Source: a virus. From it: 63,051 bases of DNA. The translations under genes were made by a program, and so were the position numbers. The stretch lies in the IMG/VR virus record IMGVR_UViG_3300036845_000466, positions 1 through 63,051 of that record. One strand, written 5' to 3'. The notes under the pieces are model-generated. The model was not told the origin of the DNA and made no database searches. It saw only the letters and a list, made by a program, of their open reading frames with translations. This document shows, in pieces, positions 1 through 63,051 of this stretch (positions within the stretch are counted from its first letter, which is position 1; each line of letters begins with the position of its first letter).

Positions 1-52
1 GCGGCAGGCCGGAAAGCAGCCTCTGCCTGGCCGTATCTGCATCCCCTGGCAT
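1..52 (-). CDS. Partial leftward gene cut by the window edge (tentative)
   Basis: A possible start ATG at 52-50 reads MPGDADTARQRLLSGLP to the window edge without a stop. A GGAGAGGA-like ribosome-binding site lies about 10 bases upstream. It would continue the leftward operon. Only 17 codons are visible, so no function can be given and the gene itself is uncertain. Confidence 0.3.
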   Translation of the reverse strand, partial: MPGDADTARQRLLSGLP

Positions 53-143
53 CAATCCGGTGTCCTCTCCGTCACGCGCTGGGCCCAATGTACCGCCCTC
101 GTACCGCAGACGCCACCTGCCTGCCTGCTTTTACCCGTCCGTG

Positions 144-365
144 TCACGCCAGCCCGGCGATCACGGCGATGATCCAGCCGGCCAGCGCCAGCACGCCGAG
201 CAGCACCGACGCGGCGGCCACGACCGTGACGGGCCCGCCGCGCGCCTGCCAGCCGTTGTGGAAGGCGATCCGGGCGATCTTCAGCTCGTCCGGCCCGAGC
301 CAGCTCACGGTGAGCAGGAAGCTCGTCCAGGCCGCTTCTTCGCTGTTGTTACGGAGCGTACTCAT
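144..365 (-). CDS. Small membrane-anchored protein, 73 aa
   Basis: Unrecognised small protein. The first 45 residues are soluble and mixed in charge. The last 25 form one hydrophobic stretch (VVAAASVLLGVLALAGWIIA), so it is probably anchored by a C-terminal membrane helix. Its start ATG overlaps the stop of the upstream 29-aa gene (ATGA), which implies translational coupling. Two consecutive tiny membrane proteins at the end of the replication operon could be inhibitory or lysis-type peptides, but nothing in the sequence proves that. Confidence 0.65.
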   Translation of the reverse strand: MSTLRNNSEEAAWTSFLLTVSWLGPDELKIARIAFHNGWQARGGPVTVVAAASVLLGVLALAGWIIAVIAGLA

Positions 366-451
366 CCGGCCACCACCAGCGTGAACGCCACCAGCAGCCC
401 GGCCAGCACCACAGCCAGGGCCGATACGGCGAGGAAGTGCAGCACGTTCAT
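362..451 (-). CDS. Very small single-helix membrane protein, 29 aa
   Basis: A 29-codon gene starting MNVLHFLAVSAL and continuing as one uninterrupted hydrophobic helix (about residues 5-28). Its start lies 4 bases beyond the stop of the upstream 221-aa gene and its stop overlaps the next start (ATGA), so it is tightly embedded in the operon. That packing is the main argument that it is real. There is no recognisable family. A single-pass membrane peptide is the only safe call. Confidence 0.55.
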   Translation of the reverse strand: MNVLHFLAVSALAVVLAGLLVAFTLVVAG

Positions 452-455
452 CCGG

Positions 456-1121
456 CTACTCCCGTTCCGTCGTGCTCAGGTCGCGGTGGTCGGCCTCGGC
501 CCACAGCGTGTCCCAGTCGACCGGTTCGGGATCGACCACGGACAGGATGCGGAGCTGGTAGGTGAGCACCGCGTCGAGCATCCGCTGGTTCTGCGCCTGC
601 ATGCCCGCGATCGCGTCCAGCCGCGCCTCGAGCCTGGCCAGGCGGTCATCCGGCTGGCTCAGCCTGGTGGGCACGACCTGCCCGGCGGCGTTGTTCGCCA
701 GGGCCTTGAGCCGGCCCGCCGGGCTCGAGGGGTCGGGGTTGGCTACCTGCTCCAGGACGGGCACGATCCGGCCGTCGCCTGCCAGGGCAGCCTGCGCCGT
801 GATGTCGGGCTGTGCAGGAGCGTCATCCGGCTGGGCGGCCGGGTCGGGGATCGCGCCGGCCGCGATCGCCTGCCGCAGGGCCTGGTCTTTCTGGTACTCG
901 GGCACGGCGAGATTGTAGCCCGTGATCGCCGCATCGGCCCGGGTAAGCGACTTTTCGTCACTCTCGGCCACCGAGCGGTCGCGGACCTGGTTGAGCACGC
1001 GCAGAATGCCTGTCGGTGTGCTCACCTTACCGGGCGTCACCTCGGCGAAATACCGTGCGAAATACCCCACCTGGTCATCGCGTTCCTGCTGGTCCTTGAC
1101 CCACTGCGCGAACGTCGCCAT
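456..1121 (-). CDS. Hypothetical protein, 221 aa, C-terminal coiled coil
   Basis: Unrecognised. I start it at ATG 1121 (MATFAQWV) because GGGAGATGATCGGG directly upstream matches the ribosome-binding site used across this phage; an ATG three codons earlier would sit on that site. The N-terminal 60 residues look globular and basic/acidic (WVKDQQERDDQVGYFARYFA). The middle is rich in Pro, Ala and Asp. Residues near 155-200 (RLARLEARLDAIAGMQAQNQ) have a heptad pattern and probably form a coiled coil. It is the second gene after the origin-like region on the leftward operon. Confidence 0.7.
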   Translation of the reverse strand: MATFAQWVKDQQERDDQVGYFARYFAEVTPGKVSTPTGILRVLNQVRDRSVAESDEKSLTRADAAITGYNLAVPEYQKDQALRQAIAAGAIPDPAAQPDDAPAQPDITAQAALAGDGRIVPVLEQVANPDPSSPAGRLKALANNAAGQVVPTRLSQPDDRLARLEARLDAIAGMQAQNQRMLDAVLTYQLRILSVVDPEPVDWDTLWAEADHRDLSTTERE

Positions 1122-1188
1122 CCCGATCATCTCCCTCTCTGCCTATTCCGATTCTACCTTATACGCACTGTCTGGTATGCCATCCGGT

Positions 1189-1228
1189 GGTCACAGTGAG
1201 ACTACTGGCGAGGTAGTCACAGTGTGAC
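1189..1228. promoter_or_regulatory. Operator-like repeat in the 1122-1230 gap
   Basis: The gap between two leftward genes holds GTCACAGTG twice (1190-1198 and 1216-1224), 26 bases apart. The second copy is a perfect inverted repeat, GTCAC-AGT-GTGAC. AT-rich words resembling a -10 (TATAAG, TAGAAT on the - strand) lie just downstream at about 1150-1165. The layout suggests a regulated leftward promoter. No good -35 is visible, so the promoter part is inference. Confidence 0.35.
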
Positions 1229-1230
1229 GA

Positions 1231-1467
1231 CTAAGCGTTGTCAGTCTCTGACATCATCCGGCCTTCGCGTTTTGCCTGCAGCGCCTCGAGCAGCTCGTTC
1301 GCGAACTTCTCCACGTCGTCGTCCGAGATATCGCTCAGGGTACCCAGGTGGCCCCCGGCAGGACCGTACGCACTTGCCCAGGCATTCGGCCGGCCGCTGC
1401 CGAACAGCGTCAGCATGAACTTGCGTCTGTCCGCAGATTCCAGGCAGATCGTACGTCTGGGGGTCAT
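1231..1467 (-). CDS. Hypothetical protein, 78 aa, next to the candidate origin
   Basis: Unrecognised. The start ATG at 1467 follows AAGGGAGAGATC, this phage's typical ribosome-binding site. The N-terminus is basic (MTPRRTICLESADRRKFM). The C-terminal half is acidic and helical (DISDDDVEKFANELLEALQAKREG). It is the first leftward gene after the repeat-rich stretch at 1468-1761. A fifth copy of CAGGCAGAT (1441-1449) lies inside its 5' end. It might act on that DNA, but this is only positional reasoning. Confidence 0.65.
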   Translation of the reverse strand: MTPRRTICLESADRRKFMLTLFGSGRPNAWASAYGPAGGHLGTLSDISDDDVEKFANELLEALQAKREGRMMSETDNA

Positions 1468-1487
1468 GATCTCTCCCTTGGTCGTTT

Positions 1488-1760
1488 GTACGCTTTTGTC
1501 TCAAGAAGTTTCTCATACGGAGAAAAGCTCTGTGAAGGCTGTTTCTCACGCGTGTAGAGTTTTTTATATTACCGTACAAAGCGTACAAACGTACAAAGTA
1601 AGTAAGTATTCCCAGCTCATACAGTGTTCCGGCTCTTGGACACTCTCTGTACGCTTGTACGCTTCCATCCAGGCAGATGGCAGGCAGATCCAGGCAGATG
1701 GCAGGCAGATGCTCAGATGGACGGCCAGACGGGCCGAAGCGTACAAAGCTCTGTACGCTT
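1488..1760. repeat. Iteron cluster, candidate replication origin
   Basis: The gene-free stretch 1468-1761 is visibly richer in A/T than its surroundings. The 8-mer GTACGCTT or its complement occurs six times: 1488-1495(+), 1579-1586(-), 1649-1656(+), 1657-1664(+), 1737-1744(-) and 1753-1760(+). The shorter CGTACAAA is found at 1573, 1582 and 1590. An AT-rich run (GTTTTTTATATTA, about 1559-1571) could be an unwinding element. The cluster sits just downstream of the helicase and primase genes. Iterons, an AT-rich element and adjacent initiator-type genes are the usual signs of an origin, but the function is inferred. Confidence 0.6.
1670..1710. repeat. Direct repeat array CAGGCAGAT x4
   Basis: CAGGCAGAT is repeated at 1670-1678, 1681-1689, 1691-1699 and 1702-1710, with start-to-start spacing of 11, 10 and 11 bases, close to one helical turn. 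A degenerate copy follows (GCTCAGATGG, 1711-1720) and an isolated copy lies at 1441-1449. Such phased short repeats suit a protein that lines up along one DNA face. They lie inside the candidate origin, between GTACGCTT copies. Confidence 0.75.
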
Positions 1761-1761
1761 T

Positions 1762-3354
1762 TCAGACGGGCCGTACATCCGGTAAGACGCGCCATCTGTC
1801 TGTACAGGCAAGACCTCTGAACACGCGGACACCGCTGTGCTCCATCGGGTACTTCCGCCCGATGATCTCGTTGAAGGTCTTGCGCTTGACCGGCTGGACG
1901 CCCTCGGAGTCGCACCAGTGCACCCGGTAGGCTTCCCAGAGCTTGCCGCGCTCGGCGCACTTGTACACCGGATGGTCGCCGCCGACCTCGGCCAGCAGGC
2001 CGTCTGCGATGTACTCGGACACGAACCGCAGCGCGTCCTCGGTGTCGACCGCCATCCGCTCGCGCAGCTCGATCACAGACAGCGGCAGCTCGGGCAGGCC
2101 GTTGCGCGCCTCCCAGGCCACCGTGTCCAGCAGCAGGCGCAGGATGCCGTTCCGCTCGCTTTTCAGCCGCTCGAGCAGGTCCAGGTCGGGCACGTCGTAC
2201 CCGGCCTGGAACAGCACAGCCTCCTGGCGGGACATCATCGCGTCGTCGGCGGTGTTGAACCGGATGGGGTTGTTGGAGCCGATGAACGGCGTGCACTGGG
2301 GCTTCCAGGTGATCGGCTTCTCGTACTTGCCAGCCGTGCGCTGGGCATCGCGGCCGGTCAGCTGCTTCATGAACGACACGTCGTACAGCGCGCCCGCATT
2401 CGGCTCGTGGGTGTAGACGAACCTCGCGGCCATCAGGTCGTGCTGGCGGAACCCCGCATCGCCTGCGTGCTTGGCCAGGAACGTCTCTACCGGCACCGGA
2501 CGCGCGTAATCGCCCGCAATGTACGCTATAAGGTCAGTAAATGTCGATTTGCCGCTGTCACGGCGCCCGATCAGGTTGAGGAATCCCTTGCGGCGCTGCA
2601 GGCCGAACAGGGCGCCCGCTACCCGCCACAGCAGCCAGAAACGCTGAGGGCCGTCCGGCATGCTCTCGCGCAGGAACCGCTCGAAGACCGGGCACGCCGC
2701 ATCCGGGTCCCAGGCCACCGACTTGCCGGTCCGGCGGGTGATCATCGCCCCGGAGTCATGCGGTCTCAGCTTCACGTAGCCGTCGCGCAGCACCTGGCTG
2801 TAGTCGATCACCCCGTTGTCCACGACGATCGAGCCGGTGCCCGCGTCCACCTCGGACATATCCACGCTGAACGCCTGCGTGAGCTGCTTCTGCACCGCCG
2901 CCTGGCCCTGCTGGTTCCATATCCGGGCCACGAACGCGCGGTGTGTCTTCCAGCTCTCGGCTGCTCTCTTCATCATCCGGTCGCGGTCAGCAGCCAGGCC
3001 GGCGATCACCTCGAGCACGCAGTCCCATACGGTGTCGAACGCCTGTTTGAGCCAAGAGGCCAGCGACTGCGACATCCGGTCGGCAAAGGTCACCTGCTGC
3101 GGCGCGTACCTGCCCTCGCGCTCGTCCCACACGTACCAGTTGTCCGTCTGCTTGCCGTAAATAAACGGCGATCCGGCCGCCTCGGACATCCCGCGCACCG
3201 ACGCGGCCAGCTCAAGGTCGGACCTCGGCAGCCCGGCCATCGTCCAGGTGGCGGAGGTGTCAACGGCTCCGTCAGCGTCGTGAAAAATGAACCAGCAGGG
3301 CGTATACGGCCGGCCGCGCGTTCCTGCTCTGTCTGGGCAGCACGGGGCCGCCAT
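1762..3354 (-). CDS. SF3/P4-type (D5-like) replicative helicase
   Basis: Probable ATP-driven replication helicase of the phage/plasmid primase C-terminal (P4/D5) class, expected to unwind DNA at the origin. Visible motifs: Walker A GRRDSGKST at about 263-271, Walker B RFVYTHEP at 311-318, and SF3 motif C TPFIGSNNP at 355-363. The N-terminal 250 residues resemble the D5_N region; the C-terminus looks like a small DNA-binding domain. It follows the Prim-Pol gene, so the usual primase-helicase fusion is split in two here. The start is uncertain: ATG 3354 lacks a clear ribosome-binding site, whereas AGGAAAGGA precedes an ATG at about 3408 in another frame. Confidence 0.85.
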   Translation of the reverse strand: MAAPCCPDRAGTRGRPYTPCWFIFHDADGAVDTSATWTMAGLPRSDLELAASVRGMSEAAGSPFIYGKQTDNWYVWDEREGRYAPQQVTFADRMSQSLASWLKQAFDTVWDCVLEVIAGLAADRDRMMKRAAESWKTHRAFVARIWNQQGQAAVQKQLTQAFSVDMSEVDAGTGSIVVDNGVIDYSQVLRDGYVKLRPHDSGAMITRRTGKSVAWDPDAACPVFERFLRESMPDGPQRFWLLWRVAGALFGLQRRKGFLNLIGRRDSGKSTFTDLIAYIAGDYARPVPVETFLAKHAGDAGFRQHDLMAARFVYTHEPNAGALYDVSFMKQLTGRDAQRTAGKYEKPITWKPQCTPFIGSNNPIRFNTADDAMMSRQEAVLFQAGYDVPDLDLLERLKSERNGILRLLLDTVAWEARNGLPELPLSVIELRERMAVDTEDALRFVSEYIADGLLAEVGGDHPVYKCAERGKLWEAYRVHWCDSEGVQPVKRKTFNEIIGRKYPMEHSGVRVFRGLACTDRWRVLPDVRPV

Positions 3355-3467
3355 AACACGCGAAAGGCGCTGCGGGTAGACATCCGGGCAGCCAAAGTGT
3401 GTATCGTAACCATAACTGCGGTCCTTTCCTGAACGAGGTTTCGCAGCACGGACCTCTCCGGCACGCG

Positions 3468-4553
3468 CTAACCGGCGGTCCTGTCCGCCGGCCCGGGAGT
3501 TATCAGCTCCCGGGCCGGCCCGCTCTGCGGGGTAAGTGAGACTCTACGACCGGTTGCCCCGGTTTGCGCATCCCCTCGCCGTAACCGGTTCCAGGGCCTT
3601 CGCTCGAGCCAGCCGAGGAATTCGGCATTGCGGGCGTTCTCCCTGGCTGTCGATGTCTCGACGAACCGCCTGGCCGATTCGGCGCAGGTCAGCACCTCGT
3701 TCCAGCCGAAATCCGTTTTGTCCGTATTGGCATAAATGCCCCTGATGATCTCCATCACCTGGGCTGATCCGGCTGTGTGCGTGCCGTGCCGCCGGTACAG
3801 CCCGCAGGCCGTCCGGTACAGCTCCCGGTTCCGCATCCCGGGCGGCAATCCGGCTTGCATGTAGGTTTCGAGTACCTCGTCCACCGGGGCACCGGATACG
3901 GTTCCCCCGCCAGCGCGCGGAGCCGGCGGCGCCTCGGCCAGCCACTGGCCGAACCAGGGCGGAGCGTCAGGCACCGCATGCGGGCACCCGCCCGCCTGCT
4001 CGTACGGGACCGGCACCTCGCCCGATCCGCGCTCCCCGGGCCGGCTGGCGGGCTGGATCATCGCCATCGACGGCGGGGCGACCACCAGGCCGCCGTCCCC
4101 CTTGATGTCGACGCCAGGGAGGATGCCAGGCCGTTCGGGCGTGGCCTCCGCGCGCATCCAGACGTGCCAGCCGCCGCTGGGCGTCTGCACGTGCGGCGCC
4201 CAGTACGGCACAGACGATCCCATCCGGCTAAGGAACGCCAGCCACTCCCCCGGCCCGTCCTGCCCGCCTTTCACGTCCAGGTCGACGACAGCCAGCCGGT
4301 TGTCGCTCCCCGTAGCCACCCCGATGTTGGCCACCATGTCCAGCCCCCACCAGTCCATGATCTGGTCCGGGTCTTTGCTGGCCAGGTGGATGCCGCCCCG
4401 GTCGCCGAGCATCTGGTGCGGTCGCTTGCCGCCGCGCGCGAGCGGGATGACGGCATATCCCAGAGCTGCGTACCTCAGCGCGGCGGCGCCGAGCCCGTAC
4501 CGCTTCGGCAGCCGGTGATCCGGTTCGAAGTAGAAGCAGCTGCAGTCAGACAT
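3468..4553 (-). CDS. Prim-Pol (archaeo-eukaryotic primase superfamily) DNA primase/polymerase
   Basis: Bifunctional DNA primase/polymerase of the AEP superfamily, 361 aa. It should make primers for phage replication together with the helicase encoded next to it. Visible features: the metal-binding DxD in AVVDLDVK (D91, D93), the nucleotide-binding SGGWH (H130), and GVDIKGDGGLVVAPPS (D149), all in family order. Residues from about 210 on form a helical C-terminal region of unclear role. Its start overlaps the upstream small gene by 8 bases. The helicase gene begins about 110 bases downstream, so the pair is probably co-transcribed. Confidence 0.88.
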   Translation of the reverse strand: MSDCSCFYFEPDHRLPKRYGLGAAALRYAALGYAVIPLARGGKRPHQMLGDRGGIHLASKDPDQIMDWWGLDMVANIGVATGSDNRLAVVDLDVKGGQDGPGEWLAFLSRMGSSVPYWAPHVQTPSGGWHVWMRAEATPERPGILPGVDIKGDGGLVVAPPSMAMIQPASRPGERGSGEVPVPYEQAGGCPHAVPDAPPWFGQWLAEAPPAPRAGGGTVSGAPVDEVLETYMQAGLPPGMRNRELYRTACGLYRRHGTHTAGSAQVMEIIRGIYANTDKTDFGWNEVLTCAESARRFVETSTARENARNAEFLGWLERRPWNRLRRGDAQTGATGRRVSLTPQSGPARELITPGPADRTAG

Positions 4554-4776
4554 TGCGCAGCCACGGCTTGTAGTCCGGGTCGTTTTTGAGCCGGGGCCAC
4601 TCGACGTGGACCGGCCAGGGCCGCTCCGGCGAGGACATCCACATCACCGTGCACCCGGTCCGGCACGCGTCGCACAGCAGATCCTCAGCGGTCGGCGGCG
4701 CCGAGCAGGCGTGCTGCTTTCCGTCGCCGTACAGTCCGGGCGGCTTGTCGCACCGGCATGTCCCCAGGTCAGGCAC
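4546..4776 (-). CDS. Small Cys-rich (probable zinc-binding) protein, 76 aa, copy A
   Basis: Cysteines are arranged as C-x-C...C...C-x2-C-x3-C around the conserved segment TAEDLLCDACRTGC, suggesting a small zinc-binding fold. The next gene upstream encodes a clear paralogue sharing AEDLLCD-x-CR-x-GC. The start is GTG 4776, which overlaps the end of that paralogue (GTGCCTGA). The C-terminal tail is rich in Trp and Pro (WMSSPERPWPVHVEWPRL) and precedes Prim-Pol with an 8-base overlap. A role in transcription or replication is possible but not shown. Confidence 0.7.
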   Translation of the reverse strand: MPDLGTCRCDKPPGLYGDGKQHACSAPPTAEDLLCDACRTGCTVMWMSSPERPWPVHVEWPRLKNDPDYKPWLRNV

Positions 4777-4954
4777 TGAAAGATGCCTTCCTGTTACCGT
4801 GGTGCCAGGGACCGTCGCCCCACCGGACCGAGTACCGGCAGCCTTCCCGGCAGGGGTCGCAGAGCAGGTCTTCGGCGGTCGGCACCGCCTCGCACACGTG
4901 CTGCACCAGCCAGCCGCACTGGCAGTGGCCGAGGTCAGCCGGCACGGCGGTCAT
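4769..4954 (-). CDS. Small Cys-rich (probable zinc-binding) protein, 61 aa, copy B
   Basis: Paralogue of the adjacent 76-aa protein: CQCGWLVQHVC then AEDLLCDPCREGC, with the same spacing around AEDLLCD. I chose ATG 4954 because it sits just inside the stop of the 69-aa upstream gene (20-base overlap) and removes an implausible Arg/Ser-rich N-terminus. The two copies are arranged in tandem, so they most likely arose by local gene duplication. Zinc binding is inferred from the cysteines only. Confidence 0.65.
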   Translation of the reverse strand: MTAVPADLGHCQCGWLVQHVCEAVPTAEDLLCDPCREGCRYSVRWGDGPWHHGNRKASFSA

Positions 4955-5144
4955 CCGGCGGTTTGATCTCGGTGACCGTGATCTCGCGCGTAGTGAACGG
5001 CAGCCGGTCCAGCGCGCGGAGCACGGCGGCCGGGTGGTGCGGCGCCCGCAGGCCGAAGTGCATCTCCGAGCCGTGCTGTGACACAGCTCGCACCTGCCAC
5101 TGGCGGTCATCGGGGGAATTTACCTGGTCAGGGCTGTTGTTCAT
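4935..5144 (-). CDS. Hypothetical protein, 69 aa, first gene of the leftward operon
   Basis: Starts at ATG 5144 behind AGGGAGATGATTAAGAGT, the phage's standard ribosome-binding site at normal spacing. The protein is small and polar with a basic middle (HFGLRAPHHPAAVLRALDRL) and ends in KPPDDRRAG. No family is recognised. As the first gene of the leftward unit, next to the operator-like repeat at 5198-5214, it would be transcribed earliest; a regulatory role is possible but unproven. Confidence 0.65.
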   Translation of the reverse strand: MNNSPDQVNSPDDRQWQVRAVSQHGSEMHFGLRAPHHPAAVLRALDRLPFTTREITVTEIKPPDDRRAG

Positions 5145-5197
5145 ACTCTTAATCATCTCCCTGGACGCTTCGGGGGATTGCGCCTGGGACCAGAGTT

Positions 5198-5214
5198 TAC
5201 CTGCGCTGCAGGTA
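5198..5214. promoter_or_regulatory. Perfect inverted repeat in the divergent control region
   Basis: TACCTGC-GCT-GCAGGTA: two perfect 7-base arms with a 3-base spacer, lying 54 bases from the leftward start (5144) and 30 bases from the rightward start (5244). It is the only strong dyad in the only divergent intergenic region of the window. The location fits an operator for a dimeric repressor controlling both arms. On the - strand TAAACT next to it could be a -10. No repressor gene is obvious nearby. Confidence 0.5.
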
Positions 5215-5243
5215 CAGTTGAGTGAACGAGGGAGAGGATGAAG

Positions 5244-5768
5244 ATGGCAGAGGCTGGCGTGCGTATTTTCGACAAGGGCATGGCGCAGCCGGTGACCGTT
5301 CCCGGGGTGCTGATCGGCAAGGGCTCGAGCCGCCGTGACGACTCGCTGGCGTGGGCGGAGATCGAGATCTACAAGCTCGAGGACGGCAGTTACCGTACGC
5401 ACAGGGTCGGGTACTCGCTGACGTATCATCTTGCTGACACACGGTGCACGGTGCGCTCAGGGGCGCAAAAGGGTGATCCGGCTACCGTTGACGACCTGCC
5501 CGACGACGCCGAGCCGTGCACCGTCTGCCGGCCGCCGGAGCCGCGCGACCTCGGCGACGACGAGCCCGTCCGGTACGAGTTCCCGCGCCACAGCTTCGAC
5601 GGGTGCGCGGACCCGGCCCAGGTGATCGAGAAGCTGACGGTATTCCGCGACCGCAAGCACCAGCAGAGCGTGCGGTTCTCCGGCCCGGTCATGGCGGCGC
5701 TGCGCGAGGCCGCCCGCAACGATCCGGCGTTCCAGCTCGAAACGCCGCCGGATGCGGCTAGCATCTGA
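5244..5768 (+). CDS. Hypothetical protein, 174 aa, first rightward gene
   Basis: Begins at ATG 5244 (MAEAGVRIFDKGMA) at the standard distance from AGGGAGAGGATGAAG; an ATG two codons earlier lies inside that site. The N-terminal half reads like a small beta domain (AWAEIEIYKLEDGSYRTHRV). A CTVC pair follows at about residue 92, within a Pro/Asp-rich stretch. The C-terminal 50 residues are helical. It is the first gene of the rightward operon and so is probably expressed early. No family recognised. Confidence 0.75.
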   Translation: MAEAGVRIFDKGMAQPVTVPGVLIGKGSSRRDDSLAWAEIEIYKLEDGSYRTHRVGYSLTYHLADTRCTVRSGAQKGDPATVDDLPDDAEPCTVCRPPEPRDLGDDEPVRYEFPRHSFDGCADPAQVIEKLTVFRDRKHQQSVRFSGPVMAALREAARNDPAFQLETPPDAASI

Positions 5769-5805
5769 GCTACGCAAATCCGGCTCAACAGGGAGAAGAT
5801 CGACG

Positions 5806-6087
5806 ATGACAACGCAGGTAATCCCGGCGTGCGACACCCCGGTCGCGGGCGGCTGCAGCAAGCCGGCCAAGGCCGTGATCGTGCACCGGGCGAGCGAGAA
5901 CCTGATCGGCAACGGCATGGCGGTCTGGTCGGCTTACTTCCGCTGCGAGGAAGACCACTACGCCAAGACCGACGCCGGCCACATCCGGCGCGCGGACCCC
6001 GAGGCCGTGATCTACGTGTTCGGCACCGACGACGGCGCCGTGCTGTCATCCGGCCGCTACGCCGCGCACCTGTTCGAGCAGGGGTAA
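5806..6087 (+). CDS. Hypothetical protein, 93 aa
   Basis: Start ATG 5806 follows GGGAGAAGATCGACG. The sequence (MTTQVIPACDTPVAGGCSKP) has two N-terminal cysteines and a CEEDHYAKT segment that could hold a metal. The rest is compact and mixed alpha/beta. Its stop overlaps the next start (TAATG). Unrecognised. Confidence 0.7.
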   Translation: MTTQVIPACDTPVAGGCSKPAKAVIVHRASENLIGNGMAVWSAYFRCEEDHYAKTDAGHIRRADPEAVIYVFGTDDGAVLSSGRYAAHLFEQG

Positions 6088-6596
6088 TGGTCCACGTGTT
6101 CGCCGGCGACGTGCTCGCCGTGCGCTCGAGCGGGTTCGCGGCCGAGATGATCCGGCTGGGCGCCGCGCTGGCCGGCAAGCCGGACATCTCCAACCACATC
6201 GCGGTCGTGCACCATACGGACGGCAAGGGCGTCACCTGGTGCCTCGAGGGCAGGCCAGGGGGCGTGGGCTGGCGCAACGCGGCCGACTACCTCAATTCGC
6301 ACTGGACGCTCGACAACGCCGCCCAGCCGAAGACACCGGAGCAGCGCGAGACGGTCTGCAAGGCAGCCGAGGCGATGCTGGCCACCAGGTACGACTGGGC
6401 GGCGATCGTCGGCGACGGGCTCGCTGACCTGCACCTGTGGGACCCGGTGGACGGCCAGGTGCACGGCGAGACCGTCTGTTCGGCGCTGGCCGCCTACGCC
6501 TACGACCAGGCCGGCCTGCTCCGCCCGGCGGGAGGTGAGCGCCTTGTCCAGCCAGCCGACTGGGACCAATTTATGATTACTCGTGCCTGGGAATAG
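6087..6596 (+). CDS. YiiX-like permuted NlpC/P60-superfamily cysteine hydrolase
   Basis: Predicted papain-fold hydrolase of the permuted (YiiX/YaeF-like) type, 169 aa. The order of elements fits: an N-terminal GDVL, then a histidine strand (SNHIAVVHH, about 45-53), then the putative catalytic cysteine in ETVCSALAAYAYDQAGL near residue 135-150. Known members cleave amide or ester bonds, often in cell-wall or lipid-like substrates. There is no signal peptide, so it would act inside the cell or be released on lysis. Its placement among early genes rather than lysis genes is odd. An inactive or non-peptidase role cannot be excluded. Confidence 0.6.
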   Translation: MVHVFAGDVLAVRSSGFAAEMIRLGAALAGKPDISNHIAVVHHTDGKGVTWCLEGRPGGVGWRNAADYLNSHWTLDNAAQPKTPEQRETVCKAAEAMLATRYDWAAIVGDGLADLHLWDPVDGQVHGETVCSALAAYAYDQAGLLRPAGGERLVQPADWDQFMITRAWE

Positions 6597-6598
6597 CT

Positions 6599-6772
6599 AT
6601 GAAGCTGATCGAGGTGCTGTGCGACGAGCACCAGCAGGAGATGAAGCACCGGATGGCCACGCTGGACTGGGCGTGCACCGCAGAGGGCTGCAAGAAAACG
6701 CTGCCCGACGAAGAGGTGCACCGGCTGCTGTCCGCCTCGGCTAAGCCGGTGCCGCAGATCTGGGTGACATGA
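6599..6772 (+). CDS. Hypothetical protein, 57 aa
   Basis: Begins MKLIEVLCDEHQQEMKHR directly after the hydrolase gene and overlaps the next gene by 4 bases (ATGA). It contains a CDEH and a CTAEGCKK pair, so one zinc site is conceivable. The rest is charged and helical. Packing and coupling support it as a real gene. Function unknown. Confidence 0.65.
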   Translation: MKLIEVLCDEHQQEMKHRMATLDWACTAEGCKKTLPDEEVHRLLSASAKPVPQIWVT

Positions 6773-6951
6773 CCCCCGTACCGTACTGCGACGTGCACGG
6801 CCGGATGCAGCACGTCGTTGCGTGCAGGTGGTGGAGATGCTCCGGGTTCGACGGCGAAGGCTGTTCTGTCCAGTTCATCACTGACGAGCTGGTAGCACAC
6901 TGCATGTGCAGCCGCCTGCCTGGTGCGGGAATAACGCTGGTGCTGGAATGA
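6769..6951 (+). CDS. Small Cys/His-rich protein, 60 aa
   Basis: Coupled to both neighbours by ATGA overlaps. Cys and His residues are spread as YCDVHGRMQHVVAC, then CSGFDGEGCS, then AHCMCS, consistent with one or two small zinc sites. It lies immediately before the DNA polymerase gene. A nucleic-acid-binding accessory role is plausible by fold and position only. Confidence 0.65.
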   Translation: MTPVPYCDVHGRMQHVVACRWWRCSGFDGEGCSVQFITDELVAHCMCSRLPGAGITLVLE

Positions 6952-8738
6952 CCGAGCTGGCCGAGCGCGGCAACGCCATCCGGTCAGGCGGTGCTCTCGA
7001 TGGGGTCCGTCTTCACAAGGTCGCCGACGTGGAAACGATGCTCGCGTTCCTGCGCTGGGCAGGCGAGCGCCGTGACGGACCGATCGCGGGCGACACCGAG
7101 TCGGGCGGGCTGAGCCCGTACCACCACCGGATGCGGCTGGTCCAGGTCGGCGACAAGCAGCACGGCTGGGCATTCGGTCCCGGGTGGCACGGCGCGGCGG
7201 TCGAGCTGCTGAAGAAGTACCCGCAGGTCATCTGGCACAACAGCCCGTACGACTGGCGGGTGATCCGCCAGCATACCGGGACCGAGCTGCCGTGGGAGAA
7301 CATCGAGGACACGCTGACCGGCGGGCACATCATGGACTCGCTCAAGCCGGCCGGGCTGAAGCCGCGCAGCGCGATCGAGGTCGACCCGCGCGCGATCGCG
7401 GGCGAGGCGGTGCTGACCGAGGGCATGCGGGCCAACCACTGGACCTGGGACACCGTGCCCGAGGACTGGGAGCCGTTCTGGTGCTACGCCGCGCTCGACA
7501 CGGTGTGCACCGCGCACCTGTGGGACAAGTTCGGCCCGAGCCTGACCACCGTGTACCGCGAGGCTTACGACCTGGAGAAAGCCGTCACCAGGATCAGCGC
7601 GCGGATGATGGACACCGGGATGGCCGTCGACCTGCCCTACGTCCGCGACAAGATCGACCGGATCAGCGGGTTCCGGGTGCAGGCGATGGCCTGGCTGAAG
7701 GAAACCTACGGGATCACCACGGTCGGCAGCGGGCCGCAGGTGATGAAGGCATTCAACGCGGCCGGCATCCCGACGCTGCTGTGGACCGACAGCGGCCAGC
7801 CGTCGATCAGCAAGGACGCGCTGAAGCTCTACGCCAACATGTACCCGGAGCACGCGCACCTGGTGAAGACGGTGGCGCTGTGCCGCAAGGCCGGCGACAT
7901 CGTGAACAAGTACCTTAATAAGTTCCTTGACCTGCAGCTCGACGGCACCATGCACTACACCATCAACACCTGCCGGGCCCGCACCTCGCGCCAGTCGGTC
8001 ACCGACCCGCCGATGCAGACGTTCGACCGCGACGAGCCCGTCATCCGGGGCAGCTTTATTCCCCGGCCGAAGCACAAGCTGGTAAGCATCGACGCCGACC
8101 AGATCGAGATGCGGATGACCGCGCACTTCAGCGAGGACCGCAACCTGATCGCGGATTTCAAGGCGGCCGACGAGACCGGGCAGTCGTTTTTCGTGCTGGC
8201 GGCCAGCGGGATCTTCGGCGAGGAAATATCCAAGAAAGACCCGCGCTACAGCCGGACCAAGAACGCGTCATACGGCCAGATCTACGGGGCCGGCCTGGCG
8301 CAGGCGGCGGCCACGGCCGGGGTGACGGCCGAGCAGATGTCCGGTCCTTACTACGGTTTCCAGCAGCGGTACCCGGACGTGTTCCGGCTGATGGAACGGC
8401 TGATCCGCCAGGGCAAGAAAGACTCCAAGCCGCATGCGGTCGCGGTCGACGGCAGGAAGCTGGGCGTCTACCGGGGCCACGAGTACGCGATCCTCAACAC
8501 GATGGTGCAGGGCTCGGCCGCCGTGGTACTCAAGCGCAACCTGATCGACCTGGACGCGCACGGGTTCGGCCCGTACCTGCGGCTGACGATCCACGACGAG
8601 TTCCTGCTCGAGTTTCCCGAGGAAATCGCCGAGCAGGGACTGAGGGAAGCCGAGCGCATCCTGACCGACCGGGAGACCTTCCGGGTGCCAATCACCTGGT
8701 CAGGCAAGGTACTCGAACACAGGTGGGTGAAAACGTGA
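6948..8738 (+). CDS. polA: Family A (Pol I-like) DNA polymerase with 3'-5' exonuclease
   Basis: Phage replicative DNA polymerase, 596 aa; it lacks the 5'-nuclease domain of bacterial Pol I, as is usual in phages. The proofreading domain keeps its residues: D49-x-E51 in GDTES, HNSPYDW (Exo II) and CYAALD (Exo III). Polymerase motif A is SIDADQIEMR (about 380-389). Motif B is RTKNASYGQIYG (436-447), with Tyr where many family A enzymes have Phe before GxxYG. Motif C is IHDEF (548-552). I start it at ATG 6948, coupled by ATGA to the small Cys-rich gene. Its stop overlaps the next start (GTGA). Confidence 0.97.
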   Translation: MTELAERGNAIRSGGALDGVRLHKVADVETMLAFLRWAGERRDGPIAGDTESGGLSPYHHRMRLVQVGDKQHGWAFGPGWHGAAVELLKKYPQVIWHNSPYDWRVIRQHTGTELPWENIEDTLTGGHIMDSLKPAGLKPRSAIEVDPRAIAGEAVLTEGMRANHWTWDTVPEDWEPFWCYAALDTVCTAHLWDKFGPSLTTVYREAYDLEKAVTRISARMMDTGMAVDLPYVRDKIDRISGFRVQAMAWLKETYGITTVGSGPQVMKAFNAAGIPTLLWTDSGQPSISKDALKLYANMYPEHAHLVKTVALCRKAGDIVNKYLNKFLDLQLDGTMHYTINTCRARTSRQSVTDPPMQTFDRDEPVIRGSFIPRPKHKLVSIDADQIEMRMTAHFSEDRNLIADFKAADETGQSFFVLAASGIFGEEISKKDPRYSRTKNASYGQIYGAGLAQAAATAGVTAEQMSGPYYGFQQRYPDVFRLMERLIRQGKKDSKPHAVAVDGRKLGVYRGHEYAILNTMVQGSAAVVLKRNLIDLDAHGFGPYLRLTIHDEFLLEFPEEIAEQGLREAERILTDRETFRVPITWSGKVLEHRWVKT

Positions 8739-8947
8739 CGTACCAGAGCACATCCGGCAAGCCGCAGCGGGCCCTCGACCAGGTATTCCTGATGATGCGC
8801 GAGTTCTCGCACTGGCGGGACCAGCGCGACGAGATCGTGGCCGCCGCCCTGAAGCAAGAGGTCCCGGTGGAGCGGATCGCCACCGAGATGGGCATCAGCC
8901 CGAGCACGGTCCGCCAGGTCAAGCTGAAAGTCGAGAGGAAGCGATGA
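8735..8947 (+). CDS. Small helix-turn-helix protein (sigma region 4-like), 70 aa
   Basis: Starts at GTG 8735 inside the polymerase stop (GTGA), with AGGTGGGTG as ribosome-binding site. The C-terminal half, VPVERIATEMGISPSTVRQV, is a clear helix-turn-helix, most like sigma-factor region 4 or small phage activators. It ends with a basic tail (KLKVERKR). It is probably a DNA-binding transcription regulator; whether it activates or represses cannot be read from the sequence. Confidence 0.7.
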   Translation: MTYQSTSGKPQRALDQVFLMMREFSHWRDQRDEIVAAALKQEVPVERIATEMGISPSTVRQVKLKVERKR

Positions 8948-9243
8948 CAAAGACCGTCTGCGACCGCTGCGGCAGGGAGTGCGTCAACTACCAGATACAG
9001 ATGCGGCTGGAGGAAAAGCACACCACCAACCAGGGGGAAGACCTGGGCTGCAGCGGGTATACCGCCCGGCCTATCGACCTGTGCGACGTGTGCAAGGAAG
9101 CCCTGGCCACCTGGATGGGCCGCGACCTGGGTCTGATGGGCGAGGAAGCTCTGGTGCAGCTGAAGATCCAGCGAGAAGCCGAGCGGCGCGGCTACGAAGA
9201 GATGGCCGCCCGCCCGGTAGACGATGTGGCGGTGCGCGGCTGA
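8944..9243 (+). CDS. Zinc-ribbon protein, 99 aa
   Basis: N-terminal CDRCGREC and a later CDVC form a four-cysteine ribbon (about residues 6-13 and 48-51), typical of zinc-binding nucleic-acid proteins. The C-terminal half is helical and charged (EALVQLKIQREAERRGYEE). ATGA overlap upstream and TGATG downstream show tight coupling. Precise role unknown. Confidence 0.65.
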   Translation: MTKTVCDRCGRECVNYQIQMRLEEKHTTNQGEDLGCSGYTARPIDLCDVCKEALATWMGRDLGLMGEEALVQLKIQREAERRGYEEMAARPVDDVAVRG

Positions 9244-9713
9244 TGCTGCCTCCTGCCGTACTCTGGGCCGACCCGGGCAAGATGACCGGGATCGCCCGGC
9301 TGTCGATTGCCGGGCATCAGCCGGGGTACAAGTTCAGCGCCGAAGAGCTGCCGTTTCAGGACGCGTGCCAGGTAATCGACCTCTGGTGCCAGGGCTGGGG
9401 GCCGAGCCTTGCGATCGGGTACGAGCGGTTCGACATCAACAGCGAGACGCACAAGAAAAGCCGGGCCGGCATACACGACGCTATCCACGTGATCGGCGTC
9501 ATCCGGTACCTGGCGGCCAAGTACGGCTGCCGGCTGCTCGAGCCGGCCCAGCAGCACACCCCCGACGCAGCCGACCGGGGCCGGCTCCAGGCGCTCGGCT
9601 GGTGGGTCCCGGGCAAGGACGACGCGCAGTCAGCTGCCTGTCATCTTCTGCGCTGGCTGGTCAGGGAGAACGAGTTGTCGCCGGCACAGCGTGCTGTGCT
9701 TTATAGTGGGTGA
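9243..9713 (+). CDS. RuvC-like Holliday junction resolvase (RNase H fold)
   Basis: Predicted endonuclease that would cut branched DNA during recombination or before packaging. RNase H-fold acidic residues are visible in order: D10 in LWADPGKMTGIA, E61 in IGYERFD and the D126-D127 pair in GKDDAQSAACHLLRWL. At 156 aa it has the usual length. It follows the zinc-ribbon gene by TGATG and belongs with the nearby Sak4-like and Cas4-like genes as a recombination set. Confidence 0.78.
   Translation: MLPPAVLWADPGKMTGIARLSIAGHQPGYKFSAEELPFQDACQVIDLWCQGWGPSLAIGYERFDINSETHKKSRAGIHDAIHVIGVIRYLAAKYGCRLLEPAQQHTPDAADRGRLQALGWWVPGKDDAQSAACHLLRWLVRENELSPAQRAVLYSG
9702..9707 (+). promoter_or_regulatory. Possible -10 element TATAGT
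   Basis: TATAGT is the best -10-like word before the 9746 gene and sits within the last codons of the resolvase gene. TTGTCG upstream could be a -35, but the spacing of about 21 bases is too long for a standard promoter. Low-confidence internal promoter. Confidence 0.25.
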
Positions 9714-9745
9714 CGATACCGCAGGGTACGAAAAGGGAGAAGATA

Positions 9746-10162
9746 ATGGCGAAAGTGACGCATCTCCGCACCGATCAGCAGCGCAAAGACGCCTACCTGT
9801 CCGAGATGTCCGACGAGGAAATAGTCTGCCGGGCCGGCCACCGGCACCGCTTCCCGACCGACGAGCTGAGCCCGAGGGCGAAGAAACTGCCGGGCCAGGT
9901 CAGCGTGACCGCTACCCGGGGCGTCTACCAGATCGAAGAGCACTGCCTGCGCGGCTGCGGCCGGATTCGGACGTTCAGCTCGGTCAACGGGATCTTCGGC
10001 CTGGATACGGTCTACGCGTACAAGCAGGCGGCCGGCACCACGCACGTCACCATCCCCGAAGACTCCGGCGTCACGCTCACCAGCAGGGACTACAAGTCGG
10101 AGCTGTTCGAGCGCAGCGGGATGCCCGCGCTGCTGCGGGCGGCGGCCAGGCAGGTCTCCTGA
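9746..10162 (+). CDS. Hypothetical protein, 138 aa
   Basis: ATG 9746 follows AAGGGAGAAGATA, the standard site, and starts a new non-overlapping gene. The protein has CRAGHRHRF and later CLRGCGRIRTF, two Cys/His clusters that may bind zinc. The middle and end look beta-rich (YAYKQAAGTTHVTIPEDSGVTL). Unrecognised; it directly precedes the Lsr2-like gene. Confidence 0.7.
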   Translation: MAKVTHLRTDQQRKDAYLSEMSDEEIVCRAGHRHRFPTDELSPRAKKLPGQVSVTATRGVYQIEEHCLRGCGRIRTFSSVNGIFGLDTVYAYKQAAGTTHVTIPEDSGVTLTSRDYKSELFERSGMPALLRAAARQVS

Positions 10163-10163
10163 C

Positions 10164-10577
10164 ATGGCACAGCGTATTGTCCTCTCCGACGACCTGGAGA
10201 CAGCCGCAGGCGAAGCTAAGCCGGCCGAGGCCGATATCACCACGGCGATCGGCCGCGACGGCGAGTGGCGGGTGCTCGACCTCACGAACGCGAACGACAA
10301 GCAGCTGGCCGAAGACATCCGGCGGTACTGGGAAGCTGCCCGGCCGGCCACCGACCAGCAGGTCAGGGCCCTGGCACGGGAGAAGCAAACGACCTCGCTG
10401 TCCGAGGGCCGCAAGTGGTGGGACGGATTCCGCCGGTGGGCTGACGAGAACGGCCGGGACTACACGACCGAGAGCGGCAAGTTCTACCCGGCTCGCTCGG
10501 ACCTGCGCGAGTACGTAGCCTTTGCCAAGGGGACCGGGCTGAGCGTCCCGTCTCGTTACGACGACGGGGGCAGCTGA
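10164..10577 (+). CDS. Lsr2-like nucleoid-associated protein
   Basis: Residues 1-65 match the Lsr2 dimerisation domain pattern: MAQRIVLSDDLETA, then TTAIGRDGEWRVLDLTN, then DKQLAEDIRRYWEAARPA. Lsr2 is an actinobacterial histone-like protein that silences AT-rich and foreign DNA. The usual C-terminal AT-hook-like helix pair is not recognisable; instead there is a 70-residue WWDGFRRWADENG...YVAFAKGTG segment. It could act as a decoy that forms mixed dimers with host Lsr2, or bind phage DNA itself. The domain match is by eye and fairly strong; the role is inference. Confidence 0.62.
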   Translation: MAQRIVLSDDLETAAGEAKPAEADITTAIGRDGEWRVLDLTNANDKQLAEDIRRYWEAARPATDQQVRALAREKQTTSLSEGRKWWDGFRRWADENGRDYTTESGKFYPARSDLREYVAFAKGTGLSVPSRYDDGGS

Positions 10578-10729
10578 TGCCTAAGCCAGGATCGCCGCTG
10601 GGCAAGCCGAACGGCAGCCCAGGCGGCGGGTCAGGTCCGAACGGCAAGCCGGGCAGCGGAGACCGTGGCGGAGCCGGGCAGACTCCGCGCCCGACCGGCC
10701 GTCCAGGTACCGGCAAACCGGGCAAGTGA
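10577..10729 (+). CDS. Tiny Gly/Pro/Lys-rich protein, 50 aa
   Basis: Start overlaps the Lsr2-like stop (TGATG) and its stop overlaps the next start (GTGA). The composition is extreme: almost only Gly, Pro, Lys, Ser and Arg (e.g. GKPNGSPGGGSGPNGKPGSG), so it is disordered and basic. It might bind DNA or RNA non-specifically. The coding call rests on the overlaps and on the absence of stops; a non-coding origin is possible. Confidence 0.5.
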   Translation: MPKPGSPLGKPNGSPGGGSGPNGKPGSGDRGGAGQTPRPTGRPGTGKPGK

Positions 10730-10932
10730 GCGCACGCCGTCCGGCCGGCCGCGCGGGAACCGGGCCTGCGGGCCCGGCCGGCGTACGGCCGGGCGGCATG
10801 ACCATCTGGCTGGGTGACCCGGAACTGTGCACCTGTGCCACCTGCATGGAATGTCCCTGTGATACCAGTCATCCATCCGGCCGGTGCGCCTGCTGCCGCG
10901 CCGGGCACCATGACGGGAGCTGCGAGAACTGA
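10726..10932 (+). CDS. Small Cys-rich protein, 68 aa
   Basis: Starting at GTG 10726 keeps the GTGA overlap; an alternative ATG at 10798 would drop 24 low-complexity residues. The conserved-looking part is a Cys/His cluster, CTCATCMECPC then CACCRAGHHDGSC, which should bind one or two metal ions. It ends TGATG into the SNF2 gene. Role unknown. Confidence 0.6.
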   Translation: MSARRPAGRAGTGPAGPAGVRPGGMTIWLGDPELCTCATCMECPCDTSHPSGRCACCRAGHHDGSCEN

Positions 10933-12800
10933 TGGCCTGGGCTGCGATCGACCCGGACGAGCACGGCAAGGGACCCTGGCTGGCGGTCGGCTGCGCCAGG
11001 TCTGAGTTCCATCTGTGCGAGCAGGTCCCCGGAATGAACTACCGCAAGACGGACGGGCTCTGGCGGGCGCCGCTGAGCTGGCCTGCCTGGGTGGCGCTGA
11101 AGACGCTGTGGGCCGGCCAGCCGCTCAGCGTGCACCCGCGCCTGTCACAGTGGGCTGACCAGCAGTGGCAGCTGGTCCTGGCCGCCTACGAGCGCCGCTC
11201 CACGCTGGACGCGGGCAGCCCGGCGGTGCGCAGCTACCTGGACGTGCTCGACGCCGAGACCGGCCAGGGCATGTTCCCCGCTCAGCGCGGCGGCGCCCAG
11301 TGGCTGTACCAGATGGAGCGCGCGGTGCTGGCCGACCCGCAGGGCAACGGCAAGACCCCGCAGCTGATCCGGGGCATCCAGCTCGCGCGCAGCCTGGCCG
11401 GCGGAGCCGGCTCCTGGCTGGTGATCGCGCCGGCCGCCGCGCTCTACAACTGGGAGCGCGAGCTGCACCGCTGGGCGCCCGAGCTGAGCGTCCGGGTGAT
11501 CGACGGCACCGCCGCCAAACGGCGCAAGCAGATCATGGACGAGGGCGAAGCCGACGTGTACGTGATCGGCTGGAAGACCGTCCGGCTGCATACCCGGCTG
11601 GCCGCCTACCCGGGCAAGGAATTCGTCAAGTGCGACGAGCACGGCGGCGGCACCGGCAAGACGGTCGCCCAGTGCGAGGTGCACGACAAGGAACTGAACG
11701 ATATCGCCTGGTCAGGCATCATCGCCGACGAGGCGCACCGGATGAAGGACGCCGGCTCCAAGCAGACCCGGGCGGTCTGGCACCTGGCCCACGGCGCGAT
11801 GTTCTTCTGGCCGGCTACCGGCACGATCACCGGCGACACGATCGAAGACCTCTGGCCGCTGCTGCACGGCATCAACCCCCGGGCGTTCCCGTCTAAATCG
11901 CGGTTCATGTCCCTGTACGCGGTCAAGATGCTGGCCTGGTCCAAGGGGGCCGAGTTCCTGGGGGTGCGGCCGGAGACCGCGCAGGCGTTCCACGCGACCG
12001 TGCAGCCGCTGATCCGGCGCATTCCCAAGGACATCGCCAGGCCGGGCATGCCCGCCCGCTTGTCTGCTGTTTTCCGCAACCCGGAGCTGAGCCCGGCTCA
12101 GAAGCGGGTCTACGACCAGCTGAAAAAGCAGGCGGTGGCCCAGCTCGAGTCGACGGACATCAGCGCGGACAACAGCGCGGTGATCTTCGGGCGGATGTGC
12201 CAGGCCGCGTCCGCCATGCTGGACACCGCCGACGCCGAGGACAGCGACGGATTCCACAAGCAGGCCGTCAAGATGGTGGCGCCCAGCAACAAGGTCGACG
12301 ACCTGATCGACTTCCTGTCTGACAATCCCGGCCAGCTGGTGGTCTGCATGAACAGCCCGCAGCTGCTCCACCTGTGCGAGAGCCGGCTGGCAGCCGAGAA
12401 GATCACGCACTGCGCGATCTACGGCGGTCAGACGGCCAGCCAGAACGACCAGGCTGTGCAGTGGTTCCAGAAAGGCGAGTGCCGGGTCATCATGATCACC
12501 GCCGGCACCGGCGGCGAGGCGATCACGTTGACGGCGGCCGATACGGTCGCCTTCCTGCAGCCCAATCCGTCGTTCCTGGTGAACGAGCAGGTCATCGGAC
12601 GTGTCGACAGGATCGGTCAGCCGAACCCCGTGCGCGTTGTGTACCACATAACACCTGGTACAGTCGAAGAGAGGCTATTCCAGCTCAGTCAGGACAAGGC
12701 CGTACGCACCGAGCAGGTGACCCGGGACCCCGACCTGCTGAAGTGGATCATTACCGGCGAGGGCGCGTACGCCCCCGCCCAGGGAGAAGATGTCCGGTGA
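10932..12800 (+). CDS. SNF2-family (SF2) DNA helicase/translocase
   Basis: ATP-dependent dsDNA translocase of the SWI2/SNF2 class, 622 aa, probably used in phage recombination or replication-fork remodelling. Motif I is DPQGNGKT (135-142), motif II DEAH (266-269), and motif VI QVIGRVDRIGQ (553-563); both RecA-like lobes are present. Between lobe 1 motifs there is an unusual insert, C234-x2-H to C248-x2-H251, that looks like a small zinc knuckle. The N-terminal 120 residues carry no family motif I recognise. Coupled by TGATG upstream and GTGA downstream. Confidence 0.93.
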   Translation: MAWAAIDPDEHGKGPWLAVGCARSEFHLCEQVPGMNYRKTDGLWRAPLSWPAWVALKTLWAGQPLSVHPRLSQWADQQWQLVLAAYERRSTLDAGSPAVRSYLDVLDAETGQGMFPAQRGGAQWLYQMERAVLADPQGNGKTPQLIRGIQLARSLAGGAGSWLVIAPAAALYNWERELHRWAPELSVRVIDGTAAKRRKQIMDEGEADVYVIGWKTVRLHTRLAAYPGKEFVKCDEHGGGTGKTVAQCEVHDKELNDIAWSGIIADEAHRMKDAGSKQTRAVWHLAHGAMFFWPATGTITGDTIEDLWPLLHGINPRAFPSKSRFMSLYAVKMLAWSKGAEFLGVRPETAQAFHATVQPLIRRIPKDIARPGMPARLSAVFRNPELSPAQKRVYDQLKKQAVAQLESTDISADNSAVIFGRMCQAASAMLDTADAEDSDGFHKQAVKMVAPSNKVDDLIDFLSDNPGQLVVCMNSPQLLHLCESRLAAEKITHCAIYGGQTASQNDQAVQWFQKGECRVIMITAGTGGEAITLTAADTVAFLQPNPSFLVNEQVIGRVDRIGQPNPVRVVYHITPGTVEERLFQLSQDKAVRTEQVTRDPDLLKWIITGEGAYAPAQGEDVR

Positions 12801-13063
12801 CAGAGCAGTGGTGCATCGAGATCGAGTTCGCCAAGCCGTTCGACGTGCTGGACGGCGCCGGCATGCAGATCCGGCTCGGCAAGGGTAACAAGATCGTTCT
12901 TCCGTTCGACACGCGCGAATCGGCCGAGATGGCGCTGACGCAGATGCGGTCGGGCGTCTACCGCCGGGCCGCCAGCGGCATCGACGGCAAGTACCCGCCG
13001 CTGATCGACGGAGAGGTGGTCGGTAACAGTGCCTTCGTCGCCGGAATCATCGAGCAGCAGTGA
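12797..13063 (+). CDS. Hypothetical protein, 88 aa
   Basis: GTG 12797 overlaps the SNF2 stop and follows AGGGAGAAGATGTCCG. The sequence begins MTEQWCIEIEFAKPF and looks like a compact alpha/beta domain (beta strands, then a helix at RESAEMALTQMRSGVY). No recognised family; probably works with the replication genes by position. Confidence 0.7.
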   Translation: MTEQWCIEIEFAKPFDVLDGAGMQIRLGKGNKIVLPFDTRESAEMALTQMRSGVYRRAASGIDGKYPPLIDGEVVGNSAFVAGIIEQQ

Positions 13064-13085
13064 GCGTGACAAACTGATCGTCAAT

Positions 13086-13268
13086 ATGGCGGAGCTGATA
13101 GCCGCCCTGGCCGTGCCCGTCTCGATGCCGCTCGGCCCGGTCGGAAAGCAGCTCCTGAGCCAGGCTATCGAGCCGTGGACCGCTTTGCACGCCCAGCTGG
13201 TCAGCTTCGGCTGGGCAGACAGGGAGAAGTACGCGGCCGAGATAAGGCGGGTGCTCGACGGTGGCTGA
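13086..13268 (+). CDS. Hypothetical protein, 60 aa (start uncertain)
   Basis: ATG 13086 (MAELIAALAVPVSM) has no good ribosome-binding site. GTG 13029, in the same frame, has GAGAGGTGG upstream but would add a Ser-rich lead and overlap the previous gene by 35 bases. The C-terminal part is helical (WADREKYAAEIRRVL) and overlaps the Cas4-like gene start by 8 bases. Unrecognised. Confidence 0.5.
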   Translation: MAELIAALAVPVSMPLGPVGKQLLSQAIEPWTALHAQLVSFGWADREKYAAEIRRVLDGG

Positions 13269-14250
13269 CCTGGCTATCAGCAACTCAGAGATCGCGACCG
13301 CCGACCGCTGCATGCGGCAGTGGTACCTGAAGTACTACCTGGGCACGGTGCCGGCCGAGGAAATTCCGGTCGGATCGTCGATGACCGGGACCCGGATACA
13401 CACCGCGCTCGAGGGCTGGTACGGCTACGGGCTCGATCCGGTCGACGTGCTGCAGGCGCTGTATGCCCTAGCCACCGAGGCGTTCCCCGACTGGTCGACC
13501 GAGCTGGCCGCCGAGCGCGAGCTGGCCGTGACGATGGTCAAGGGCTACCAGGAATGGGTAGCCGAGACCGGCGAGGACGCGAACCTGCGGGTGGTCATGA
13601 CCGAGACCGACCTCGAGGTACCGCTGCCAGGCGTGCCCGGGGTGAGCCTGAAGGCCCGGATGGACCAGGTGGTCTACGACGAGGCGAACGGCTGGCTCTC
13701 GTTCCTCGACCACAAGACGGCGGCTAACTTCGACAGCCACGAGAAACTGGCGATGAAGCCGCAGTTTAAGCACTATTCGGTGATGCAGCGGATGATCCAG
13801 CGGGACGGCCGCCATGATCGAGTCCTGATCTCCGGCGGGATCGTCAACACGCTGCGGCGGGTGAAGCGCACCGAGAAGAGCAAGCCGCCCTACTACCAGC
13901 GCGACGCGTTCCGCTTCAACGACGAGCAGCTCGACGCGGCCGAGGAACGGATCTACAAGCTGGTCGACCGCATCCTGGAGGCCAGGCAGGCGCTCGACTG
14001 GGTGTACGGAGACCAGCAGGGCGCCCTCGAGGCGGTCAACCGGGTGCAGCGGTCGGAGTGCTTCCCGAGCCCGGCCTACAGCGGCTGCGCGGAATGGGAG
14101 TGCCCGTTCACCAGCGTCTGCCCGATGATGGACGACGGATCGGACTGGGGCGGTGTGCTGCTGCGGTCCGGCCGGTACCGTCAGGATGACCCGTACCAGT
14201 ACTACCGCTCCGACCCGCTCCGGGCGGTCAGGCAGGTGCTCGGAGCATGA
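13261..14250 (+). CDS. Cas4/RecB-like PD-(D/E)xK exonuclease
   Basis: Predicted metal-dependent exonuclease, 329 aa, probably resecting DNA ends for recombination. Nuclease residues are H47 (GTRIHTALEGW), D135 (KARMDQVV) and D150-x-K152 (SFLDHKTA). C17 plus three cysteines at about 276-287 (SGCAEWECPFTSVCP) match the Fe-S cluster layout of Cas4/AddB-type nucleases. It starts at GTG 13261. There is no CRISPR array in the window, so a phage recombination role with the Sak4-like protein is more likely than adaptation. Confidence 0.87.
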   Translation: MADLAISNSEIATADRCMRQWYLKYYLGTVPAEEIPVGSSMTGTRIHTALEGWYGYGLDPVDVLQALYALATEAFPDWSTELAAERELAVTMVKGYQEWVAETGEDANLRVVMTETDLEVPLPGVPGVSLKARMDQVVYDEANGWLSFLDHKTAANFDSHEKLAMKPQFKHYSVMQRMIQRDGRHDRVLISGGIVNTLRRVKRTEKSKPPYYQRDAFRFNDEQLDAAEERIYKLVDRILEARQALDWVYGDQQGALEAVNRVQRSECFPSPAYSGCAEWECPFTSVCPMMDDGSDWGGVLLRSGRYRQDDPYQYYRSDPLRAVRQVLGA

Positions 14251-14507
14251 TCACCTGGGCAGGCATCAAGCGGATGGCCAATCACGTCTGGTGGGGCTCG
14301 GCCAGGGGGCCGGCCATCGTGCTCGACTGGGAGAACCGGACGATAAGCCTGCGGAGGCTGCCGCCGCGTCACGCGGTGCTGGTCGCGCACTGGCTGCACA
14401 ACGGAATGTCAGAGGGGGATGCCAGCATAGGCAAGCATGCCAGGCCAGGCCCGCAGGACCGGAAGCCGAGCCTGGGCGGCGGCGCGCACGAGCGTCCGGG
14501 CAACTAG
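14247..14507 (+). CDS. Hypothetical protein, 86 aa
   Basis: ATGA overlap with the nuclease gene. The first 55 residues look folded (MITWAGIKRMANHVWWGSAR, then RTISLRRLPPRHAVLVAHWL). The last 30 are Gly/Pro/Arg-rich and probably disordered. Unrecognised. Confidence 0.65.
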   Translation: MITWAGIKRMANHVWWGSARGPAIVLDWENRTISLRRLPPRHAVLVAHWLHNGMSEGDASIGKHARPGPQDRKPSLGGGAHERPGN

Positions 14508-14556
14508 AGTCGCAGGCCCCGGTAGGCTGGGGTCGGCCAGAGCAGGGAGAAGATCG

Positions 14557-15327
14557 GTGACGCAGGTCTACACGCCGCAGTCGCAGCAGGTCAGCGCACC
14601 TGCGCAGCAGCAGCGCAAGCACCAGGGGCTGTCGTTCCTGATCCATGCTCCCGCCAAGTCGGGCAAGTCCACGACGGCCGACTCCGGCCCTCCGCCGCGC
14701 CTGATCCTGGACGTGGAGAACACCGCGTTCTGGACGCCATCGCGCAAGGTCTACTGGAACCCGATGACGCAGCAGATGCCGCCGGTGGACGGGTCCTGGG
14801 ACAGCTGCATCGTCCTGGTGCGCGACGTGCGGACCATCGAACGGGTGTACCAGATCCTCAACAGCGGGCAGCACCCGTTCAACTCGCTCAGCGTCGACTC
14901 GGTGACTGAAATGCAGCAGCGGATCATCGACGAGCGGGTAGGCATCAAAAAGGTCGAGCGCGACGACTGGGGGCACCTGCTGCGGATGGTCAGCTCGACC
15001 GTCCGACAGTTCCGCGACCTGATCACGCACCCGGTCAAGCCGTTGTGGTCTGTCTCGTTCGTGGCCGGGACCAGCGAGTACAAGGGCAAGTGGCGCCCGA
15101 TGGTCCAGGGCCAGGCGCGCGACTTCCTGCCGTACTACGTTGACCTGCTCGGGTACATCCACGCTAACCAGGACGGCACGCGGGACATGCTGATCGGCCC
15201 GCACCCGCAGTTCGAAACCGGGGAACGGGTCGGCGGCCGGCTGCCGAACGTGCTCCGCCTGGCTTACCCCGGCAAGGTGCAGGGGTGGACGATCGAGGAC
15301 ATGCTCAAGCAGGTTCTCAGCACGTAA
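14557..15327 (+). CDS. Sak4-like RecA-fold ATPase (single-strand annealing/recombination)
   Basis: Single-domain RecA-like ATPase, 256 aa, of the Sak4/AAA_24 kind found in phage recombination modules. Walker A is APAKSGKST (31-39), and a Walker B-like strand is LSVDSVTEM at about 110-118. GTG 14557 follows AGGGAGAAGATCG. It is expected to load on or anneal single-stranded DNA together with the SSB-like protein encoded two genes downstream and the Cas4-like nuclease upstream. Confidence 0.8.
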   Translation: MTQVYTPQSQQVSAPAQQQRKHQGLSFLIHAPAKSGKSTTADSGPPPRLILDVENTAFWTPSRKVYWNPMTQQMPPVDGSWDSCIVLVRDVRTIERVYQILNSGQHPFNSLSVDSVTEMQQRIIDERVGIKKVERDDWGHLLRMVSSTVRQFRDLITHPVKPLWSVSFVAGTSEYKGKWRPMVQGQARDFLPYYVDLLGYIHANQDGTRDMLIGPHPQFETGERVGGRLPNVLRLAYPGKVQGWTIEDMLKQVLST

Positions 15328-15338
15328 GGGAGTTGATC

Positions 15339-15605
15339 ATGGCAGCAGCAGAAGACAGCACGACGCCGGAGGCGGTTCCGCTGTTCGGCGGCCGGACAGA
15401 AACCGCGCTCGAGTCGCTGGCCGCTATCCGCGAACAGGCGCACAGCTACCTGGTGGCCCGGTACGGTGACGGCGTTGCCTACCGCGCGCCGGAGACGTTC
15501 GGCCCCTTCGAGCAATGGGTCTGGGCGGTCTCGGGCGCTCACGACGACATGGCGGCCGAGGTCATGGCCAGCATCGTTACGCATCTCCAGGAGGCACAGA
15601 AGTGA
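15339..15605 (+). CDS. Hypothetical protein, 88 aa
   Basis: ATG 15339 follows GGGAGTTGATC. Mostly helical and acidic (ESLAAIREQAHSYLVARYG, then DDMAAEVMASIVTHLQEAQK). It sits between the Sak4-like and SSB-like genes, and its 3' end supplies the AGGAGG site for the next gene. Unrecognised. Confidence 0.7.
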   Translation: MAAAEDSTTPEAVPLFGGRTETALESLAAIREQAHSYLVARYGDGVAYRAPETFGPFEQWVWAVSGAHDDMAAEVMASIVTHLQEAQK

Positions 15606-16684
15606 GTATGGGACAGGGCTACGACTTCAACGCGCTGTACGGGATGGCCGACCACTCGACCATCACGCCGCTCGAGCCGGGCAGCTACGACGCGATCGTG
15701 GAGACGGCCGAGTTCGGCCGGACCAAGGACGGCACCAAGGGCGCGTGGACGATCAAGTTCCGCGTGACCACCGGCGAGCGGGCCAACTACCCGGTCACCA
15801 TGACCATGAGTATCAACCCCACCAAGAGCGACGGCTCGCCCAACCCGCAGGGGCTCGGCATCATGTTCCGCCAGCTGGCCGCGATGGGCGTGCCGGTTCC
15901 GCCGGAGCAGCAGCCGTTCTGGGCGCTCGGCTGGACCGAGGCGAACGTGGCCGACTACATCAAGGGCCGCCCCGTGCTGCTCCGGGTGGTCAACGACCCG
16001 TACGAAGGCCAGGACCGATCCAAGGTCCGCGACATCAAGCCGCCGCGCCCGGGTGCGCCGCTCGAGGTCCAGCAGGTCCAGCAGCAGCAGCCGCAGCAGC
16101 CGCCCGTGATGCCCGGCCAGGGCTACCAGCCGCAGGGCTACGCCCCGCAGGGCGCAGGGGGCGGCTACGGGCCGCCGGCGCAGCAGGGGTACAACGGCGG
16201 CAACGGGGCACCGAACCCGGCCTACGGGGGCGGAGGGGGCGGCTACCAGGGCAACGGCGGCCAGCAGTTCGCCGGCGGTGCCTACGGCCAGCCCGGTGGC
16301 AACGGCGGCCAGCAGCAGCAGGTGCCGGGGCCGTGGCAGAACGCCCAGCAGGGCCCTACGCAGCCTGCGTATGGTGGTCAGCCGCAGAATCAGGCACCGG
16401 GGTACGGATCTGCACCCCCTGCTCCTGCGGGCGGCCAGAATCCGTACGGCCCCCCTGCCCAGCCTCAGTTTGCACCGGGTGGCCAGGGCGCACCGGGTGC
16501 CTTTGGGGCACAGAGCCCTGCTGGGCCTTACGGCCAGCCGAACGCGGACTGGAACCCGGCCGCGCCGCAGAACCAGGCGCCGCCGGCCCAGTTCCAGCCT
16601 CCGGCGCCCCAGAACGGCGGCCAGCCTCCGCAAGGGCCGCAGCAGCCGCAAGGGGCACCGGAACTTCCCCCGTGGGCGCAGTAA
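15602..16684 (+). CDS. SSB-like (DUF669-type) protein with a long disordered Q/G/P tail
   Basis: The first ~160 residues look like the DUF669/OB-fold ssDNA-binding proteins found beside Sak-type recombinases (GSYDAIVETAEFGRTKDG, then TIKFRVTTGERANYPV). Residues 160-360 are almost entirely Gln, Gly, Pro, Ala, Tyr and Asn, ending PELPPWAQ. SSBs carry a flexible linker and a short protein-binding tip, and this linker is unusually long. I chose GTG 15602 because AGGAGG lies 7 bases upstream and it overlaps the previous stop; ATG 15608 is the alternative. Confidence 0.68.
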   Translation: MSMGQGYDFNALYGMADHSTITPLEPGSYDAIVETAEFGRTKDGTKGAWTIKFRVTTGERANYPVTMTMSINPTKSDGSPNPQGLGIMFRQLAAMGVPVPPEQQPFWALGWTEANVADYIKGRPVLLRVVNDPYEGQDRSKVRDIKPPRPGAPLEVQQVQQQQPQQPPVMPGQGYQPQGYAPQGAGGGYGPPAQQGYNGGNGAPNPAYGGGGGGYQGNGGQQFAGGAYGQPGGNGGQQQQVPGPWQNAQQGPTQPAYGGQPQNQAPGYGSAPPAPAGGQNPYGPPAQPQFAPGGQGAPGAFGAQSPAGPYGQPNADWNPAAPQNQAPPAQFQPPAPQNGGQPPQGPQQPQGAPELPPWAQ

Positions 16685-16734
16685 GCAGCAATCGGCGCTG
16701 CCGCTGATCCCAGCCTGCGGACCAGGGAAGAGCG

Positions 16735-16769
16735 AGGCCGGCACGGGATGACCTCCCCCGTGCCGGCCT
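16735..16769 (+). terminator. Hairpin terminator after the SSB-like gene
   Basis: A perfect 13-base stem (AGGCCGGCACGGG, 16735-16747, with its complement at 16757-16769) around a 9-base loop. No long T run follows, as is common in high-GC genomes. It ends the polA-to-SSB unit just before a new promoter. Confidence 0.75.
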
Positions 16770-16775
16770 TAGCTG

Positions 16776-16817
16776 TTGACAGGGAATGCACCGGGGTACT
16801 ATGGTGTTGATAGAAGT
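16776..16817 (+). promoter_or_regulatory. Promoter-like elements plus conserved 14-base box, copy 1
   Basis: TTGACA (16776-16781) is followed after 18 bases by TATGGT (16800-16805), a reasonable -35/-10 pair. The box GTGTTGATAGAAGT occupies 16804-16817, overlapping the -10. The same box precedes four other genes, where the -35 is poor. It lies 50 bases before the DUF932 start. Confidence 0.6.
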
Positions 16818-16867
16818 ACAGGGCACCAAGATCCTGAAAGTCAGACCCCAGGGAGAAGATCCAGATT

Positions 16868-18133
16868 ATGAGTGTTCAGCTGACAGCCCGCAACGCCACC
16901 ACCGCCGACCTGGTGGAGGTGCTGAACGACCAGAAGAGCCGCAAGCTCGACCTGGTTGTTCCGGCCAGGAACGTGTGGAGCAAGGACGGGCAGGTCATCG
17001 TCAAGGGCGCCGAGGCGCACATCGACGAAGACGGAGTGACCCCGGTCAACGGCACCTACCGGCCGACCGAGGTGTTCGACGAGGGCCTGGCCACCAAGCT
17101 GGGCATCCCGCAGCAGTACGTGCGGACCATGAGGGCGGCGCGGCCGGACATCCTGGACGCCAACGTCAACGGCTGGCTGCACGGCCGGTCGCTCAGGCTG
17201 GCCCAGCCTGACCCCGAGACTGGCCTGTCGGTCAGGGAACTGTACGCTCCCGACGAGCGCGCGTTCCTGCTCCGGCTCTTCCGGGGCGACGAGGGCGAGA
17301 CCGGCGTAGCCAGGGCACTCCTGAGCGACCGCTACGGACTGTCGATGGACAACCTGGACGTGCTGACCGCCGTTATGAAGGGCTTCGAAGAGAGCGGCCA
17401 CCGGCCCCTCGTGCGGGTCAGCGACCTGTCCGAGCGGCGGATGCGGGTGCGCTTCGAGTTCCCCGACCGCAACACGCTGGCTCCCGGCCTGCTGAACGGC
17501 TACCGCAGCCCGTTCGACGGCGAGCGCGGCATCAGCCGGGCGGGGATGTTCGACCAGCTCCGCCAGCAGTACGGCGCGCACCACATCTTCAGCGAAAAGG
17601 ACGCTCCGGTGGCCTTCCTGGGAATCGACTTCGGCAACAGCGAGACCGGCGGCGGCGCTTTCTGGCTCAACCCGCTGATCGAGATGGTGCGCTGCACCAA
17701 CGGCTGGGTCGAGCGCAAGGAAGGAATCCGCAAGGTGCACCTGGGCGCGAAGCTGGCCGAGGGCCAGGTCAAGCCGTCGCTGACCACGATCCGGCGGGCG
17801 GGCGAACTGGTCGCCAGCCAGACGACCGACGCGGTTAACTCCTGGCTGGCCGATGGCTACCTGGAGGGCCTGGTCGCGAACCGGACCCAGCAGGCCGAGG
17901 TGGTGCTGACCAGCGCGACCGAGACCGTGCCGGCCGTCTGCCAGTCGCTCGGCTTCACCCCCGACGAGCAGAAAGGCATCCTGGACCTGTTCATCCTGTC
18001 CGGCCAGCCGACCGCCGGGGGCCTGGCCAACGCGGTCAGCGCCTACGCCCAGACGGTGAACGACGTGGACCGCGCCTACGAGATCGAGCTGAAGACGGTG
18101 GACGCCCTCGAGGCGGCTGCTACCCGGAAGTAA
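16868..18133 (+). CDS. DUF932 family protein, 421 aa
   Basis: Matches the DUF932 (phage/plasmid-like, TIGR03299) pattern: an N-terminal segment with LGIPQQYVRTM, a central RYGLSMDNLDVLTAV, then IDFGNSETGGGAFWLNPLI and RCTNGWV. The family is widespread on phages and plasmids; its biochemical role is unknown. Standard AGGGAGAAGATC site upstream. It is the first gene of a new unit controlled by box copy 1. Confidence 0.8.
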   Translation: MSVQLTARNATTADLVEVLNDQKSRKLDLVVPARNVWSKDGQVIVKGAEAHIDEDGVTPVNGTYRPTEVFDEGLATKLGIPQQYVRTMRAARPDILDANVNGWLHGRSLRLAQPDPETGLSVRELYAPDERAFLLRLFRGDEGETGVARALLSDRYGLSMDNLDVLTAVMKGFEESGHRPLVRVSDLSERRMRVRFEFPDRNTLAPGLLNGYRSPFDGERGISRAGMFDQLRQQYGAHHIFSEKDAPVAFLGIDFGNSETGGGAFWLNPLIEMVRCTNGWVERKEGIRKVHLGAKLAEGQVKPSLTTIRRAGELVASQTTDAVNSWLADGYLEGLVANRTQQAEVVLTSATETVPAVCQSLGFTPDEQKGILDLFILSGQPTAGGLANAVSAYAQTVNDVDRAYEIELKTVDALEAAATRK

Positions 18134-18145
18134 CAAGAACGTGAG

Positions 18146-18188
18146 TGCCCCGGCTGCCAAGCTCCCCGCTCCCCAGGCAGCCGGGGCA
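18146..18188 (+). terminator. Hairpin after the DUF932 gene
   Basis: A perfect 13-base stem (TGCCCCGGCTGCC, 18146-18158, with its complement at 18176-18188) around a 17-base loop, 12 bases after the DUF932 stop. Probably a terminator or attenuator; no T run follows. Confidence 0.65.
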
Positions 18189-18215
18189 TTCACCTTTCAA
18201 GCAGAGGAAGAGCAG

Positions 18216-18557
18216 ATGGAAGACCTGAAGACGACCCCCGGCGGCGAGGCGGGGTACGCCGTCCTCGCGCACATCCTGAGCGCGTTCTACGCGGTCGGCG
18301 ACCTGGACAACCGCCAGGTGTACGTATGGCACAAGCGCGGCACGAAGAACAAGGCCGGCGAGCCGTTCCCGGCGCCGGTCCGCGAGGTGGAGAACCACCG
18401 GCGCGGCCAGCCGCGCTACTTTTTCAGCGTCCGGGCGGTGCTCGCCTGGTACGAGCCCGGCGTGCCCGACAAGTACGGCAAGGGCTGGCGGGTGCCTGAC
18501 CCGCTGCAGATCATGCAGTCGCTCGGCGTGCGCGGCGGGAATGAGACGGCACCGTAA
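18216..18557 (+). CDS. MerR/excisionase-type helix-turn-helix protein, 113 aa
   Basis: Start ATG 18216 follows GAGGAAGAG; a longer GTG form would run through the terminator hairpin and is rejected. The pattern DNRQVYVWHKRGTKN...FPAPV...YFFSVRAVLAWYEPG matches phage winged-helix/AlpA-like DNA binders, where a helix pair is followed by FPxPv and a final Trp-Tyr. It probably binds DNA as a regulator or recombination accessory factor. Confidence 0.55.
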   Translation: MEDLKTTPGGEAGYAVLAHILSAFYAVGDLDNRQVYVWHKRGTKNKAGEPFPAPVREVENHRRGQPRYFFSVRAVLAWYEPGVPDKYGKGWRVPDPLQIMQSLGVRGGNETAP

Positions 18558-18558
18558 G

Positions 18559-18572
18559 GTGTTGATAGAAGT
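18559..18572 (+). promoter_or_regulatory. Conserved box GTGTTGATAGAAGT, copy 2
   Basis: Begins one base after the TAA of the helix-turn-helix gene and ends 30 bases before the 18603 start. TAAGGT overlaps its 5' end at the same place as the -10 of copy 1. No -35 is recognisable. Confidence 0.6.
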
Positions 18573-18602
18573 GTAAGGGTCAAGAGCCCAAGGGAGAAGA
18601 TC

Positions 18603-19004
18603 ATGGAAGCAGAGAAGTGCACATCGGAGAACCCGGACTACCCAGGTCTGGTATGCGCCCTGGAGGGCCCGCACACCAGCCATTTCCGGCTCGGTTACCG
18701 CTGGCAGGACGAAGTGGTGCGCGACAGCGACGGGACCGTGCTGTACGACCCCGCCGCGCCGCTGAGCGAGCGGACCGGCCTGGAGCCCAGGTTCGCGAGC
18801 GAGCAGACGATCGCGGGCGGCCAGTGCACGCTGTGCGCGGCGGACAGCCCGGAGCGGCTGCCGTGGAGCGGCCAGCGGATCTGCTGGAACTGCTTCGACG
18901 GCCAGCTCAACCTGCTGGCTAAGGCCATCCGCCTGGCAGGCCCCGGCGAGCACCTGGTGTTCGGCGCGGACGTGCCCGAGGCAGCAGAGGCGGTGCTGGC
19001 ATGA
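18603..19004 (+). CDS. Zinc-ribbon protein, 133 aa
   Basis: Standard site AGGGAGAAGATC before ATG 18603. CTLCAADSPERLPWSGQRIC-x2-C forms a four-cysteine ribbon near residues 74-98; two further cysteines lie in the first 25 residues. The C-terminal 35 residues are helical. It begins a small unit under box copy 2. Unrecognised beyond the zinc motif. Confidence 0.68.
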   Translation: MEAEKCTSENPDYPGLVCALEGPHTSHFRLGYRWQDEVVRDSDGTVLYDPAAPLSERTGLEPRFASEQTIAGGQCTLCAADSPERLPWSGQRICWNCFDGQLNLLAKAIRLAGPGEHLVFGADVPEAAEAVLA

Positions 19005-19375
19005 GAAGCACCGACGCAGCGAAGCTGGTCAACAGCGCAGCTTTCCACCCCGACTACCAGATCATCGCGACCCCGGTCTTCGGTCAGTCGCTGGTGCTCC
19101 AGGTCCAGCACCGTACGTACGACTCCAGCGACATCGACCACTGGGGCCAGTACTACCGGCGGGTAACCATCGGTCCGACCTACGACCTCGAGGTCGCCGA
19201 CCTCGACGAAGACGGCGTGCTCTTCGGGGTCGCGCAGAAGCTGCTCGAGTTCCAGGGCCACGAGATCCGCGAGTTCCTGCGGGTCCAGCGCGGCGGGGAC
19301 TGGGTGGCCCCGTTCCACCCGCACACCCGGAACGGCCGGGACAACTGGGAGAAGAGAGGCGGCAAGACAGCATGA
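19001..19375 (+). CDS. Hypothetical protein, 124 aa
   Basis: ATGA overlaps on both sides. It looks like a single alpha/beta domain rich in aromatic and acidic residues (PTYDLEVADLDEDGVLFG, then KLLEFQGHEIREFLRVQRG). No family recognised. Confidence 0.7.
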   Translation: MRSTDAAKLVNSAAFHPDYQIIATPVFGQSLVLQVQHRTYDSSDIDHWGQYYRRVTIGPTYDLEVADLDEDGVLFGVAQKLLEFQGHEIREFLRVQRGGDWVAPFHPHTRNGRDNWEKRGGKTA

Positions 19376-19815
19376 GCGAGGCGACGACATTCACCGGCAC
19401 TGACGACGACGGCGAGGACTTCACCGTGGTCTGCCACAACGGGTGCCCTGGGGGCGCGCAGGGACAGCACAAGATGTCCTGCGTCTGGTCCGGCCCGTGG
19501 TTCGTGGACGGTTACCGGGTCAAGATCCTGGGCCACAGCTCCGGGCACACCTCGGCGCAGGTGTGCACCGAGGACGAGCGCGGTGAGCACGCGCACGTCG
19601 ACTCCGGCCAGCTCACCCGGGTCCGCTACGGCGATATCAGAGTCATGCTGACCAGGAGCGACGGCAACACGATGGCGCTGATGAGCAAGGTTGGCGCCGC
19701 GCTGCGCAAGGCCGGCCACGGAGACCGCATAGAAGACCTGACTGAGGAAGTATTCGCAGCTCAGAGTTATGATCACGCTCTCCAGATCCTTCAGGAATGG
19801 GTGGTGTGCTACTGA
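19372..19815 (+). CDS. Hypothetical protein, 147 aa
   Basis: Starts in an ATGA overlap. The N-terminal half has CHNGCPGG and CVWSG, two Cys clusters in a beta-rich context. The C-terminal half is helical (TMALMSKVGAALRKAGHGDR). Unrecognised. Confidence 0.7.
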   Translation: MSEATTFTGTDDDGEDFTVVCHNGCPGGAQGQHKMSCVWSGPWFVDGYRVKILGHSSGHTSAQVCTEDERGEHAHVDSGQLTRVRYGDIRVMLTRSDGNTMALMSKVGAALRKAGHGDRIEDLTEEVFAAQSYDHALQILQEWVVCY

Positions 19816-20000
19816 TGCGGACGTACAGCATAAAGATCAGGTACCGAGTCCACTTCAACAGCCGTGAGCAGGCGGAAAAGACCATCAAGGTGACCGCATC
19901 TCACCGGGATGTCGCGCTGTTCCTGGCCGGCCGCCAGACGGCCGGCGAGGGCATACTGGCCGACTCGCTGCAGATACTGAGCGTCGCCAGGTACGCCTGA
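19815..20000 (+). CDS. Small hypothetical protein, 61 aa
   Basis: TGATG overlap with the preceding gene fixes the start. MRTYSIKIRYRVHFNSREQA suggests a beta hairpin followed by a helix; the protein is basic. Unrecognised; last gene of the box copy 2 unit. Confidence 0.65.
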   Translation: MRTYSIKIRYRVHFNSREQAEKTIKVTASHRDVALFLAGRQTAGEGILADSLQILSVARYA

Positions 20001-20022
20001 CGGAATAGGACGCACCGTCTAG

Positions 20023-20036
20023 GTGTTGATAGAAGT
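20023..20036 (+). promoter_or_regulatory. Conserved box GTGTTGATAGAAGT, copy 3
   Basis: Lies 22 bases after the 20000 stop and 48 bases before the next start. CTGACG upstream (about 19998) is a weak -35 candidate. A strong hairpin follows directly (20041-20067). Confidence 0.6.
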
Positions 20037-20040
20037 GAAG

Positions 20041-20067
20041 GGCCCGGGAGGGTCCGCCTCCCGGGCC
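20041..20067 (+). other. Leader hairpin between box copy 3 and the next gene
   Basis: A perfect 11-base stem, GGCCCGGGAGG (20041-20051) with CCTCCCGGGCC (20057-20067), and a 5-base loop, ending 6 bases before the ribosome-binding site of the 20085 gene. If box 3 marks a transcription start, this is a 5'-leader hairpin that may stabilise mRNA or attenuate; alternatively it is a terminator of the upstream unit. Confidence 0.55.
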
Positions 20068-20084
20068 GGACGAGGGAGAAGATC

Positions 20085-20318
20085 GTGGCACAGGAGAACG
20101 TTAGTTGGCGCAAGGCGCGCGACCTGCTGACCGGCGAGGCCGGCGACGGCCTGGTCGGAGCCAACGATGCGCAGCTGATCCTCGAAGACCTGGTGCGCTT
20201 CCCCACAACCACGCAGTTCTACCGCAACGACCAAGGCAGCGGGTACCTGTCCTACGCCGGCCCGAGCAGCAACGGGCCCAGGTACCTGGCTGTCAAGAAC
20301 GGGGAAATGACGAGATGA
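20085..20318 (+). CDS. Hypothetical protein, 77 aa
   Basis: GTG 20085 follows GAGGGAGAAGATC. The sequence looks compact and polar (MAQENVSWRKARDLL, then DAQLILEDLVRFPTTTQFY). It overlaps the next start by ATGA. Unrecognised. Confidence 0.68.
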   Translation: MAQENVSWRKARDLLTGEAGDGLVGANDAQLILEDLVRFPTTTQFYRNDQGSGYLSYAGPSSNGPRYLAVKNGEMTR

Positions 20319-20671
20319 ACAGGCGCGAGCTGGACCTGCTCCGCAGCTACAAGAACGGGCCCAGGATCTGGGACGCAGAGGCACTGGTGCCGCTGGTCGT
20401 TTCGCTGAAGGAACAGGGGCTGATCGAGCCGCTCACCGCCTACCCGGGCAACGCGTTCCAGCTGACCAAGGCCGGCCGCAAGGCGCTGATGCTGGAGCCG
20501 GAGTTCGGCGACCTGGTGGTCACCGTGCGGCTGACCGACAGCACCGGCGGTATCCGCGCTGCGGATGTCCAGGCCGCCGTGGAGAAAGCGCTGCGCAAGC
20601 CGGAGGCCGGCTTGTTCGGCATGAACCTGCGGGTGACCGCAGAGAGGGAGGCGACCGGTGACACTTCGTGA
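20315..20671 (+). CDS. Probable winged-helix protein, 118 aa
   Basis: The first 65 residues have the layout of a winged helix: helices LDLLRSYKNG, then LVVSLKEQGLIEPL, then a wing ending FQLTKAGRKALM, a phrase typical of wHTH DNA-binding domains. The C-terminal half (VVTVRLTDSTGGI...) is a separate small alpha/beta unit. Probably a transcription regulator; target unknown. Confidence 0.55.
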   Translation: MNRRELDLLRSYKNGPRIWDAEALVPLVVSLKEQGLIEPLTAYPGNAFQLTKAGRKALMLEPEFGDLVVTVRLTDSTGGIRAADVQAAVEKALRKPEAGLFGMNLRVTAEREATGDTS

Positions 20672-20834
20672 GATGTTCGCCGTTAACCACGTGACGTGCT
20701 CCAGGTGCAACGAGAGGCCGGGGTTCAAGTGCGTGAACATGCAGATCAGGCACTCGGTGATACGCCTGGCCAGGCCGCACTGGGAGCGAGTGGAAGCCGG
20801 GGACCGGCTGAAGAAAGAGATGGAGGGATCATGA
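20658..20834 (+). CDS. Small zinc-finger protein, 58 aa
   Basis: GTG 20658 overlaps the end of the previous gene by 14 bases, and the stop overlaps the next start (ATGA). CSRCNERPGFKC followed by a conserved H/R helix (RHSVIRLARPHWER) is the short zinc finger often seen in actinobacterial and phage proteins (C-x2-C-x3-PG-x2-C...H...R). Likely nucleic-acid binding. Confidence 0.6.
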   Translation: MTLREMFAVNHVTCSRCNERPGFKCVNMQIRHSVIRLARPHWERVEAGDRLKKEMEGS

Positions 20835-21241
20835 GCGAGTTCGATAAGCGGGCGGCGGTCTGGGTGAAAGAGCACGTCAAGGACGCCCAGGACATCAACG
20901 AGGGGACGGTGGAGTTCGAGATCGAGTCGACCTGGAACGACGACGGCAGCCTCGGCGTCGGTGTCACCTGGTCGGAGGATGTCACCTACGCCATGAAGGA
21001 CGGCAAGAAACTGCCAGGTGGCAACCGGCTGCGCACCAAGACTCTGGCCTACAGCGTCAACCAGGTCATGCGCGACCTGGTGGAGCCCGGCCGGACCCCG
21101 GAGTACCCGGAGATCGGCGCCGAGATACCGCCAGGGCAGAACTACGGCCAGGCCGGCTACGTGGTCGGCGAGTGCGGCCACCGGGTGGCCAGCCAGGAAT
21201 GGCGGGCCGGGCTGCGCAACTGCGAAAGGTGCGGGGGATGA
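20831..21241 (+). CDS. Hypothetical protein, 136 aa
   Basis: ATGA overlaps on both sides. It has an acidic beta-rich N-terminal half (EGTVEFEIESTWNDDGSLGV) and a C-terminal CGHRVA...LRNCERCGG cluster that could bind zinc. Unrecognised. Confidence 0.68.
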   Translation: MSEFDKRAAVWVKEHVKDAQDINEGTVEFEIESTWNDDGSLGVGVTWSEDVTYAMKDGKKLPGGNRLRTKTLAYSVNQVMRDLVEPGRTPEYPEIGAEIPPGQNYGQAGYVVGECGHRVASQEWRAGLRNCERCGG

Positions 21242-21477
21242 ACAACTGGGACGACATATTCGGCTACGCCGACGAGGCCATCGACTGGCTGAAGCCGGCC
21301 CTGGAAAAGGCGGAGAAGATCCAGGCGACGGCCAGGCTGCAGGCGGACACTCAGCTGCCAGTACTGACCACCAAGCAGATCGCCGAGCTGCGCCAGCTTG
21401 GCAAAGACCTCCTGAGCAACATCGACGACGCCGACACCTCGGCGCGCAACCTGTGGGAAGAGGTGCGGGACCTGTGA
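21238..21477 (+). CDS. Small acidic helical protein, 79 aa
   Basis: Starts in an ATGA overlap. Almost entirely helical by composition (DEAIDWLKPALEKAEKIQ, then QIAELRQLGKDLLSNIDD). No motif recognised. Coupled by GTGA to a basic helical neighbour, so the two might pair, but this is only a suggestion from charge and adjacency. Confidence 0.65.
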   Translation: MNNWDDIFGYADEAIDWLKPALEKAEKIQATARLQADTQLPVLTTKQIAELRQLGKDLLSNIDDADTSARNLWEEVRDL

Positions 21478-21707
21478 CCAAGGCGGAGAAGCGGCGGCGG
21501 GCGCGGCGGGCGCGAGCCGATCTGGGGCTGTTCATCAGCTACCAGGAGAAGCACATGGAAGTGCATCTGCTCGACAAGGGGGTCGACCCGCAAAAGGCTG
21601 CGCTGGGCCGGCTGCGCGCGGCTCGAGACGAGGTGACTTACCTGTACGAGCTGGCCTGGGCTGAGTATCTGGACGCGCAGGAGCTGGACAGGGCAGTCAG
21701 GGAATGA
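21474..21707 (+). CDS. Small basic helical protein, 77 aa
   Basis: Begins with a dense basic stretch (MTKAEKRRRARRARADLGLF) followed by two helices. GTG 21474 overlaps the preceding stop. The N-terminus could bind nucleic acid or the acidic neighbour. Last gene of the box copy 3 unit. Unrecognised. Confidence 0.62.
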   Translation: MTKAEKRRRARRARADLGLFISYQEKHMEVHLLDKGVDPQKAALGRLRAARDEVTYLYELAWAEYLDAQELDRAVRE

Positions 21708-21721
21708 AACCCCGGCCGTAG

Positions 21722-21735
21722 GTGTTGATAGAAGT
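21722..21735 (+). promoter_or_regulatory. Conserved box GTGTTGATAGAAGT, copy 4
   Basis: Starts 15 bases after the previous stop and ends 35 bases before GTG 21771. The flanks CCGTAG and ACAGGGCAC resemble those of copies 1 and 3, so conservation extends slightly beyond 14 bases. No -35 seen. Confidence 0.6.
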
Positions 21736-21770
21736 ACAGGGCACGGAACCGGTCCTGGAGGGAGAAGATC

Positions 21771-22163
21771 GTGAGAATACACACCCGCCTGAGCCGCGAG
21801 AGCCTCGAGGCGCTGCTGGCCAGGGCGAAAGATGCTGGGCTGGTGGCGGACGACGTGCGGTTCGTGGAGCTGACCGAGCACCGGAGCCAGAGCGCGCCGG
21901 CCGCCTACGAGGTGCAGCTCGGGACCCTGAAGAGCGAGCCGTACCGGCCGCTGCCCGATACCTACGTCAACCAGTACGGCAAGCGCCAGCGCACCCGCCG
22001 GTCCAGCGCGAACAACGGGCACTGGGCGGCCACCTGGCACGAGACCGGGTGGTTCCTGGCCGGCCTGTTCGAAGCCGACCCCAAAGCGAAGGTCACCAGC
22101 CGGTTCGCGAACTACCACGGCGAGCAGGACTTCAGCCGTCAGACGCGCGGCGTATTCAACTGA
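21771..22163 (+). CDS. Conserved-type phage hypothetical protein, 130 aa
   Basis: GTG 21771 follows GGAGGGAGAAGATC. A basic middle ([17 protein letters not shown]) leads to [18 protein letters not shown], then [11 protein letters not shown], a layout I recall from small early proteins of other actinobacteriophages. Function unknown. It is the first gene of the last early unit. Confidence 0.65.
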
Positions 22164-22174
22164 GGGAGAAGATC

Positions 22175-22336
22175 ATGCTGGATGACCTGATTGCCTACGA
22201 GCAGGACGAGCTGGACGAGGACGCCACGGTGGCGCTGTTCCAGCACCTCGTCGACACCGGCCTGGCCTGGCAGCTCCAGGGCCATTACGGGCGCACCGCC
22301 CAGGCCATGATCGAGAACGGACTGGTGACGCGATGA
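22175..22336 (+). CDS. Small conserved actinophage protein (DUF7417-like), 53 aa
   Basis: Acidic start ([20 protein letters not shown]), then [20 protein letters not shown] and a last helix. This pattern is recurrent in actinobacteriophages; I recall it as DUF7417. ATG 22175 follows GAGGGAGAAGATC. Its size and sequence suggest a small helical protein-binding protein; role unknown. Confidence 0.65.
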
Positions 22337-22527
22337 CCAAGCGCTTCAAGGTGACCTACCGGGACGACGACAACAGCCTGAAGGAATCCAAGGCGATGTC
22401 GATGGCCGAGGCGACCGAGACCGCCCGGCGGCTGCGGTTCGCCCAGGCCCGGGACGTGCACGTGGTCCCCGCCGTCCGGCCGGCTCCACTGCCCGCCCAC
22501 GAGACCGAGAGCGGTAACAGCCGGTGA
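22333..22527 (+). CDS. Hypothetical protein, 64 aa
   Basis: ATGA overlaps both neighbours. Begins [19 protein letters not shown], a short beta hairpin followed by a helix, then a Pro-rich tail. Unrecognised. Confidence 0.62.
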
Positions 22528-23075
22528 CCAGGAATATCACGGTGTCCGGCTACGCCAAGGTCGTAACGGTCGAGCCGGACGACGAGAATGACGCGACCAA
22601 AGGCGGCGTGCTGCGTATCCGCAGCGCCGCCCGGGGCGCTATCCAGGCCGCCATCCTGATGAACCGGGAGCAGCTGGTCTACCTGGCCAAGGACATACTC
22701 AGAGAATACGGAAGCAGGACCCCCATGAGTGAGCTTACAGATGCGGTCCGCCGGCAGCTGATCGCCGAGGGACAGCCGCGCAAGGAACTGGCCGCCGTAC
22801 TGGCGGCGGGCGGCAAGACCTGGACAGCGGACGAGATGACTGAAGAATTCGAGGTGCTCGGCTTCTCCGCCCCGTTCGTCGGGGCCAAGTGCCGGGCGAC
22901 CGGCGTGATGGGCAGCCTGCAGTTCGCCGTCTCCCCGCCGGAATGGAAGTGCTCCGACTGCAGCTGGCTCTGGCCGCTGCCGGGCAATCCGACAGCAGGC
23001 GCCGAGTGTGACAACTGCGGCGGCGAGCTGGAGAACACCGGCTCCAATCGTCTGTATTTTGGGTGGGAAGAATGA
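22524..23075 (+). CDS. Hypothetical protein with C-terminal zinc ribbon, 183 aa
   Basis: GTG 22524 overlaps the previous stop. The N-terminal 75 residues look alpha/beta. The central part has helices (ELTDAVRRQLIAEGQPRKEL). The C-terminus has WKCSDCSWLWPLPG and CDNCGGEL, a four-cysteine ribbon at about 147-172. A nucleic-acid or protein-binding role is likely; family unknown. Confidence 0.65.
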   Translation: MTRNITVSGYAKVVTVEPDDENDATKGGVLRIRSAARGAIQAAILMNREQLVYLAKDILREYGSRTPMSELTDAVRRQLIAEGQPRKELAAVLAAGGKTWTADEMTEEFEVLGFSAPFVGAKCRATGVMGSLQFAVSPPEWKCSDCSWLWPLPGNPTAGAECDNCGGELENTGSNRLYFGWEE

Positions 23076-23518
23076 ACGCCGAGACCCCGTACAGCGTGCC
23101 GGTAGGGGTCAACCTGCTGGTCGAGGTCGACACCACCGGCAACGTCCAGGTTGCGGTCCGGGCGGAGGGTCCGGGCGTAGGGCTGCGGACCGGCAGCGAC
23201 GGGTTCGCCAGGGCAGACATCACGCACGTGGCCGGGATGACCGCCGCGCTGAAGGCCGCCCAGTTGTTCGCCGGGGTGGTGTTCCCGCAGGGGCTCACGC
23301 CGGCCGAGGACCGGGAGTTCACATGGCAGCAGCGGCGCATGGCCTACAACGCCCTGGTCGAGGCGAAAAAGCTGACGGAGGGCCGGCCGGGCGACGTGGC
23401 CAGGTACGTCACGCAGTTCCTGCGCGACTACACAGACCTCGAGCAGCAGGCATTCGACGGCATCCGCAAGTACCAGACGATGGTTCAGCACGCGATGTAC
23501 TACGAGAGGTGGTGGTGA
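23072..23518 (+). CDS. Hypothetical protein, 148 aa
   Basis: ATGA coupling upstream. A beta-rich N-terminus (VGVNLLVEVDTTGNVQVAVR) is followed by a helical, charged C-terminal half (VARYVTQFLRDYTDLEQQAF). Unrecognised. Coupled by GTGA to the last rightward gene. Confidence 0.68.
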   Translation: MNAETPYSVPVGVNLLVEVDTTGNVQVAVRAEGPGVGLRTGSDGFARADITHVAGMTAALKAAQLFAGVVFPQGLTPAEDREFTWQQRRMAYNALVEAKKLTEGRPGDVARYVTQFLRDYTDLEQQAFDGIRKYQTMVQHAMYYERWW

Positions 23519-23724
23519 CGGTGGCCGGGAAGCAGAAAGCGTGGGAGACCTGCTTGGTGGTGACGGCGGCCGGGGCGGTGGTCTGCTCCGGGGTGGCGAT
23601 GGCCACCGGCGACCCGTGGTTCTACGCCGCCATCGCGTTCTTCGCCGGCCTGGGCGTCGTGGACTACCTGCTCGAGAGCAGGGCGCAGCGGCGCCGGCGC
23701 GCGGTCAGGCGCCGGGCGGAGTGA
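23515..23724 (+). CDS. Small two-helix membrane protein, 69 aa
   Basis: GTG 23515 overlaps the previous stop. Two hydrophobic helices (about 12-28 and 34-50, e.g. FYAAIAFFAGLGVVDYLL) and a strongly basic C-terminal tail (RAQRRRRAVRRRAE), a topology seen in small phage holins. It lies at the end of the early operon, convergent with the endolysin side. A holin is possible but unproven. Confidence 0.62.
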   Translation: MTVAGKQKAWETCLVVTAAGAVVCSGVAMATGDPWFYAAIAFFAGLGVVDYLLESRAQRRRRAVRRRAE

Positions 23725-23986
23725 CCGGCTTGCAGCCGGTGAGCGGGTCAAGGGAGGGGTCGGCTTCTTCAGCCGGCCCCTGCTGCGTTGCGGTCATCTG
23801 CCGGCGGCGCTCGGGGTCGAGCGTCCACAGGCCGCGCGGGTCGAGCAGGTCCCTCATGTGGGAGACCGCGACCATCGCGCCGGGACCGGCCGTGGCCCAG
23901 TAGGTGTCGAGCACCGACTGCATCCGCCGGACCGTCTCTGCGTCCTGCTCGGCCTGTTCTACGTTCTTCTGGGCTACGAACTTCAT
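23705..23986 (-). CDS. Hypothetical protein, 93 aa, last leftward virion-operon gene
   Basis: ATG 23986 overlaps the endolysin stop (ATGA). The N-terminal 60 residues are helical (MKFVAQKNVEQAEQDAETVR), perhaps a coiled coil; the end is Pro-rich. No membrane segment, so not a holin itself. Its end overlaps the rightward gene by 20 bases. Confidence 0.65.
   Translation of the reverse strand: MKFVAQKNVEQAEQDAETVRRMQSVLDTYWATAGPGAMVAVSHMRDLLDPRGLWTLDPERRRQMTATQQGPAEEADPSLDPLTGCKPVTPPGA
23724..23780. terminator. Tandem hairpins at the convergent operon ends
   Basis: ACCGGCT-TGC-AGCCGGT (23724-23740) is a perfect 7-base stem, and GGGGTCGGCT with AGCCGGCCCC (23756-23765, 23771-23780) forms a 10-base stem with one mismatch. 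They lie where the rightward and leftward operons meet and overlap by 20 bases, so they probably serve as a terminator for the rightward transcript while encoding the end of the leftward one. Confidence 0.5.
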
Positions 23987-24912
23987 GGCGTGGTGAATTC
24001 CTCCCAGTCGGACCAGACGTAGTTCGCGACCCCGGCCGCGACCCGCCAGCGGTAGCGCGTGCCCGGGGCGACTGCCAGGGTCGTGGTGACGGCGCCCTGG
24101 TGCGCGTCGTCGTACATGACCCAGCCGAACCCGTTCTTGTACCACTGGATCTGGAAGTGGTAGCTGGTCTGCCCGGCGACCGGGTGCCACGAGCAGGTCA
24201 CCTGGTAGCCGGTCGGCCGGACCGCCTGGTAGGTGCCGCCAGGCGCCGGGGTCGGCTGGTTCGCCGGCGGGGGCGCCGGCTTGGTGCTGTACGCCAGGGC
24301 GGCCAGCTGGTCGATCGTGCCGTGGAAGACCGAGCAGTCGGCGGTCCCGACACCCGGCACGCTGAAATTGCTCGTGAACTGCCACAGGACGTGCTGGCCG
24401 GACGGCTCTACCGAGGTGTAGTCGGCCAGCCACTGGACCGGCAGCGCGCCCTGCTGCTCGCCGAACCAGAGCCCGGTGTACGTCCAGAGGTACTTGCCCG
24501 GGTAGCCGAGCGCGAGCATCCGGTTGTACCAGGCCGAGAGCATCGGCTTGGTGCCCTGCTCGAAGTCGGCGATCAGCACCTCGCCTTCCTCGAGCGGGCC
24601 CACCAGGTCGTGCAGCGCGTTGGCCTGGGACGTGCCGTCTTCCCCCGCCACCAGGAACTGGTAAATCCCCAGGAAGCGCACGCCGCCGTCGTGCAGCGCC
24701 TTGCGCCGCGCGCCGTTGTACCAGGCGCCGTCGTCGTGCGCGTTCCCGAAGGCCGCCCGCACGCAGATCGCCTTGGACCAGGACAGGTACGTCTTGTCGG
24801 CGACGTTCGGCTGAAACTCCGACACGTCAGCCAGGTACGTCAGCTCGCCCGCTTCCGATACAACGCGGGGCAGGTCCGCCGGCGTGGTTCCGCCGGCCCG
24901 GAAAGCTACCAC
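23983..24912 (-). CDS. Endolysin: GH25 muramidase with C-terminal FN3-like domain
   Basis: Peptidoglycan hydrolase cutting the MurNAc-GlcNAc bond. The GH25 barrel (residues ~25-205) shows YLADVSEFQPNV (D29) and the catalytic pair in VLIADFEQG (D116, E118), then YPGKYLWTYTG and VLWQFTSNF. A Pro-rich linker (PAPPPANQPTPAPGG) leads to a ~85-residue fibronectin type III-like domain (YQVTCSWHPVAGQTSYHFQI), unusual as a wall-binding domain. There is no signal peptide, so release needs a holin. It sits at the end of the tail-gene run, as in many actinophages. Confidence 0.88.
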   Translation of the reverse strand: MVAFRAGGTTPADLPRVVSEAGELTYLADVSEFQPNVADKTYLSWSKAICVRAAFGNAHDDGAWYNGARRKALHDGGVRFLGIYQFLVAGEDGTSQANALHDLVGPLEEGEVLIADFEQGTKPMLSAWYNRMLALGYPGKYLWTYTGLWFGEQQGALPVQWLADYTSVEPSGQHVLWQFTSNFSVPGVGTADCSVFHGTIDQLAALAYSTKPAPPPANQPTPAPGGTYQAVRPTGYQVTCSWHPVAGQTSYHFQIQWYKNGFGWVMYDDAHQGAVTTTLAVAPGTRYRWRVAAGVANYVWSDWEEFTTP

Positions 24913-25352
24913 TGAACCGGGTTCGCGGTGATCGAGCCGGAAGCAAACTGCACGGTGTCGCCGTTGACCACGCCGGTGATGTTCGACGTGACGGTGCCCT
25001 GCATGTACCGCAGCGGGGTGGCTGCGGTGTCCCAGATTTCGATACCGACGACCGTCGACCAGGTGCCGGTGGCCGACCAGCTAACCGAGTTGCTGTTGCT
25101 GACCGCCGCCGGAGACGTAGCGCTGTATGTGGTGAACGTCGGGCTGGCGCCCATCGTCGAACCGAGCGCGGTGTAGCCGCTGGCCGACAACTCGGTGCCG
25201 TTGGCGGCGCTGACGTTGCCGTTGCCCGAGCCCATCGCGGTCATCAGCCGCAGGTGGAACGGGGTAGTGGCGGCAGGCGGGGTGACCCCGGAGTTGGCGT
25301 ACCAGTAGTTGAAAACCGCCGCCTGGCGCCCGGTGTCAGTCATGTACGGCAT
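24906..25352 (-). CDS. Tail tip/fibre-type protein, 148 aa
   Basis: Resembles small beta-rich phage tail proteins that begin M-x-DTGRQAA-x-FNYWYANSG and carry a Thr/Ser-rich beta sandwich (FTTYSATSPAAVSNSNSVSW). It overlaps the endolysin start by 7 bases. Probably a virion surface protein of the tail tip; receptor binding is possible. No catalytic residues seen. Confidence 0.6.
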   Translation of the reverse strand: MPYMTDTGRQAAVFNYWYANSGVTPPAATTPFHLRLMTAMGSGNGNVSAANGTELSASGYTALGSTMGASPTFTTYSATSPAAVSNSNSVSWSATGTWSTVVGIEIWDTAATPLRYMQGTVTSNITGVVNGDTVQFASGSITANPVQW

Positions 25353-25637
25353 CTAGTTCACCCCTCCGGCGACGATCAGACCGCCTGGGCTGAGCGGGCC
25401 GGCCACGGGCAGCACCATGACCGGGCGGCAGACGCCGCAGTTGTCCGGCCGCAGCGGCTGGCCGGGCGGGTTCCAGCACAGCTCGCCGGGGTGGTTCTGG
25501 TCCGGCGTGCACTGGGCGGCCAGCTCGCCGTGGTGGTGGTCCTTGTCGCAGCAAGTGCACCAGGTCTGCGTGTGGATGTCGGTCCCGTCTGGGATGTTCT
25601 TGACCGACCCGCACTGCTTGCACATAACGGCTTGCAT
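25353..25637 (-). CDS. Cys-rich protein, 94 aa
   Basis: GGAGG sits about 8 bases before ATG 25637. Four CxxC-type pairs (CKQCG, CTCC, then CTPDQNH, CWNPP, CGVC) suggest two zinc sites. Such proteins are unusual between tail genes. It ends in a flexible Gly/Pro/Val tail. Function unknown; a tail-tip folding or assembly factor is one possibility. Confidence 0.6.
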   Translation of the reverse strand: MQAVMCKQCGSVKNIPDGTDIHTQTWCTCCDKDHHHGELAAQCTPDQNHPGELCWNPPGQPLRPDNCGVCRPVMVLPVAGPLSPGGLIVAGGVN

Positions 25638-25662
25638 CTGCCTGCCTCCGATTCCTTCATCA

Positions 25663-28044
25663 TTATGGCGCTGTCGCCACGGTTATGGGCACCAGCATCG
25701 TGTTTTCCGTGCTCAGCAGGCCAGTCAGGCTCTGGTCTGCGCTCTGGTAGGGGGTAATCGTGGCCACCTGGGCGAAGTCGTCCCACTCGTACGCTCCGAC
25801 GATGAAGGTGACCGGGAACTGCGGGGTGACCTCGCCGCCGTAGCCGAAGTCGGTCAGGATCAGCTTGACCATCGAGCCTGCCTGGTCGGTACCCGGGTCG
25901 ATAGCCATTCCGCCGGTGTTCAGCAGCTGGCCGTAGCTGGCCTTGAACGGTCCGGCGAAGGTGGCCCGCTGGTAGATCTGGAAGATGTAGTTGCAGACCT
26001 GCTGGACCTGGGTGAGCGTCATGACGCCCACGTCAGACAGGTCGATGTAGGTCTCGATGACCTGGTGGACAGCCTCGCTGGGGGCGTTCTGCACGAAGGC
26101 CGTGGAGTAGGTGGCCGAGGTGTTGGTGGTGGTGTTGTCGGCCGCCGTCATGTACTTGGCGACGATGGTGTTGATGTCGCCGCCGAGGGTCCGCGCCACC
26201 GGGTCGGTGCAGACCAGCAGCCTGTTCGGCACGGTCGGCAGCGGGAAGACCGACAGGTTGTTGCTGTTGTACAGCCCGCCCGGCTGGCTGTTGACATACC
26301 AGGTCAGGCCGCCGCGCGTGCAGATCAGGTTGAGCGTGTCGGTGACCGTGCTCGAGCCGGGGTCGACCGCCTGGCCGGTCCAGAACTGGCTGGCGTACGG
26401 CGAGCTGTTGAGCCCGGGGTTCGACCACGGCAGCCCGCGCCCGATCGCGTTGTTGATGATCTGGTCGGGCTCGCTGGTGGGCCAGGTGCTGGTGTAGTAG
26501 TTGACGAAGTTCTGCCCGAGGTTGCCCGCGCCCACGGCGGTCAGCTGCCAGCCGCTGGCGCTCGGGACCGGCTCGTCCAGCTTGCCGTACCAGACCCGGT
26601 GGCCGCCGCGCGTGATCTTGACCTGCCAGCCGGGGTTGAACAGCTGCGTGCGGTAGGAGGCGGGCACCTGGAGGCTGAGCGTCATCTTGTCGCACCCGCC
26701 AGGGCAGACGAAGCTGTACGTCAGCGCGGTGACGTGGCCGAGGGTGCCGATCCACTGCCAGTTGGAGCTGCCAGGGGGAGCCACGGCCACCTGGCTGGCC
26801 CCGGGCAGCGCCTGCGGTGTCGACCCGCCGCCGATGCCGTTGACCAGGCCGCCGGACACCTGCGGGATGGACAGGTTGCCGACGCCGGTCAGGCCGGCGG
26901 TGAAACCGAGCTTCTCGCCCAGGATCACGAAGCTGCCGACGCCGGTCAGGCCGGCGAACTGAACCTGCTCGTACGTCCTCAGGTTTCCGACGCCGGTCAG
27001 GCCGGCGACGTACCCGTGCGTCCAGAGATCGCCCAGCGAACCGGACCCGCTGAGCCCCGCTGTGCCGGCGAAGGCTCCGGCCGCGCCCAGTGACCCCGAG
27101 CCCGACAGCCCGGTCGCGCCGGCAAAGGCCCCCGTGGCGCCCAGCGCGCCGGTACCTGTCAGGCCGGCGGTAGCGAGCTTGCTGTCGGTGCCCGCCGCGC
27201 CGAGCGCGCCGGTGCCGGTGAGCCCCGCGCCGCGCTTGAGGTCGGTGCCTGTGGCGCCCAGCGTGCCCGAGCCGGTGAGAGCCGCTGCGCCTGCGAAGAC
27301 TCCAGCCGCGCCGAGCGCGCCGGTACCGCTGAGCCCGGCCGCGCCGGCGAACGCGCCGGAGGCGCCGAGCGCGCCGATGCCGGTCAGGCCGGCTGCACCG
27401 GGCACGGTCTTCGGGATGCCGACCCAGATACTGGTGATCGACTCCGTGGCCGTGTGGACCAGCTGCGTCCAGGTGTAGGCGCTGGCGGAGTCGGTGACCG
27501 CGACCGTGAACCCGCCGGAGCCGGTCCAGTTGGCGTTGACGATGGCGACCAGGACAGAGCTGGCCGGCGGGGTGAACGACGCCGAGGTTGCGCTGGTAGC
27601 CGTCGTGTTGGAGGACACGGCCGGGGTGGACGCGTCTTCGGCGAGAGTGCCGCTCGCGATGATCTCCGCCTCGGAGATCCACACGCTGCCGGAGGCGACA
27701 GACGGCGCGCTGTATCCGTAGGTGGTCGCCGATGTCGTCGTCGTAGACGTGGAGCGGTAGACCCCAGCGCGGGGCGCCGTGCCGCTCGTGCCGATGAGCA
27801 CCGAGCTGATCGAGGTGGTGTTCGCGTCGACCGTGAACGCCGTGGCGCTGTTGACGACAGCCGCGCCGTAGACCCAGTTACCCGATGCACCCGGGGTGAT
27901 CGACAGCTGCGGCGTGGTGACCGTCGCAGAAGTAGCGGTGGCGCCGTTCTGCGTAAGTGACGCGTTGTTCAGGACGCGGACAGCAAGAACCGTGCCAGCT
28001 TGGATGCCAGTCCCGCTGGCGGTGGCCGTTACGGTCAGCGCCAC
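25663..28044 (-). CDS. Tail hub/tip protein (ReqiPepy6 gp37-like) with 18-residue repeats
   Basis: 793 aa. The C-terminal half (~420-793) fits siphovirus baseplate-hub proteins of the ReqiPepy6 gp37 kind (SLQVPASYRTQLFNPGWQVK, then GGHRVWYGKLDEPV, NLGQNFVNYYTSTWP). The N-terminal 210 residues are Thr/Ser/Ala-rich beta structure. Between them lie ten ~18-residue repeats of GLTGTGALGAAGAFAG type (residues 218-398). The protein probably forms the tail tip and anchors fibres; the repeats may form a rigid spacer or solenoid. Flanked by tail-fibre genes. Confidence 0.75.
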   Translation of the reverse strand: MALTVTATASGTGIQAGTVLAVRVLNNASLTQNGATATSATVTTPQLSITPGASGNWVYGAAVVNSATAFTVDANTTSISSVLIGTSGTAPRAGVYRSTSTTTTSATTYGYSAPSVASGSVWISEAEIIASGTLAEDASTPAVSSNTTATSATSASFTPPASSVLVAIVNANWTGSGGFTVAVTDSASAYTWTQLVHTATESITSIWVGIPKTVPGAAGLTGIGALGASGAFAGAAGLSGTGALGAAGVFAGAAALTGSGTLGATGTDLKRGAGLTGTGALGAAGTDSKLATAGLTGTGALGATGAFAGATGLSGSGSLGAAGAFAGTAGLSGSGSLGDLWTHGYVAGLTGVGNLRTYEQVQFAGLTGVGSFVILGEKLGFTAGLTGVGNLSIPQVSGGLVNGIGGGSTPQALPGASQVAVAPPGSSNWQWIGTLGHVTALTYSFVCPGGCDKMTLSLQVPASYRTQLFNPGWQVKITRGGHRVWYGKLDEPVPSASGWQLTAVGAGNLGQNFVNYYTSTWPTSEPDQIINNAIGRGLPWSNPGLNSSPYASQFWTGQAVDPGSSTVTDTLNLICTRGGLTWYVNSQPGGLYNSNNLSVFPLPTVPNRLLVCTDPVARTLGGDINTIVAKYMTAADNTTTNTSATYSTAFVQNAPSEAVHQVIETYIDLSDVGVMTLTQVQQVCNYIFQIYQRATFAGPFKASYGQLLNTGGMAIDPGTDQAGSMVKLILTDFGYGGEVTPQFPVTFIVGAYEWDDFAQVATITPYQSADQSLTGLLSTENTMLVPITVATAP
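26851..27393 (-). repeat. Ten tandem 18-codon repeats within the tail hub gene
   Basis: Protein-level repeat with starts at residues 219, 237, 255, 274, 294, 312, 330, 348, 365 and 384. The early copies (GLSGTGALGAAGVFAG and similar) are close to identical; the last three degrade to GLTGVGNL with variable spacers. This suggests recent expansion at the N-terminal side. Confidence 0.8.
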
Positions 28045-28077
28045 TTACTCACCCCCGCGCCCGGTCGCGCGCGGTCA

Positions 28078-28848
28078 TCAGCTGACGACCCCGGCGTCCC
28101 GGCAGGCGTCCTCGAGCGCGTTGAACGCGCTGGCCAGGTTGCTGAACGTCGTGGCGTTGAACGGGGTGCCGACTGCGTGCCCGGGGTTGCCCTGGCCGCC
28201 GGCGAAGCTGCCAGAGAAGTTGCCCGCGCTGATGCCGGCGTCGAACTGGCCGCTGCCCGACCCGTGCGTGTTGCCGTTGATGCCCAGGGCGGAGCTGGAG
28301 ACAGCCCCGTTGACCAGCACCTGGGAACCGGCGTTGACGTTTCCGCTGGCCACGACGTTGCCCGAGGTGCTGACGCCGCTGTCGAACTGACCGGACCCGG
28401 ACCCGTGGGTATCTCCGGCGATGCCGAGCGCCGAGCTGGTGCTGGCTCCGTTGACCAGCATCTGCGTGGTGGCGTGCACGTTCGGCGACACCAGCTGGCT
28501 GTCGGCCTGGACGGTGCCCGAGCTGTGGAACCCGCCGCTGTTGTGCAGCGTGCCGCCTCCGGCGCCGTTGGCGTTGCCGCCGACCGTCAGGTCGCTGTTG
28601 ACGTTGTGCGTGCCGGTGACGTTGACGTTCCCGCTGATCGTGCCGCCGGTGTTCGGGAAGACGACGGGTACCAGGGCATTCAGCCGCGACTCGACCAGCC
28701 GGGTCTTGGGATCGCTCGAGGCGTTCAGGTTCGCCGACATCCCCACCAGCAGCCAGAGGGCGGCCATCAGCTGGACGTTCTGCCTGGCAGCCCGGCCAGC
28801 CAGGCGGACAGCGAGGATAGCGAGCAGCAGCAGGAACAGTTTTTTCAT
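28078..28848 (-). CDS. Membrane-anchor or signal-led beta-repeat tail protein, 256 aa
   Basis: The N-terminus KKLFLLLLAILAVRLAGRAA is a strong hydrophobic helix, followed by a second moderate one (AALWLLVGMSAN). The remainder is Ser/Gly/Asn-rich beta-helix-like sequence with a clear internal duplication: LVNGASTSSALGIAGDTHGS and LVNGAVSSSALGINGNTHGS, about 50 residues apart. ATG 28848 overlaps the upstream stop (TGATG). It may be a tail fibre with a membrane-penetrating head. Unrecognised family. Confidence 0.6.
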   Translation of the reverse strand: MKKLFLLLLAILAVRLAGRAARQNVQLMAALWLLVGMSANLNASSDPKTRLVESRLNALVPVVFPNTGGTISGNVNVTGTHNVNSDLTVGGNANGAGGGTLHNSGGFHSSGTVQADSQLVSPNVHATTQMLVNGASTSSALGIAGDTHGSGSGQFDSGVSTSGNVVASGNVNAGSQVLVNGAVSSSALGINGNTHGSGSGQFDAGISAGNFSGSFAGGQGNPGHAVGTPFNATTFSNLASAFNALEDACRDAGVVS

Positions 28849-31800
28849 CACTGTGTCCGATCGAAATAGTACGTAGAGTAGTACTTCAGCGAGACGTTCG
28901 GAGCCTGGGCGTCCGCGCAGTAGACGAACAGCTGGTTCTCGCCGTCCGCCGGCTCGACGTAGAGCGGTCCGCCGCTGATCGCCTGGGTGTTGTCCATGAC
29001 CGAGATCGCGTTGGGGCGGCCGGACTGGCTGCCCATGATCCGGCCGAGGCTGACGTTGGGGTCGGGCGCGTCGATGTAGTAGGTGAGGTAGCCCGAGGAC
29101 GAGGACGGCACGTTGATCACCACCGTCTGGCCCATCGTGTCCAGGAACAGGCAGTCGTAGAAGCGGTCGGAGGTGTTGCTGTCGGTCACCGAAACGGTGT
29201 AGTAGCCGCCCAGGTTGTCGGGCGCGACCGCCTTGACCGGCAGCGTGAGAACGCCGGCCTGCACGATGCCGTTATTGACCTGGTTGGGAGCTACCGTGAT
29301 CGTCGTGGTGCTGACGGAGTAGCCGGGGCCGCCCGCGTACTCGAACTGGGTGACGGTGACGAAGATGTTCCTCGTTGTGCCCGAGCCGGAGCCGCCGTTC
29401 CACAGCGAGTTGATCAGGTAGATCGTGTATGTGCCGCCGAAGTCGGCGTTCACGCCGGTGACCGGCTGCGGCATCGTGTACTGGTGGGTACCGTCCGGGG
29501 CGTCCGACCCGCCGCCGACGCTCGCCAGGGGCTGGAACGTCTTGAGCGCGCCGAGCGGCGGCCGGTGGACGATCAGCGACTTGAACGCGGCCGAGGCGAA
29601 CGGGGTAATCCCGAGCTGCCCGTTGGCGCCGTTGCCGCCGGCCAGCGTAGAGCCGGAGCTGTTGGCGCCGCCGCCGCCGCCGCCCGGGGCCGCTCCCGCC
29701 GAGCCAGCCGCGCCCGGGGACCCGCCGCCGTTGCCGCCGGCGCCGCCGCCGGTCACCGCCGCGCCGCCGCTGCTGGTCGGTGCGCCGGTGCTGGCCGGGT
29801 AGGTGAGCCGCACCTGGCCGGCCGCGCCCGCGCCGGAGCTGAACGCGTTGTTCCACGTGCCGCCGCCGCCGCCACCGGGAGCGACACCCGGAGAGCCGTT
29901 GGCGAAGTTCGCGCCGGAGCTGTTACCGCCGTTGCCGCCGCCGGCCGGGGCGATAGCGCCGCCGGGTGACCCGCCGGGGTTGCCGGCGGCGTTCGTGCCC
30001 GCGCTCGACCCGCCGCCGCCCACGTACGGGTAGGCCGGGCCGCCGTGCCCGCCAGAGAATCCGGTGGTGCCCGTGCCGCCGTTGCCGCCGTTGCTCGGTG
30101 AGAAGCCAGACGATGTGGCCGCGCCGCCGGTGCCCGGCTTAGCGATCACCTGCACGCTGCTGTCGCCGGTGAACACTGACTGGGTTCCGTTGTTCCCGCT
30201 GACCCCGCCCGACACGCTCGCGCCGCCGGCGCCGACCGTCACGGTGTAGTTGTTGCCGGGGGTGACGGGCACCAGGCCGTTGCGGTACTCGCCGCCGCCG
30301 CCGCCCTGCCCGTTGTTCCCCGCGCCGTTGCTGCCGCCGCCGGCGGCACCGCCGCCCCAGCATTCGGCCAGCACCTGCGTGACACCAGGCGGGCAGGTCC
30401 ACGTCGTGCTGCTGGAGAACGACACCGAGCCCGAGCCGATCGGGGTGTTGCCCGCCGCCAGGGGCCCGCCGCTCGAGCCGCCGCCGCCGCCGAATGTCCC
30501 GGCCGGGTTGGACCGGCCTGCGCCGCCCGGGTGCTCGACCGAGTTGCCCGAGCCGGACCCGCCGAGCCCGGCGACCGTGCCGTTGGTAGGCACGGACAGC
30601 CCGCCGTTCGCCACCAGCTGCAGGGTGCCGCCGGGCACCGGGCCGAAGACGGTGGCCTGCCCGTTGGCCGGCGACGCGCCCGCTGTCGCGCCTGCTCCGT
30701 TGACGTAGGGGATGACCTGGCCGGCCTGGGCGGCGAAGTTCAGCTCGGCGGAGTCCTCGGCGCCGCCGCCGCCGGCCCCGACTCCGGCCGTTGTCCGGCC
30801 CGCGCCGGCGCCGCCGCCGCCGATGGCGTTGACGGACAGGTAGGCGGTGCCGTTGGGGACGGTGTAGCTGCCCGCTCCGGCCGTCGTGACCGTGGTGGTC
30901 GTGCCGGCGCTGGGCGGCTGCTGGAACGACATGCTGACCGCTGCGCGGGCGGTGCCTGCTACCTGGTAGATCGTGTAGACCGCGCCCCGCACGACCGGGC
31001 TGACCTGCTGGCTGCCAGGGTAGGCGGTGAGCGCGTCCAGGTAGGCGGTGACGTTGGCCAGGCGGCGCACCCGGTCCTGGCGGTTGACGATCGTGACGGA
31101 GTAGCTGGCGACCGAGGCGTAGTTGAAAGACGCGTTGCCGGTCGGCAGCGGGATGGAGACCCGGGAGAACACCGGCGACTGGGCGGAGTCGGACACCGGC
31201 AGGAACAGGTTGTTGCGGGAGAACGACAGCGTGACGCCGTTGGTGTCCGTCAGCGAGATGTAGACGCCGGTTCCGTGGATCTTGCCGTGGTACTCGAGGT
31301 TGGCGTAGTACCGCGACCCGAGTCCGAGCCACATCTGCAGCGAGGTCATGCCCGTCAGGTTGACCGGAGCCGTGAATGACGCGGCGTAGTTGAGCGAGGT
31401 GTTCTGGCCGCCCGGGTCGCCGAAGAAATCCGGGTCCCACAGACAGGTGTTCGGGCCGACCACGCACTGGCTGGACTGCTGGAAAAGCGGTGAGTTGATC
31501 TGGCTGAAGTTGTCGAGCACGACCGGCGCCGGGGGCGGGGAGACCGGCGGGTTGGCGGGCACCGGCGCGCTGAACGCCACCTGCGTCTGGCTGTCGGACC
31601 GGCCGTAGGGCAGCGCCGGGATCGTCAGCACCAGCTGCATGCCGATCAGCTGCTTCTCGAGCCTCGTGTTGAACGAGACTGTGGTGGCGTTGGCCCTGAA
31701 GCAGTCGAGCACCAGCGGCAGGGCGATGCCCCCGGGGTTGCCAGCCGTGGGGTCGCGGGTCCACACGATGGTGAAATAGTCCTGGTCGATCGCCATCTGC

Positions 31801-32069
31801 AGGACTTCCCGGGCTGCGGCGAGGATCTGCCGGTTAGGCGCGGTGATCCAGACAGGCAGCTTGATCGTGCGGTTGGACGCCCGGCGGCCGAACGGGCGCT
31901 CGCCGTCCAGGATCAGCGACGCTACGAAGTCGGTAGTCGGCTGCGGGGCCCCCGGGTCGGCCCCTGGCTGCAATTGGAACTTTGCGGCCGGGCAGAGCGG
32001 GTTGCTCGAGAAGACGCCGCCGCCGAGCAGTTCGACCGTGTTGGCGATAACCAGGGAGTCGAACCCCAT
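28848..32069 (-). CDS. Distal tail/minor tail protein with Gly-rich adhesin-like domain, 1073 aa
   Basis: The first ~170 residues resemble distal tail (Dit-like) proteins (SLILDGERPFGRRASNRTIK, then FNTRLEKQLIGMQLVLTIPA), placed right after the tape measure as expected. Residues ~180-380 look like a carbohydrate-binding beta sandwich. Residues ~420-830 are extremely Gly-rich (GGGGAGAGRTTAGVGAGGGG) with Trp-Cys landmarks, like polyglycine-II sandwich adhesins. The end is again beta-rich. Probably a tail-tip adhesin that touches the host surface. ATG 32069 overlaps the tape measure stop. Confidence 0.78.
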   Translation of the reverse strand: MGFDSLVIANTVELLGGGVFSSNPLCPAAKFQLQPGADPGAPQPTTDFVASLILDGERPFGRRASNRTIKLPVWITAPNRQILAAAREVLQMAIDQDYFTIVWTRDPTAGNPGGIALPLVLDCFRANATTVSFNTRLEKQLIGMQLVLTIPALPYGRSDSQTQVAFSAPVPANPPVSPPPAPVVLDNFSQINSPLFQQSSQCVVGPNTCLWDPDFFGDPGGQNTSLNYAASFTAPVNLTGMTSLQMWLGLGSRYYANLEYHGKIHGTGVYISLTDTNGVTLSFSRNNLFLPVSDSAQSPVFSRVSIPLPTGNASFNYASVASYSVTIVNRQDRVRRLANVTAYLDALTAYPGSQQVSPVVRGAVYTIYQVAGTARAAVSMSFQQPPSAGTTTTVTTAGAGSYTVPNGTAYLSVNAIGGGGAGAGRTTAGVGAGGGGAEDSAELNFAAQAGQVIPYVNGAGATAGASPANGQATVFGPVPGGTLQLVANGGLSVPTNGTVAGLGGSGSGNSVEHPGGAGRSNPAGTFGGGGGSSGGPLAAGNTPIGSGSVSFSSSTTWTCPPGVTQVLAECWGGGAAGGGSNGAGNNGQGGGGGEYRNGLVPVTPGNNYTVTVGAGGASVSGGVSGNNGTQSVFTGDSSVQVIAKPGTGGAATSSGFSPSNGGNGGTGTTGFSGGHGGPAYPYVGGGGSSAGTNAAGNPGGSPGGAIAPAGGGNGGNSSGANFANGSPGVAPGGGGGGTWNNAFSSGAGAAGQVRLTYPASTGAPTSSGGAAVTGGGAGGNGGGSPGAAGSAGAAPGGGGGGANSSGSTLAGGNGANGQLGITPFASAAFKSLIVHRPPLGALKTFQPLASVGGGSDAPDGTHQYTMPQPVTGVNADFGGTYTIYLINSLWNGGSGSGTTRNIFVTVTQFEYAGGPGYSVSTTTITVAPNQVNNGIVQAGVLTLPVKAVAPDNLGGYYTVSVTDSNTSDRFYDCLFLDTMGQTVVINVPSSSSGYLTYYIDAPDPNVSLGRIMGSQSGRPNAISVMDNTQAISGGPLYVEPADGENQLFVYCADAQAPNVSLKYYSTYYFDRTQ

Positions 32070-35000
32070 CAGCTGCCTCCGCGCGGGTACCTGTTACGGA
32101 ACGACGCCGCCGCAGCAGATCCGTTGATCGCGCTGCCGACGTGCCGCCCGACGCCGGCCGGCACCGAACCGGTCACGGCTGTCAGCTGCTGGAGGTCAGC
32201 GTGCAGCTGGTCGAGCTTATCGCTGAAGTCGCCGCCGCTGCCTGAGATGACCGGTTCTGGTCTGCCTGTGCCGTTGTACGCCAGGGTGTAGCCAGGCTGC
32301 AGGTAGCCGCCCTTGTCGTACCAGCCGTAGCCCAGCTCGTGAGCCCAGGCAGCCTCCGGGTCGCCGTACCGCTGCTTGATGTAGTTGAGCATGCCGGTGA
32401 TCTGGCCGGCCGCCGTGGTCGAGTTGCCGCCGTACTGGGCGTACTCAGACGGTCCGTTGATGAACTGGGCCAGGCCGTAGGCGCCGCTGGTCGGGTTGGT
32501 GGCGTTGATGTTGAAGCCGGCCTCGCGGTTCTCCACCTCGTCCAGGGCGATCCATTCAGCGCCGGTCCAGCCGACCGAGGCGGCCATGCTCTGCATCAGC
32601 GCCTGCACGGTCGCGCCGGAGCCGGACGGCTTGAGCGTGGCGCTGCCCGTGCCCTGGCCGGTGGCCTTGTTCGGCTGGCCGATGATCCACTTGGCGAAGT
32701 CGCCGACCAGGGTAGCGGGCATGCCGAGCAGCGCCCGGCCGACTATGCCGCCCATTCCCCCGGAGCTGGAACCGCCGAGCAGGTCAAGGACGGCGTTAGA
32801 CAGGGCGGTCGGGTTGCCGGTGGCGATCGCCAGCACCGCCTTGCCCAGGTCAGCGACGCCGCCGAGCACGTTCCCGCCGGTCGGATTCTGCGCGCCGAGA
32901 ACGGCGCCACGGCCGGGGGCAGGGGAGCCGACAGCGCCTCCGGTCGCGAAGCCGGGGACGCCCATCATCTTGAACAGCCAGCCGTATTCCCTGGTCTTGT
33001 CCTTGTCGATGACAGCCTCGCCCGGCTCGAGCAGGGCAGGCACGCTGTCGCCGCCGCCGTAGCCGGGCAACTTGCCACCGCTGGCCAGGGTGATCAGCGG
33101 GATCTTGAGGCTTCCCAGGCCGACTGCGTTGATCACGCTGTCGAACAGGCCGATCAGCTTGTCCAGCACGTTGTTTACGACGAACTTGACCGGGCCCTCG
33201 ACCGCGCCCTCGACCTTGCCCCAGACGCCCGAGATGGCACTTACCGCCGTGTTGAACCAGCCGGGCATGGTCTTGGTGAACAGGTTCTGGATCGGGTCGG
33301 CGACGTTTTTGACAACCCAGTTGTATGCGCCCTGCAGACCGCTCTGGAACGGGGCGATAAATTTCGTCCGCATGAACGATATGGCGCTGTCGAATCCGCT
33401 GGGAATTGTCTTGGTGAAAAAGTCGACAACGGGGGTGACAAAGTGTGCGTCGATCCAGTTGAGCACCCCGGTCAAAGTGCTCTGAACAGGGATTACGAGC
33501 TTTGTCTTCAGGAAATTCACCGTGTCGTCCCAGGCATTGGGCAGCGACTTGGTGAACCAGTTGATCATGGGGTCGATGAAGTCGTTGAGCATCCACTTGT
33601 AAACGTCGTCGCCGACCGACTTAACCGTGCCCCACACCGCGCTCCAGTGCGTGACCAGCTCGGATATTCCGACCACCAGCAGCGCGATCGCGGCGATGAT
33701 CAGCCCGATCGGGTTGGCTAGCAGCTCGGCGTCGAGGATCGTCTGGATCGCCGCCCACAGCTTCATGGCGCCGACGATGGCGAGGACGCCGGCCACGATG
33801 GCGCCGAGCACCGAGGGCGGAATCGCGTTGATGATGTCTGCCAGGGCGGTCGCTACCGACTGGATCACCTGCGCGATGGACGCGGTGAAAATGTTAGCGA
33901 ATTCGAGCAGCAGCGGCAGGATCACCGGCAGGACCGTGGTCAGCACCTGGAGGACCCCGACGACCAGCTTGGTTATCGACGGCAGCAGCGTCTCGATGGC
34001 GTTCGACAAGGTGGTGGCGAGCAGCCCTGACAGCTGCCCGATGAACTGGATGACCGGCGGCAGCAGTGGAGCCAGGCCGGTCAGGATCAGGTTGATCAGC
34101 TTGGCCAGGGGTCCGGCCAGGTTCTCGAGCGCGTCCCCGAGGATGGCGAAGGTGCCGGTATTCTCCAGCACGGTGAACACCTGGCTGATGGCGCCTGCGA
34201 ATGCGCTGAGCCCGGGGGCAATTCCGATAAGCAGCTGCGCGAGGGCACCGAAAGCGGACACCAGGTCACCGAGAATTGCCCCGGCCAGGTTAGCGATAAT
34301 AGACCCGATAATGGTCAGCGGGGGCGTAAGCGCCTTTACTACCCCGGCAAACTGAGCGATTATAGGCGCCAGGTCTTTAGCAAAAATGTCGGCCAGTTTG
34401 GCGACGACGGGCAGCAGCCCGCCGACCAGGCCGAGCAGCGCGCCGAGTACGGACATCGACGCGCGGACGGCCGGTGCCAGGTCAGCGAACAGGGCGCCCA
34501 GGTCGCCGCCGAACGAGGCAAGGATCTTGACGAACTCGCCGATGACTGGCACGGTAGCCTTGGCGACAATCGCCAGGCCAGGAAGCAGACTCGATACTAG
34601 TTTCTCAATGGCGACGATGAACGGTCCGAAAGCGGGCGCCGCCGCCTGCATCAGGGAGATCAGCCCTCTGATGATAGGGACCAGCCCGTTGAACACGCTC
34701 TGCAGCTGAGGTGCTACAACTTTGAAGATGCCCGCAAGCTGGGGCTCGAGCGACTTCAGCAGCTTCGGCACCTGGCTGAGCACGGCCGACAGCGCTGGGA
34801 TAATCGGGCCGGACGCCGCCGCCAGCACAGCCTTGGCGTCGGTGCCGATCGCCGAGAACTGCGCCTTGATCTTGGGCGAGCTTTTCGCGACAGCGGCCAC
34901 CAGGCCGCCGATCAGCGCCACGCCGATGCCGACGCCGGCGATGCCGCCGAGCGCGGGCAGGGCGGCCAGGCCGGCGCTGACCGCCCCGGTGATCAGCGCC

Positions 35001-35668
35001 GGCTTCAGCCCGATGCCGAGGATGCCAGGGCCGATGCCGCCTGCGACGTTCTTGGCGAGGGCGGTCGCCCCGTTGCTGTTGTTGTTGTTGCTGCTGCCCC
35101 CGCCGCTCTTGCTGCTGCCGCCGCCTGAGCTGCTGCTCGAGCTGCTGCTGTTCCCGCCTGCGCTGGTGGTTGTCGTGGTCGTGGTCGTGGTGCTGCGGGC
35201 CGGCGTGCTGAGGACGTTCACCCGGTTGACGCTGTTCGCGGTGCCGCCGTTGGTGCCCAGCACCTGGCCGACCGTGCTGACCCGGTTGGTGCCGCCCGAG
35301 CCGCCTCCGGTGTTCGTGGCGGGCGCCTGGACGATTTTGCCGAGCAGGCCGCCCTGGGCGCTCTGGGAGGCGCTGGGAGCCCCGGTGACAGGGTGCGGCG
35401 AGAACAGGGCGTTCAGGGCCCCCAGGACGCTGCCCTGGGGGCTCGAGCGCAGCCGCTGGGCCGCCTGGCGGCTGATCTGGTTGTCCAGGTCGGAGAACGC
35501 CTTGGTGGCCTTGGAGAGGCTGGCGCTGTCGAAGACAGCTGAGACCTTGATCTCGTGCTTGTTGTCCGTGAACCGCTTGACGCGCGCCTCGGCCGCGTCC
35601 ATGTCCCGGTCAAACTGGGCGGTGTCGACGGTCAGCCTGGCGTCGATGCTTCCTGCGTCGAAACCCAC
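32069..35668 (-). CDS. Tape measure protein with C-terminal lytic transglycosylase-like domain
   Basis: 1199 aa; the largest tail gene, after the chaperones. The N-terminus is a helical/coiled part (DTAQFDRDMDAAEARVKRFT), then a Ser/Thr-rich spacer, then long hydrophobic runs (GLAALPALGGIAGVGIGVAL, then LLEFANIFTASIAQVIQSVA) typical of tape measures. Residues ~1040-1140 read like a lysozyme/SLT domain (DEVENREAGFNINATNPTSG, YGLAQF, AWAHELGYGWYDKGG), expected to open the wall during DNA entry. At about 1.5 angstrom per residue the tail would be roughly 180 nm. GTG start at 35668. Confidence 0.93.
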   Translation of the reverse strand: MGFDAGSIDARLTVDTAQFDRDMDAAEARVKRFTDNKHEIKVSAVFDSASLSKATKAFSDLDNQISRQAAQRLRSSPQGSVLGALNALFSPHPVTGAPSASQSAQGGLLGKIVQAPATNTGGGSGGTNRVSTVGQVLGTNGGTANSVNRVNVLSTPARSTTTTTTTTTSAGGNSSSSSSSSGGGSSKSGGGSSNNNNSNGATALAKNVAGGIGPGILGIGLKPALITGAVSAGLAALPALGGIAGVGIGVALIGGLVAAVAKSSPKIKAQFSAIGTDAKAVLAAASGPIIPALSAVLSQVPKLLKSLEPQLAGIFKVVAPQLQSVFNGLVPIIRGLISLMQAAAPAFGPFIVAIEKLVSSLLPGLAIVAKATVPVIGEFVKILASFGGDLGALFADLAPAVRASMSVLGALLGLVGGLLPVVAKLADIFAKDLAPIIAQFAGVVKALTPPLTIIGSIIANLAGAILGDLVSAFGALAQLLIGIAPGLSAFAGAISQVFTVLENTGTFAILGDALENLAGPLAKLINLILTGLAPLLPPVIQFIGQLSGLLATTLSNAIETLLPSITKLVVGVLQVLTTVLPVILPLLLEFANIFTASIAQVIQSVATALADIINAIPPSVLGAIVAGVLAIVGAMKLWAAIQTILDAELLANPIGLIIAAIALLVVGISELVTHWSAVWGTVKSVGDDVYKWMLNDFIDPMINWFTKSLPNAWDDTVNFLKTKLVIPVQSTLTGVLNWIDAHFVTPVVDFFTKTIPSGFDSAISFMRTKFIAPFQSGLQGAYNWVVKNVADPIQNLFTKTMPGWFNTAVSAISGVWGKVEGAVEGPVKFVVNNVLDKLIGLFDSVINAVGLGSLKIPLITLASGGKLPGYGGGDSVPALLEPGEAVIDKDKTREYGWLFKMMGVPGFATGGAVGSPAPGRGAVLGAQNPTGGNVLGGVADLGKAVLAIATGNPTALSNAVLDLLGGSSSGGMGGIVGRALLGMPATLVGDFAKWIIGQPNKATGQGTGSATLKPSGSGATVQALMQSMAASVGWTGAEWIALDEVENREAGFNINATNPTSGAYGLAQFINGPSEYAQYGGNSTTAAGQITGMLNYIKQRYGDPEAAWAHELGYGWYDKGGYLQPGYTLAYNGTGRPEPVISGSGGDFSDKLDQLHADLQQLTAVTGSVPAGVGRHVGSAINGSAAAASFRNRYPRGGS

Positions 35669-35683
35669 TGCCTCACCGCCTTC

Positions 35684-36095
35684 CTACCACTGCCGGCGGG
35701 ACCTGGGGTCTGTCTCCAGCTCGGCCCTCATTGCTGCCAGGTCGATCACGTTCTGCCCTGTGTCGACGCCCGTTCTGACCTGCGGGGCCATCTCTCCGCT
35801 GCCGCCTGTGAAATCCTGGCCGGCGTCACGGTTCCGCGAGAACATCACGTCTTCGTCCTGGTCGAGCCCTTCCAGGTACGCCTCTTTCTTGTCCCAGGTC
35901 AGCGCGTCCCACTCGTCTTCGCTGAACTGGAGATACCGCCGTACCGCGTAGAGGATTACCCGGCGCGTGCGGGCAGCTTCGTCACATTGCTCCCACCGCC
36001 GGGCGCGGCTTCCGGGGACATCACCTCCTGCTGCAGCCAGCCGTAGAACATCACGCGGATGCGGATCGGGAGAGCGAGGATGTCCTTTTGGGACG
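35684..36095 (-). CDS. Second tail assembly chaperone frame, reached by -1 frameshift
   Basis: The frame read after a -1 shift from the chaperone gene is open from just after a TGA near 36096 to the TAG at 35684-35686. It encodes WEQCDEAARTRRVILYAVRR, then LQFSEDEWDALTWDKKEAYL, ending RQW. It has no ATG, GTG or TTG until a Met at 35845, in the middle of the coding-like region, so it cannot be started independently and must be fused to the upstream product. TCCCAAAAGG at 36084-36093 is a candidate slip site. This matches the lambda gpG/gpGT arrangement between tail tube and tape measure. Confidence 0.8.
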
Positions 36096-36396
36096 GGTCA
36101 CCGGAGCACAGCTGAGCGAACAGGCCGGCCATTGCCTCGTGGAACTTGATGATGAATTCCGGGTCCAGGTCGTCGACCGCGTTGAACAAGTCGGCGATGT
36201 CGGCCCCGGCAGTGGTGAGGCTGGCCGGCAGGTCGGCCTTAAGCTCCGTTGTCAGTTTCTTGATCCCTGACATGTAGTCGGCGATCTGCCGGTCAGTCGG
36301 TTCCTTGATAACCCCGTGGATTGCGTTCGGAGCATCCTTGGTGCGGAAATCGTAGTCGAGAGGCTCGACTACGGTTCCCGCGTTGAATCCGCCCAT
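35956..36396 (-). CDS. Tail assembly chaperone (gpG-like), 146 aa
   Basis: Short product of the frameshifted chaperone pair between tail tube and tape measure. It begins MGGFNAGTVVEPLDYDFRTK and is mostly helical (DLFNAVDDLDPEFIIKFHEA). A fraction of ribosomes should slip -1 to give the long form ending at 35684. AAAGGGGAA lies before ATG 36396. These proteins coat the tape measure during tail assembly and are not in the virion. Confidence 0.88.
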   Translation of the reverse strand: MGGFNAGTVVEPLDYDFRTKDAPNAIHGVIKEPTDRQIADYMSGIKKLTTELKADLPASLTTAGADIADLFNAVDDLDPEFIIKFHEAMAGLFAQLCSGDPSQKDILALPIRIRVMFYGWLQQEVMSPEAAPGGGSNVTKLPARAG

Positions 36397-36420
36397 TGCG
36401 TGTTCCCCTTTCTTTACGCG

Positions 36421-37038
36421 TTAGGAGGTGGCGACTGCCGTCAGGTCCGTCCAGGTGATGGCGTTGAACGGGCAGATGGCAGACAGGGTGAGCGGGTACA
36501 GGCGCTGCTGCGCCGCGCGGCGGAAAGCGGTCTGCACCTGGCCGGCCGACACCACCACGGGGATGTAGAGCACGCGCGCGAACCCGAGCTGGTTCTGGCC
36601 CACGACCGCGACCGAGAGCGTCTGGAAGTTGGTGGAGAGGGTCAGCACCGACTTGCCTGGCTGCCCGGCACCCGCCGCCGTGACCGCCGTGACGCCGCCG
36701 TTGCCCCATGCCTGGTTGATGTGCGAGAGAGTTTCCTCGGACAGGTTGGTGGTCAGCTGCAGCTCGGCGGTGTTGACCGCGACGCCCACGGGGGTGGGCT
36801 GCTCTTCGATGTTGATGTTCTGCGTGGTCGGGTTGAACGTCAGGGTGACGCCGGCCTCGGTAGCACCGATGTACGACCACCCGGCGGTCAGCCAGGCCGA
36901 GCCGACGCCCAGGTTGGCGTCAGACGGAACGGACGCGCCGACGCCCGCTGAGGGGTTGGGCGCGGTGAACATGAGCCCGACGCCGTACACCACGTTGGTG
37001 GTGGTATAGGCCGGCGGAGTGTACGGCAGCGATGGCAC
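36421..37038 (-). CDS. Major tail (tube) protein, 205 aa
   Basis: Position (before the chaperones), length and sequence fit the siphovirus tail tube fold: WLTAGWSYIGATEAGVTLTF, NIEEQPTPVGVAVNTAELQL, LGFARVLYIPVVVSAGQVQT. It polymerises around the tape measure. GTG 37038 with AAGGATAA upstream. Expected to be highly expressed. Confidence 0.87.
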   Translation of the reverse strand: MPSLPYTPPAYTTTNVVYGVGLMFTAPNPSAGVGASVPSDANLGVGSAWLTAGWSYIGATEAGVTLTFNPTTQNINIEEQPTPVGVAVNTAELQLTTNLSEETLSHINQAWGNGGVTAVTAAGAGQPGKSVLTLSTNFQTLSVAVVGQNQLGFARVLYIPVVVSAGQVQTAFRRAAQQRLYPLTLSAICPFNAITWTDLTAVATS

Positions 37039-37044
37039 AGCCCG

Positions 37045-37458
37045 TTATCCTTCCACGGTCAGGGTGACCTGCGCGTTCTCGGCCGCCTGCTGAAGGGAGG
37101 CCAGACGCTCGAGGGGCACCGGCGTGAACTCGTTGTCCACGAACAAGCCTCCGAAGTGCAGCTCGGAGTGCGGCAGCTCGACCTTGACCTTGACCGTGGC
37201 CGGCCCGTGCAGGCCCGCCTCCAGCTTGTCGGCTTCCTGCCGGAGAGCGCGGATGCGCGCAGCCGCGTTGGTGTCGTCGCCAGGGGGAGCCGGGCGGGTT
37301 TCCTCGGCCGTGGCCGGCGGGCGGATCATGCTGGTCGGCTGCGGCACGTTCTGGATCGCACCTCCTGCCTGCGGGACAGGGGCGGCAGTCTGCTGGTCGG
37401 CTGCAGCGGGTACCGCTGTCTTGGCCTGCGTGCCTGCCTGGCTGTTCTCGTCTGCCAT
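37045..37458 (-). CDS. Hypothetical neck/tail-region protein, 137 aa
   Basis: I use ATG 37458 (MADENSQAG), which has GAGAGG at a proper distance; an ATG three codons earlier is too close to it. The first half is a Pro/Ala/Gln-rich disordered segment. The second half has a helix (AARIRALRQEADKLEAGL) and a small beta domain (VKVKVELPHSELHFGGLFVD). Between two tail proteins; role unknown. Confidence 0.65.
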   Translation of the reverse strand: MADENSQAGTQAKTAVPAAADQQTAAPVPQAGGAIQNVPQPTSMIRPPATAEETRPAPPGDDTNAAARIRALRQEADKLEAGLHGPATVKVKVELPHSELHFGGLFVDNEFTPVPLERLASLQQAAENAQVTLTVEG

Positions 37459-37471
37459 GCTGGTCATCCTC

Positions 37472-37945
37472 TCACGGCTGGATTGACGCCAGGGTGTAAG
37501 CCCTGACCAGGAGGGTGGTGGTCGTGGTGAACGCCACCGCGAAACAGCCCTGGGCGGCTGCAGGCCAGGCGGCGATCGTGGGTCCGCCCGCGATGCCGGT
37601 AGGCACCAGGTTCAGGTTCTGGATGTTGTACGTGACCGGGCTCTTGGGCCCGAGCCAGCCCGACTCGGTGGCCGCGATCGTCTTGGTGGTCGACGCGGGC
37701 AGCACCTGGCCTGCCACCGGGTCGCCGACGAGTACCTGCGTGATGCCGGCCAGGGTGGCGCCGCAGTAGTACCAGAGGAAGACGTTGCCGGTGTTGGGCA
37801 CCAGCACGACGTTGTTGCCGCCCCAGGCCACGATGCCGGCGCCGGTGTCGTAGCCGAAGCTGGCCGGCGCACCGCCGGTGAAAAAGTTGCCGTCCGAAGC
37901 GTTGAAGCTGTACGGCTGCAGGGGCGTGGTGACTAGTCCGGCCAT
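37472..37945 (-). CDS. Beta-rich tail protein, 157 aa
   Basis: Compact beta-rich sequence (GGNNVVLVPNTGNVFLWYYC, then GWLGPKSPVTYNIQNLNLVP). It sits between the tail terminator-like gene and the tail tube, so it may be a second tail or head-tail decoration component. No family recognised. Confidence 0.62.
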   Translation of the reverse strand: MAGLVTTPLQPYSFNASDGNFFTGGAPASFGYDTGAGIVAWGGNNVVLVPNTGNVFLWYYCGATLAGITQVLVGDPVAGQVLPASTTKTIAATESGWLGPKSPVTYNIQNLNLVPTGIAGGPTIAAWPAAAQGCFAVAFTTTTTLLVRAYTLASIQP

Positions 37946-37948
37946 CGG

Positions 37949-38386
37949 TTACTCCAGTGCCGTAGTGATCAGGTAGGTGCAGGTGAACTCGAACCGCCGG
38001 TCCTCGGGACTGAGCGGCAGCGGTACCGGGTGGCCGCCGGAGCGGGTCACCATCTTGACCAGCACGCCGTCTACCACGACGTTGTACGGGCCGTTGAGGA
38101 TCAGCGTGTCCAGCTGCTGGGCGGCCAGCTCGGCGGCCAGGGGGCTGTCCTCCGGGCCGCGCACGCGTGCCTGGAATCCCCAGGTGTCGAGCGCGGCTTC
38201 CTCGGTGACCCAGCCGGGGCCGGTCGTCGGCGTGAGGAACACCGCGCGGTCGGGCGCGCTGAGGATCTCCGGGCCGGGAAAGAACGGGTAGCCAAGCTCC
38301 TGCGCCGTGTTCCAGCCGAGCGAGGTCAGCAGGTCGATGAGCACGGTGGTCTTGGCGACGGCCGGGGCTGGCTGCGGGTAGGTCAC
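37949..38386 (-). CDS. Probable tail terminator/completion protein, 145 aa
   Basis: Order in the head-tail connector run and the pattern (helix TTVLIDLLTSLGW, then beta sheet FEFTCTYLITTALE) fit tail terminator proteins that cap the finished tube. GTG 38386 overlaps the previous stop. The identification is positional plus general fold impression. Confidence 0.55.
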   Translation of the reverse strand: MTYPQPAPAVAKTTVLIDLLTSLGWNTAQELGYPFFPGPEILSAPDRAVFLTPTTGPGWVTEEAALDTWGFQARVRGPEDSPLAAELAAQQLDTLILNGPYNVVVDGVLVKMVTRSGGHPVPLPLSPEDRRFEFTCTYLITTALE

Positions 38387-38889
38387 CGTTCCCCCTTGCC
38401 GGGCACGCGGATGACCTTGCCCGCCCGGGTGAAGAACCAGGGCAGCCCGGCCGCGATCAGGCGGCCGGTGCGCAGCCGGCTCTTGGCCCGCAGCTCTTCG
38501 TCGGTCAGCCGGTCGACCTTGGGCGCGCGGTCGTAGACCGTGCGCGGGCCGACCGTGACGCTCGGGTGGCCGGAGCGCATCAGGTCCAGGAACTCGCGCG
38601 GCGCGTGCACCTCCACCTGGTCGCTCAGGTGCTCGGCCGCGCGCTCGAGCGCCTTGACGCCGCCGTCCCGCAGCACCTCGGCTGCGTACACGGACAGGTA
38701 GTCGCGGAAGTGGGCGTACAGCGGGTCCTCGAGGTACTTGGCCTGGCCGCCGCGCGGGTGCCTGAACTCCAGGTGCTCGTGCTGGTAGTGGGCGTACCGC
38801 TGGTTGACCTCGACGTGCATCGTGACTTTTTCGCCCCGGCCCGTCTGGTCGCGCAGCACGGCGATACGCTCGGCGAAGGTGCTGGTCAT
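38383..38889 (-). CDS. Probable head-tail connector/neck protein, 168 aa
   Basis: Lies where HK97 gp10-like neck proteins are found. Basic and helical with RYAHYQHEHLEFRHPRGGQA and a long central helix region (SVYAAEVLRDGGVKALERAA), and ends in WFFTRAGKVIRVPGKGER. Coupled by overlaps on both sides. Identity inferred from position. Confidence 0.55.
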   Translation of the reverse strand: MTSTFAERIAVLRDQTGRGEKVTMHVEVNQRYAHYQHEHLEFRHPRGGQAKYLEDPLYAHFRDYLSVYAAEVLRDGGVKALERAAEHLSDQVEVHAPREFLDLMRSGHPSVTVGPRTVYDRAPKVDRLTDEELRAKSRLRTGRLIAAGLPWFFTRAGKVIRVPGKGER

Positions 38890-39410
38890 CCCTGCTGCAC
38901 ACCCCCTCCGAGCAGCCCGCCTGGCATCCAGTACCCGGGCGGGGTGTCGGCCTGCAGCGTGCCCGAGCCGTCGACAATGGTGTTGCTGTCGTCGCCGGTG
39001 AACACGTTGGGAATCCGGTTGATCACGACGCCGGTTTCCTGGTTGATGCCGCCGGCCGCCGCCGGGTCCAGCCGGAGCGAGCCCTTGCGCACCTCGGCCA
39101 GGAGGGCGATCGCGTCTTTGTAGACCAGGAACGCCGGGTGGTCGGCGGGCATCGCCTTGCCCTTGAGGTACGTCCGCCAGGCGTAGAACGCAGCCAGGTC
39201 CAGCGTGAGGTCGTGGAAGCTGTCCGGCGGGACCGCCTGCGGCACGCTGCTGTCCATGATCGAACCGAAGGAAATCGAGACGCGCGTGCTCGCCGACATC
39301 AGCGCAAGCGTGAGCTGCTGCGGACTGAGCGTGGCAGGCGTCCCGATGCCTGAGTCGGTCCCCTGGAGGACCGCGATCAGGTCGGCGATCGTGGCATACA
39401 GCACGGCCAT
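38886..39410 (-). CDS. Head-tail adaptor (gp6/DUF1320-like), 174 aa
   Basis: Starts MAVLYATIADLIAVLQG, as head completion adaptors of the gp6/gp36 class do. It continues with helices (LSPQQLTLALMSASTRVSIS, then LDLAAFYAWRTYLKGKAM) and a Pro/Gly-rich tail. It would form a ring under the portal. Overlaps the next gene by 4 bases. Confidence 0.65.
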   Translation of the reverse strand: MAVLYATIADLIAVLQGTDSGIGTPATLSPQQLTLALMSASTRVSISFGSIMDSSVPQAVPPDSFHDLTLDLAAFYAWRTYLKGKAMPADHPAFLVYKDAIALLAEVRKGSLRLDPAAAGGINQETGVVINRIPNVFTGDDSNTIVDGSGTLQADTPPGYWMPGGLLGGGVQQG

Positions 39411-39414
39411 CGGA

Positions 39415-39606
39415 CTATGGCACCACCGAAGCGAGTACCCAGGCCGCGAATCCGGCGGCCATCCAGGTCCAGGCGGGGATGTCGCCGAGCGAGTCGCCGC
39501 CGAAGGCGAACGCTGCCAGAACGAACAGGATGCCGGAGATCAGCATCATCCACCAGACGTGAGTGCCGCGCGGGTACGGGCCCGGTGCGGGTGCTACAGG
39601 TGCCAT
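39415..39606 (-). CDS. Small two-helix membrane protein, 63 aa (holin candidate)
   Basis: Two hydrophobic helices (WWMMLISGILFVLAAFAFGG and the C-terminal WTWMAAGFAAWVLASVV) joined by a short polar turn, with a Pro-rich N-terminus. Small two-helix proteins of this size are candidate holins, but its place among connector genes is unusual. Confidence 0.6.
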   Translation of the reverse strand: MAPVAPAPGPYPRGTHVWWMMLISGILFVLAAFAFGGDSLGDIPAWTWMAAGFAAWVLASVVP

Positions 39607-39607
39607 G

Positions 39608-39862
39608 TCAGACCTGCCCCTGGTTGAAGGGAAGATTGCCTCCGCCGGTCACGTCCTCGATGTTGGACGCGCCGAACGCGTAGCCGGCGTACGCCTGGGC
39701 CGTGGTCAGCGCCGAGATGAAGCCGGAAAGCGCTGTGGCCAGGGCAGACGACGCCGGAACGTCGATGATCGTGCCCCGGGCGATGTAGTTGTTGGGCACT
39801 CCGTCGTAGGTGAACGTCCCCTTGGGGATGTCCTTGATGACGAGCTGCGGGTTAGCGGCCAC
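39608..39862 (-). CDS. Hypothetical virion-region protein, 84 aa
   Basis: Short beta-rich start (PQLVIKDIPKGTFTYDGVPN) followed by an Ala-rich helix. Located between small connector and decoration genes. Its stop lies one base from the membrane protein start. Unrecognised. Confidence 0.62.
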   Translation of the reverse strand: MAANPQLVIKDIPKGTFTYDGVPNNYIARGTIIDVPASSALATALSGFISALTTAQAYAGYAFGASNIEDVTGGGNLPFNQGQV

Positions 39863-39880
39863 TGGTCGTTCCCTTCCGGT

Positions 39881-40492
39881 CTAGTTGGAGACCCCGGTCG
39901 CCAGGCCGCTCTGCCCGAGGGCCGCGTGCTGGGCGTAGGGGAGCGCGGTGTACGGGTTCCAGCCGGCTGCCTCGGCCTGAGCGTTGGATGCGTAGTAACC
40001 GGGCGTGTACCCCTCGTCCTCGGGGTTGGTCCAGTTCCACACCGGGGCGACCGTGTAGATCAGGGTGATCGAGCAGCCAGGGGGCAACGGAACGTTGACC
40101 GGCAGGGTCACCGGGGCACCGGAGATGCCGGCGACCAGCGCGGTCCAGGCCCAGGTGGGCGTGGCCACGGTGTAGGAGATCGCGATCGTGCCGGCGGCCG
40201 GGACCACGTAGGTGCCCGCCGCCGAGCCGACGCTCGAGCCGTTGACCGTGACGGCGGAGATGGTCGCGCCGTTGGCGCCGATGACCACCTGCACCGGGAA
40301 GTTGTTGCTGTTGGTGGCCGTGACCGTGGTGGCCGGAACCGCCGGGGTGGCGATGGCCGGCGCGTTCGGCGAGGTCACGATGACCGACTGCACGGTCCCG
40401 GTGCCGGACGGCAGGTTGACATCGACGTTCTGGCCGGTCGGGTTGGCGACCGCGACGCCAGTCGCCGGGATCGAAGGTGCGGTGACAGCCAT
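39881..40492 (-). CDS. Beta-sandwich head fibre/decoration-type protein, 203 aa
   Basis: Two related stretches, VAVANPTGQNVDVNLPSGTG and VTATNSNNFPVQVVIGANGA, read like tandem Ig-like beta sandwiches seen in capsid decoration or head fibre proteins. The C-terminal part has Trp/Pro landmarks (PVWNWTNPEDEGYTPGYYAS) and a helix. Downstream of the major capsid gene. Surface location is inferred. Confidence 0.6.
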   Translation of the reverse strand: MAVTAPSIPATGVAVANPTGQNVDVNLPSGTGTVQSVIVTSPNAPAIATPAVPATTVTATNSNNFPVQVVIGANGATISAVTVNGSSVGSAAGTYVVPAAGTIAISYTVATPTWAWTALVAGISGAPVTLPVNVPLPPGCSITLIYTVAPVWNWTNPEDEGYTPGYYASNAQAEAAGWNPYTALPYAQHAALGQSGLATGVSN

Positions 40493-40504
40493 CGCTGGCC
40501 TCCC

Positions 40505-40798
40505 TTAGTTGCTGAGGGCTGCGTGCCCTACGTCGTCCTGCCCCTGCACGTAGGCGCGCAGGTTGCCCGAGCCGATAGCGGTGAAGAGCGCGCCAGCCGG
40601 GTCGGCCACGATCACGGTTCCGACCGGGAAGACGGTGCCGGCAGCGCCCGAGGAAACGCCGGGACCGCCGGAGCCGTAGACGCCGGCGCCCTGGGCGCTG
40701 CTGCCGGTGCCGAACCGGAATCCGGTGGCCGCGTCGGCGGTGAACGTGCCCGGGGGCAGCGTCACCGTTGCGGTGAGCACGTAGCGGTTGAGCGCCAT
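40505..40798 (-). CDS. Small beta-rich virion-region protein, 97 aa
   Basis: ATG 40798 overlaps the stop of the preceding zinc-ribbon gene (TGATG). Beta-rich N-terminus (NRYVLTATVTLPPGTFTADA) and Gly-rich middle; ends QGQDDVGHAALSN, similar to the end of its neighbour (YAQHAALGQSG). Probably a minor capsid-associated protein; unrecognised. Confidence 0.6.
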   Translation of the reverse strand: MALNRYVLTATVTLPPGTFTADAATGFRFGTGSSAQGAGVYGSGGPGVSSGAAGTVFPVGTVIVADPAGALFTAIGSGNLRAYVQGQDDVGHAALSN

Positions 40799-41223
40799 CA
40801 GAACCCCCAGCCCGGGTTGGCGGGCACCACGTCGCCGGTGCCGGACGGCGTGGCCACGGCCAGGCTGACCGCGACCCCGCTGTTGTGGTTGAAATCGAGG
40901 TCGGCGATCGGGACCGACGTGCCGGTCGGCGTCCCGTTCACCGCGACGATCTCGCTGGAAGCGCCGTCGTTGATGAACAGCACCTGGCGGACCGAGAACT
41001 GCGTGCCGCCGCTGGCGAACGGCAGCGCCGTGGTGACCCCGGCCGTGACCGCGCCGTTGGTGCTCAGCGGCGAGCTGCCCGCGCCGAAGGTGAACGGCCA
41101 CTCGCAGCCGGCGCAGCGGTAGCTCACCTCCGGCCCGATCGACATGAACGTGCGCAGCGCCTTGCATCGCGGGCACGTAGCCGTGACCGCTGCCGGCACC
41201 CCGGTTCCCGCGATGTTCGGCAT
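40798..41223 (-). CDS. Zinc-ribbon plus beta-domain protein, 141 aa
   Basis: The N-terminal CPRCKALRTFMSIG...YRCAGCEWPF is a four-cysteine ribbon (residues ~17-40), followed by a beta-rich domain (SVRQVLFINDGASSEIVAVN). A zinc ribbon joined to a head-type beta domain is uncommon and may serve assembly. Coupled by TGATG to the downstream gene. Confidence 0.65.
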   Translation of the reverse strand: MPNIAGTGVPAAVTATCPRCKALRTFMSIGPEVSYRCAGCEWPFTFGAGSSPLSTNGAVTAGVTTALPFASGGTQFSVRQVLFINDGASSEIVAVNGTPTGTSVPIADLDFNHNSGVAVSLAVATPSGTGDVVPANPGWGF

Positions 41224-41226
41224 CTG

Positions 41227-41856
41227 CTATCCCTTCCGGGTGCTGCTGCCCAGGCCGGACTGCGCCTTGACAGCGGAGAGAAGATCCTGGTCCGCGCCCG
41301 CGTAGGCGCCGCCCAGGTCCGTGCTCGTAGTCTCGCCGGGCATGATGTCGAGCGCGCCCAGGTCGGCCGGCGCTCCGCCCGAGGCTTCTCCGGCCGGAAC
41401 CGAGTCCTGGTTGACCTCGGTCTGCTTGACCACCTTGGTAGACCCGGCCGGGTCCGGCCGGGTCCCGTCAGGCATCTGCGTCATCGGCCGGAAGATCGGA
41501 CCGGACAGCAGCGACGGCGGAGGCACGGGCGGGCCATCAGAGCTGACCTCGGACTTCAGGCGGATCACCGCGATCCGCCGTCCGTCCGTCTGCTGGTGCC
41601 GCAGGTACTTGGCCGCCTCAACATCGGTCAGGTACACCGTGTCGCCGGCCATCACCAGGTCGCACTGCCGGTCTTCCTTGGTGTTGTCGCGCCGGGGCAG
41701 CGACAAGTTGACCAGCGCCACGTAGGCGCGGCCGATGCGGACCGCCGGGGCGTGCACGTCGGCCTCGGCCGCCGCCCGCGCCAGGAACTCGTCGAGCTTC
41801 TTCCGCTCGGCGTCGGTCAGCGGCTTGGAAGCCAGTGCAGTGGCAGTTTCAGCCAC
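41227..41856 (-). CDS. Hypothetical capsid-region protein, 209 aa
   Basis: Starts at GTG 41856, 4 bases past the major capsid stop. The N-terminal half is alpha/beta (LTDAERKKLDEFLARAAAEA, then CDLVMAGDTVYLTDVEAAKY). The C-terminal half is Pro/Ser/Asp-rich and probably flexible. Often such genes encode head-tail joining or completion proteins; here this is position only. Confidence 0.62.
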   Translation of the reverse strand: MAETATALASKPLTDAERKKLDEFLARAAAEADVHAPAVRIGRAYVALVNLSLPRRDNTKEDRQCDLVMAGDTVYLTDVEAAKYLRHQQTDGRRIAVIRLKSEVSSDGPPVPPPSLLSGPIFRPMTQMPDGTRPDPAGSTKVVKQTEVNQDSVPAGEASGGAPADLGALDIMPGETTSTDLGGAYAGADQDLLSAVKAQSGLGSSTRKG

Positions 41857-41859
41857 GGT

Positions 41860-42771
41860 TCACACTCCAGACAGCAGGCAGATCGCCAGGGGCTGGTCGA
41901 GCCCGATGGCGGATGCCCGCTGGGTGTCCGAGCGCCAGGTCTTGCGCGGCTCGTCGCGGTAGAGGGGGCCGGCGAGGAAAGGCAGCTCGTCGGCGTAGAA
42001 GCCAGCCCGGCCGCGCTGCATCACGATCGCGTTGCCCGGCGGGATCTGGCGGGAGACCATCACGTCGAGGTTCTGGATCTTCTGCGGCAGCGTGCCGGAG
42101 TAGAGCAGGTTCTCGCTGGCGATGTCGCCGATGTACGGCGCGGCGAACGTGCTGCTCTGGAGCAGCGTGTTCTTGGTGCCGTGGTTGATGATCAGCGTGT
42201 CGGCTTCGAAGCCGAGCCACTGGGTGACGCCCGAGGGGCTGACCACGTTGGCGTTCTCGACCAGGTACATAGCCTGGGCGAGGTCCGCGCGGGTGGTGGC
42301 CGACGCGCTCGACCAGGGGTTGGCCACGGCCAGGGTCTGGATCGAGGCGTTGGCGACGACAGCCGAGTAGAACGCGGTGTTCCAGCTGTAGACCATCGTG
42401 TTCTTGACCTGGAGAAGCTGCCGCGTCACCGGGTCGATCGCCTGCCGGCGGCGCATCTCGTCCGACACCATGATCGCCATCGCCCGCTCGTGGCTGAAGA
42501 CCACGCGGGGGTTGCCGATCGAGGTGGGCACGACGGGAACCTCGCCGAACTCCGACCTGATCTCGGGGAAGTCGTCCGCGTAAAGCGGCGTGCTCTCCGA
42601 GTAGCGGACAGCGCCGCTGGTCGCGGCACCGCCCATCCGCAGAACGGTGTCCATGATGAACTCGTTCTGCGTGATGTCCATGATGAGCGCGGGAATGACC
42701 AGGGGGTCCTTCAGCAGCTCGTTGACGGTAACTCTGGGGCCGTCAGAAAACCCCCGTGCGCCGACTGGCAT
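41860..42771 (-). CDS. Major capsid protein (HK97-like), 303 aa
   Basis: HK97-fold capsid subunit: N-terminal arm (VTVNELLKDPLVIPALIMDI), spine-helix region (HERAMAIMVSDEMRRRQAID), and a C-terminal segment with QNLDVMVSRQIPPGNAIVMQ and WRSDTQRASAIGLDQPLAIC. It follows protease/scaffold and decoration genes in the normal order. No separate delta domain is obvious; the scaffold is fused to the protease gene. Confidence 0.88.
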   Translation of the reverse strand: MPVGARGFSDGPRVTVNELLKDPLVIPALIMDITQNEFIMDTVLRMGGAATSGAVRYSESTPLYADDFPEIRSEFGEVPVVPTSIGNPRVVFSHERAMAIMVSDEMRRRQAIDPVTRQLLQVKNTMVYSWNTAFYSAVVANASIQTLAVANPWSSASATTRADLAQAMYLVENANVVSPSGVTQWLGFEADTLIINHGTKNTLLQSSTFAAPYIGDIASENLLYSGTLPQKIQNLDVMVSRQIPPGNAIVMQRGRAGFYADELPFLAGPLYRDEPRKTWRSDTQRASAIGLDQPLAICLLSGV

Positions 42772-42792
42772 TGGTCAGTCCCTCTCGTTCTC

Positions 42793-43293
42793 TTAGAAGA
42801 CCCGGGCGCGGCCGAAGAAGAAGATCGCCGAGCCCTGTCCGCCGATGGCCTGGGTGAGCATGGCGGACGCAACGCCGCCGGGGTGCGTGCACACGCCGAC
42901 CACCTGGTCAGCAGCGGGGCCGGCGCCGGCAGCCGTGACGGTGCCGTTGTTGGCCGAGCCGATGATCAGCTTCTGGCCGGGGGCCACCTGGCCTGCGTAC
43001 CAGACCCAGATGTCGTATCCGCCGGCGTAGACCGCCGTGTAGTCGGTCAGCACCGAGATGTCGATCAGCGGCTCGCCGTAGCTGTTGGGCGAGCCGGTCT
43101 GGGCCGACAGCACGTTGGCGTCGTTGCCTGCGACGCCCAGGCAGGTCACCGAGGCCGAGAGCGCCGGCTTGACCGTGAGGTCCGTGGTGCCGGCGGTGGC
43201 CGTGTTGGGCTGCACGAACTGGCCGCCGTAGATCAGAGTGGCGACCTGAAGGTTGGCAGGCCCCATCTTGTAGTGCGGCAGGGAAGCCGACAT
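42793..43293 (-). CDS. Head decoration protein (DUF2190-like), 166 aa
   Basis: Small beta-rich protein just upstream of the capsid gene, the usual place for capsid cement proteins. Repeated beta strands (DLTVKPALSASVTCLGVAGN, then QKLIIGSANNGTVTAAGAGP) resemble DUF2190-type trimers. Expected to stabilise expanded heads. Confidence 0.68.
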   Translation of the reverse strand: MSASLPHYKMGPANLQVATLIYGGQFVQPNTATAGTTDLTVKPALSASVTCLGVAGNDANVLSAQTGSPNSYGEPLIDISVLTDYTAVYAGGYDIWVWYAGQVAPGQKLIIGSANNGTVTAAGAGPAADQVVGVCTHPGGVASAMLTQAIGGQGSAIFFFGRARVF

Positions 43294-43305
43294 GGATCAG
43301 GTCTC

Positions 43306-43527
43306 CTAACTCGAATTACTGACGCCAGCGTGCTCGCCGAGCGTGTCGTGCGTTGGGCTGGAGGTTTGCGAGCCGTTGGTGTTCACCGAGCTGTTGACCG
43401 CCCGGAGTTTCGACGCCCCGATAGCCGTGACCTGGGCCGCCGTCAGGGCGAGCGTCGCGCCTTTGGCGACGTGCTCTCCCATGTAGGTGAAAGCCGTGAG
43501 TACGACATACAGGACGTTGGTGGCCAC
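43306..43527 (-). CDS. Hypothetical capsid-region protein, 73 aa
   Basis: Short protein (MATNVLYVVLTAFTYMGEHV) with a beta-rich first half and a Ser/Asn-rich tail. Lies between scaffold/protease and decoration genes. It could be a minor decoration subunit; unrecognised. Confidence 0.6.
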   Translation of the reverse strand: MATNVLYVVLTAFTYMGEHVAKGATLALTAAQVTAIGASKLRAVNSSVNTNGSQTSSPTHDTLGEHAGVSNSS

Positions 43528-43531
43528 CGGG

Positions 43532-44737
43532 TCAGATACCGACCTGGTTGCGGTACCGGCTCACGATGTCGTCGCGCGTCTGCTCGGCACGCTGGGAGGT
43601 GTCGGGCTCGTCCATCGTGCTGCCCAGCTCGCCGGACATGTCGAGCATCGACGCCGCCTTGCCGAACTCCGTCAGCACCCGGCGCATGACCAGCCCGGCG
43701 TCCACACCGTCGCCGTTGGCCAGCTCAACCGTGTGGCCGGTGCCCTCGAGCAGCGGCCGGGCCAGGTCGGTGATGTAGAGCGGGACGCCCTTGCCGAGCA
43801 GCTTCCGCTTCTCGTTCTCGAACGCCTCCTGGTCGGCCCGGCGCTGGAGCACGCCCATCTGCCGCTGGGTCTCGGCGAGCTGGTAGTTGGTCAGCTCGAT
43901 CTCGCTCATGCCGTAGCCGCCTTCGTTGGACAGGGACGCTCCGGCGCCTGCCAGGGCTGGCTCTTCGTCCAGCTCGTAGGCGGCGGTCAGCTCGGCGAAC
44001 TCTTCGTCCGTCATGCCGTTGATGGCGTCGACCAGCTCGTCGTCCTCGGTGGGCACGACCGGGTTGTAGCCGCCGGCGTCGCCGGCCGCAGCGGTGATGT
44101 CGGCCAGGCCGTCGATCGCCGCGCTCAGCCGGTCAGCGGGCAGGTCGAGCAGCAGCGCGAGCTTGGCCTGCTGCTCAGTGGTCAGTTCCGGCATGGTGAT
44201 GCCGCCTTCCTCTCCGGCGAACGTCGCCGCCGACAAGTCGATGATCATGTCAGGGGCGTTTGACATCTCCACGGCTTCCCACGCCCCGAGGTCGGGGATA
44301 CGGGGGTCCAGCGTGCCCAGGACGTGCTGGATCGCGGCCGGGAAGTACTTGCCGTCCGACCGTGCGTAGTCCTCCACGATGCGCGCGGAGACGCCGAGTT
44401 TCGGGTTGGTCAGCAGCAGCTTGTTGCCCTCGGGCGTCGGCTTCATCGTGACCCACAGGCCGTCGTTCTCCACGTTGACGCCGAGGATCTCGCCCCGGAA
44501 CCGCTCGGGGTCGTTCGTGTGCGTGTTGGCCGCGTCCGCCAGCTGGAACGGGACCTGGTTGTACGCCTGGCTGCTGAACGAGCTGGCCAGGGTCTCCAGG
44601 TACTTGCGGTCGAACGTCAGTACCCGGCCCTTGTACTCGATCTGCCCGACCGGCAGCACGCGTTTGCGCCAGATGCCGGGGTCGGCTGTCTGATGGGCGG
44701 GCGCCTTGCTGAACGGCAGGCGGATCTCGGCGGGCAC
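43532..44737 (-). CDS. Capsid maturation protease fused to scaffold, 401 aa
   Basis: The N-terminal ~170 residues resemble the phage Mu I-type head protease (LPVGQIEYKGRVLTFDRKYL, a central HTNDPERFRGEILGVNVEND, then LGVSARIVEDYARSDG). Residues ~190-400 are acidic and helical (AETQRQMGVLQRRADQEAFE), as expected for an internal scaffold that is degraded on maturation. The order protease-scaffold, decoration, capsid is standard. Confidence 0.75.
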   Translation of the reverse strand: MPAEIRLPFSKAPAHQTADPGIWRKRVLPVGQIEYKGRVLTFDRKYLETLASSFSSQAYNQVPFQLADAANTHTNDPERFRGEILGVNVENDGLWVTMKPTPEGNKLLLTNPKLGVSARIVEDYARSDGKYFPAAIQHVLGTLDPRIPDLGAWEAVEMSNAPDMIIDLSAATFAGEEGGITMPELTTEQQAKLALLLDLPADRLSAAIDGLADITAAAGDAGGYNPVVPTEDDELVDAINGMTDEEFAELTAAYELDEEPALAGAGASLSNEGGYGMSEIELTNYQLAETQRQMGVLQRRADQEAFENEKRKLLGKGVPLYITDLARPLLEGTGHTVELANGDGVDAGLVMRRVLTEFGKAASMLDMSGELGSTMDEPDTSQRAEQTRDDIVSRYRNQVGI

Positions 44738-44740
44738 CGG

Positions 44741-45433
44741 CTAGCTCGCCTTCGCGCCGAAGTTCTGGGCGCGCTTGGCCATCGCCAGGGCCACCTTCGG
44801 CGACATCCCCTTGGCGATCAGCTTTTTGTAGATCCCCTGGCCCTTGGGGGACAGGCCGCCGGGGCCGTCCTTGTCGGTGTCGCCGCTGGGGGTGCTGTCG
44901 TCGTCGCCGTCGTCGTCCGGGTCGTAGGCCAGGCGGATCGCGGGGACGCCGAACTGCTGCATGAGCGGGGTCTGCTGCGCCGGGGCCTGCAGCGGAGCGC
45001 CGGCGACCGACTTGTTGTACCGGCCGACCATCTCGATCAGGGCCCCGCGCTGGTGGCGGTGCGGGGTGTCCGAGTCCTTGTCGTCAACGGTAGGTACCCA
45101 GCCGCGCGCAGTCTGGCGGATCTTGCCGACCTCGTTGCCGCCGGACCGGTGGCGGACGATCGCGGTGCCGTCCGGCTGCCGCGACACGATCATGTCGCTG
45201 CCCTGCACCACAGGGAAACGGCGGGCCAGGCCGATCGCCCGCCCGCCGCTGTTGGCCAGGCCCATGTTCCCTGACGATGCGCCGCGCACCGTCAGCGGGA
45301 CTGTGCCGCTGCCGTTGGGCGCTCCCTGCGGGGCCCGCAGCGATTCGGAGCTGGAATCCGAGGTGCCCGACGCGCCGCCGTCGATCGCGAACCGGGCAGA
45401 GTCAGCCGCGTACCCGCAGCTCGGGCACTTCAT
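44741..45433 (-). CDS. Zinc-finger protein with disordered middle, 230 aa (start uncertain)
   Basis: ATG 45433 (MKCPSCGYAADSARF) has GGCGGAAG upstream and puts the CPSC pair at the very N-terminus, as in similar actinophage proteins; GTG 45481 with GGAAGG would add 16 residues. A Ser/Gly-rich linker follows, then a beta-rich domain (PVVQGSDMIVSRQPDGTAIV), an acidic DPDDDGDDD run, and a helical end (KLIAKGMSPKVALAMAKRAQ). It belongs to the head-associated protein block; role unknown. Confidence 0.62.
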   Translation of the reverse strand: MKCPSCGYAADSARFAIDGGASGTSDSSSESLRAPQGAPNGSGTVPLTVRGASSGNMGLANSGGRAIGLARRFPVVQGSDMIVSRQPDGTAIVRHRSGGNEVGKIRQTARGWVPTVDDKDSDTPHRHQRGALIEMVGRYNKSVAGAPLQAPAQQTPLMQQFGVPAIRLAYDPDDDGDDDSTPSGDTDKDGPGGLSPKGQGIYKKLIAKGMSPKVALAMAKRAQNFGAKAS

Positions 45434-45565
45434 CTTGCTGCTTCCGCCGTCTTCAGCGAAGCCGAGGTAATTGGGCGACACGAGGCACAGACCTTCCTGG
45501 AAAGGAACTCCTGTGCGACATGGTACGGCGCTATTCTGCCTGCCTGCCAGCTAGCCAGCGCTATG

Positions 45566-45694
45566 TCAGGTGTTTTTCTCTGCCTTGTCGATCAAATCAG
45601 GCGCGGCTTTATCCGCGTCTTCCTGAGAAACGCCTGCCTGAATCATTGCCTGCTTTAGAACGTCTATTGCTGCCTGTTTTGCATCGGTCGGCAT
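45566..45694 (-). CDS. Very small helical protein, 42 aa
   Basis: ATG 45694 begins 2 bases from the end of the 369-aa gene. The sequence DAKQAAIDVLKQAMIQAGVS then DADKAAPDLIDKAEKN is fully helical, similar in style to three-helix UBA-like mini-domains. Small and without motif; coding is supported by spacing and composition. Confidence 0.5.
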   Translation of the reverse strand: MPTDAKQAAIDVLKQAMIQAGVSQEDADKAAPDLIDKAEKNT

Positions 45695-45695
45695 G

Positions 45696-46805
45696 CTAAA
45701 GCCCCCGGACATAGTTGTGGATCGTGTTGGCCACGGGAACGAGAGCCGATGCGAGCAGTGCCTGGACCGGGCTGAGTCCCTGAGTGATGCCGCCGATAGC
45801 CACGGCAAGGCCGGCTGCATTGAACAGGTTGTACATGACCAGTCGCGTACGGTCACGGTGGTCGTCGAGGCTCACGGATTTCGCGTGGGTCTTGCGGAGG
45901 GCGGCGATCAGCTTCTGCTGTCCCTGGTGCACCTGGGCCATGTTGCGCTGCAGCTCGGCGTGCTGCTGCTCGGTGATCTGACCGACTTGCCTGGCCACCT
46001 CGGCGGCCACTCGCGCGTCGATGTACGACTTGAGCGCGGCCATGCTGGCGCCCGGCTGCGCCAGGGCAGCCAGGGCCGGGTCCGTCTTCTGCAGCGCCTC
46101 GCCCGTTGTCTTCGCCCCGGCGTCGGCCGCTGCCTGCTGCTGCTTCCCGGCCTCGGCCTCCGCCGCCTGGGCAGGCGACGCGTAATGTGCCAGGCCGGAG
46201 TCCCGCAGCGCTTCGTCCCGGGACCCGAGCCGGGTAGGCGACGACGGGGCCGACGCCCGGTCCGCCGCCGCACTTGCCTTGGCCATCTTCGCCTTGTGCG
46301 CGTCGAGCAGGGCCTGGTGCTCCGGGGTCAGCTTCCGGCTGCCGGCGACCGGAGGCGCCGGCGCGAGCTTGGCTGACGCCGCCCTGGCCGCGTCTTTTCT
46401 GGCGGCCTTGGCCGCCTCTGCCTGCTTCTGTGCCAGCCAGCCAGGCTGCACGTCGTTGAAGAAGTTGCCGACCACGGGTATCCAGCCGTGCCGGAAGGTG
46501 TACGCCGTACCGGGGATGTGGTGGTGGCCGATCGCGGCCAGCTCGATCTGCTCGCTGACCGTCATCGGCTGCGACAGCTGCGCGGACATCAGGCGGGGAC
46601 CGGGCGGCGGGTCCGTGTTCACCGCGCTGGCCAGGCGGGACAGCATCGACGCCGCGTCGCGGATCTCCGGCAGGTCGGCCGGGTCGGCCCGCGCCGCCAG
46701 CTCGTTGACCTGCTCGAGCGCGGGCACCGCCCGCGCCTTGGGGTCCTGCCAGGCCCAGCGCGCGATCGACCGCGCCTTGGCTCCGGCCGCCGTCATCTGG
46801 GTCAT
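45696..46805 (-). CDS. Head-associated helical protein with C-terminal hydrophobic segment, 369 aa
   Basis: Residues ~85-115 carry ELAAIGHHHIPGTAYTFRHG, which I recall as a recurring motif in actinophage head-associated proteins. The centre is a long Ala/Lys/Gln-rich helical or coiled region (AQKQAEAAKAARKDAARAAS, then RVAAEVARQVGQITEQQHAE). The last ~45 residues are hydrophobic (LFNAAGLAVAIGGI, then LLASALVPVANTI) and could insert into a membrane. ATGA overlap with the 1086-aa gene. Possibly an ejected internal protein. Confidence 0.6.
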   Translation of the reverse strand: MTQMTAAGAKARSIARWAWQDPKARAVPALEQVNELAARADPADLPEIRDAASMLSRLASAVNTDPPPGPRLMSAQLSQPMTVSEQIELAAIGHHHIPGTAYTFRHGWIPVVGNFFNDVQPGWLAQKQAEAAKAARKDAARAASAKLAPAPPVAGSRKLTPEHQALLDAHKAKMAKASAAADRASAPSSPTRLGSRDEALRDSGLAHYASPAQAAEAEAGKQQQAAADAGAKTTGEALQKTDPALAALAQPGASMAALKSYIDARVAAEVARQVGQITEQQHAELQRNMAQVHQGQQKLIAALRKTHAKSVSLDDHRDRTRLVMYNLFNAAGLAVAIGGITQGLSPVQALLASALVPVANTIHNYVRGL

Positions 46806-49800
46806 GCCGCTGCCCTCTCTCCCGCGACCTCGGCCGCGCGCTGCGATGCCTTCAGCCTGGCATGCTGGAAAACCGATTGCGGGTCCCCGCCCCAGTCGTT
46901 CAGTATCGAGTTTCGGACAGACGGCAGGATCTTCGCAAGCTCTGCCTGGTCAGTGGTCATGTCAGCGGCCACGTGCCGCGCCATGACCATGATCTTCTCC
47001 GAGGTGCCCTGCGCGTTCACCTCGTCGCTGATCCGCTGGATCTCTGCGAGCGTGGCCGGGTCGTCCTCGCCCTTGCCGGTCCGCATCTGCGCGACCAGCG
47101 ATGTCCACTCAAACGCCTGCCTGGTCTCGGCCGCGTAGTGGTCCCACGCGTTCCCCGAGCGAATCCTGGCCGGGGTGTTCACCACGGCGGCGTACTCGCT
47201 CATGGTCAGGTGATCGCTGACAGGTATGTCCATCATCTTGAACTGCTTTTCCTGGAGTCTGTCGACGGCTGCCTTGACGCCCTTTACCACAGCCCGCTCG
47301 TTCATCGTCGCCCACAGGGAGTTGTCCCGCAGCAGAGTGCGCGCCTGGAGGATAACGTCGTCCAGCACATAGGGATCATCTGTGTCGTCGAGCCGGCCGA
47401 CCCCGGAGATCAGTGCGTCCAACGCATTGGCCCTGGCCTCGGACGGCCGGACCTCGAGCAGCTTGTCCCGCAGCGACGCCAGGGCAGCCTGGGCATCCTC
47501 TTTGGCCGCCGTGAATTCGGGGCTGTCCCTGTCTGCCTGGGCCATCATCAGCGTCTTGCGGTCGCCGACGCCCTGCTGACGGAAGAAGTCAGCGGCGTGC
47601 TGGATGGTGCCCAGCTCGGTGAAGCCTTCCTCGATCTCGGCGGCGGCGTAGCTTCCCTGGTACGCCTGCTCGTCGCCGTTACTCTCCCGGTGCTGGCCCT
47701 CTGGCACCACCGCGTGGATCATCTCGTGCAGCGGGACGGTGTAGTTGTCCGGCGCCTCTATCGGCCGGTCAGGGTGCACCTGGTCTTCGCGCAGCCCCGA
47801 GACCACGGTCCTGAGCATCTCCATGTGCCCGTTCCAGTCCATCACCGCCAGCAGCGTTCCCCGCAGGCTGGGCCTGGTTCCCGGCGCGAAAATTGTCGGT
47901 GCCTTGCCGTCCCAGTCCAGGTGCCCGCCAGGGCCGAACAGGGCGGGCAGACTCTGTGCCGACTTGCTGGTCATGTCCTTGACCAGCTGTTCTCCTGGGG
48001 TGAGCGGGTGGGCGTCCTCGAATACCTGCGGCTTGGTCCGGGCGGCGCGCTCGGCCCGGTCGGCCGCGTTGAACAGGCTGTGCAGCGACGCGGTGTCAGT
48101 TTCGGTGTCGCTGACGCTGGCGTACCCGATCGCCAGGCCGATCTTGAACCTGGCCGCGTCCAGGTCGCCGCGCGCTGCCGCGTCCTTTGCCTCGACTAGG
48201 GAGTACCGCACGTCAGGGTCAGACGTGGTGTCGATGCGCGCCTGGAGCGCGTCGCGCAGCTTGCCGTTCGGGCCCATGAGCCCGGCGCCGTCGCGGACCC
48301 ATTCGCCGTGGCGGCCTCTTAGCTCATGGCGCCAGGCGTCGTGCCATCCGAGGGCGATGACCTGCGCAGCAATCCCGCCCGCAGAGCTTCCCCGATCTCC
48401 GCCGCCGCCGCCAGGCGCTCGTCCTCCGGCAGGTCCCAGTAGCCCGGGGGCACCGCCACGTGCACCTTGGTTGGCGTGGTCGATGATTCGTCCGCCACCG
48501 CTGCCTCCCGTGTTGATGGTGCTGAAGGTGTTGAGATCGAAGATCCCCACCTGGTCGCGCGCCCGGCCCAGCTGCTCAGCTGTCGCACGGTCTGGTACGT
48601 TCTGCGACGGGTCCAGCCACAGTTTACCGTCTTCGACCCACCCGCCGAGGTACATGTCCCGGCCCTGGAACGACTCGCGCTCGGCCATCAGCATGTCGTC
48701 GATCGCCTTGTGCAACTTCTCCGGGTCGTCCAGGATCGCGGCCGGGTAGCGGTGCGTGTGGCCGTCGAGCGCGACCATGTAGCCGCCGGACGGCGCCGAT
48801 CCGGAGTAGGGCGAGACGCTGAACCCCTCGCGCTCTTTCTCCATCACCTTGACGGCTTCGCCGACCCCGCCGAACTTCGTCCACCGGCCGTGCGAATCGC
48901 GCGGCTCCATCTGCCAGTCCAGCTCGATGACCTGCTGGCTGATCAGGTGCGGGGTGGCATCGAGCATGGTGGTGCCCGGGTACGTCGGGATTTCCTCGGC
49001 CGCCGCCAGCTTGCCCCAGGCCGCCCAGGAATTGCGCATCTGGGTGGCCTGACCTTTGTTGACGTTTCCTGACAGGTCGGCGGCCTCGTTCTCGTCCTGC
49101 TGCTGCAGCCAGGTGATCGCCTGCAGCTGGTGCGGGGCGACCGTCACGCCGTCTCTCTGGCTGATCATCTTGGCGGCCAGGCGGTACTGGTCGGCTACGT
49201 AGGCGTAATGACGCTCTTTGCCGATCGGGGCGAGGTCCGCTTCCTTTTTCGGCAGCCGCTGGCCGATGGCCACCGTCATGGCGTGCCGGTCAATCACCAC
49301 GTCGCCCTGATCGTCGCCGGGCATGTCGCCGCCGTTGCGGATCAGCCTGGCGAACGCCCTGGTCTTCGGGCTTGAGTTGGCTACGTCGGCCGGAGCACCG
49401 TCGATCGCTTTCTGGGCGTTGGCCTGCATCGCCGTGGTGATCATGCCCTCGCCGGGGCCGAGGGCCCGGCCCATCTCGAGTGACCGGGCCGCGTTCATCA
49501 TGTTGGACGGCCAGCCGGTCTGCGGCGAGTATGCGGCCAGCACGCCGGCGCCCTTGTCCGCATTCCCTCCTGCGAGGGCTTTGGCGATCACGTGGGCGTC
49601 GGAGTACCAGCGCATCCCCTGCTGCTTGATCGGATCCGGCGCCCGGTCGTAGCTGGCGACGATGTGCTCCGGGCTGACCGGGTGCGCCTTGAAGAACGGG
49701 TGGTCGGCCGGGTCCGGCGGCCGGCCCCGGTCGCTGATCAGCCGCGCGTGGTCCGGCTGGCCGTAGTCCTTGCCTGCCTCGCCGAGCAGTTCCCCGGCCT

Positions 49801-50062
49801 TCGTCCACTCGCCGTGCTCGTTGCGCAGCTCGCCCGGGTTGTACCGCCAGCCGAACTCGACCGGCTCGTCAGGTTCTTCGATGACGGATATGTACCCGTT
49901 GTTCTTGCCTGACAGCGCCCGGTACGCCGCCTGCGCGCTGCCCTCGCGCCGGAGTACGTGATCCGCCATTCCCTGGATGCCACGGGTGGTGCCGCGCAGC
50001 CTGCTGCCTTCCATGTGAATCCGGCCGAGCACCCGGCCGCCGGAGTAGACCGCGAGAGACAT
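46802..50062 (-). CDS. Large head-associated polyprotein with DUF7178-like and HExxH metallopeptidase domains, 1086 aa
   Basis: Multi-domain protein in the head region. R-x3-G-x-W modules end each section: LRNEHGEWTKAG (79-90), PRDSHGRWTKFGG (387-399), LRGRHGEWVRDG (581-592). Section 2 (~120-320) has VLAAYSPQTGWPSNMMNAAR, VVIDRHAMTVAIG and LQAITWL, matching a phage family of unknown function I recall as DUF7178. Section 3 (~420-515) is a small alpha/beta domain. Section 4 (~600-900) carries LHEMIHAVVP (HExxH at 779-783) with EEGFTE (811-816) as possible third ligand, a zinc metallopeptidase signature. It may be a virion-borne effector or internal head protease. Confidence 0.68.
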   Translation of the reverse strand: MSLAVYSGGRVLGRIHMEGSRLRGTTRGIQGMADHVLRREGSAQAAYRALSGKNNGYISVIEEPDEPVEFGWRYNPGELRNEHGEWTKAGELLGEAGKDYGQPDHARLISDRGRPPDPADHPFFKAHPVSPEHIVASYDRAPDPIKQQGMRWYSDAHVIAKALAGGNADKGAGVLAAYSPQTGWPSNMMNAARSLEMGRALGPGEGMITTAMQANAQKAIDGAPADVANSSPKTRAFARLIRNGGDMPGDDQGDVVIDRHAMTVAIGQRLPKKEADLAPIGKERHYAYVADQYRLAAKMISQRDGVTVAPHQLQAITWLQQQDENEAADLSGNVNKGQATQMRNSWAAWGKLAAAEEIPTYPGTTMLDATPHLISQQVIELDWQMEPRDSHGRWTKFGGVGEAVKVMEKEREGFSVSPYSGSAPSGGYMVALDGHTHRYPAAILDDPEKLHKAIDDMLMAERESFQGRDMYLGGWVEDGKLWLDPSQNVPDRATAEQLGRARDQVGIFDLNTFSTINTGGSGGGRIIDHANQGARGGAPGLLGPAGGRAPGGGGGDRGSSAGGIAAQVIALGWHDAWRHELRGRHGEWVRDGAGLMGPNGKLRDALQARIDTTSDPDVRYSLVEAKDAAARGDLDAARFKIGLAIGYASVSDTETDTASLHSLFNAADRAERAARTKPQVFEDAHPLTPGEQLVKDMTSKSAQSLPALFGPGGHLDWDGKAPTIFAPGTRPSLRGTLLAVMDWNGHMEMLRTVVSGLREDQVHPDRPIEAPDNYTVPLHEMIHAVVPEGQHRESNGDEQAYQGSYAAAEIEEGFTELGTIQHAADFFRQQGVGDRKTLMMAQADRDSPEFTAAKEDAQAALASLRDKLLEVRPSEARANALDALISGVGRLDDTDDPYVLDDVILQARTLLRDNSLWATMNERAVVKGVKAAVDRLQEKQFKMMDIPVSDHLTMSEYAAVVNTPARIRSGNAWDHYAAETRQAFEWTSLVAQMRTGKGEDDPATLAEIQRISDEVNAQGTSEKIMVMARHVAADMTTDQAELAKILPSVRNSILNDWGGDPQSVFQHARLKASQRAAEVAGERAAA

Positions 50063-50991
50063 CAGCTCTCCGTCCCGATGGCGTACTGGTGCATCTGATC
50101 AAAATTCATCATCATGTTCTGATACTCGTAGTCCATACCGTACTTCTCGAAATACGGCTTCAAGTTATTGAGCCCGGCCTGCCATTCTGTCCACTGCTCA
50201 GCCGGGAACTGCACCAGCGACTCGGGCTCGTTCCACAGATCCTCGCCGAACGGACCGGAGCCTGACTTGTAGTTGTCGACTTGCCAGGACAGGTTGCCGT
50301 GGTCGATAGGTACGGGCACGTCACCGTCTTTGGCTGTGTGGTGCACCATCCAGTTACCGAAATGCCGGTCGCCGTTGCCGGTCAGGTTGTCCAGGAGGCC
50401 GATCCGCTCGCCCTGGGGGCTGATGTACTCGTTGTACGGGTCATTGTCACCGAGAGGGTCCTCGTCCTCGTCGGTTCCGCCCATCCACTCGATAGCCGGC
50501 TTGGCACCCCTGGCGTACTCTTCCCACAGCTCAGGATCGGTGTCCGGCCCTGACCGCTGGGCTACCACGCCAGGCGCCCCGGCGCCGACGACATCAGAGA
50601 TACGCGATGCGACGATCTCGTTGGCCTCGGTCTGCATGCCCTGGCCGCGCTTACGGACCCACTTGTGGCCGTTGTTAAAGGTGACCACCTGCGTGTCCGC
50701 GCTGTTCCCGAAGTAGTTGGCGTTTCCGCCTGCCTGCACCAGGCCGCGCTTGGCGTGCGGCTGGCTCTCGGACTTGATGCCGCTCTCCTGGTCCGCCGCC
50801 AGCTTCGCCAGCAGCTCCTGCTCGCGGTGCTCCGGGTCGGGCCCGTGCTGGATGTGCGGCATTCCCGGGAACGTCTCCTGGAGAAAACCGTGGCCGAGCC
50901 CCTTGACCCACTTGCCGTCCCGGCCGCGCCGTTCAGTAAGCCAGGCGGTATCCCAGCCTGCGAACTCGGTGACCTGCTGAGAGATCAGCAC
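50062..50991 (-). CDS. PI3/4K/HipA-fold kinase-like protein with virion module, 309 aa
   Basis: Residues 190-235 carry the catalytic signature of PI3/PI4-kinase/HipA-like folds: LLDNLTGNGDRHFGNWMV (D208, N213), then PVPIDHGNLSW (D230, the metal-binding DxG). Upstream, KWVRKRG (about 110-116) and TEANEIVASRI (E122) fit the ATP-binding lysine and glutamate. The N-terminus, VTEFAGWDTAWLTERRGRDG then KWVKG, is the same module found in both flanking proteins. It probably phosphorylates a protein, or less likely a lipid; the substrate is unknown. Location in the head operon suggests a packaged or injected enzyme. Confidence 0.72.
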   Translation of the reverse strand: MLISQQVTEFAGWDTAWLTERRGRDGKWVKGLGHGFLQETFPGMPHIQHGPDPEHREQELLAKLAADQESGIKSESQPHAKRGLVQAGGNANYFGNSADTQVVTFNNGHKWVRKRGQGMQTEANEIVASRISDVVGAGAPGVVAQRSGPDTDPELWEEYARGAKPAIEWMGGTDEDEDPLGDNDPYNEYISPQGERIGLLDNLTGNGDRHFGNWMVHHTAKDGDVPVPIDHGNLSWQVDNYKSGSGPFGEDLWNEPESLVQFPAEQWTEWQAGLNNLKPYFEKYGMDYEYQNMMMNFDQMHQYAIGTES

Positions 50992-50997
50992 CGCGCC

Positions 50998-53529
50998 TCA
51001 CAGCGCCTTGGCCTGCGCCATCGCCGCGCGGTACTGGTTCTGCAGCTGGACGATCTGCGTGTTCAGCGCCGCGATCTGGCTCTTCAGGCCGGCGGCGCTC
51101 GTGGACGATGCAGCCGTGGTCGACTTCGAAGTAGAAGCAGTAGAACTTTTGGCAGCGGTAGAGCTGGTAGAAGCGGTAGAGCTGGGCGTCGTAGCCGCGC
51201 TGCTCTTGGTGGTCGAGGCGCCGCTGGACGTGGTGCTGCCAGCCTGGCCGCTGCTGGTCTTGCCCGACGCACTGGCCAGGGCCTTTCGCAGGGCGTCCCG
51301 CTGAGCGATCAGTGCGTCGGCCTTGGCCCGGTACCCGGCCGCCTGCTTGATCAGCGCGGCTTTCTTCTGCGCGTTGCTGCTGGTCTTGGCCGGGGCCTTG
51401 GCCGTCGCTGCCTTGGTGGTGCGCGGGCCGCCCTTGCTCGAGGTGGCCGGGGTCGTCTTCGATCCGCCGCCTGAGCCGAACGTGCCGAGCGGGGTCCGGC
51501 TGTCCTGCGCCGCGCCCGCTGCCGTGCCGGTCAGCTCGATGATCCTGCGTGCCAGCTCCTGCCGTCCGCCGGTCTCCCAGCTGGCCGCGATATTACGGCT
51601 GGCTCCTGCCCGCGCCCGCGCAGTTGACCGGGCGTGGTTGGCACCTGCCTGCGCCCGCGCCAGCGCGCTGCCGCCGGCGGCGTACTTCTGTGCAGCTGCC
51701 GTTCTGGACCTGTATTCAGGCGTTGCGGCGGGCAGGGCTGCCAGGCCGTGCCCCTTCGGCAGGGCGGAGAGCTTGTCTGCGGCTGCTGCCAGGCGGCCAG
51801 AGTACGCCGGGTCGGCCCGCTCGGCTACGGCGGCGCTGCGCAGCGTGCCGGCGTGCACGCGGGCAAGCGACGGCTGCTTGCGGTCGATCATGGTGGCCGC
51901 GCGCCGCAGCGCCCGGCCGGTGTCAGACTCCGGCGCCCCGGGGCGGTCGGTGCCCGAGCCCACGCTAGTGGCCTCGCGGCTGGCCGGGCCTTCGGCCGAC
52001 CCGCGCAGGGTGGCGTAGTTGTGCTGCTGGTGGGCGTCGGCTTCGGTCGCCAGCCGGCGCAGCTCGGCGGCGTGCTCGGCGCTGCCGGGGGCGGCCTTCA
52101 TCGAGCTGCGGGTCTCTGCTGCCTGGCTGGCCCGGTGGCTCTTCACCAGGGCGCGGTCGATCGCGGACAGCCCGGCGCCACGTGACCACTTGCCGTCCCG
52201 GCCGCGCGGCTGCATCGGGTTGTACGCCAGCTCGATGATCTTGGCCGCCAGCTGCCTGTTCGCGGTCATCGCGTCTCCCTGGTTCGAGTGCGCGTGAGCG
52301 CGTGCCTGCTTGGCCCGCCAGTCAGCATCCGACGCAGCCGAGGCTGCGCGGACCTCGGGCTTGGTGTTCTTGCCGACTTCCCAGCGCTTAGTGGCGCCGC
52401 GCGCGATGGCGATGGCCTCGCTCAGCGTCTTGGCCCGGCCGGTCCGCAGCAGCGCGTGCGCGATGTTCTGGACGTAGGGCGGCAGCTCCATGTCTTTGAC
52501 GTGCCAGAGCCCCGGGCCGCCCGGCTTGCCGAACGGGTGCGGCACGCTCGCCAGGCGGGCGGTGTCAGCGGACAGGCCGATGGCCGTGGTCAGGTCGCCG
52601 TTGGCGGTCTGGATGGTGCCGCCGTACTGTCCCCGTGACTTCAGCTCCTGAAGAGACTGGTTGACCTTGCCCTTTTCTTTGAGCTTCGCGGTTACCGCCT
52701 TGGCGGCGTCCTGTGCGCTCATTCCCCGGCTCATAAGCTGCTGCACGGTGGCTACGGCGTTGGCCGGTGTCACGTTGTTCAGGATCTGCTCGTGCTCTGC
52801 ACCGCTCGTGATGTTGGCTATGTCCCGCATAATCGGGGCGTTGACATCCGGGTCGCTCATGACCCCGGCTGTCAGTGCGCTGCGTGCAACGGAGTCTGCA
52901 GCGGCTTTGATCCATCCGTGGATATACCCCTTGGGGCCGACCAGTTCGATAGCCGTGGTCAGGTCGCCGTTGGACGCCGCCACCTGCTTGGACTTGTGCG
53001 GGTCTGTCAGCGCGACCGGCTTGGCCACCGCCGGGTCCGGGCCGCCGGAGTTGGTCCGGGCCGGAGCGTTCAGCGCCTTTTCGAACGGCTGGCGGGCGGT
53101 CGGCCGCTCGTCCAGGCTGTCGTCGCCCGGCTCGGGGCTGCTGTCGCCCTGACGCGGCAGCTGGTTGTTGTACGCCTGGGTGTCCTGCACGTCCTTGACC
53201 AGCAGCAGGTGCCGGTGGATCGCGTCCATCGAGCGCTTGGCGGCGTCGTGATGGTCGTCGGTGAGCAGGCCGTGCCGGCGCAGCGACTGCGGCGTCATGT
53301 TGCCGATCGCCGCGTTCAGGTGGCGCACCGCGCCCTCGGGCTGGTTGCGGTCGAGCGCGGCGGCGGCGTCGCGGATATGGTGGTGCGCGCCCATCTCCGG
53401 GTGCCTGGACTTCATGTCGTCGGCCAGCTTGCGCATCGACTGGGCCGTGGCCTTGCGCAGCGCGGCTACCGGCTTGTACGGGGGGACCAGCGGCGGGCGG
53501 TAGCCAGGGCGGGCAAGGTTGATCGTCAT
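50998..53529 (-). CDS. Head-associated repetitive helical protein, 843 aa
   Basis: Ala/Arg/His-rich and mostly helical. SNGDLTTAIELVGPKGYIHG (~186) and ANGDLTTAIGLSADTA (~309) are near repeats. GLWHVKDMELPPYVQNIAHA (340-359) followed by EAIAIARGATKRW is a motif I recall from other actinophage head proteins. IIELAYNPMQPRGRDGKWSR (431-450) is the shared module, and RIIELTGTAAGAAQDSRTP (~665) a degenerate copy. Near the C-terminus is a ~55-residue Ser/Thr/Ala run, then a coiled coil. No enzyme domain seen. It may be a structural carrier or internal virion protein. Confidence 0.62.
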   Translation of the reverse strand: MTINLARPGYRPPLVPPYKPVAALRKATAQSMRKLADDMKSRHPEMGAHHHIRDAAAALDRNQPEGAVRHLNAAIGNMTPQSLRRHGLLTDDHHDAAKRSMDAIHRHLLLVKDVQDTQAYNNQLPRQGDSSPEPGDDSLDERPTARQPFEKALNAPARTNSGGPDPAVAKPVALTDPHKSKQVAASNGDLTTAIELVGPKGYIHGWIKAAADSVARSALTAGVMSDPDVNAPIMRDIANITSGAEHEQILNNVTPANAVATVQQLMSRGMSAQDAAKAVTAKLKEKGKVNQSLQELKSRGQYGGTIQTANGDLTTAIGLSADTARLASVPHPFGKPGGPGLWHVKDMELPPYVQNIAHALLRTGRAKTLSEAIAIARGATKRWEVGKNTKPEVRAASAASDADWRAKQARAHAHSNQGDAMTANRQLAAKIIELAYNPMQPRGRDGKWSRGAGLSAIDRALVKSHRASQAAETRSSMKAAPGSAEHAAELRRLATEADAHQQHNYATLRGSAEGPASREATSVGSGTDRPGAPESDTGRALRRAATMIDRKQPSLARVHAGTLRSAAVAERADPAYSGRLAAAADKLSALPKGHGLAALPAATPEYRSRTAAAQKYAAGGSALARAQAGANHARSTARARAGASRNIAASWETGGRQELARRIIELTGTAAGAAQDSRTPLGTFGSGGGSKTTPATSSKGGPRTTKAATAKAPAKTSSNAQKKAALIKQAAGYRAKADALIAQRDALRKALASASGKTSSGQAGSTTSSGASTTKSSAATTPSSTASTSSTAAKSSTASTSKSTTAASSTSAAGLKSQIAALNTQIVQLQNQYRAAMAQAKAL

Positions 53530-54215
53530 GCAGCTCTCCGGTATGTAGCGGCCTCCGGCAGGCCGAAGCTAGGAACCAGCCGGGCCCCGGGGAACGGAGA
53601 GCCCGGCTGGCACCGGCAGTGCGTGTGCACTGCGCCTGGGTAGCCGATCAGTGGCATGTGATCAGCGTAGAAGTTCCGGCCGTCTGCGGCCAGGCACTCC
53701 CTGCTTGTGTGCGCGTCGCGTTTTGCGTGCCAGCCCAGCAGCCGGCCGTACGTCATCGCCGCGCTGTCTGTCTGCGCGCCTGCCTGGCTGCGGTTCCAGA
53801 TGGCGACCAGGTGCTGCGCGTAGTACCGGCGCTCACGCTGTACCGACGCCGCCAGCTGACTGCTAATTGAGCGCCCCTGGCTGCGTGCGGCGGTCAGGTC
53901 GGCCCCGATCCGCCGGGCAGCGTTGATCGCGAACTGGGCGCGGCGGGTCAGGTTCAGCCGCTCGGTGGCCAGGGTGGCCGGGCCGTAGGCGCCGGTCTGA
54001 CCTGGCGGGAAGCTGATCACGATGTCGAGCGCGGCGAGCATGGCCTGCCTGGGCACGCCCACTGCCCGGACGGACTGGTAGACCCCGGCCACGGCCACGG
54101 CGGCCGACGTGGCGGTCAGCAGCGCCAGGCTGACCGCCGTGATCAGCGCAGCGTCACTCGGCGGCGGAGGCGGGGTCTGTGGCGGGGGCGGGGACTGCGG
54201 CTGGGTTGTCGGCAT
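53526..54215 (-). CDS. MuF-like minor head protein, 229 aa
   Basis: The C-terminal signature WHAKRDAHTSRECLAADGRN, then PLIGYPGAVHTHCRCQPG (conserved His/Cys ending in H-x-HCRC) identifies the Mu gpF/SPP1 gp7 family, which joins the portal and head interior. The N-terminus is Pro-rich, followed by a hydrophobic helix (LITAVSLALLTATSAAVAVA). It overlaps the membrane protein gene upstream by 62 bases and the 843-aa gene by 4. Confidence 0.83.
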   Translation of the reverse strand: MPTTQPQSPPPPQTPPPPPSDAALITAVSLALLTATSAAVAVAGVYQSVRAVGVPRQAMLAALDIVISFPPGQTGAYGPATLATERLNLTRRAQFAINAARRIGADLTAARSQGRSISSQLAASVQRERRYYAQHLVAIWNRSQAGAQTDSAAMTYGRLLGWHAKRDAHTSRECLAADGRNFYADHMPLIGYPGAVHTHCRCQPGSPFPGARLVPSFGLPEAATYRRAA

Positions 54216-54522
54216 ACGTAGTCACCCCCGCACGCTGAGTGCGGAAGATCATGACGCACCGCCAGACCAGGATGAAGAACACCAGGGCCAGGAACACCAC
54301 GTCGACCCAGGCCAGGGCGATCGAGTGCACCCCGAAGTCGTAGCGCAGAACAGATGCGAACGTGGCGCCGGCGATGCACAGGTCCAGCGAGATCATGTTC
54401 TGGCCCCACCAGTCGCGCCACCAGGGCCAGATGAAACCGATCAGCACCGGGAAGAGGACGGCAGCCCAGAATGTCGCGTTGACCGTCCACTCGATAGCGT
54501 CAATCAGCGGCTGGTTTGCCAC
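54154..54522 (-). CDS. Membrane protein with three predicted helices, 122 aa
   Basis: Hydrophobic helices at about 12-32 (NATFWAAVLFPVLIGFIWPW), 45-62 and 68-90 (VDVVFLALVFFILVWRCVMI), then a polar Pro/Ala tail. It lies between the portal-side small genes and MuF and overlaps MuF by 62 bases. It could be a holin or a head-associated membrane protein; the position does not decide. Confidence 0.68.
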   Translation of the reverse strand: MANQPLIDAIEWTVNATFWAAVLFPVLIGFIWPWWRDWWGQNMISLDLCIAGATFASVLRYDFGVHSIALAWVDVVFLALVFFILVWRCVMIFRTQRAGVTTYADNPAAVPAPATDPASAAE

Positions 54523-54730
54523 TCTGCGTTCTCCGTCCTGCGATCAGCTGGTTGATCAGGGGCTGGATGTGATTGACCTTGTGCATGTCGCGCAACGGTA
54601 CCTCGACCTCCCGCTGCGTGACCTCCAGGCGCTGCTCGGCAGCCAGGCGCGCACTGCGGGCTTCTTCGAGCCGCTCTTCCTGCGTCACCGTCACTGACTG
54701 CTCCTGATTCCGCTGCCTGAAAAACCTCAT
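54500..54730 (-). CDS. Small coiled-coil protein (DUF7620-like), 76 aa
   Basis: MRFFRQRNQEQS followed by a charged helix (RLEEARSARLAAEQRLEVTQ) and NHIQPLINQLIAGRR. Small proteins of this pattern sit beside the portal gene in many actinophages; I recall them as DUF7620. Probably a coiled-coil oligomer; role unknown. Confidence 0.65.
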   Translation of the reverse strand: MRFFRQRNQEQSVTVTQEERLEEARSARLAAEQRLEVTQREVEVPLRDMHKVNHIQPLINQLIAGRRTQSGKPAAD

Positions 54731-55021
54731 TCACTCCAGCTCCTTGCTGGCCTGGCGCAACCCCAGCATTACGTCACGGACAATCCGTCCCGTCGCATCG
54801 CTCGCGTCGCCTCTGGCCCGCTCAAGCTCGTACGCTTTTTTCCATTCGTCGCTGCGTGCCTCCGCGCTCTCCAGCTGCTTTGCATAGAGCGCGTCCCGGT
54901 CGTCCATCTGCTTTTTAGTTGATATCTGCCCCGTTACGAACAGAACAACAATTACTACGCAAACGCCGACTACACCGGCGCCGGCCCCGCCGAAGATCTG
55001 GAGCAGGTCACCGACCGCCAC
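54731..55021 (-). CDS. Small membrane-anchored coiled-coil protein, 96 aa
   Basis: One N-terminal membrane helix (VVGVCVVIVVLFVTGQIS) followed by a long charged helix (KQMDDRDALYAKQLESAEAR), a common pattern for small actinophage proteins between portal and MuF. Its stop adjoins the next start. Unrecognised function; a spanin-like or holin-associated role is possible. Confidence 0.65.
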   Translation of the reverse strand: MAVGDLLQIFGGAGAGVVGVCVVIVVLFVTGQISTKKQMDDRDALYAKQLESAEARSDEWKKAYELERARGDASDATGRIVRDVMLGLRQASKELE

Positions 55022-55040
55022 GTCTCACCTCTCACCGTTT

Positions 55041-56675
55041 TCATGCCATCCGCCCCGGCGGCGGGGACATCGCGGGCTTGGGCGGCGGGCCGGCCGCCGT
55101 GTTCGGCATCTTCAGCCCAGGCACCGCGCCGCCCCCGCCCCCGCCTGCGCGGGCGCCCGGCGGCGGCGGCGGCCGGAGCCCGCCGTTGCTGTTTCCGTGC
55201 TGTGCAATCAGCCCGCCGGCTGCCTGCGTGAGCCCCTGCAGACCGCCGAGCGCGCCGGCTGCCTCGGGCGGCATGCCAGGGGGCGGGTTGCCTGCTAGCT
55301 GCTCTGCCCGCTGGCTGGCCGTCGACACCAGGGCGTCATGCACCTGGTCCACGTCGAGCTGGAGGATGGTGGCCATCCGCTCGGTGATCAGGTCGAGCAC
55401 CGGCACCGGGATGTGCAGCGCGGGCGCGGCGGCCAGCTGGCCGAACAGGGTCAGCAGCGCCTGGATCTGCTCGTCCTGCAGCGGGCCGAACTTGAACGTC
55501 GGGAACGCGGCCTTCGAGCCGTAGTTGACGATGATCAGCGGCCTGATGATGCCGTAACTGAACGACTCGGCTATTTCCTTGGACACAGCCTGGCGGGACT
55601 TCAGGTAGAACGACGACTGGTCCTGGCTCAGCGCGTAGCTGCCCTTGCCGCCGGTGGCCGAGCCGGTCAGCGCCATGAATCCGGCCAGGACGGAGTGCGT
55701 CTGCCAGCCCTCGAGGAAGCCGAGCGCCTCCTGGAAGAACTTGCCGCCGTCGCCGCCCGACTCGATCGTCTCGAACGCCTTGCCGTTGTCGGCCGGGCGC
55801 ACCAGGCCGACCACGCCGGAGGACTTCAGCTCGGAGATGTCAGACGCGCGGCTGTTGGCCTCGGGCTGGTCGTTGCCGTAGACCACCGTGCGGGGCAGCG
55901 CCTGGTTCTCCAGGAAGTGGTACCAGAGGTAGAGCAGCTTCATCTTGGTCTGGTAGCACCAGTAGGAGATCTCCATCTCCGACGTGCCGGTCAGCGGTTC
56001 CTGCTCTTTGCCGTGCGTGTAGATGTAGCTGCGCACCTTGGGGATGTCGACGTACCCCGGGACTTTCTGGTGCTGCGTGACCTGCAAGTTCCCGCCGAAC
56101 AGCCAGACCTGCTGCCTGAAACCGTTCTGCTCGCCTGTCCGGTCGTTGTACCGCGCCTGGCAGGTGGCGGGCGGCCGGTAGGCGATCTTGTCGTAGATGA
56201 TCTTCTCGTCTTCGTCGCGGACCTTGAAGGTCTTCTCGAAGAACGACCGCCGGTAGATCTGCGCGGTAGTAATCTGCCCGATCAGCTCGTGGACCGGGGT
56301 ACGCATTCCGCCTTCGGTGTCGGGCGTCATGATCACCGAGTTGATGAATTCGGCCTCGCCCTTGTCGCCCTTGGCCGGCTCGATCGAGAAGTCGGCCTCG
56401 CGGATCGGGAGGGTAAGCACCAGGCGCACCGCGTTCGCCACGCCGTCACGGGCGAACATCGTCTTCATGTCACGGCTGGTCCACTCACCGTAATCGAACA
56501 CATCACCTTCGCCGTAATAGGCGAACAGGCGCTGTCCCCAGTCAAACTGGGTGCCGATCTCGGGACCCATCAGGGCCCTGCGGCCACCGTAGGGTTTGGA
56601 GCCAGGCGGGGCGATATCGGGGAACTCAACGACGTTGCCGCCGCCGGGCACCTTGAATCCCTTGCCAGTCGCCAC
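55041..56675 (-). CDS. Portal protein (DUF935/Mu gp29-like), 544 aa
   Basis: Dodecameric DNA channel of the head. Length and pattern fit DUF935 portals: READFSIEPAKGDKGEAEFI, YRRSFFEKTFKVRDEDEKII, then YWCYQTKMKLLYLWYHFLEN, and WQTHSVLAGFMALTGS. The C-terminal 100 residues are Pro/Gly-rich and flexible. It follows the terminase genes and precedes MuF, the standard packaging order. Confidence 0.9.
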   Translation of the reverse strand: MATGKGFKVPGGGNVVEFPDIAPPGSKPYGGRRALMGPEIGTQFDWGQRLFAYYGEGDVFDYGEWTSRDMKTMFARDGVANAVRLVLTLPIREADFSIEPAKGDKGEAEFINSVIMTPDTEGGMRTPVHELIGQITTAQIYRRSFFEKTFKVRDEDEKIIYDKIAYRPPATCQARYNDRTGEQNGFRQQVWLFGGNLQVTQHQKVPGYVDIPKVRSYIYTHGKEQEPLTGTSEMEISYWCYQTKMKLLYLWYHFLENQALPRTVVYGNDQPEANSRASDISELKSSGVVGLVRPADNGKAFETIESGGDGGKFFQEALGFLEGWQTHSVLAGFMALTGSATGGKGSYALSQDQSSFYLKSRQAVSKEIAESFSYGIIRPLIIVNYGSKAAFPTFKFGPLQDEQIQALLTLFGQLAAAPALHIPVPVLDLITERMATILQLDVDQVHDALVSTASQRAEQLAGNPPPGMPPEAAGALGGLQGLTQAAGGLIAQHGNSNGGLRPPPPPGARAGGGGGGAVPGLKMPNTAAGPPPKPAMSPPPGRMA

Positions 56676-56735
56676 CGTCTACCTCCCTGCCCATAGGGTA
56701 CAGACAGGCAGGTAGATGTGACAGCAAGGCGGGTC

Positions 56736-56897
56736 TTAGTCCTGGTTCTTCTCTTCCTCCCGCAGCTCTGCGAGCACCTGGTCAGCGAATCGCCGGACCT
56801 CGCCGGTCGGGTCGCCCTGCATGTGCAGGCGCTGCATCCGCGACGGCCAGGTCTGGTACTTCCGCCAGTAGCCGATATAGGCCAGTAGCATCTTCAC
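56736..56897 (-). CDS. Small basic helical protein, 53 aa
   Basis: GTG 56897 overlaps the stop of the preceding gene (GTGA). The sequence MKMLLAYIGYWRKYQTWPSR, then a helical acidic tail (RRFADQVLAELREEEKNQD). No motif. Coupled set of three small genes just upstream of the portal. Unrecognised. Confidence 0.62.
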   Translation of the reverse strand: MKMLLAYIGYWRKYQTWPSRMQRLHMQGDPTGEVRRFADQVLAELREEEKNQD

Positions 56898-57073
56898 GCG
56901 GTCCGCCTCTCGTGCGCTGGCACCAGTCCGGTCCACCGTCCATTGCGCTTGACAGGGCGCTTGACCCCGAGAGACACCGGACCACGGTGGCAAACCGCGC
57001 AGATCGGTGCTCCCGTCCCCGATCCCCACATGGTGTGGGAACCGGGGCACTTCCGTACGTCGTCCCTGCTCAT
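56894..57073 (-). CDS. Small zinc-finger-like protein, 59 aa
   Basis: ATGA overlap with the KOW-domain gene and GTGA with the next. CPGSH and CAVCHRG provide Cys/His ligands for one zinc ion; the C-terminus is basic (KRPVKRNGRW). Probably nucleic-acid or protein binding. Unrecognised. Confidence 0.62.
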   Translation of the reverse strand: MSRDDVRKCPGSHTMWGSGTGAPICAVCHRGPVSLGVKRPVKRNGRWTGLVPAHERRTA

Positions 57074-57573
57074 GCCGGGCTCCCTGCTGTAGCAACGACT
57101 TCCACGTTGCTCTCGGCGGTCCAGTGGACGGTGCCGTCCGCGTCCTTGAGCCCGACCCGGCGCCCGTAGCGCCCTTCGCCTGCCCAGATGACCGTGCCCT
57201 GCGTGCCGACCGGGACCTTGCGCCCCTTGACTACCCGGACTTCCCTGCCCTTGGCGACCTTCGCTGCCTCGGCCGCCATGTAGGCGTCGTACCGTTCGGC
57301 TGCCAGGCGGGCCTTCCAGGCGTCGTACGCGGCCTGCACCTCGGGCGTGGCGTCCGCCGTCGCGCTGTTGTTGTAGGTCCAGCCCCGGGTGCTGGCGTAG
57401 CCGACCTCGCGGGGCTCGCCGGCCTCGGCGTCCCAGACCATCGCGTAGAAATCGCTGTCGTCGTGCCAGTTGTGCTCGCCGGTGAACAGGACCAGGCCCT
57501 CGTAGGTGACCGTGTATTCGTCCGCCTGCGGGCGCCACTCGTCCGGTCCGCCGTTCCAGGTCTTGACTGCCAT
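57070..57573 (-). CDS. Hypothetical protein with C-terminal KOW/SH3-like domain, 167 aa
   Basis: ATG 57573 follows AGGGAGAAGATCAG and lies 28 bases from box copy 5. Residues ~1-65 are a beta domain with Trp/Asp landmarks (GEHNWHDDSDFYAMVWDAEA). A helix follows (VQAAYDAWKARLAAERYDAY). Residues ~110-160 (VRVVKGRKVPVGTQGTVIWA, then RRVGLKDADGTVHWT) have the KOW/SH3 layout seen in RNA-polymerase- or ribosome-binding proteins. It may regulate transcription of the portal operon that starts here; inference. Confidence 0.6.
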   Translation of the reverse strand: MAVKTWNGGPDEWRPQADEYTVTYEGLVLFTGEHNWHDDSDFYAMVWDAEAGEPREVGYASTRGWTYNNSATADATPEVQAAYDAWKARLAAERYDAYMAAEAAKVAKGREVRVVKGRKVPVGTQGTVIWAGEGRYGRRVGLKDADGTVHWTAESNVEVVATAGSPA

Positions 57574-57601
57574 CTGATCTTCTCCCTGAGTAGTTCCTTG
57601 T

Positions 57602-57615
57602 ACTTCTATCAACAC
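57602..57615 (-). promoter_or_regulatory. Conserved box GTGTTGATAGAAGT, copy 5 (leftward)
   Basis: Exact copy of the early-region box on the opposite strand, between the large terminase stop and the KOW-domain gene, 28 bases before its start. It suggests the same signal drives the portal-to-tail transcript or a part of it. No -35 recognised. Confidence 0.6.
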
Positions 57616-57636
57616 TCCAGGTCAGTGGTTCATTCC

Positions 57637-59286
57637 CTACCGCCAGTCGACGTGGTTGGCGCGCGGTCCCGGGGCGGTCGCCTCGGTCTGCGGGGCAAAG
57701 TCGTCCAGGTCCCAGCCGCCGCCGGCGTGGTCGAGCAGCCCGCCGTGCGCGCCCTTCAGCCGCTTGCGTGAAATACCGCTGGCCGGCCGGTCGACTCCTG
57801 CCTGGCTGTCGATCTCGTCCTTGGCCGCCCACTTGAACGCCTTGGCCTTAGTCGGCACGTCCTCGAACGTGGCGTTCAGGAACGGCGTGCACGCCCATAC
57901 GAGGGAGTCGAGCCGGTCAGGCGACCGCTCGTCCTTGGCCCCGGTGAACGTAGCCATCTGGTCTTCCAGCTCGGCCAGCTTCACGATGTCGCGGTGCCAC
58001 TTGGTCGCCCCGGTCTCCGGGTCGACGATCTCGTAGGTCTGGCCGTCGTAGCAGTGCCTGACCACGCCGCGCTCGTACAGCGCGCTGACCGGTTCGGCCC
58101 GGGTGCGCTTGGACTTCGACGCGTCGACCACGGTGACGGCCGGCCGGTTGCCGTCCGGTATCTGCCCGGAGTCGTCGAGCTGCTTCATCACCTGGGCGAA
58201 CACCGTGGTCAGCCAGCGCCCGCCGTGGTTCTTCTCCACCACGATCGTGGCGTGCCACTTCACCGCCTCGAGGATGACCCGGCGCGCGAACGCGGCGGGC
58301 GGCTCCTGGCCGCCCCAGTTCTTGGCCACGTAGAGCGAGCCGGTGAACATGCCGGCGATGGTGTACGCCTGCTCGTCGCTCGACTCGGTGCCGTCCGATG
58401 GGTCGACGCCGATGATCGCGCGGTGCAGGTAGTCCGGGCCGCCTTCCTGGCCGACCATCGGCACCTGGATGCCGTCGAGCTGGTCGCGCGTCCACAGCGC
58501 GTTGGCCACGTCCTCGAGCAGCTCGCCCTCCAGCTCCTGCCGCTCGAGCCGGGTGCCCTTGGCCGAGCCGACCACGGTCCGGTAGAACGCGCTGGACAGG
58601 TTGGCCACGTTGTCGACGGTCCGCAGCTTGCGGGTGATCACGCCGCCCTCGCCCGGGTCGTTGCGGATCAGCGAGCGCACCAGCGCGCGGGCCGGCCGCG
58701 ACGCCTTGGGCGTGCCGGTGGCGATGATGACCGACTCGCCCATGCGGACCGCGTACTTCAGCGACTCGTTCCAGGTGGTGTCCCACTTGTCCCACAGGCC
58801 CACCTCGTCGCACCAGGCGGCGCGCAGGTTGCGCCCCTGGATGCGCAGGCCGCCCTCGGCCGCGCTGTCGGCGTAGATCACGATACCGTTGTGCAGGATG
58901 ACCTGGCCGTAGGTCCGCCAGGCCGACCTGACCGTCTTGCTCGTGTGGCTCTTGATCTCTTTCATCGACGTGCCGAGCGCCCGCAGGATGCCGCTTTCGC
59001 CCTCCACGCACTTGGTCCAGGCGTCGGCGTAAGTCGGGGCGACGATCGCGTACTCGCCCTCGCCGCCGGTGTCGGCCATCACCAGGTCGGCCAGGCCCTG
59101 CGCGCCGGCCCGGGTCTTGCCCGACCCGCGCCCGCCCTGGAGGTAGAAGACGCGCCAGGTGCCGTCGCGCTTCGGCAGCAGCTGCTCAGGCCGGGCAGTC
59201 ATCCGCCAGGCCAGGCGCGGGTCGTCGGGGGTCTTCCCGATTCTCGTCTCGAAAAGATCCAGCGCGGCGAGGTCGCGGTTGGTCAC
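57637..59286 (-). CDS. terL: Terminase large subunit
   Basis: DNA packaging motor, 549 aa. ATPase: Walker A GGRGSGKTRAG (51-61), adenine-side AIVAPTYADAW, Walker B LRAAWCDE, and coupling motif VIIATGTPKAS. Nuclease (RNase H-like): IIGVDPSDG, TIVVEKNHGG, and SPDRLDSLVW supply the metal-binding acids. The start overlaps the small terminase stop. The C-terminal 60 residues are linker-like. Works with portal and small subunit to cut and translocate phage DNA. Confidence 0.95.
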   Translation of the reverse strand: MTNRDLAALDLFETRIGKTPDDPRLAWRMTARPEQLLPKRDGTWRVFYLQGGRGSGKTRAGAQGLADLVMADTGGEGEYAIVAPTYADAWTKCVEGESGILRALGTSMKEIKSHTSKTVRSAWRTYGQVILHNGIVIYADSAAEGGLRIQGRNLRAAWCDEVGLWDKWDTTWNESLKYAVRMGESVIIATGTPKASRPARALVRSLIRNDPGEGGVITRKLRTVDNVANLSSAFYRTVVGSAKGTRLERQELEGELLEDVANALWTRDQLDGIQVPMVGQEGGPDYLHRAIIGVDPSDGTESSDEQAYTIAGMFTGSLYVAKNWGGQEPPAAFARRVILEAVKWHATIVVEKNHGGRWLTTVFAQVMKQLDDSGQIPDGNRPAVTVVDASKSKRTRAEPVSALYERGVVRHCYDGQTYEIVDPETGATKWHRDIVKLAELEDQMATFTGAKDERSPDRLDSLVWACTPFLNATFEDVPTKAKAFKWAAKDEIDSQAGVDRPASGISRKRLKGAHGGLLDHAGGGWDLDDFAPQTEATAPGPRANHVDWR

Positions 59287-60023
59287 CCGGCTAGCTCGCC
59301 CTGCACAACCTTGAGGTGCCGGCGGAACGCCTGGCGGGCCCCGTTGATGCCGTCGAGCCCGACGCCCGATTCCTCGAGCGCGGCATCCAGCGCCCGCTCG
59401 AGCATGTTGGCGGTCTGCTGGTGCACCCCGGCCAGGCGTTCCTCGATCTTCAGTTTGGAGATCTGGATCAGGATGTGCGCGAACCGCTCGAGAGCGCGCT
59501 CGTAGAGCAGCACCTCCATGCGCAGCTGCTCGCCGGTCTTGACCGTGGTGTAGCGGACCTTGGACATCTCGATCAGCTTGGTCGTGACCTCGCGCATGAT
59601 CTCTTTGAACTCGCCCATCTCGGCCGCCAGGTCGAGCAGCTCGTTCAGCGGGTCACCGATCGGCGAGGGGTGCAGCAGCCGCTGGCCGTTCTCGGCCATG
59701 ATCTCCGCCAGCCGGTCGGTGATCTTGCCTTCCACGGTGCGCCCGGCGGCCTGGTTGCGCGCCACGCTGCCCGCGTTGGCGCCGTGGTTCTTGCACTGCG
59801 GCGGGACGGTGTTGTAGACCGCGTACTGGCGGCAGGCGTCCGGCTCACCGAAGTCGTGCCGGCAGCGCCGGCGGCCGGTGACTTCCTCGGCTTCCTCCAG
59901 GTACTCGTCGGGCACGTGCAGCAGGCAGTACTCGAGCCCCTCGATCTCGCAGTTGCCGCACCTGTGCCCGGTCTTCGCGGTAAACAGGCACTTCGCGGTC
60001 CCCTCGCCCGGCTGACCCGGCAT
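59283..60023 (-). CDS. Terminase small subunit-like protein with two zinc knuckles, 246 aa
   Basis: Directly upstream of and coupled to the large terminase. The N-terminal 90 residues hold two Cys/His knuckles: CLFTAKTGHRCGNC...CLLH and CRHDFGEPDAC...CKNHGANAG, the latter resembling the C-x2-HG motif common in actinophage packaging proteins. The rest is helical (LDLAAEMGEFKEIMREVTTK, then LERFAHILIQISKLKIEERL), fit for oligomerisation and DNA binding. ATG 60023 overlaps the previous stop (TGATG). Confidence 0.72.
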   Translation of the reverse strand: MPGQPGEGTAKCLFTAKTGHRCGNCEIEGLEYCLLHVPDEYLEEAEEVTGRRRCRHDFGEPDACRQYAVYNTVPPQCKNHGANAGSVARNQAAGRTVEGKITDRLAEIMAENGQRLLHPSPIGDPLNELLDLAAEMGEFKEIMREVTTKLIEMSKVRYTTVKTGEQLRMEVLLYERALERFAHILIQISKLKIEERLAGVHQQTANMLERALDAALEESGVGLDGINGARQAFRRHLKVVQGELAG

Positions 60024-60307
60024 CACGGCTCCCTGCTGTCGATGTGGTCGGCTAGCAAGCCGGTCGTGACCAGCGAGAATACCCCGGTCCAGAGCGGTAC
60101 GAACAAGATCATCGCGATCGCCGCCACCACGTAGGCCCAGCCGTGCAGCGCGAGGTCGCAGCCGTCCGTCGTCGTCAGGCCGACCGTGCAGTAGACGCCG
60201 TGCCAGGCGGGGACGTGCTCGGCCGCCGCCATCAGGTAGCCGGTAACCACGTCGGCGAACACGACGGCGCCGAGCAGCCAGCCGGCCCGGTGATGGTGGC
60301 GGTTCAC
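60023..60307 (-). CDS. Membrane protein, pore-loop-like, 94 aa
   Basis: GTG 60307 overlaps the previous stop. Two hydrophobic helices (WLLGAVVFADVVTGYLMAAA and VVAAIAMILFVPLWTGVFSL) flank VYCTVGLTTTDGCDLALHG, which sits where a potassium-channel pore loop (TVGxG-like) would. The selectivity motif is not exact, so channel function is only a suggestion. A holin-type or generic membrane protein is as likely. Confidence 0.6.
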   Translation of the reverse strand: MNRHHHRAGWLLGAVVFADVVTGYLMAAAEHVPAWHGVYCTVGLTTTDGCDLALHGWAYVVAAIAMILFVPLWTGVFSLVTTGLLADHIDSREP

Positions 60308-60672
60308 ATCCGCTGCCCGCCCTGCGAGCGAAGCTCGGCCAGGATCTCGCGCAGCAAGTCGTCGGTGGTCTCCTGCGCCCGGCCCTCGTCTTCGTGCAGC
60401 GTGCACCACGGGGTGCCCTTGACCTTGTGCTTGCCGAGCCGCCAGCAGCCCTCGTGGTGGCAGTTGTGCACGTGGTAGAGCGCGGTGACCGCCGACAGCA
60501 GGGTGAACGCGGTCAGCGCCGGGATGAACCCGCTCAGCAGCTGGTAGGTCCACGGCGTCCCGGCCGGCACCGGCCAGGCGCCCATCGAGAAGCGCAGCCC
60601 GTACGGGTGGTACAGGCCGAGCCACGTCAGGGTGACCGCCCAGAGTGCCGCCAGGGCCGCGAACAGCTTCAC
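60304..60672 (-). CDS. Actinophage-type membrane protein with Cys/His motif, 122 aa
   Basis: Two N-terminal hydrophobic helices, then HNCHHEGCWRLGKHKVKG, then TPWCTLHEDE, a Cys/His motif I recall from membrane proteins of many actinophages. The end is acidic and helical. Likely holds zinc on the cytoplasmic side of the membrane. Function unknown; located just before the terminase genes. Confidence 0.7.
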   Translation of the reverse strand: MKLFAALAALWAVTLTWLGLYHPYGLRFSMGAWPVPAGTPWTYQLLSGFIPALTAFTLLSAVTALYHVHNCHHEGCWRLGKHKVKGTPWCTLHEDEGRAQETTDDLLREILAELRSQGGQRM

Positions 60673-60697
60673 GTGCCCATTATGGGGCGGGCCCGGC

Positions 60698-61165
60698 CTA
60701 AACGGACAGCGGCGCGGCGAGCATCGCGAGGAAGTGGTCGGTCCGGGCGATCATCTCGGCCACGGTCAGGTCGGCGTCCTCGGCTGCGGACAGCTGCGCC
60801 CGGGGCATCGGCGCGGTCGGCAGCGGGCCGGAAACGCGGCTGCTGGGCACGTAGCCAGGGGCCGGGCGGAACACCGGCCGGGGCCGGGCAACCAGCGCCG
60901 GCTGCTGGACGGTCTTGTCCAGGTAGGCCGCCAGGCCCGTCTCCGGCCAGCCGAACTGGGCCCCGTCGTAGGACGGCAGCGTCCTGCCCTGGATCTCCTG
61001 CTCCCAGACCTCGCGCTCGGCCTGCGTCGGCTTGCCCCAGACCTCGCCCTCGGCGTCGTCGGTCAGCCGCTTGTCGAGCGCCTTGTAGACGATGAAGATG
61101 ATGATCAGTGCGCCCTGGAAGACGATAAACGCGAAGAGGGCTTTGCCGGTTACGTCGAATGTCAT
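60698..61165 (-). CDS. Membrane-anchored protein, 155 aa
   Basis: N-terminal helix (ALFAFIVFQGALIIIFIVYK) followed by a soluble part with acidic (LTDDAEGEVWGKPTQAEREV) and Pro-rich segments. AGGGAGAAAGATC precedes ATG 61165. Unrecognised; a lysis or superinfection-related membrane protein is possible. Confidence 0.65.
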   Translation of the reverse strand: MTFDVTGKALFAFIVFQGALIIIFIVYKALDKRLTDDAEGEVWGKPTQAEREVWEQEIQGRTLPSYDGAQFGWPETGLAAYLDKTVQQPALVARPRPVFRPAPGYVPSSRVSGPLPTAPMPRAQLSAAEDADLTVAEMIARTDHFLAMLAAPLSV

Positions 61166-61230
61166 GATCTTTCTCCCTGTTGTGGTTTGGGGGCCCCGGC
61201 AGGGGACCTGCCGGGGCCGGCTTGCTCAGC

Positions 61231-61602
61231 TCAGGCGGTCGGGGCGGGCGGGGTCGCGACGGGCGCGGTCTGCGTCTGGGACGCGGCGGTCACGTCGGAC
61301 ACGGACTGGACGAGGCCCTGCTGCGTCGAGGCGATCGACGCGACGGCGGAGTCGAGCGCCGAGGTGTCGACGTTCTGCGGGAGCGCGGCGACAGCGGTCC
61401 TGATCGCGGCCACGTCGGTCTCGAGCTGTGCGGACTGCGCCTGTACGGCGCTGACCAGGTTCTGCACGGCGGTGGTGTCCGCGTTGATCGCGGCCTGCTG
61501 CTGGCTGATGTCAGACATGATGATCTCCAGTTTCCTGTTGAGACGCTGCTCCATCGCGAGCAGCTGTTCCCTGGTACTGCGGTCGTGCTCGAAAAGCTCC
61601 AT
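61231..61602 (-). CDS. Coiled-coil protein, 123 aa
   Basis: ATG 61602 overlaps the stop of the HNH gene (TAATG). A long heptad stretch from ~15 to 75 (LLAMEQRLNRKLEIIMSDIS, then AQSAQLETDVAAIRTAV) is followed by a Thr/Ala/Pro tail. Soluble, no signal peptide. Perhaps a lysis accessory or virion fibre; unrecognised. Confidence 0.65.
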   Translation of the reverse strand: MELFEHDRSTREQLLAMEQRLNRKLEIIMSDISQQQAAINADTTAVQNLVSAVQAQSAQLETDVAAIRTAVAALPQNVDTSALDSAVASIASTQQGLVQSVSDVTAASQTQTAPVATPPAPTA

Positions 61603-61946
61603 TACGTCACCTTGGCAAATCGCCCGCGCGCATCGTGGAGCGGATTCCTGACGACTCCACGCTGACGTGCACCGATCTGATCGTATGACCTGTGGCACAG
61701 CCGGCACAGGGCAATGTAATCCGCCCAGGGGTCCTCGCCGTCTGTGCCGTGGACCGTAGCCCAGTCGCGGGCTTGCGTACGTCTTCCCAGCTCGAGGCAC
61801 TTGACGCACTCGTGGTCACTGGCCTTGCCGCGCCGCCGAACCACGCGCTGATGGCGGGTACGGACCCCAGCCGACTCGCCCTTGAACTGCGCACGATCGG
61901 CTAGCGTCTTGTGTCGCTTGCAAGTACACTGACTTGAACACTTCAT
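61602..61946 (-). CDS. HNH endonuclease-like protein, 114 aa
   Basis: HNH/zinc signature: DHECVKCLELGRRTQARDWA, then YIALCRLCHRSYDQIG (C-x2-C and C-x2-CH). Basic N-terminus (CTCKRH, RTRHQRVVRRRG) could bind DNA. Phage HNH proteins near terminase genes often assist DNA cutting for packaging, which fits here; a homing nuclease is the alternative. Confidence 0.72.
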   Translation of the reverse strand: MKCSSQCTCKRHKTLADRAQFKGESAGVRTRHQRVVRRRGKASDHECVKCLELGRRTQARDWATVHGTDGEDPWADYIALCRLCHRSYDQIGARQRGVVRNPLHDARGRFAKVT

Positions 61947-61959
61947 CTAAATAACGCCT

Positions 61960-62730
61960 CTAACAGCCGTCATAAGGCGTCCAGTCCGAGTATCCGTCAT
62001 CGGCCACGGTCTGGGCGAACACCGCGTTCTGCTCGGCGACCGAGGCGTTGCCGAAGCTGGCGGCCGACCCGCCGTGGGCGACCCAGGTCGACTCGCTGAA
62101 CTGGTAGAGCCCCCAGTGCCCGCTGGCGTTCCAGATGTTCGGATTGCCGCCCGACTCCGCGCGGATGATGCAGCTCTGCATGCCGCCCGCGCCGGAGTAA
62201 CTTCCAACGGCCGGGGCACTCTGGTTGGAATGACCGGTCGTCACTCCAACGGAGCTTTGAACCGCTGCCTCCACTGGCTGCTGCTGCGCAGGCGCGGCCG
62301 GAGCCGGAGCCGGCGGGGCCGGGTAGGTGTAGCCGGGGTCAGAGCAGCTGACCTTGAGGCGCTGGCCGGGCTCGATCATGTCGGGCCCGCCGGTGAGGGT
62401 CTTGCTGTTCGCCTTGTACAGGCCGGACCAGTCGGCGGCGGTGCCGCAGGCGGTCTTGGACAGGGCCGACAGCGTGTCTCCTGAGTGCACCGTCACTGAG
62501 CCAGGGACGGTAGCCAGGTGGGCGGAGACGAACGCTACGGCGCCGCCAGGGGCGGTCTGCGCTGCGGGGGCGGCCGGGCGGTCCGGCGGCGAGAAGTGGA
62601 ACGGGAGCAGCGAGACGACGGCGGCTGTCAGGGCGAAGACACTGACGGGGCGTCCCGATGCGAAGTTGTTACTGGTGAGGCGGAAAATTAGTCCTGAAAT
62701 CCGTTGTTTCAGGAGACGCTGAGCGCCCAT
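61960..62730 (-). CDS. LysM plus Rpf/transglycosylase-like lysin, 256 aa
   Basis: N-terminal basic part and hydrophobic helix (~27-45) anchor or export it. A LysM domain follows (~77-125; VTVHSGDTLSALSKTACG, then PDMIEPGQRLKV). A Pro/Ala/Gln linker then leads to an Rpf/transglycosylase-like domain (IIRAESGGNPNIWNASGHWG, LYQFSESTW, DGYSDWTPYDGC) with the catalytic Glu in RAESGG. It would cut peptidoglycan from the outer side. It is the first gene of the leftward virion unit, far from the GH25 endolysin. Confidence 0.85.
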   Translation of the reverse strand: MGAQRLLKQRISGLIFRLTSNNFASGRPVSVFALTAAVVSLLPFHFSPPDRPAAPAAQTAPGGAVAFVSAHLATVPGSVTVHSGDTLSALSKTACGTAADWSGLYKANSKTLTGGPDMIEPGQRLKVSCSDPGYTYPAPPAPAPAAPAQQQPVEAAVQSSVGVTTGHSNQSAPAVGSYSGAGGMQSCIIRAESGGNPNIWNASGHWGLYQFSESTWVAHGGSAASFGNASVAEQNAVFAQTVADDGYSDWTPYDGC

Positions 62731-62858
62731 TTAGCCCTATCCTTTGCTCGGACGGTTTCTGCCGCAGGACGGGGCACTTTGCCAGGAGATATCCCGCTGA
62801 CGGCGCATCGAACCATGACGATAGCAGGCGGTATTCGTTTTCGGCCTGTATCGGCACA

Positions 62859-62905
62859 AAAAGAGACTCCCCGCAGCTAGCAACTGGCTACAGGGAGTCT
62901 CTTTT
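62859..62905. terminator. Strong bidirectional terminator
   Basis: A perfect 13-base stem, AAAAGAGACTCCC (62859-62871) with GGGAGTCTCTTTT (62893-62905), and a 21-base loop. T-rich on one side and A-rich on the other, so it works on both strands. It ends the leftward gene entering from the right edge, five bases after its stop, and separates it from the lysin gene unit. The rest of 62731-62909 shows no clear promoter. Confidence 0.9.
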
Positions 62906-62909
62906 CGTT

Positions 62910-63051
62910 CTACTTGGTGGTCACCACGTTGATCCAGCCGACCCGGGCGCCGGGGATCGGCGTCCCGTTGGCGTAGGCCGGGGTGAACGAGATGTCGTAG
63001 GTGTGCCCGGCTGCCAGGCCCCACCAGAAGCCGATGCCCTGGTGCGGAACC
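62910..63051 (-). CDS. C-terminal end of a leftward gene cut by the window edge
   Basis: Reading leftward from the edge, 46 codons end with TAG at 62912-62910: FWWGLAAGHTYDISFTPAYA, then VGWINVVTTK. The pattern is beta-rich, like the last strands of an immunoglobulin or fibronectin type domain in a tail or fibre protein. The terminator follows at once. Most of the gene lies outside the window, so no function is assigned. Confidence 0.65.
   Translation of the reverse strand, partial: VPHQGIGFWWGLAAGHTYDISFTPAYANGTPIPGARVGWINVVTTK

What the first reader, a model, noticed from the sequence alone, without database searches (positions are those of the whole stretch)
1468..1761. Iteron-rich candidate replication origin beside Prim-Pol and SF3 helicase
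Six copies of GTACGCTT (both orientations), three CGTACAAA and four phased CAGGCAGAT repeats lie in about 270 AT-richer bases without a gene. A given 8-mer would be expected far less than once in this length. The neighbouring helicase is of a class that often recognises its own origin.
Basis: partly seen in the sequence, partly recalled or inferred. Interest (0 to 1): 0.68.

Follow-up and report, generated by a model that had tools for sequence, protein, structure and literature searches.

The report
Phage replication origin beside its helicase
The 295-base stretch right after this phage's initiator-type helicase gene is packed with short repeats in the same layout as known satellite-island and phage replication origins, so it is very probably where copying of this phage's DNA begins; the same layout recurs, with different repeat words, behind the helicase genes of many unrelated phages.

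Summary
Window 1468-1761 carries eight GTAC-centred iterons (TTTGTACGCTT and close variants), in both orientations and 8-9 nt apart in tandem, plus four CAGGCAGAT repeats. It is the most AT-rich and (coding low-complexity aside) the most repeat-dense segment of the genome. It lies between the stop codon of an SF3/D5-type helicase with a predicted C-terminal winged helix and the next ORF; a separate Prim-Pol gene is upstream.

The only close relative found (a 71-kb collinear phage) has, at the same place, the same arrangement built from a different word (TTTGGAAC), private to that spot. Among SF3-helicase phage loci, the segment just 3' of the helicase is often the most repeat-rich one, with 9-nt tandem units in opposed sets. 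The annotated origin of Streptococcus phage Sfi21 and the tested origins of phage-inducible islands (SaPI/PICI) are organised the same way.

Best reading: an iteron origin read by the phage's own SF3 helicase, which loads as opposed rings, opens the DNA and lets Prim-Pol prime. Helicase binding and replication are untested, and GC skew does not help. This is a new member of a known kind. The wider pattern across full-size phages is the more interesting part.

The parts
1468..1761 (-). candidate origin: noncoding iteron region immediately 3' of the SF3 helicase gene
   Evidence: syntenic region in L127/G007
1485..1495 (+). iteron TTTGTACGCTT (single, distal)
1573..1597 (-). tandem set of three iterons read on the - strand (TTTGTACGTTTGTACGCTTTGTACG, spacing 8 and 9)
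1647..1664 (+). tandem set of two iterons, CTGTACGCTTGTACGCTT (spacing 8), facing the set at 1573-1597
1598..1646 (.). spacer between the two opposed iteron sets; with their inner units the sets form a 20-nt, 90% complementary inverted repeat (DNA fold z = -4.65)
   Evidence: (I1)
1558..1572 (.). AT-rich tract next to the triple iteron set, candidate unwinding element
   Evidence: sequence; lowest 20-nt GC bin, 0.25
1737..1760 (.). inverted pair of iterons AAGCGTACAAAG/CTCTGTACGCTT, directly behind the helicase stop codon
   Evidence: (I7)
1670..1710 (+). four CAGGCAGAT repeats at 10-11-bp phase, a second repeat type; role unknown
   Evidence: also clustered in the same region of G007
1762..3354 (-). 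SF3 (D5-type) helicase, candidate initiator; predicted C-terminal winged helix (residues about 466-517)
3468..4553 (-). separate Prim-Pol (AEP primase-polymerase)
1231..1467 (-). 78-aa ORF after the iteron region, not detected in the relative; may not be a gene
456..1130 (-). conserved gene of unknown function (g3) that directly follows the iteron region in the relative
6948..8738 (+). family A DNA polymerase of the same phage

Best explanation
Window 1468-1761 is the phage's replication origin, read by its own SF3 helicase (1762-3354). Inferred mechanism: the helicase's C-terminal winged helix binds the 8-9-nt GTAC iterons. Two opposed tandem sets (1573-1597 and 1647-1664) position two helicase assemblies facing each other across about 50 bp, probably as opposed hexameric rings. 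The AT-rich tract at 1558-1572 or the spacer melts, the separately encoded Prim-Pol primes the exposed strands, and the phage's family A polymerase extends them. Shown here: the repeats, their geometry, their position and its conservation, the protein families and the predicted fold. Inferred: binding, melting, priming and the choice of reader.
For: (1) Repeat array beyond chance and confined to one place: 6 of 7 GTACGCTT and 5 of 5 CGTACAAA in the genome; lowest-GC segment of the genome. (2) The only close relative found, G007 (helicase 63% identical, collinear and circularly permuted), has a syntenic 490-nt gap with iterons of another word, TTTGGAAC, in opposed tandem sets with 7-8-nt spacing. 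The longer words TTGGAACTT and GGAACTTT occur nowhere else in its 71 kb. A changed word in a kept place and layout is what a co-evolving initiator-origin pair should give. (3) Across SF3-helicase loci fetched by protein only, the segment just 3' of the helicase stop is the most repeat-rich one in 38 of 73; in the first set, seeded from named phages without regard to repeats, about 20 of 76 rank in the top 2%. De-duplicated arrays: 9-nt tandem spacing in 72 of 152 against 16 of 155 in other repeat-rich windows; both orientations in 33 of 35 against 26 of 51; facing distance 49-52 nt in 16 of 58 against 1 of 46. (4) Streptococcus phage Sfi21's annotated origin lies 3' of its primase gene and has the same layout: two tandem 8-nt units on each side of an AT-rich stretch. 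(5) Helicase relatives with known function: profile match to the primase-helicase of SaPI5, 7ola (E 1.5e-25; fold TM 0.71 on target). SaPI Rep and SCCmec Cch2 bind iterons directly 3' of their own gene through the C-terminal domain (PMC7581432), and PICI origins consist of two iteron sets flanking an AT-rich region 3' of rep (PMC6092414). (6) The model has a confident C-terminal winged helix (pLDDT about 90). (7) No ParB, HTH_3 or tyrosine integrase family in the genome.
Against: No binding or replication data. GC skew does not switch at the iterons: fourfold-site skew is -0.137 on one side and -0.131 on the other, and the cumulative minimum is 3.3 kb away, at the divergent-transcription boundary. 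A test of whether iteron words follow the helicase C-terminus more than its core was negative (partial r 0.07, 188 of 1000 permutations), so the reading domain is assigned by analogy. About half of the SF3-helicase loci, mostly long primase-helicase fusions, lack a detectable array there. The spacer between the opposed sets is only moderately AT-rich.
Confidence: 0.85

Rival explanations
1. Operator array: the GTAC repeats are sites of a transcription regulator controlling the genes downstream of the helicase, and not an origin.
For: Multiple short palindrome-centred sites between genes are typical of operators; the region lies upstream of the next ORFs on the same strand; one weak promoter-like match is present.
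Against: No other clustered copies anywhere, not even at the divergent promoter region near 5.1-5.2 kb. No HTH_3 repressor family in the genome. The promoter-like match points against the genes. The 9-nt opposed-set geometry recurs behind helicase genes of unrelated phages, which a local operator would not predict.
Confidence: 0.08
2. Origin-like region whose reader is another protein (host DnaA-like or a phage factor); the helicase is only recruited.
For: A second, differently phased repeat (CAGGCAGAT) suggests a second DNA-binding protein; iteron words track the helicase core as well as its C-terminus.
Against: The GTAC word is unrelated to DnaA boxes (own knowledge of the DnaA-box consensus). 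The word changes completely between two relatives whose helicases are 63% identical, while the arrangement stays tied to the helicase gene in many phages.
Confidence: 0.07
3. Centromere-like partition site or packaging (pac) site.
For: Iteron clusters also serve as parS/parC; the genome appears circularly permuted, which fits headful packaging.
Against: No ParB_N; the site is not beside the terminase genes (terminase at 57.6-59.3 kb); position is tied to the SF3 helicase across phages.
Confidence: 0.03

Closest known systems
PICI / SaPI rep-ori replicons (SaPI5, SaPIbov1, E. coli PICIs; PMC6092414, PMC7581432)
   Same: Initiator-helicase gene with the iteron origin immediately 3'; opposed sets of short iterons; D5-type helicase with C-terminal DNA-binding domain; words differ between elements.
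   Different: Here it sits in a 63-kb phage with its own terminase, portal, tail genes, PolA and a separate Prim-Pol; no integrase found. [quoted passage not shown]
Origin of Streptococcus phage Sfi21 (AF115103, annotated 34487-34784)
   Same: About 300-bp noncoding region directly 3' of the D5-type primase gene; two tandem 8-nt units on each side of a central segment in opposite orientation.
   Different: Different word (AGTAACTA), strongly AT-rich centre, unrelated host and genome; no second CAGGCAGAT-like repeat seen.
SCCmec Cch2 origin (PMC7581432)
   Same: D5_N/Primase_Cterm helicase binding direct repeats downstream of its operon.
   Different: Three 5-nt iterons only; chromosomal cassette; primase is CCPol-MP, not Prim-Pol.
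pRN1 ORF904 origin (PMC4234260)
   Same: Prim-Pol plus SF3 helicase with C-terminal winged helix; essential origin 3' of the gene; the region can fold into a long stem with a loop of similar size (20-nt arms and 46-nt loop here, 21-nt stem and 58-nt loop there).
   Different: pRN1 is described as a stem-loop without iterons; Prim-Pol and helicase are fused there.

Membership tests
PICI/SaPI-type rep-ori origin (as an origin type) | Origin lies immediately 3' of the gene for an SF3/D5-type initiator helicase | tested here: met
   Region starts at the helicase stop, 1761/1762
PICI/SaPI-type rep-ori origin (as an origin type) | Two sets of short iterons in opposite orientation | tested here: met
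   Three units on - (1573-1597) facing two on + (1647-1664), plus outer copies
PICI/SaPI-type rep-ori origin (as an origin type) | Sets flank an AT-rich melting region | tested here: inconclusive
   Spacer is AT-richer than the genome, but the most AT-rich tract (1558-1572) lies just outside one set
PICI/SaPI-type rep-ori origin (as an origin type) | Helicase has a C-terminal DNA-binding (winged-helix) domain | tested here: met
   Predicted only, pLDDT about 90; SaPI5 structure 7ola among fold matches
PICI/SaPI-type rep-ori origin (as an origin type) | Helicase binds the iterons; rep-ori fragment replicates autonomously | not testable with these tools
   Needs experiment
PICI (as an element) | Small satellite with integrase, relying on a helper phage for structural genes | tested here: not met
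   63-kb genome with terminase and portal; no tyrosine integrase family. It is a phage, not a PICI.
Sfi21-type phage origin | About 300-bp noncoding region 3' of D5-type primase/helicase with opposed tandem iterons | tested here: met
   Same layout computed for both
pRN1-type stem-loop origin | About 100-bp stem-loop 3' of the replication gene | tested here: met
   Opposed iterons give a 20-nt inverted repeat with a 46-nt loop, DNA fold z -4.65; whether it extrudes is unknown
pRN1-type stem-loop origin | Fused Prim-Pol-helicase and no iterons | tested here: not met
   Separate genes; iterons present
ParABS partition site | ParB-type protein encoded by the element | tested here: not met
   PF02195 absent from the genome

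The most novel reading that the evidence does not exclude
The rep-ori organisation thought to be peculiar to phage satellites (PICIs) is the common origin type of full-size phages that carry a stand-alone SF3 helicase. It has a fixed geometry (9-nt tandem units, opposed sets about 50 nt apart) and a rapidly changing word, so that related phages such as this one and G007 have mutually private origins. Satellites would then have inherited a phage replicon.
Probability: 0.5. Interest if true: 0.65.

Novelty: new member of a known kind. Interest (0 to 1): 0.5.

Why it matters
Origins of most environmental phages are unknown. A rule that reads the origin and its word directly from the segment behind the SF3 helicase gene makes them predictable, gives matched initiator-origin pairs with different words for studying how an SF3 ring recognises and opens duplex DNA, and extends an origin type described as unique to phage-inducible islands to full-size phages.

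Tried and rejected
Direct DNA or single-sequence protein search for relatives: no match in the phage records by blastn, in viral contigs or in genome contigs; only alignments reached relatives. GC skew, whole-sequence and fourfold sites: inconclusive. Iteron word against helicase C-terminus with the core controlled: not significant. Rfam in the region: nothing. Sigma-70/terminator scan: one weak promoter on the wrong strand, no terminator. Bordetella phage BMP-1, a relative of BIP-1 for which PMC4234260 proposed a pRN1-like stem-loop: no iteron array behind its long ORF, only short inverted matches. Rhizobium phage RR1-A: no array directly behind its primase. The idea that CGTACAAA is a separate repeat family was dropped, because it overlaps the GTACGCTT unit.

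Full report
What is there. Window 1468-1761 separates the stop codon of a - strand SF3 helicase gene (1762-3354) from the next - strand ORF (ATG at 1467). It holds six GTACGCTT and five CGTACAAA, which are two views of one unit, AAGCGTACAAA/TTTGTACGCTT. It also holds four CAGGCAGAT at 10-11-bp phase. No dinucleotide shuffle of 2000 comes close. The region is the lowest-GC and, with low-complexity words left out, the most repeat-dense part of the genome.

The genes. The helicase matches D5_N and DUF5906. A profile of 61 relatives matches ASFV C962R, the SaPI5 primase-helicase 7ola and poxvirus D5 in the PDB. The AlphaFold2 model (mean pLDDT 87) ends in a helix-helix-strand-strand winged helix at residues 469-517, and Foldseek returns the same proteins. 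Upstream is a separate Prim-Pol. The rest of the replication set is on the + strand: family A polymerase, SNF2-type helicase, PD-(D/E)XK exonuclease, Sak4-like and SSB-like proteins. No tyrosine integrase, ParB_N or HTH_3 was found.

The relative. One contig, IMGVR_UViG_3300043788_000078 (G007, 71 kb), has a helicase 63% identical and is collinear but cut at another point, so both records look like near-complete, circularly permuted maps. Behind its helicase is a 490-nt noncoding region with iterons of a different word, TTTGGAAC/AAGTTCCA, again in opposed tandem sets 7-8 nt apart. In G007 every TTGGAACTT and GGAACTTT lies in this region, and the 13.5-kb locus around it (L127) has no GTACGCTT or CGTACAAA. 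CAGGCAGAT is clustered in both regions. Along the helicase, identity is 82-86% at residues 251-350 but 42% and 27% in the last two blocks.

The wider pattern. I fetched SF3-helicase loci by protein alone and scored every 300-bp window for repeated 8-mers. In the first set (seeded with named phages, no selection for repeats) about 20 of 76 loci have a top-2% window right behind the helicase stop. In a second set, which is biased because its query alignment contained array-bearing phages and which overlaps the first, the best window of the locus lies there in 38 of 73 (26 of 36 for ORFs under 650 aa, 12 of 37 for longer ones). In 35 de-duplicated arrays the tandem spacing is 9 nt in 72 of 152 cases, against 16 of 155 in the next best repeat windows and 7 of 168 in random windows. 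Both orientations are present in 33 of 35, against 26 of 51. Facing sets are 49-52 nt apart in 16 of 58, against 1 of 46. Words are diverse, and some arrays are related by descent, so these counts are not independent events. In the window the spacings are 8, 8 and 9, and the facing sets are about 60 nt apart in the same measure. Cultured phages with arrays include AmM-1, Pan4 and RcapNL; RR1-A lacks one.

Known precedents. The Sfi21 record annotates its origin as a 302-bp noncoding region at the end of the primase gene; my scan finds there two tandem 8-nt units facing two others across an AT-rich stretch. For SaPIs, Rep recognises, through its C-terminal domain, iterons found directly downstream of its gene; Cch2 of SCCmec does likewise (PMC7581432). 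For PICIs the region immediately 3' of the initiator gene is the origin, with two iteron sets flanking an AT-rich region, and a rep-ori plasmid replicated; that paper says no other known bacterial replicon shares it (PMC6092414). The pRN1 origin is a 100-bp stem-loop 3' of its Prim-Pol/SF3 gene (PMC4234260). The window's opposed iterons form a comparable inverted repeat (20-nt arms, 46-nt loop; fold z -4.65). That pRN1's stem-loop might be a degenerate form of opposed iterons is my speculation.

What does not support it. GC skew is uninformative here: no switch at the iterons, and the minimum 3.3 kb away coincides with divergent transcription. The iteron word does not follow the C-terminal domain better than the helicase core. 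About half of the SF3 loci have no array. No experiment has been done on this phage, and its host is unknown.

Verdict. Origin function is the best explanation (0.85). As an origin type it works like PICI/SaPI and Sfi21 origins and meets most of their testable features (the AT-rich centre is inconclusive); as an element it is a phage, not a PICI. It is a new member of a known kind, with a broader pattern in full-size phages that would be worth a specialist's attention if confirmed.

Noticed in passing
window 1670-1710 and 1441; L127 7597-8033: A second repeat, CAGGCAGAT, at one-helical-turn phase in the window, is kept in the same intergenic region of both relatives although the iteron word changed; its reader is unknown.
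   Followed up: partly
window 5.1-5.24 kb, 23.7 kb: Transcription changes strand: replication genes on - (to 5.1 kb), DNA-metabolism genes on + (5.2-23.7 kb), structural genes on -. AT skew follows this; GC skew does not reverse at 23.7 kb.
   Followed up: partly
window 10932-12800: SNF2-type helicase in a phage that also has an SF3 helicase and PolA.
   Followed up: no
window 26.7-27.4 kb and 29.5-30.2 kb: Highly repetitive low-complexity coding stretches in tail-region genes (glycine-rich domain in one), among the most repeat-dense other parts of the genome.
   Followed up: no
G007 about 54.4-54.7 kb: The relative has what looks by eye like a tRNA flanked by a direct repeat, between the terminase side and the replication module.
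   Followed up: no
window 456-1130: Gene g3, unknown function, 41% identical over 81 aa to the gene that directly follows the iterons in G007; conserved at the origin edge.
   Followed up: partly
L217 6781-6972: A more distant SF3 phage has CGGTATAC/CGGTAAAC repeats behind its helicase, too few to reach the top score.
   Followed up: partly
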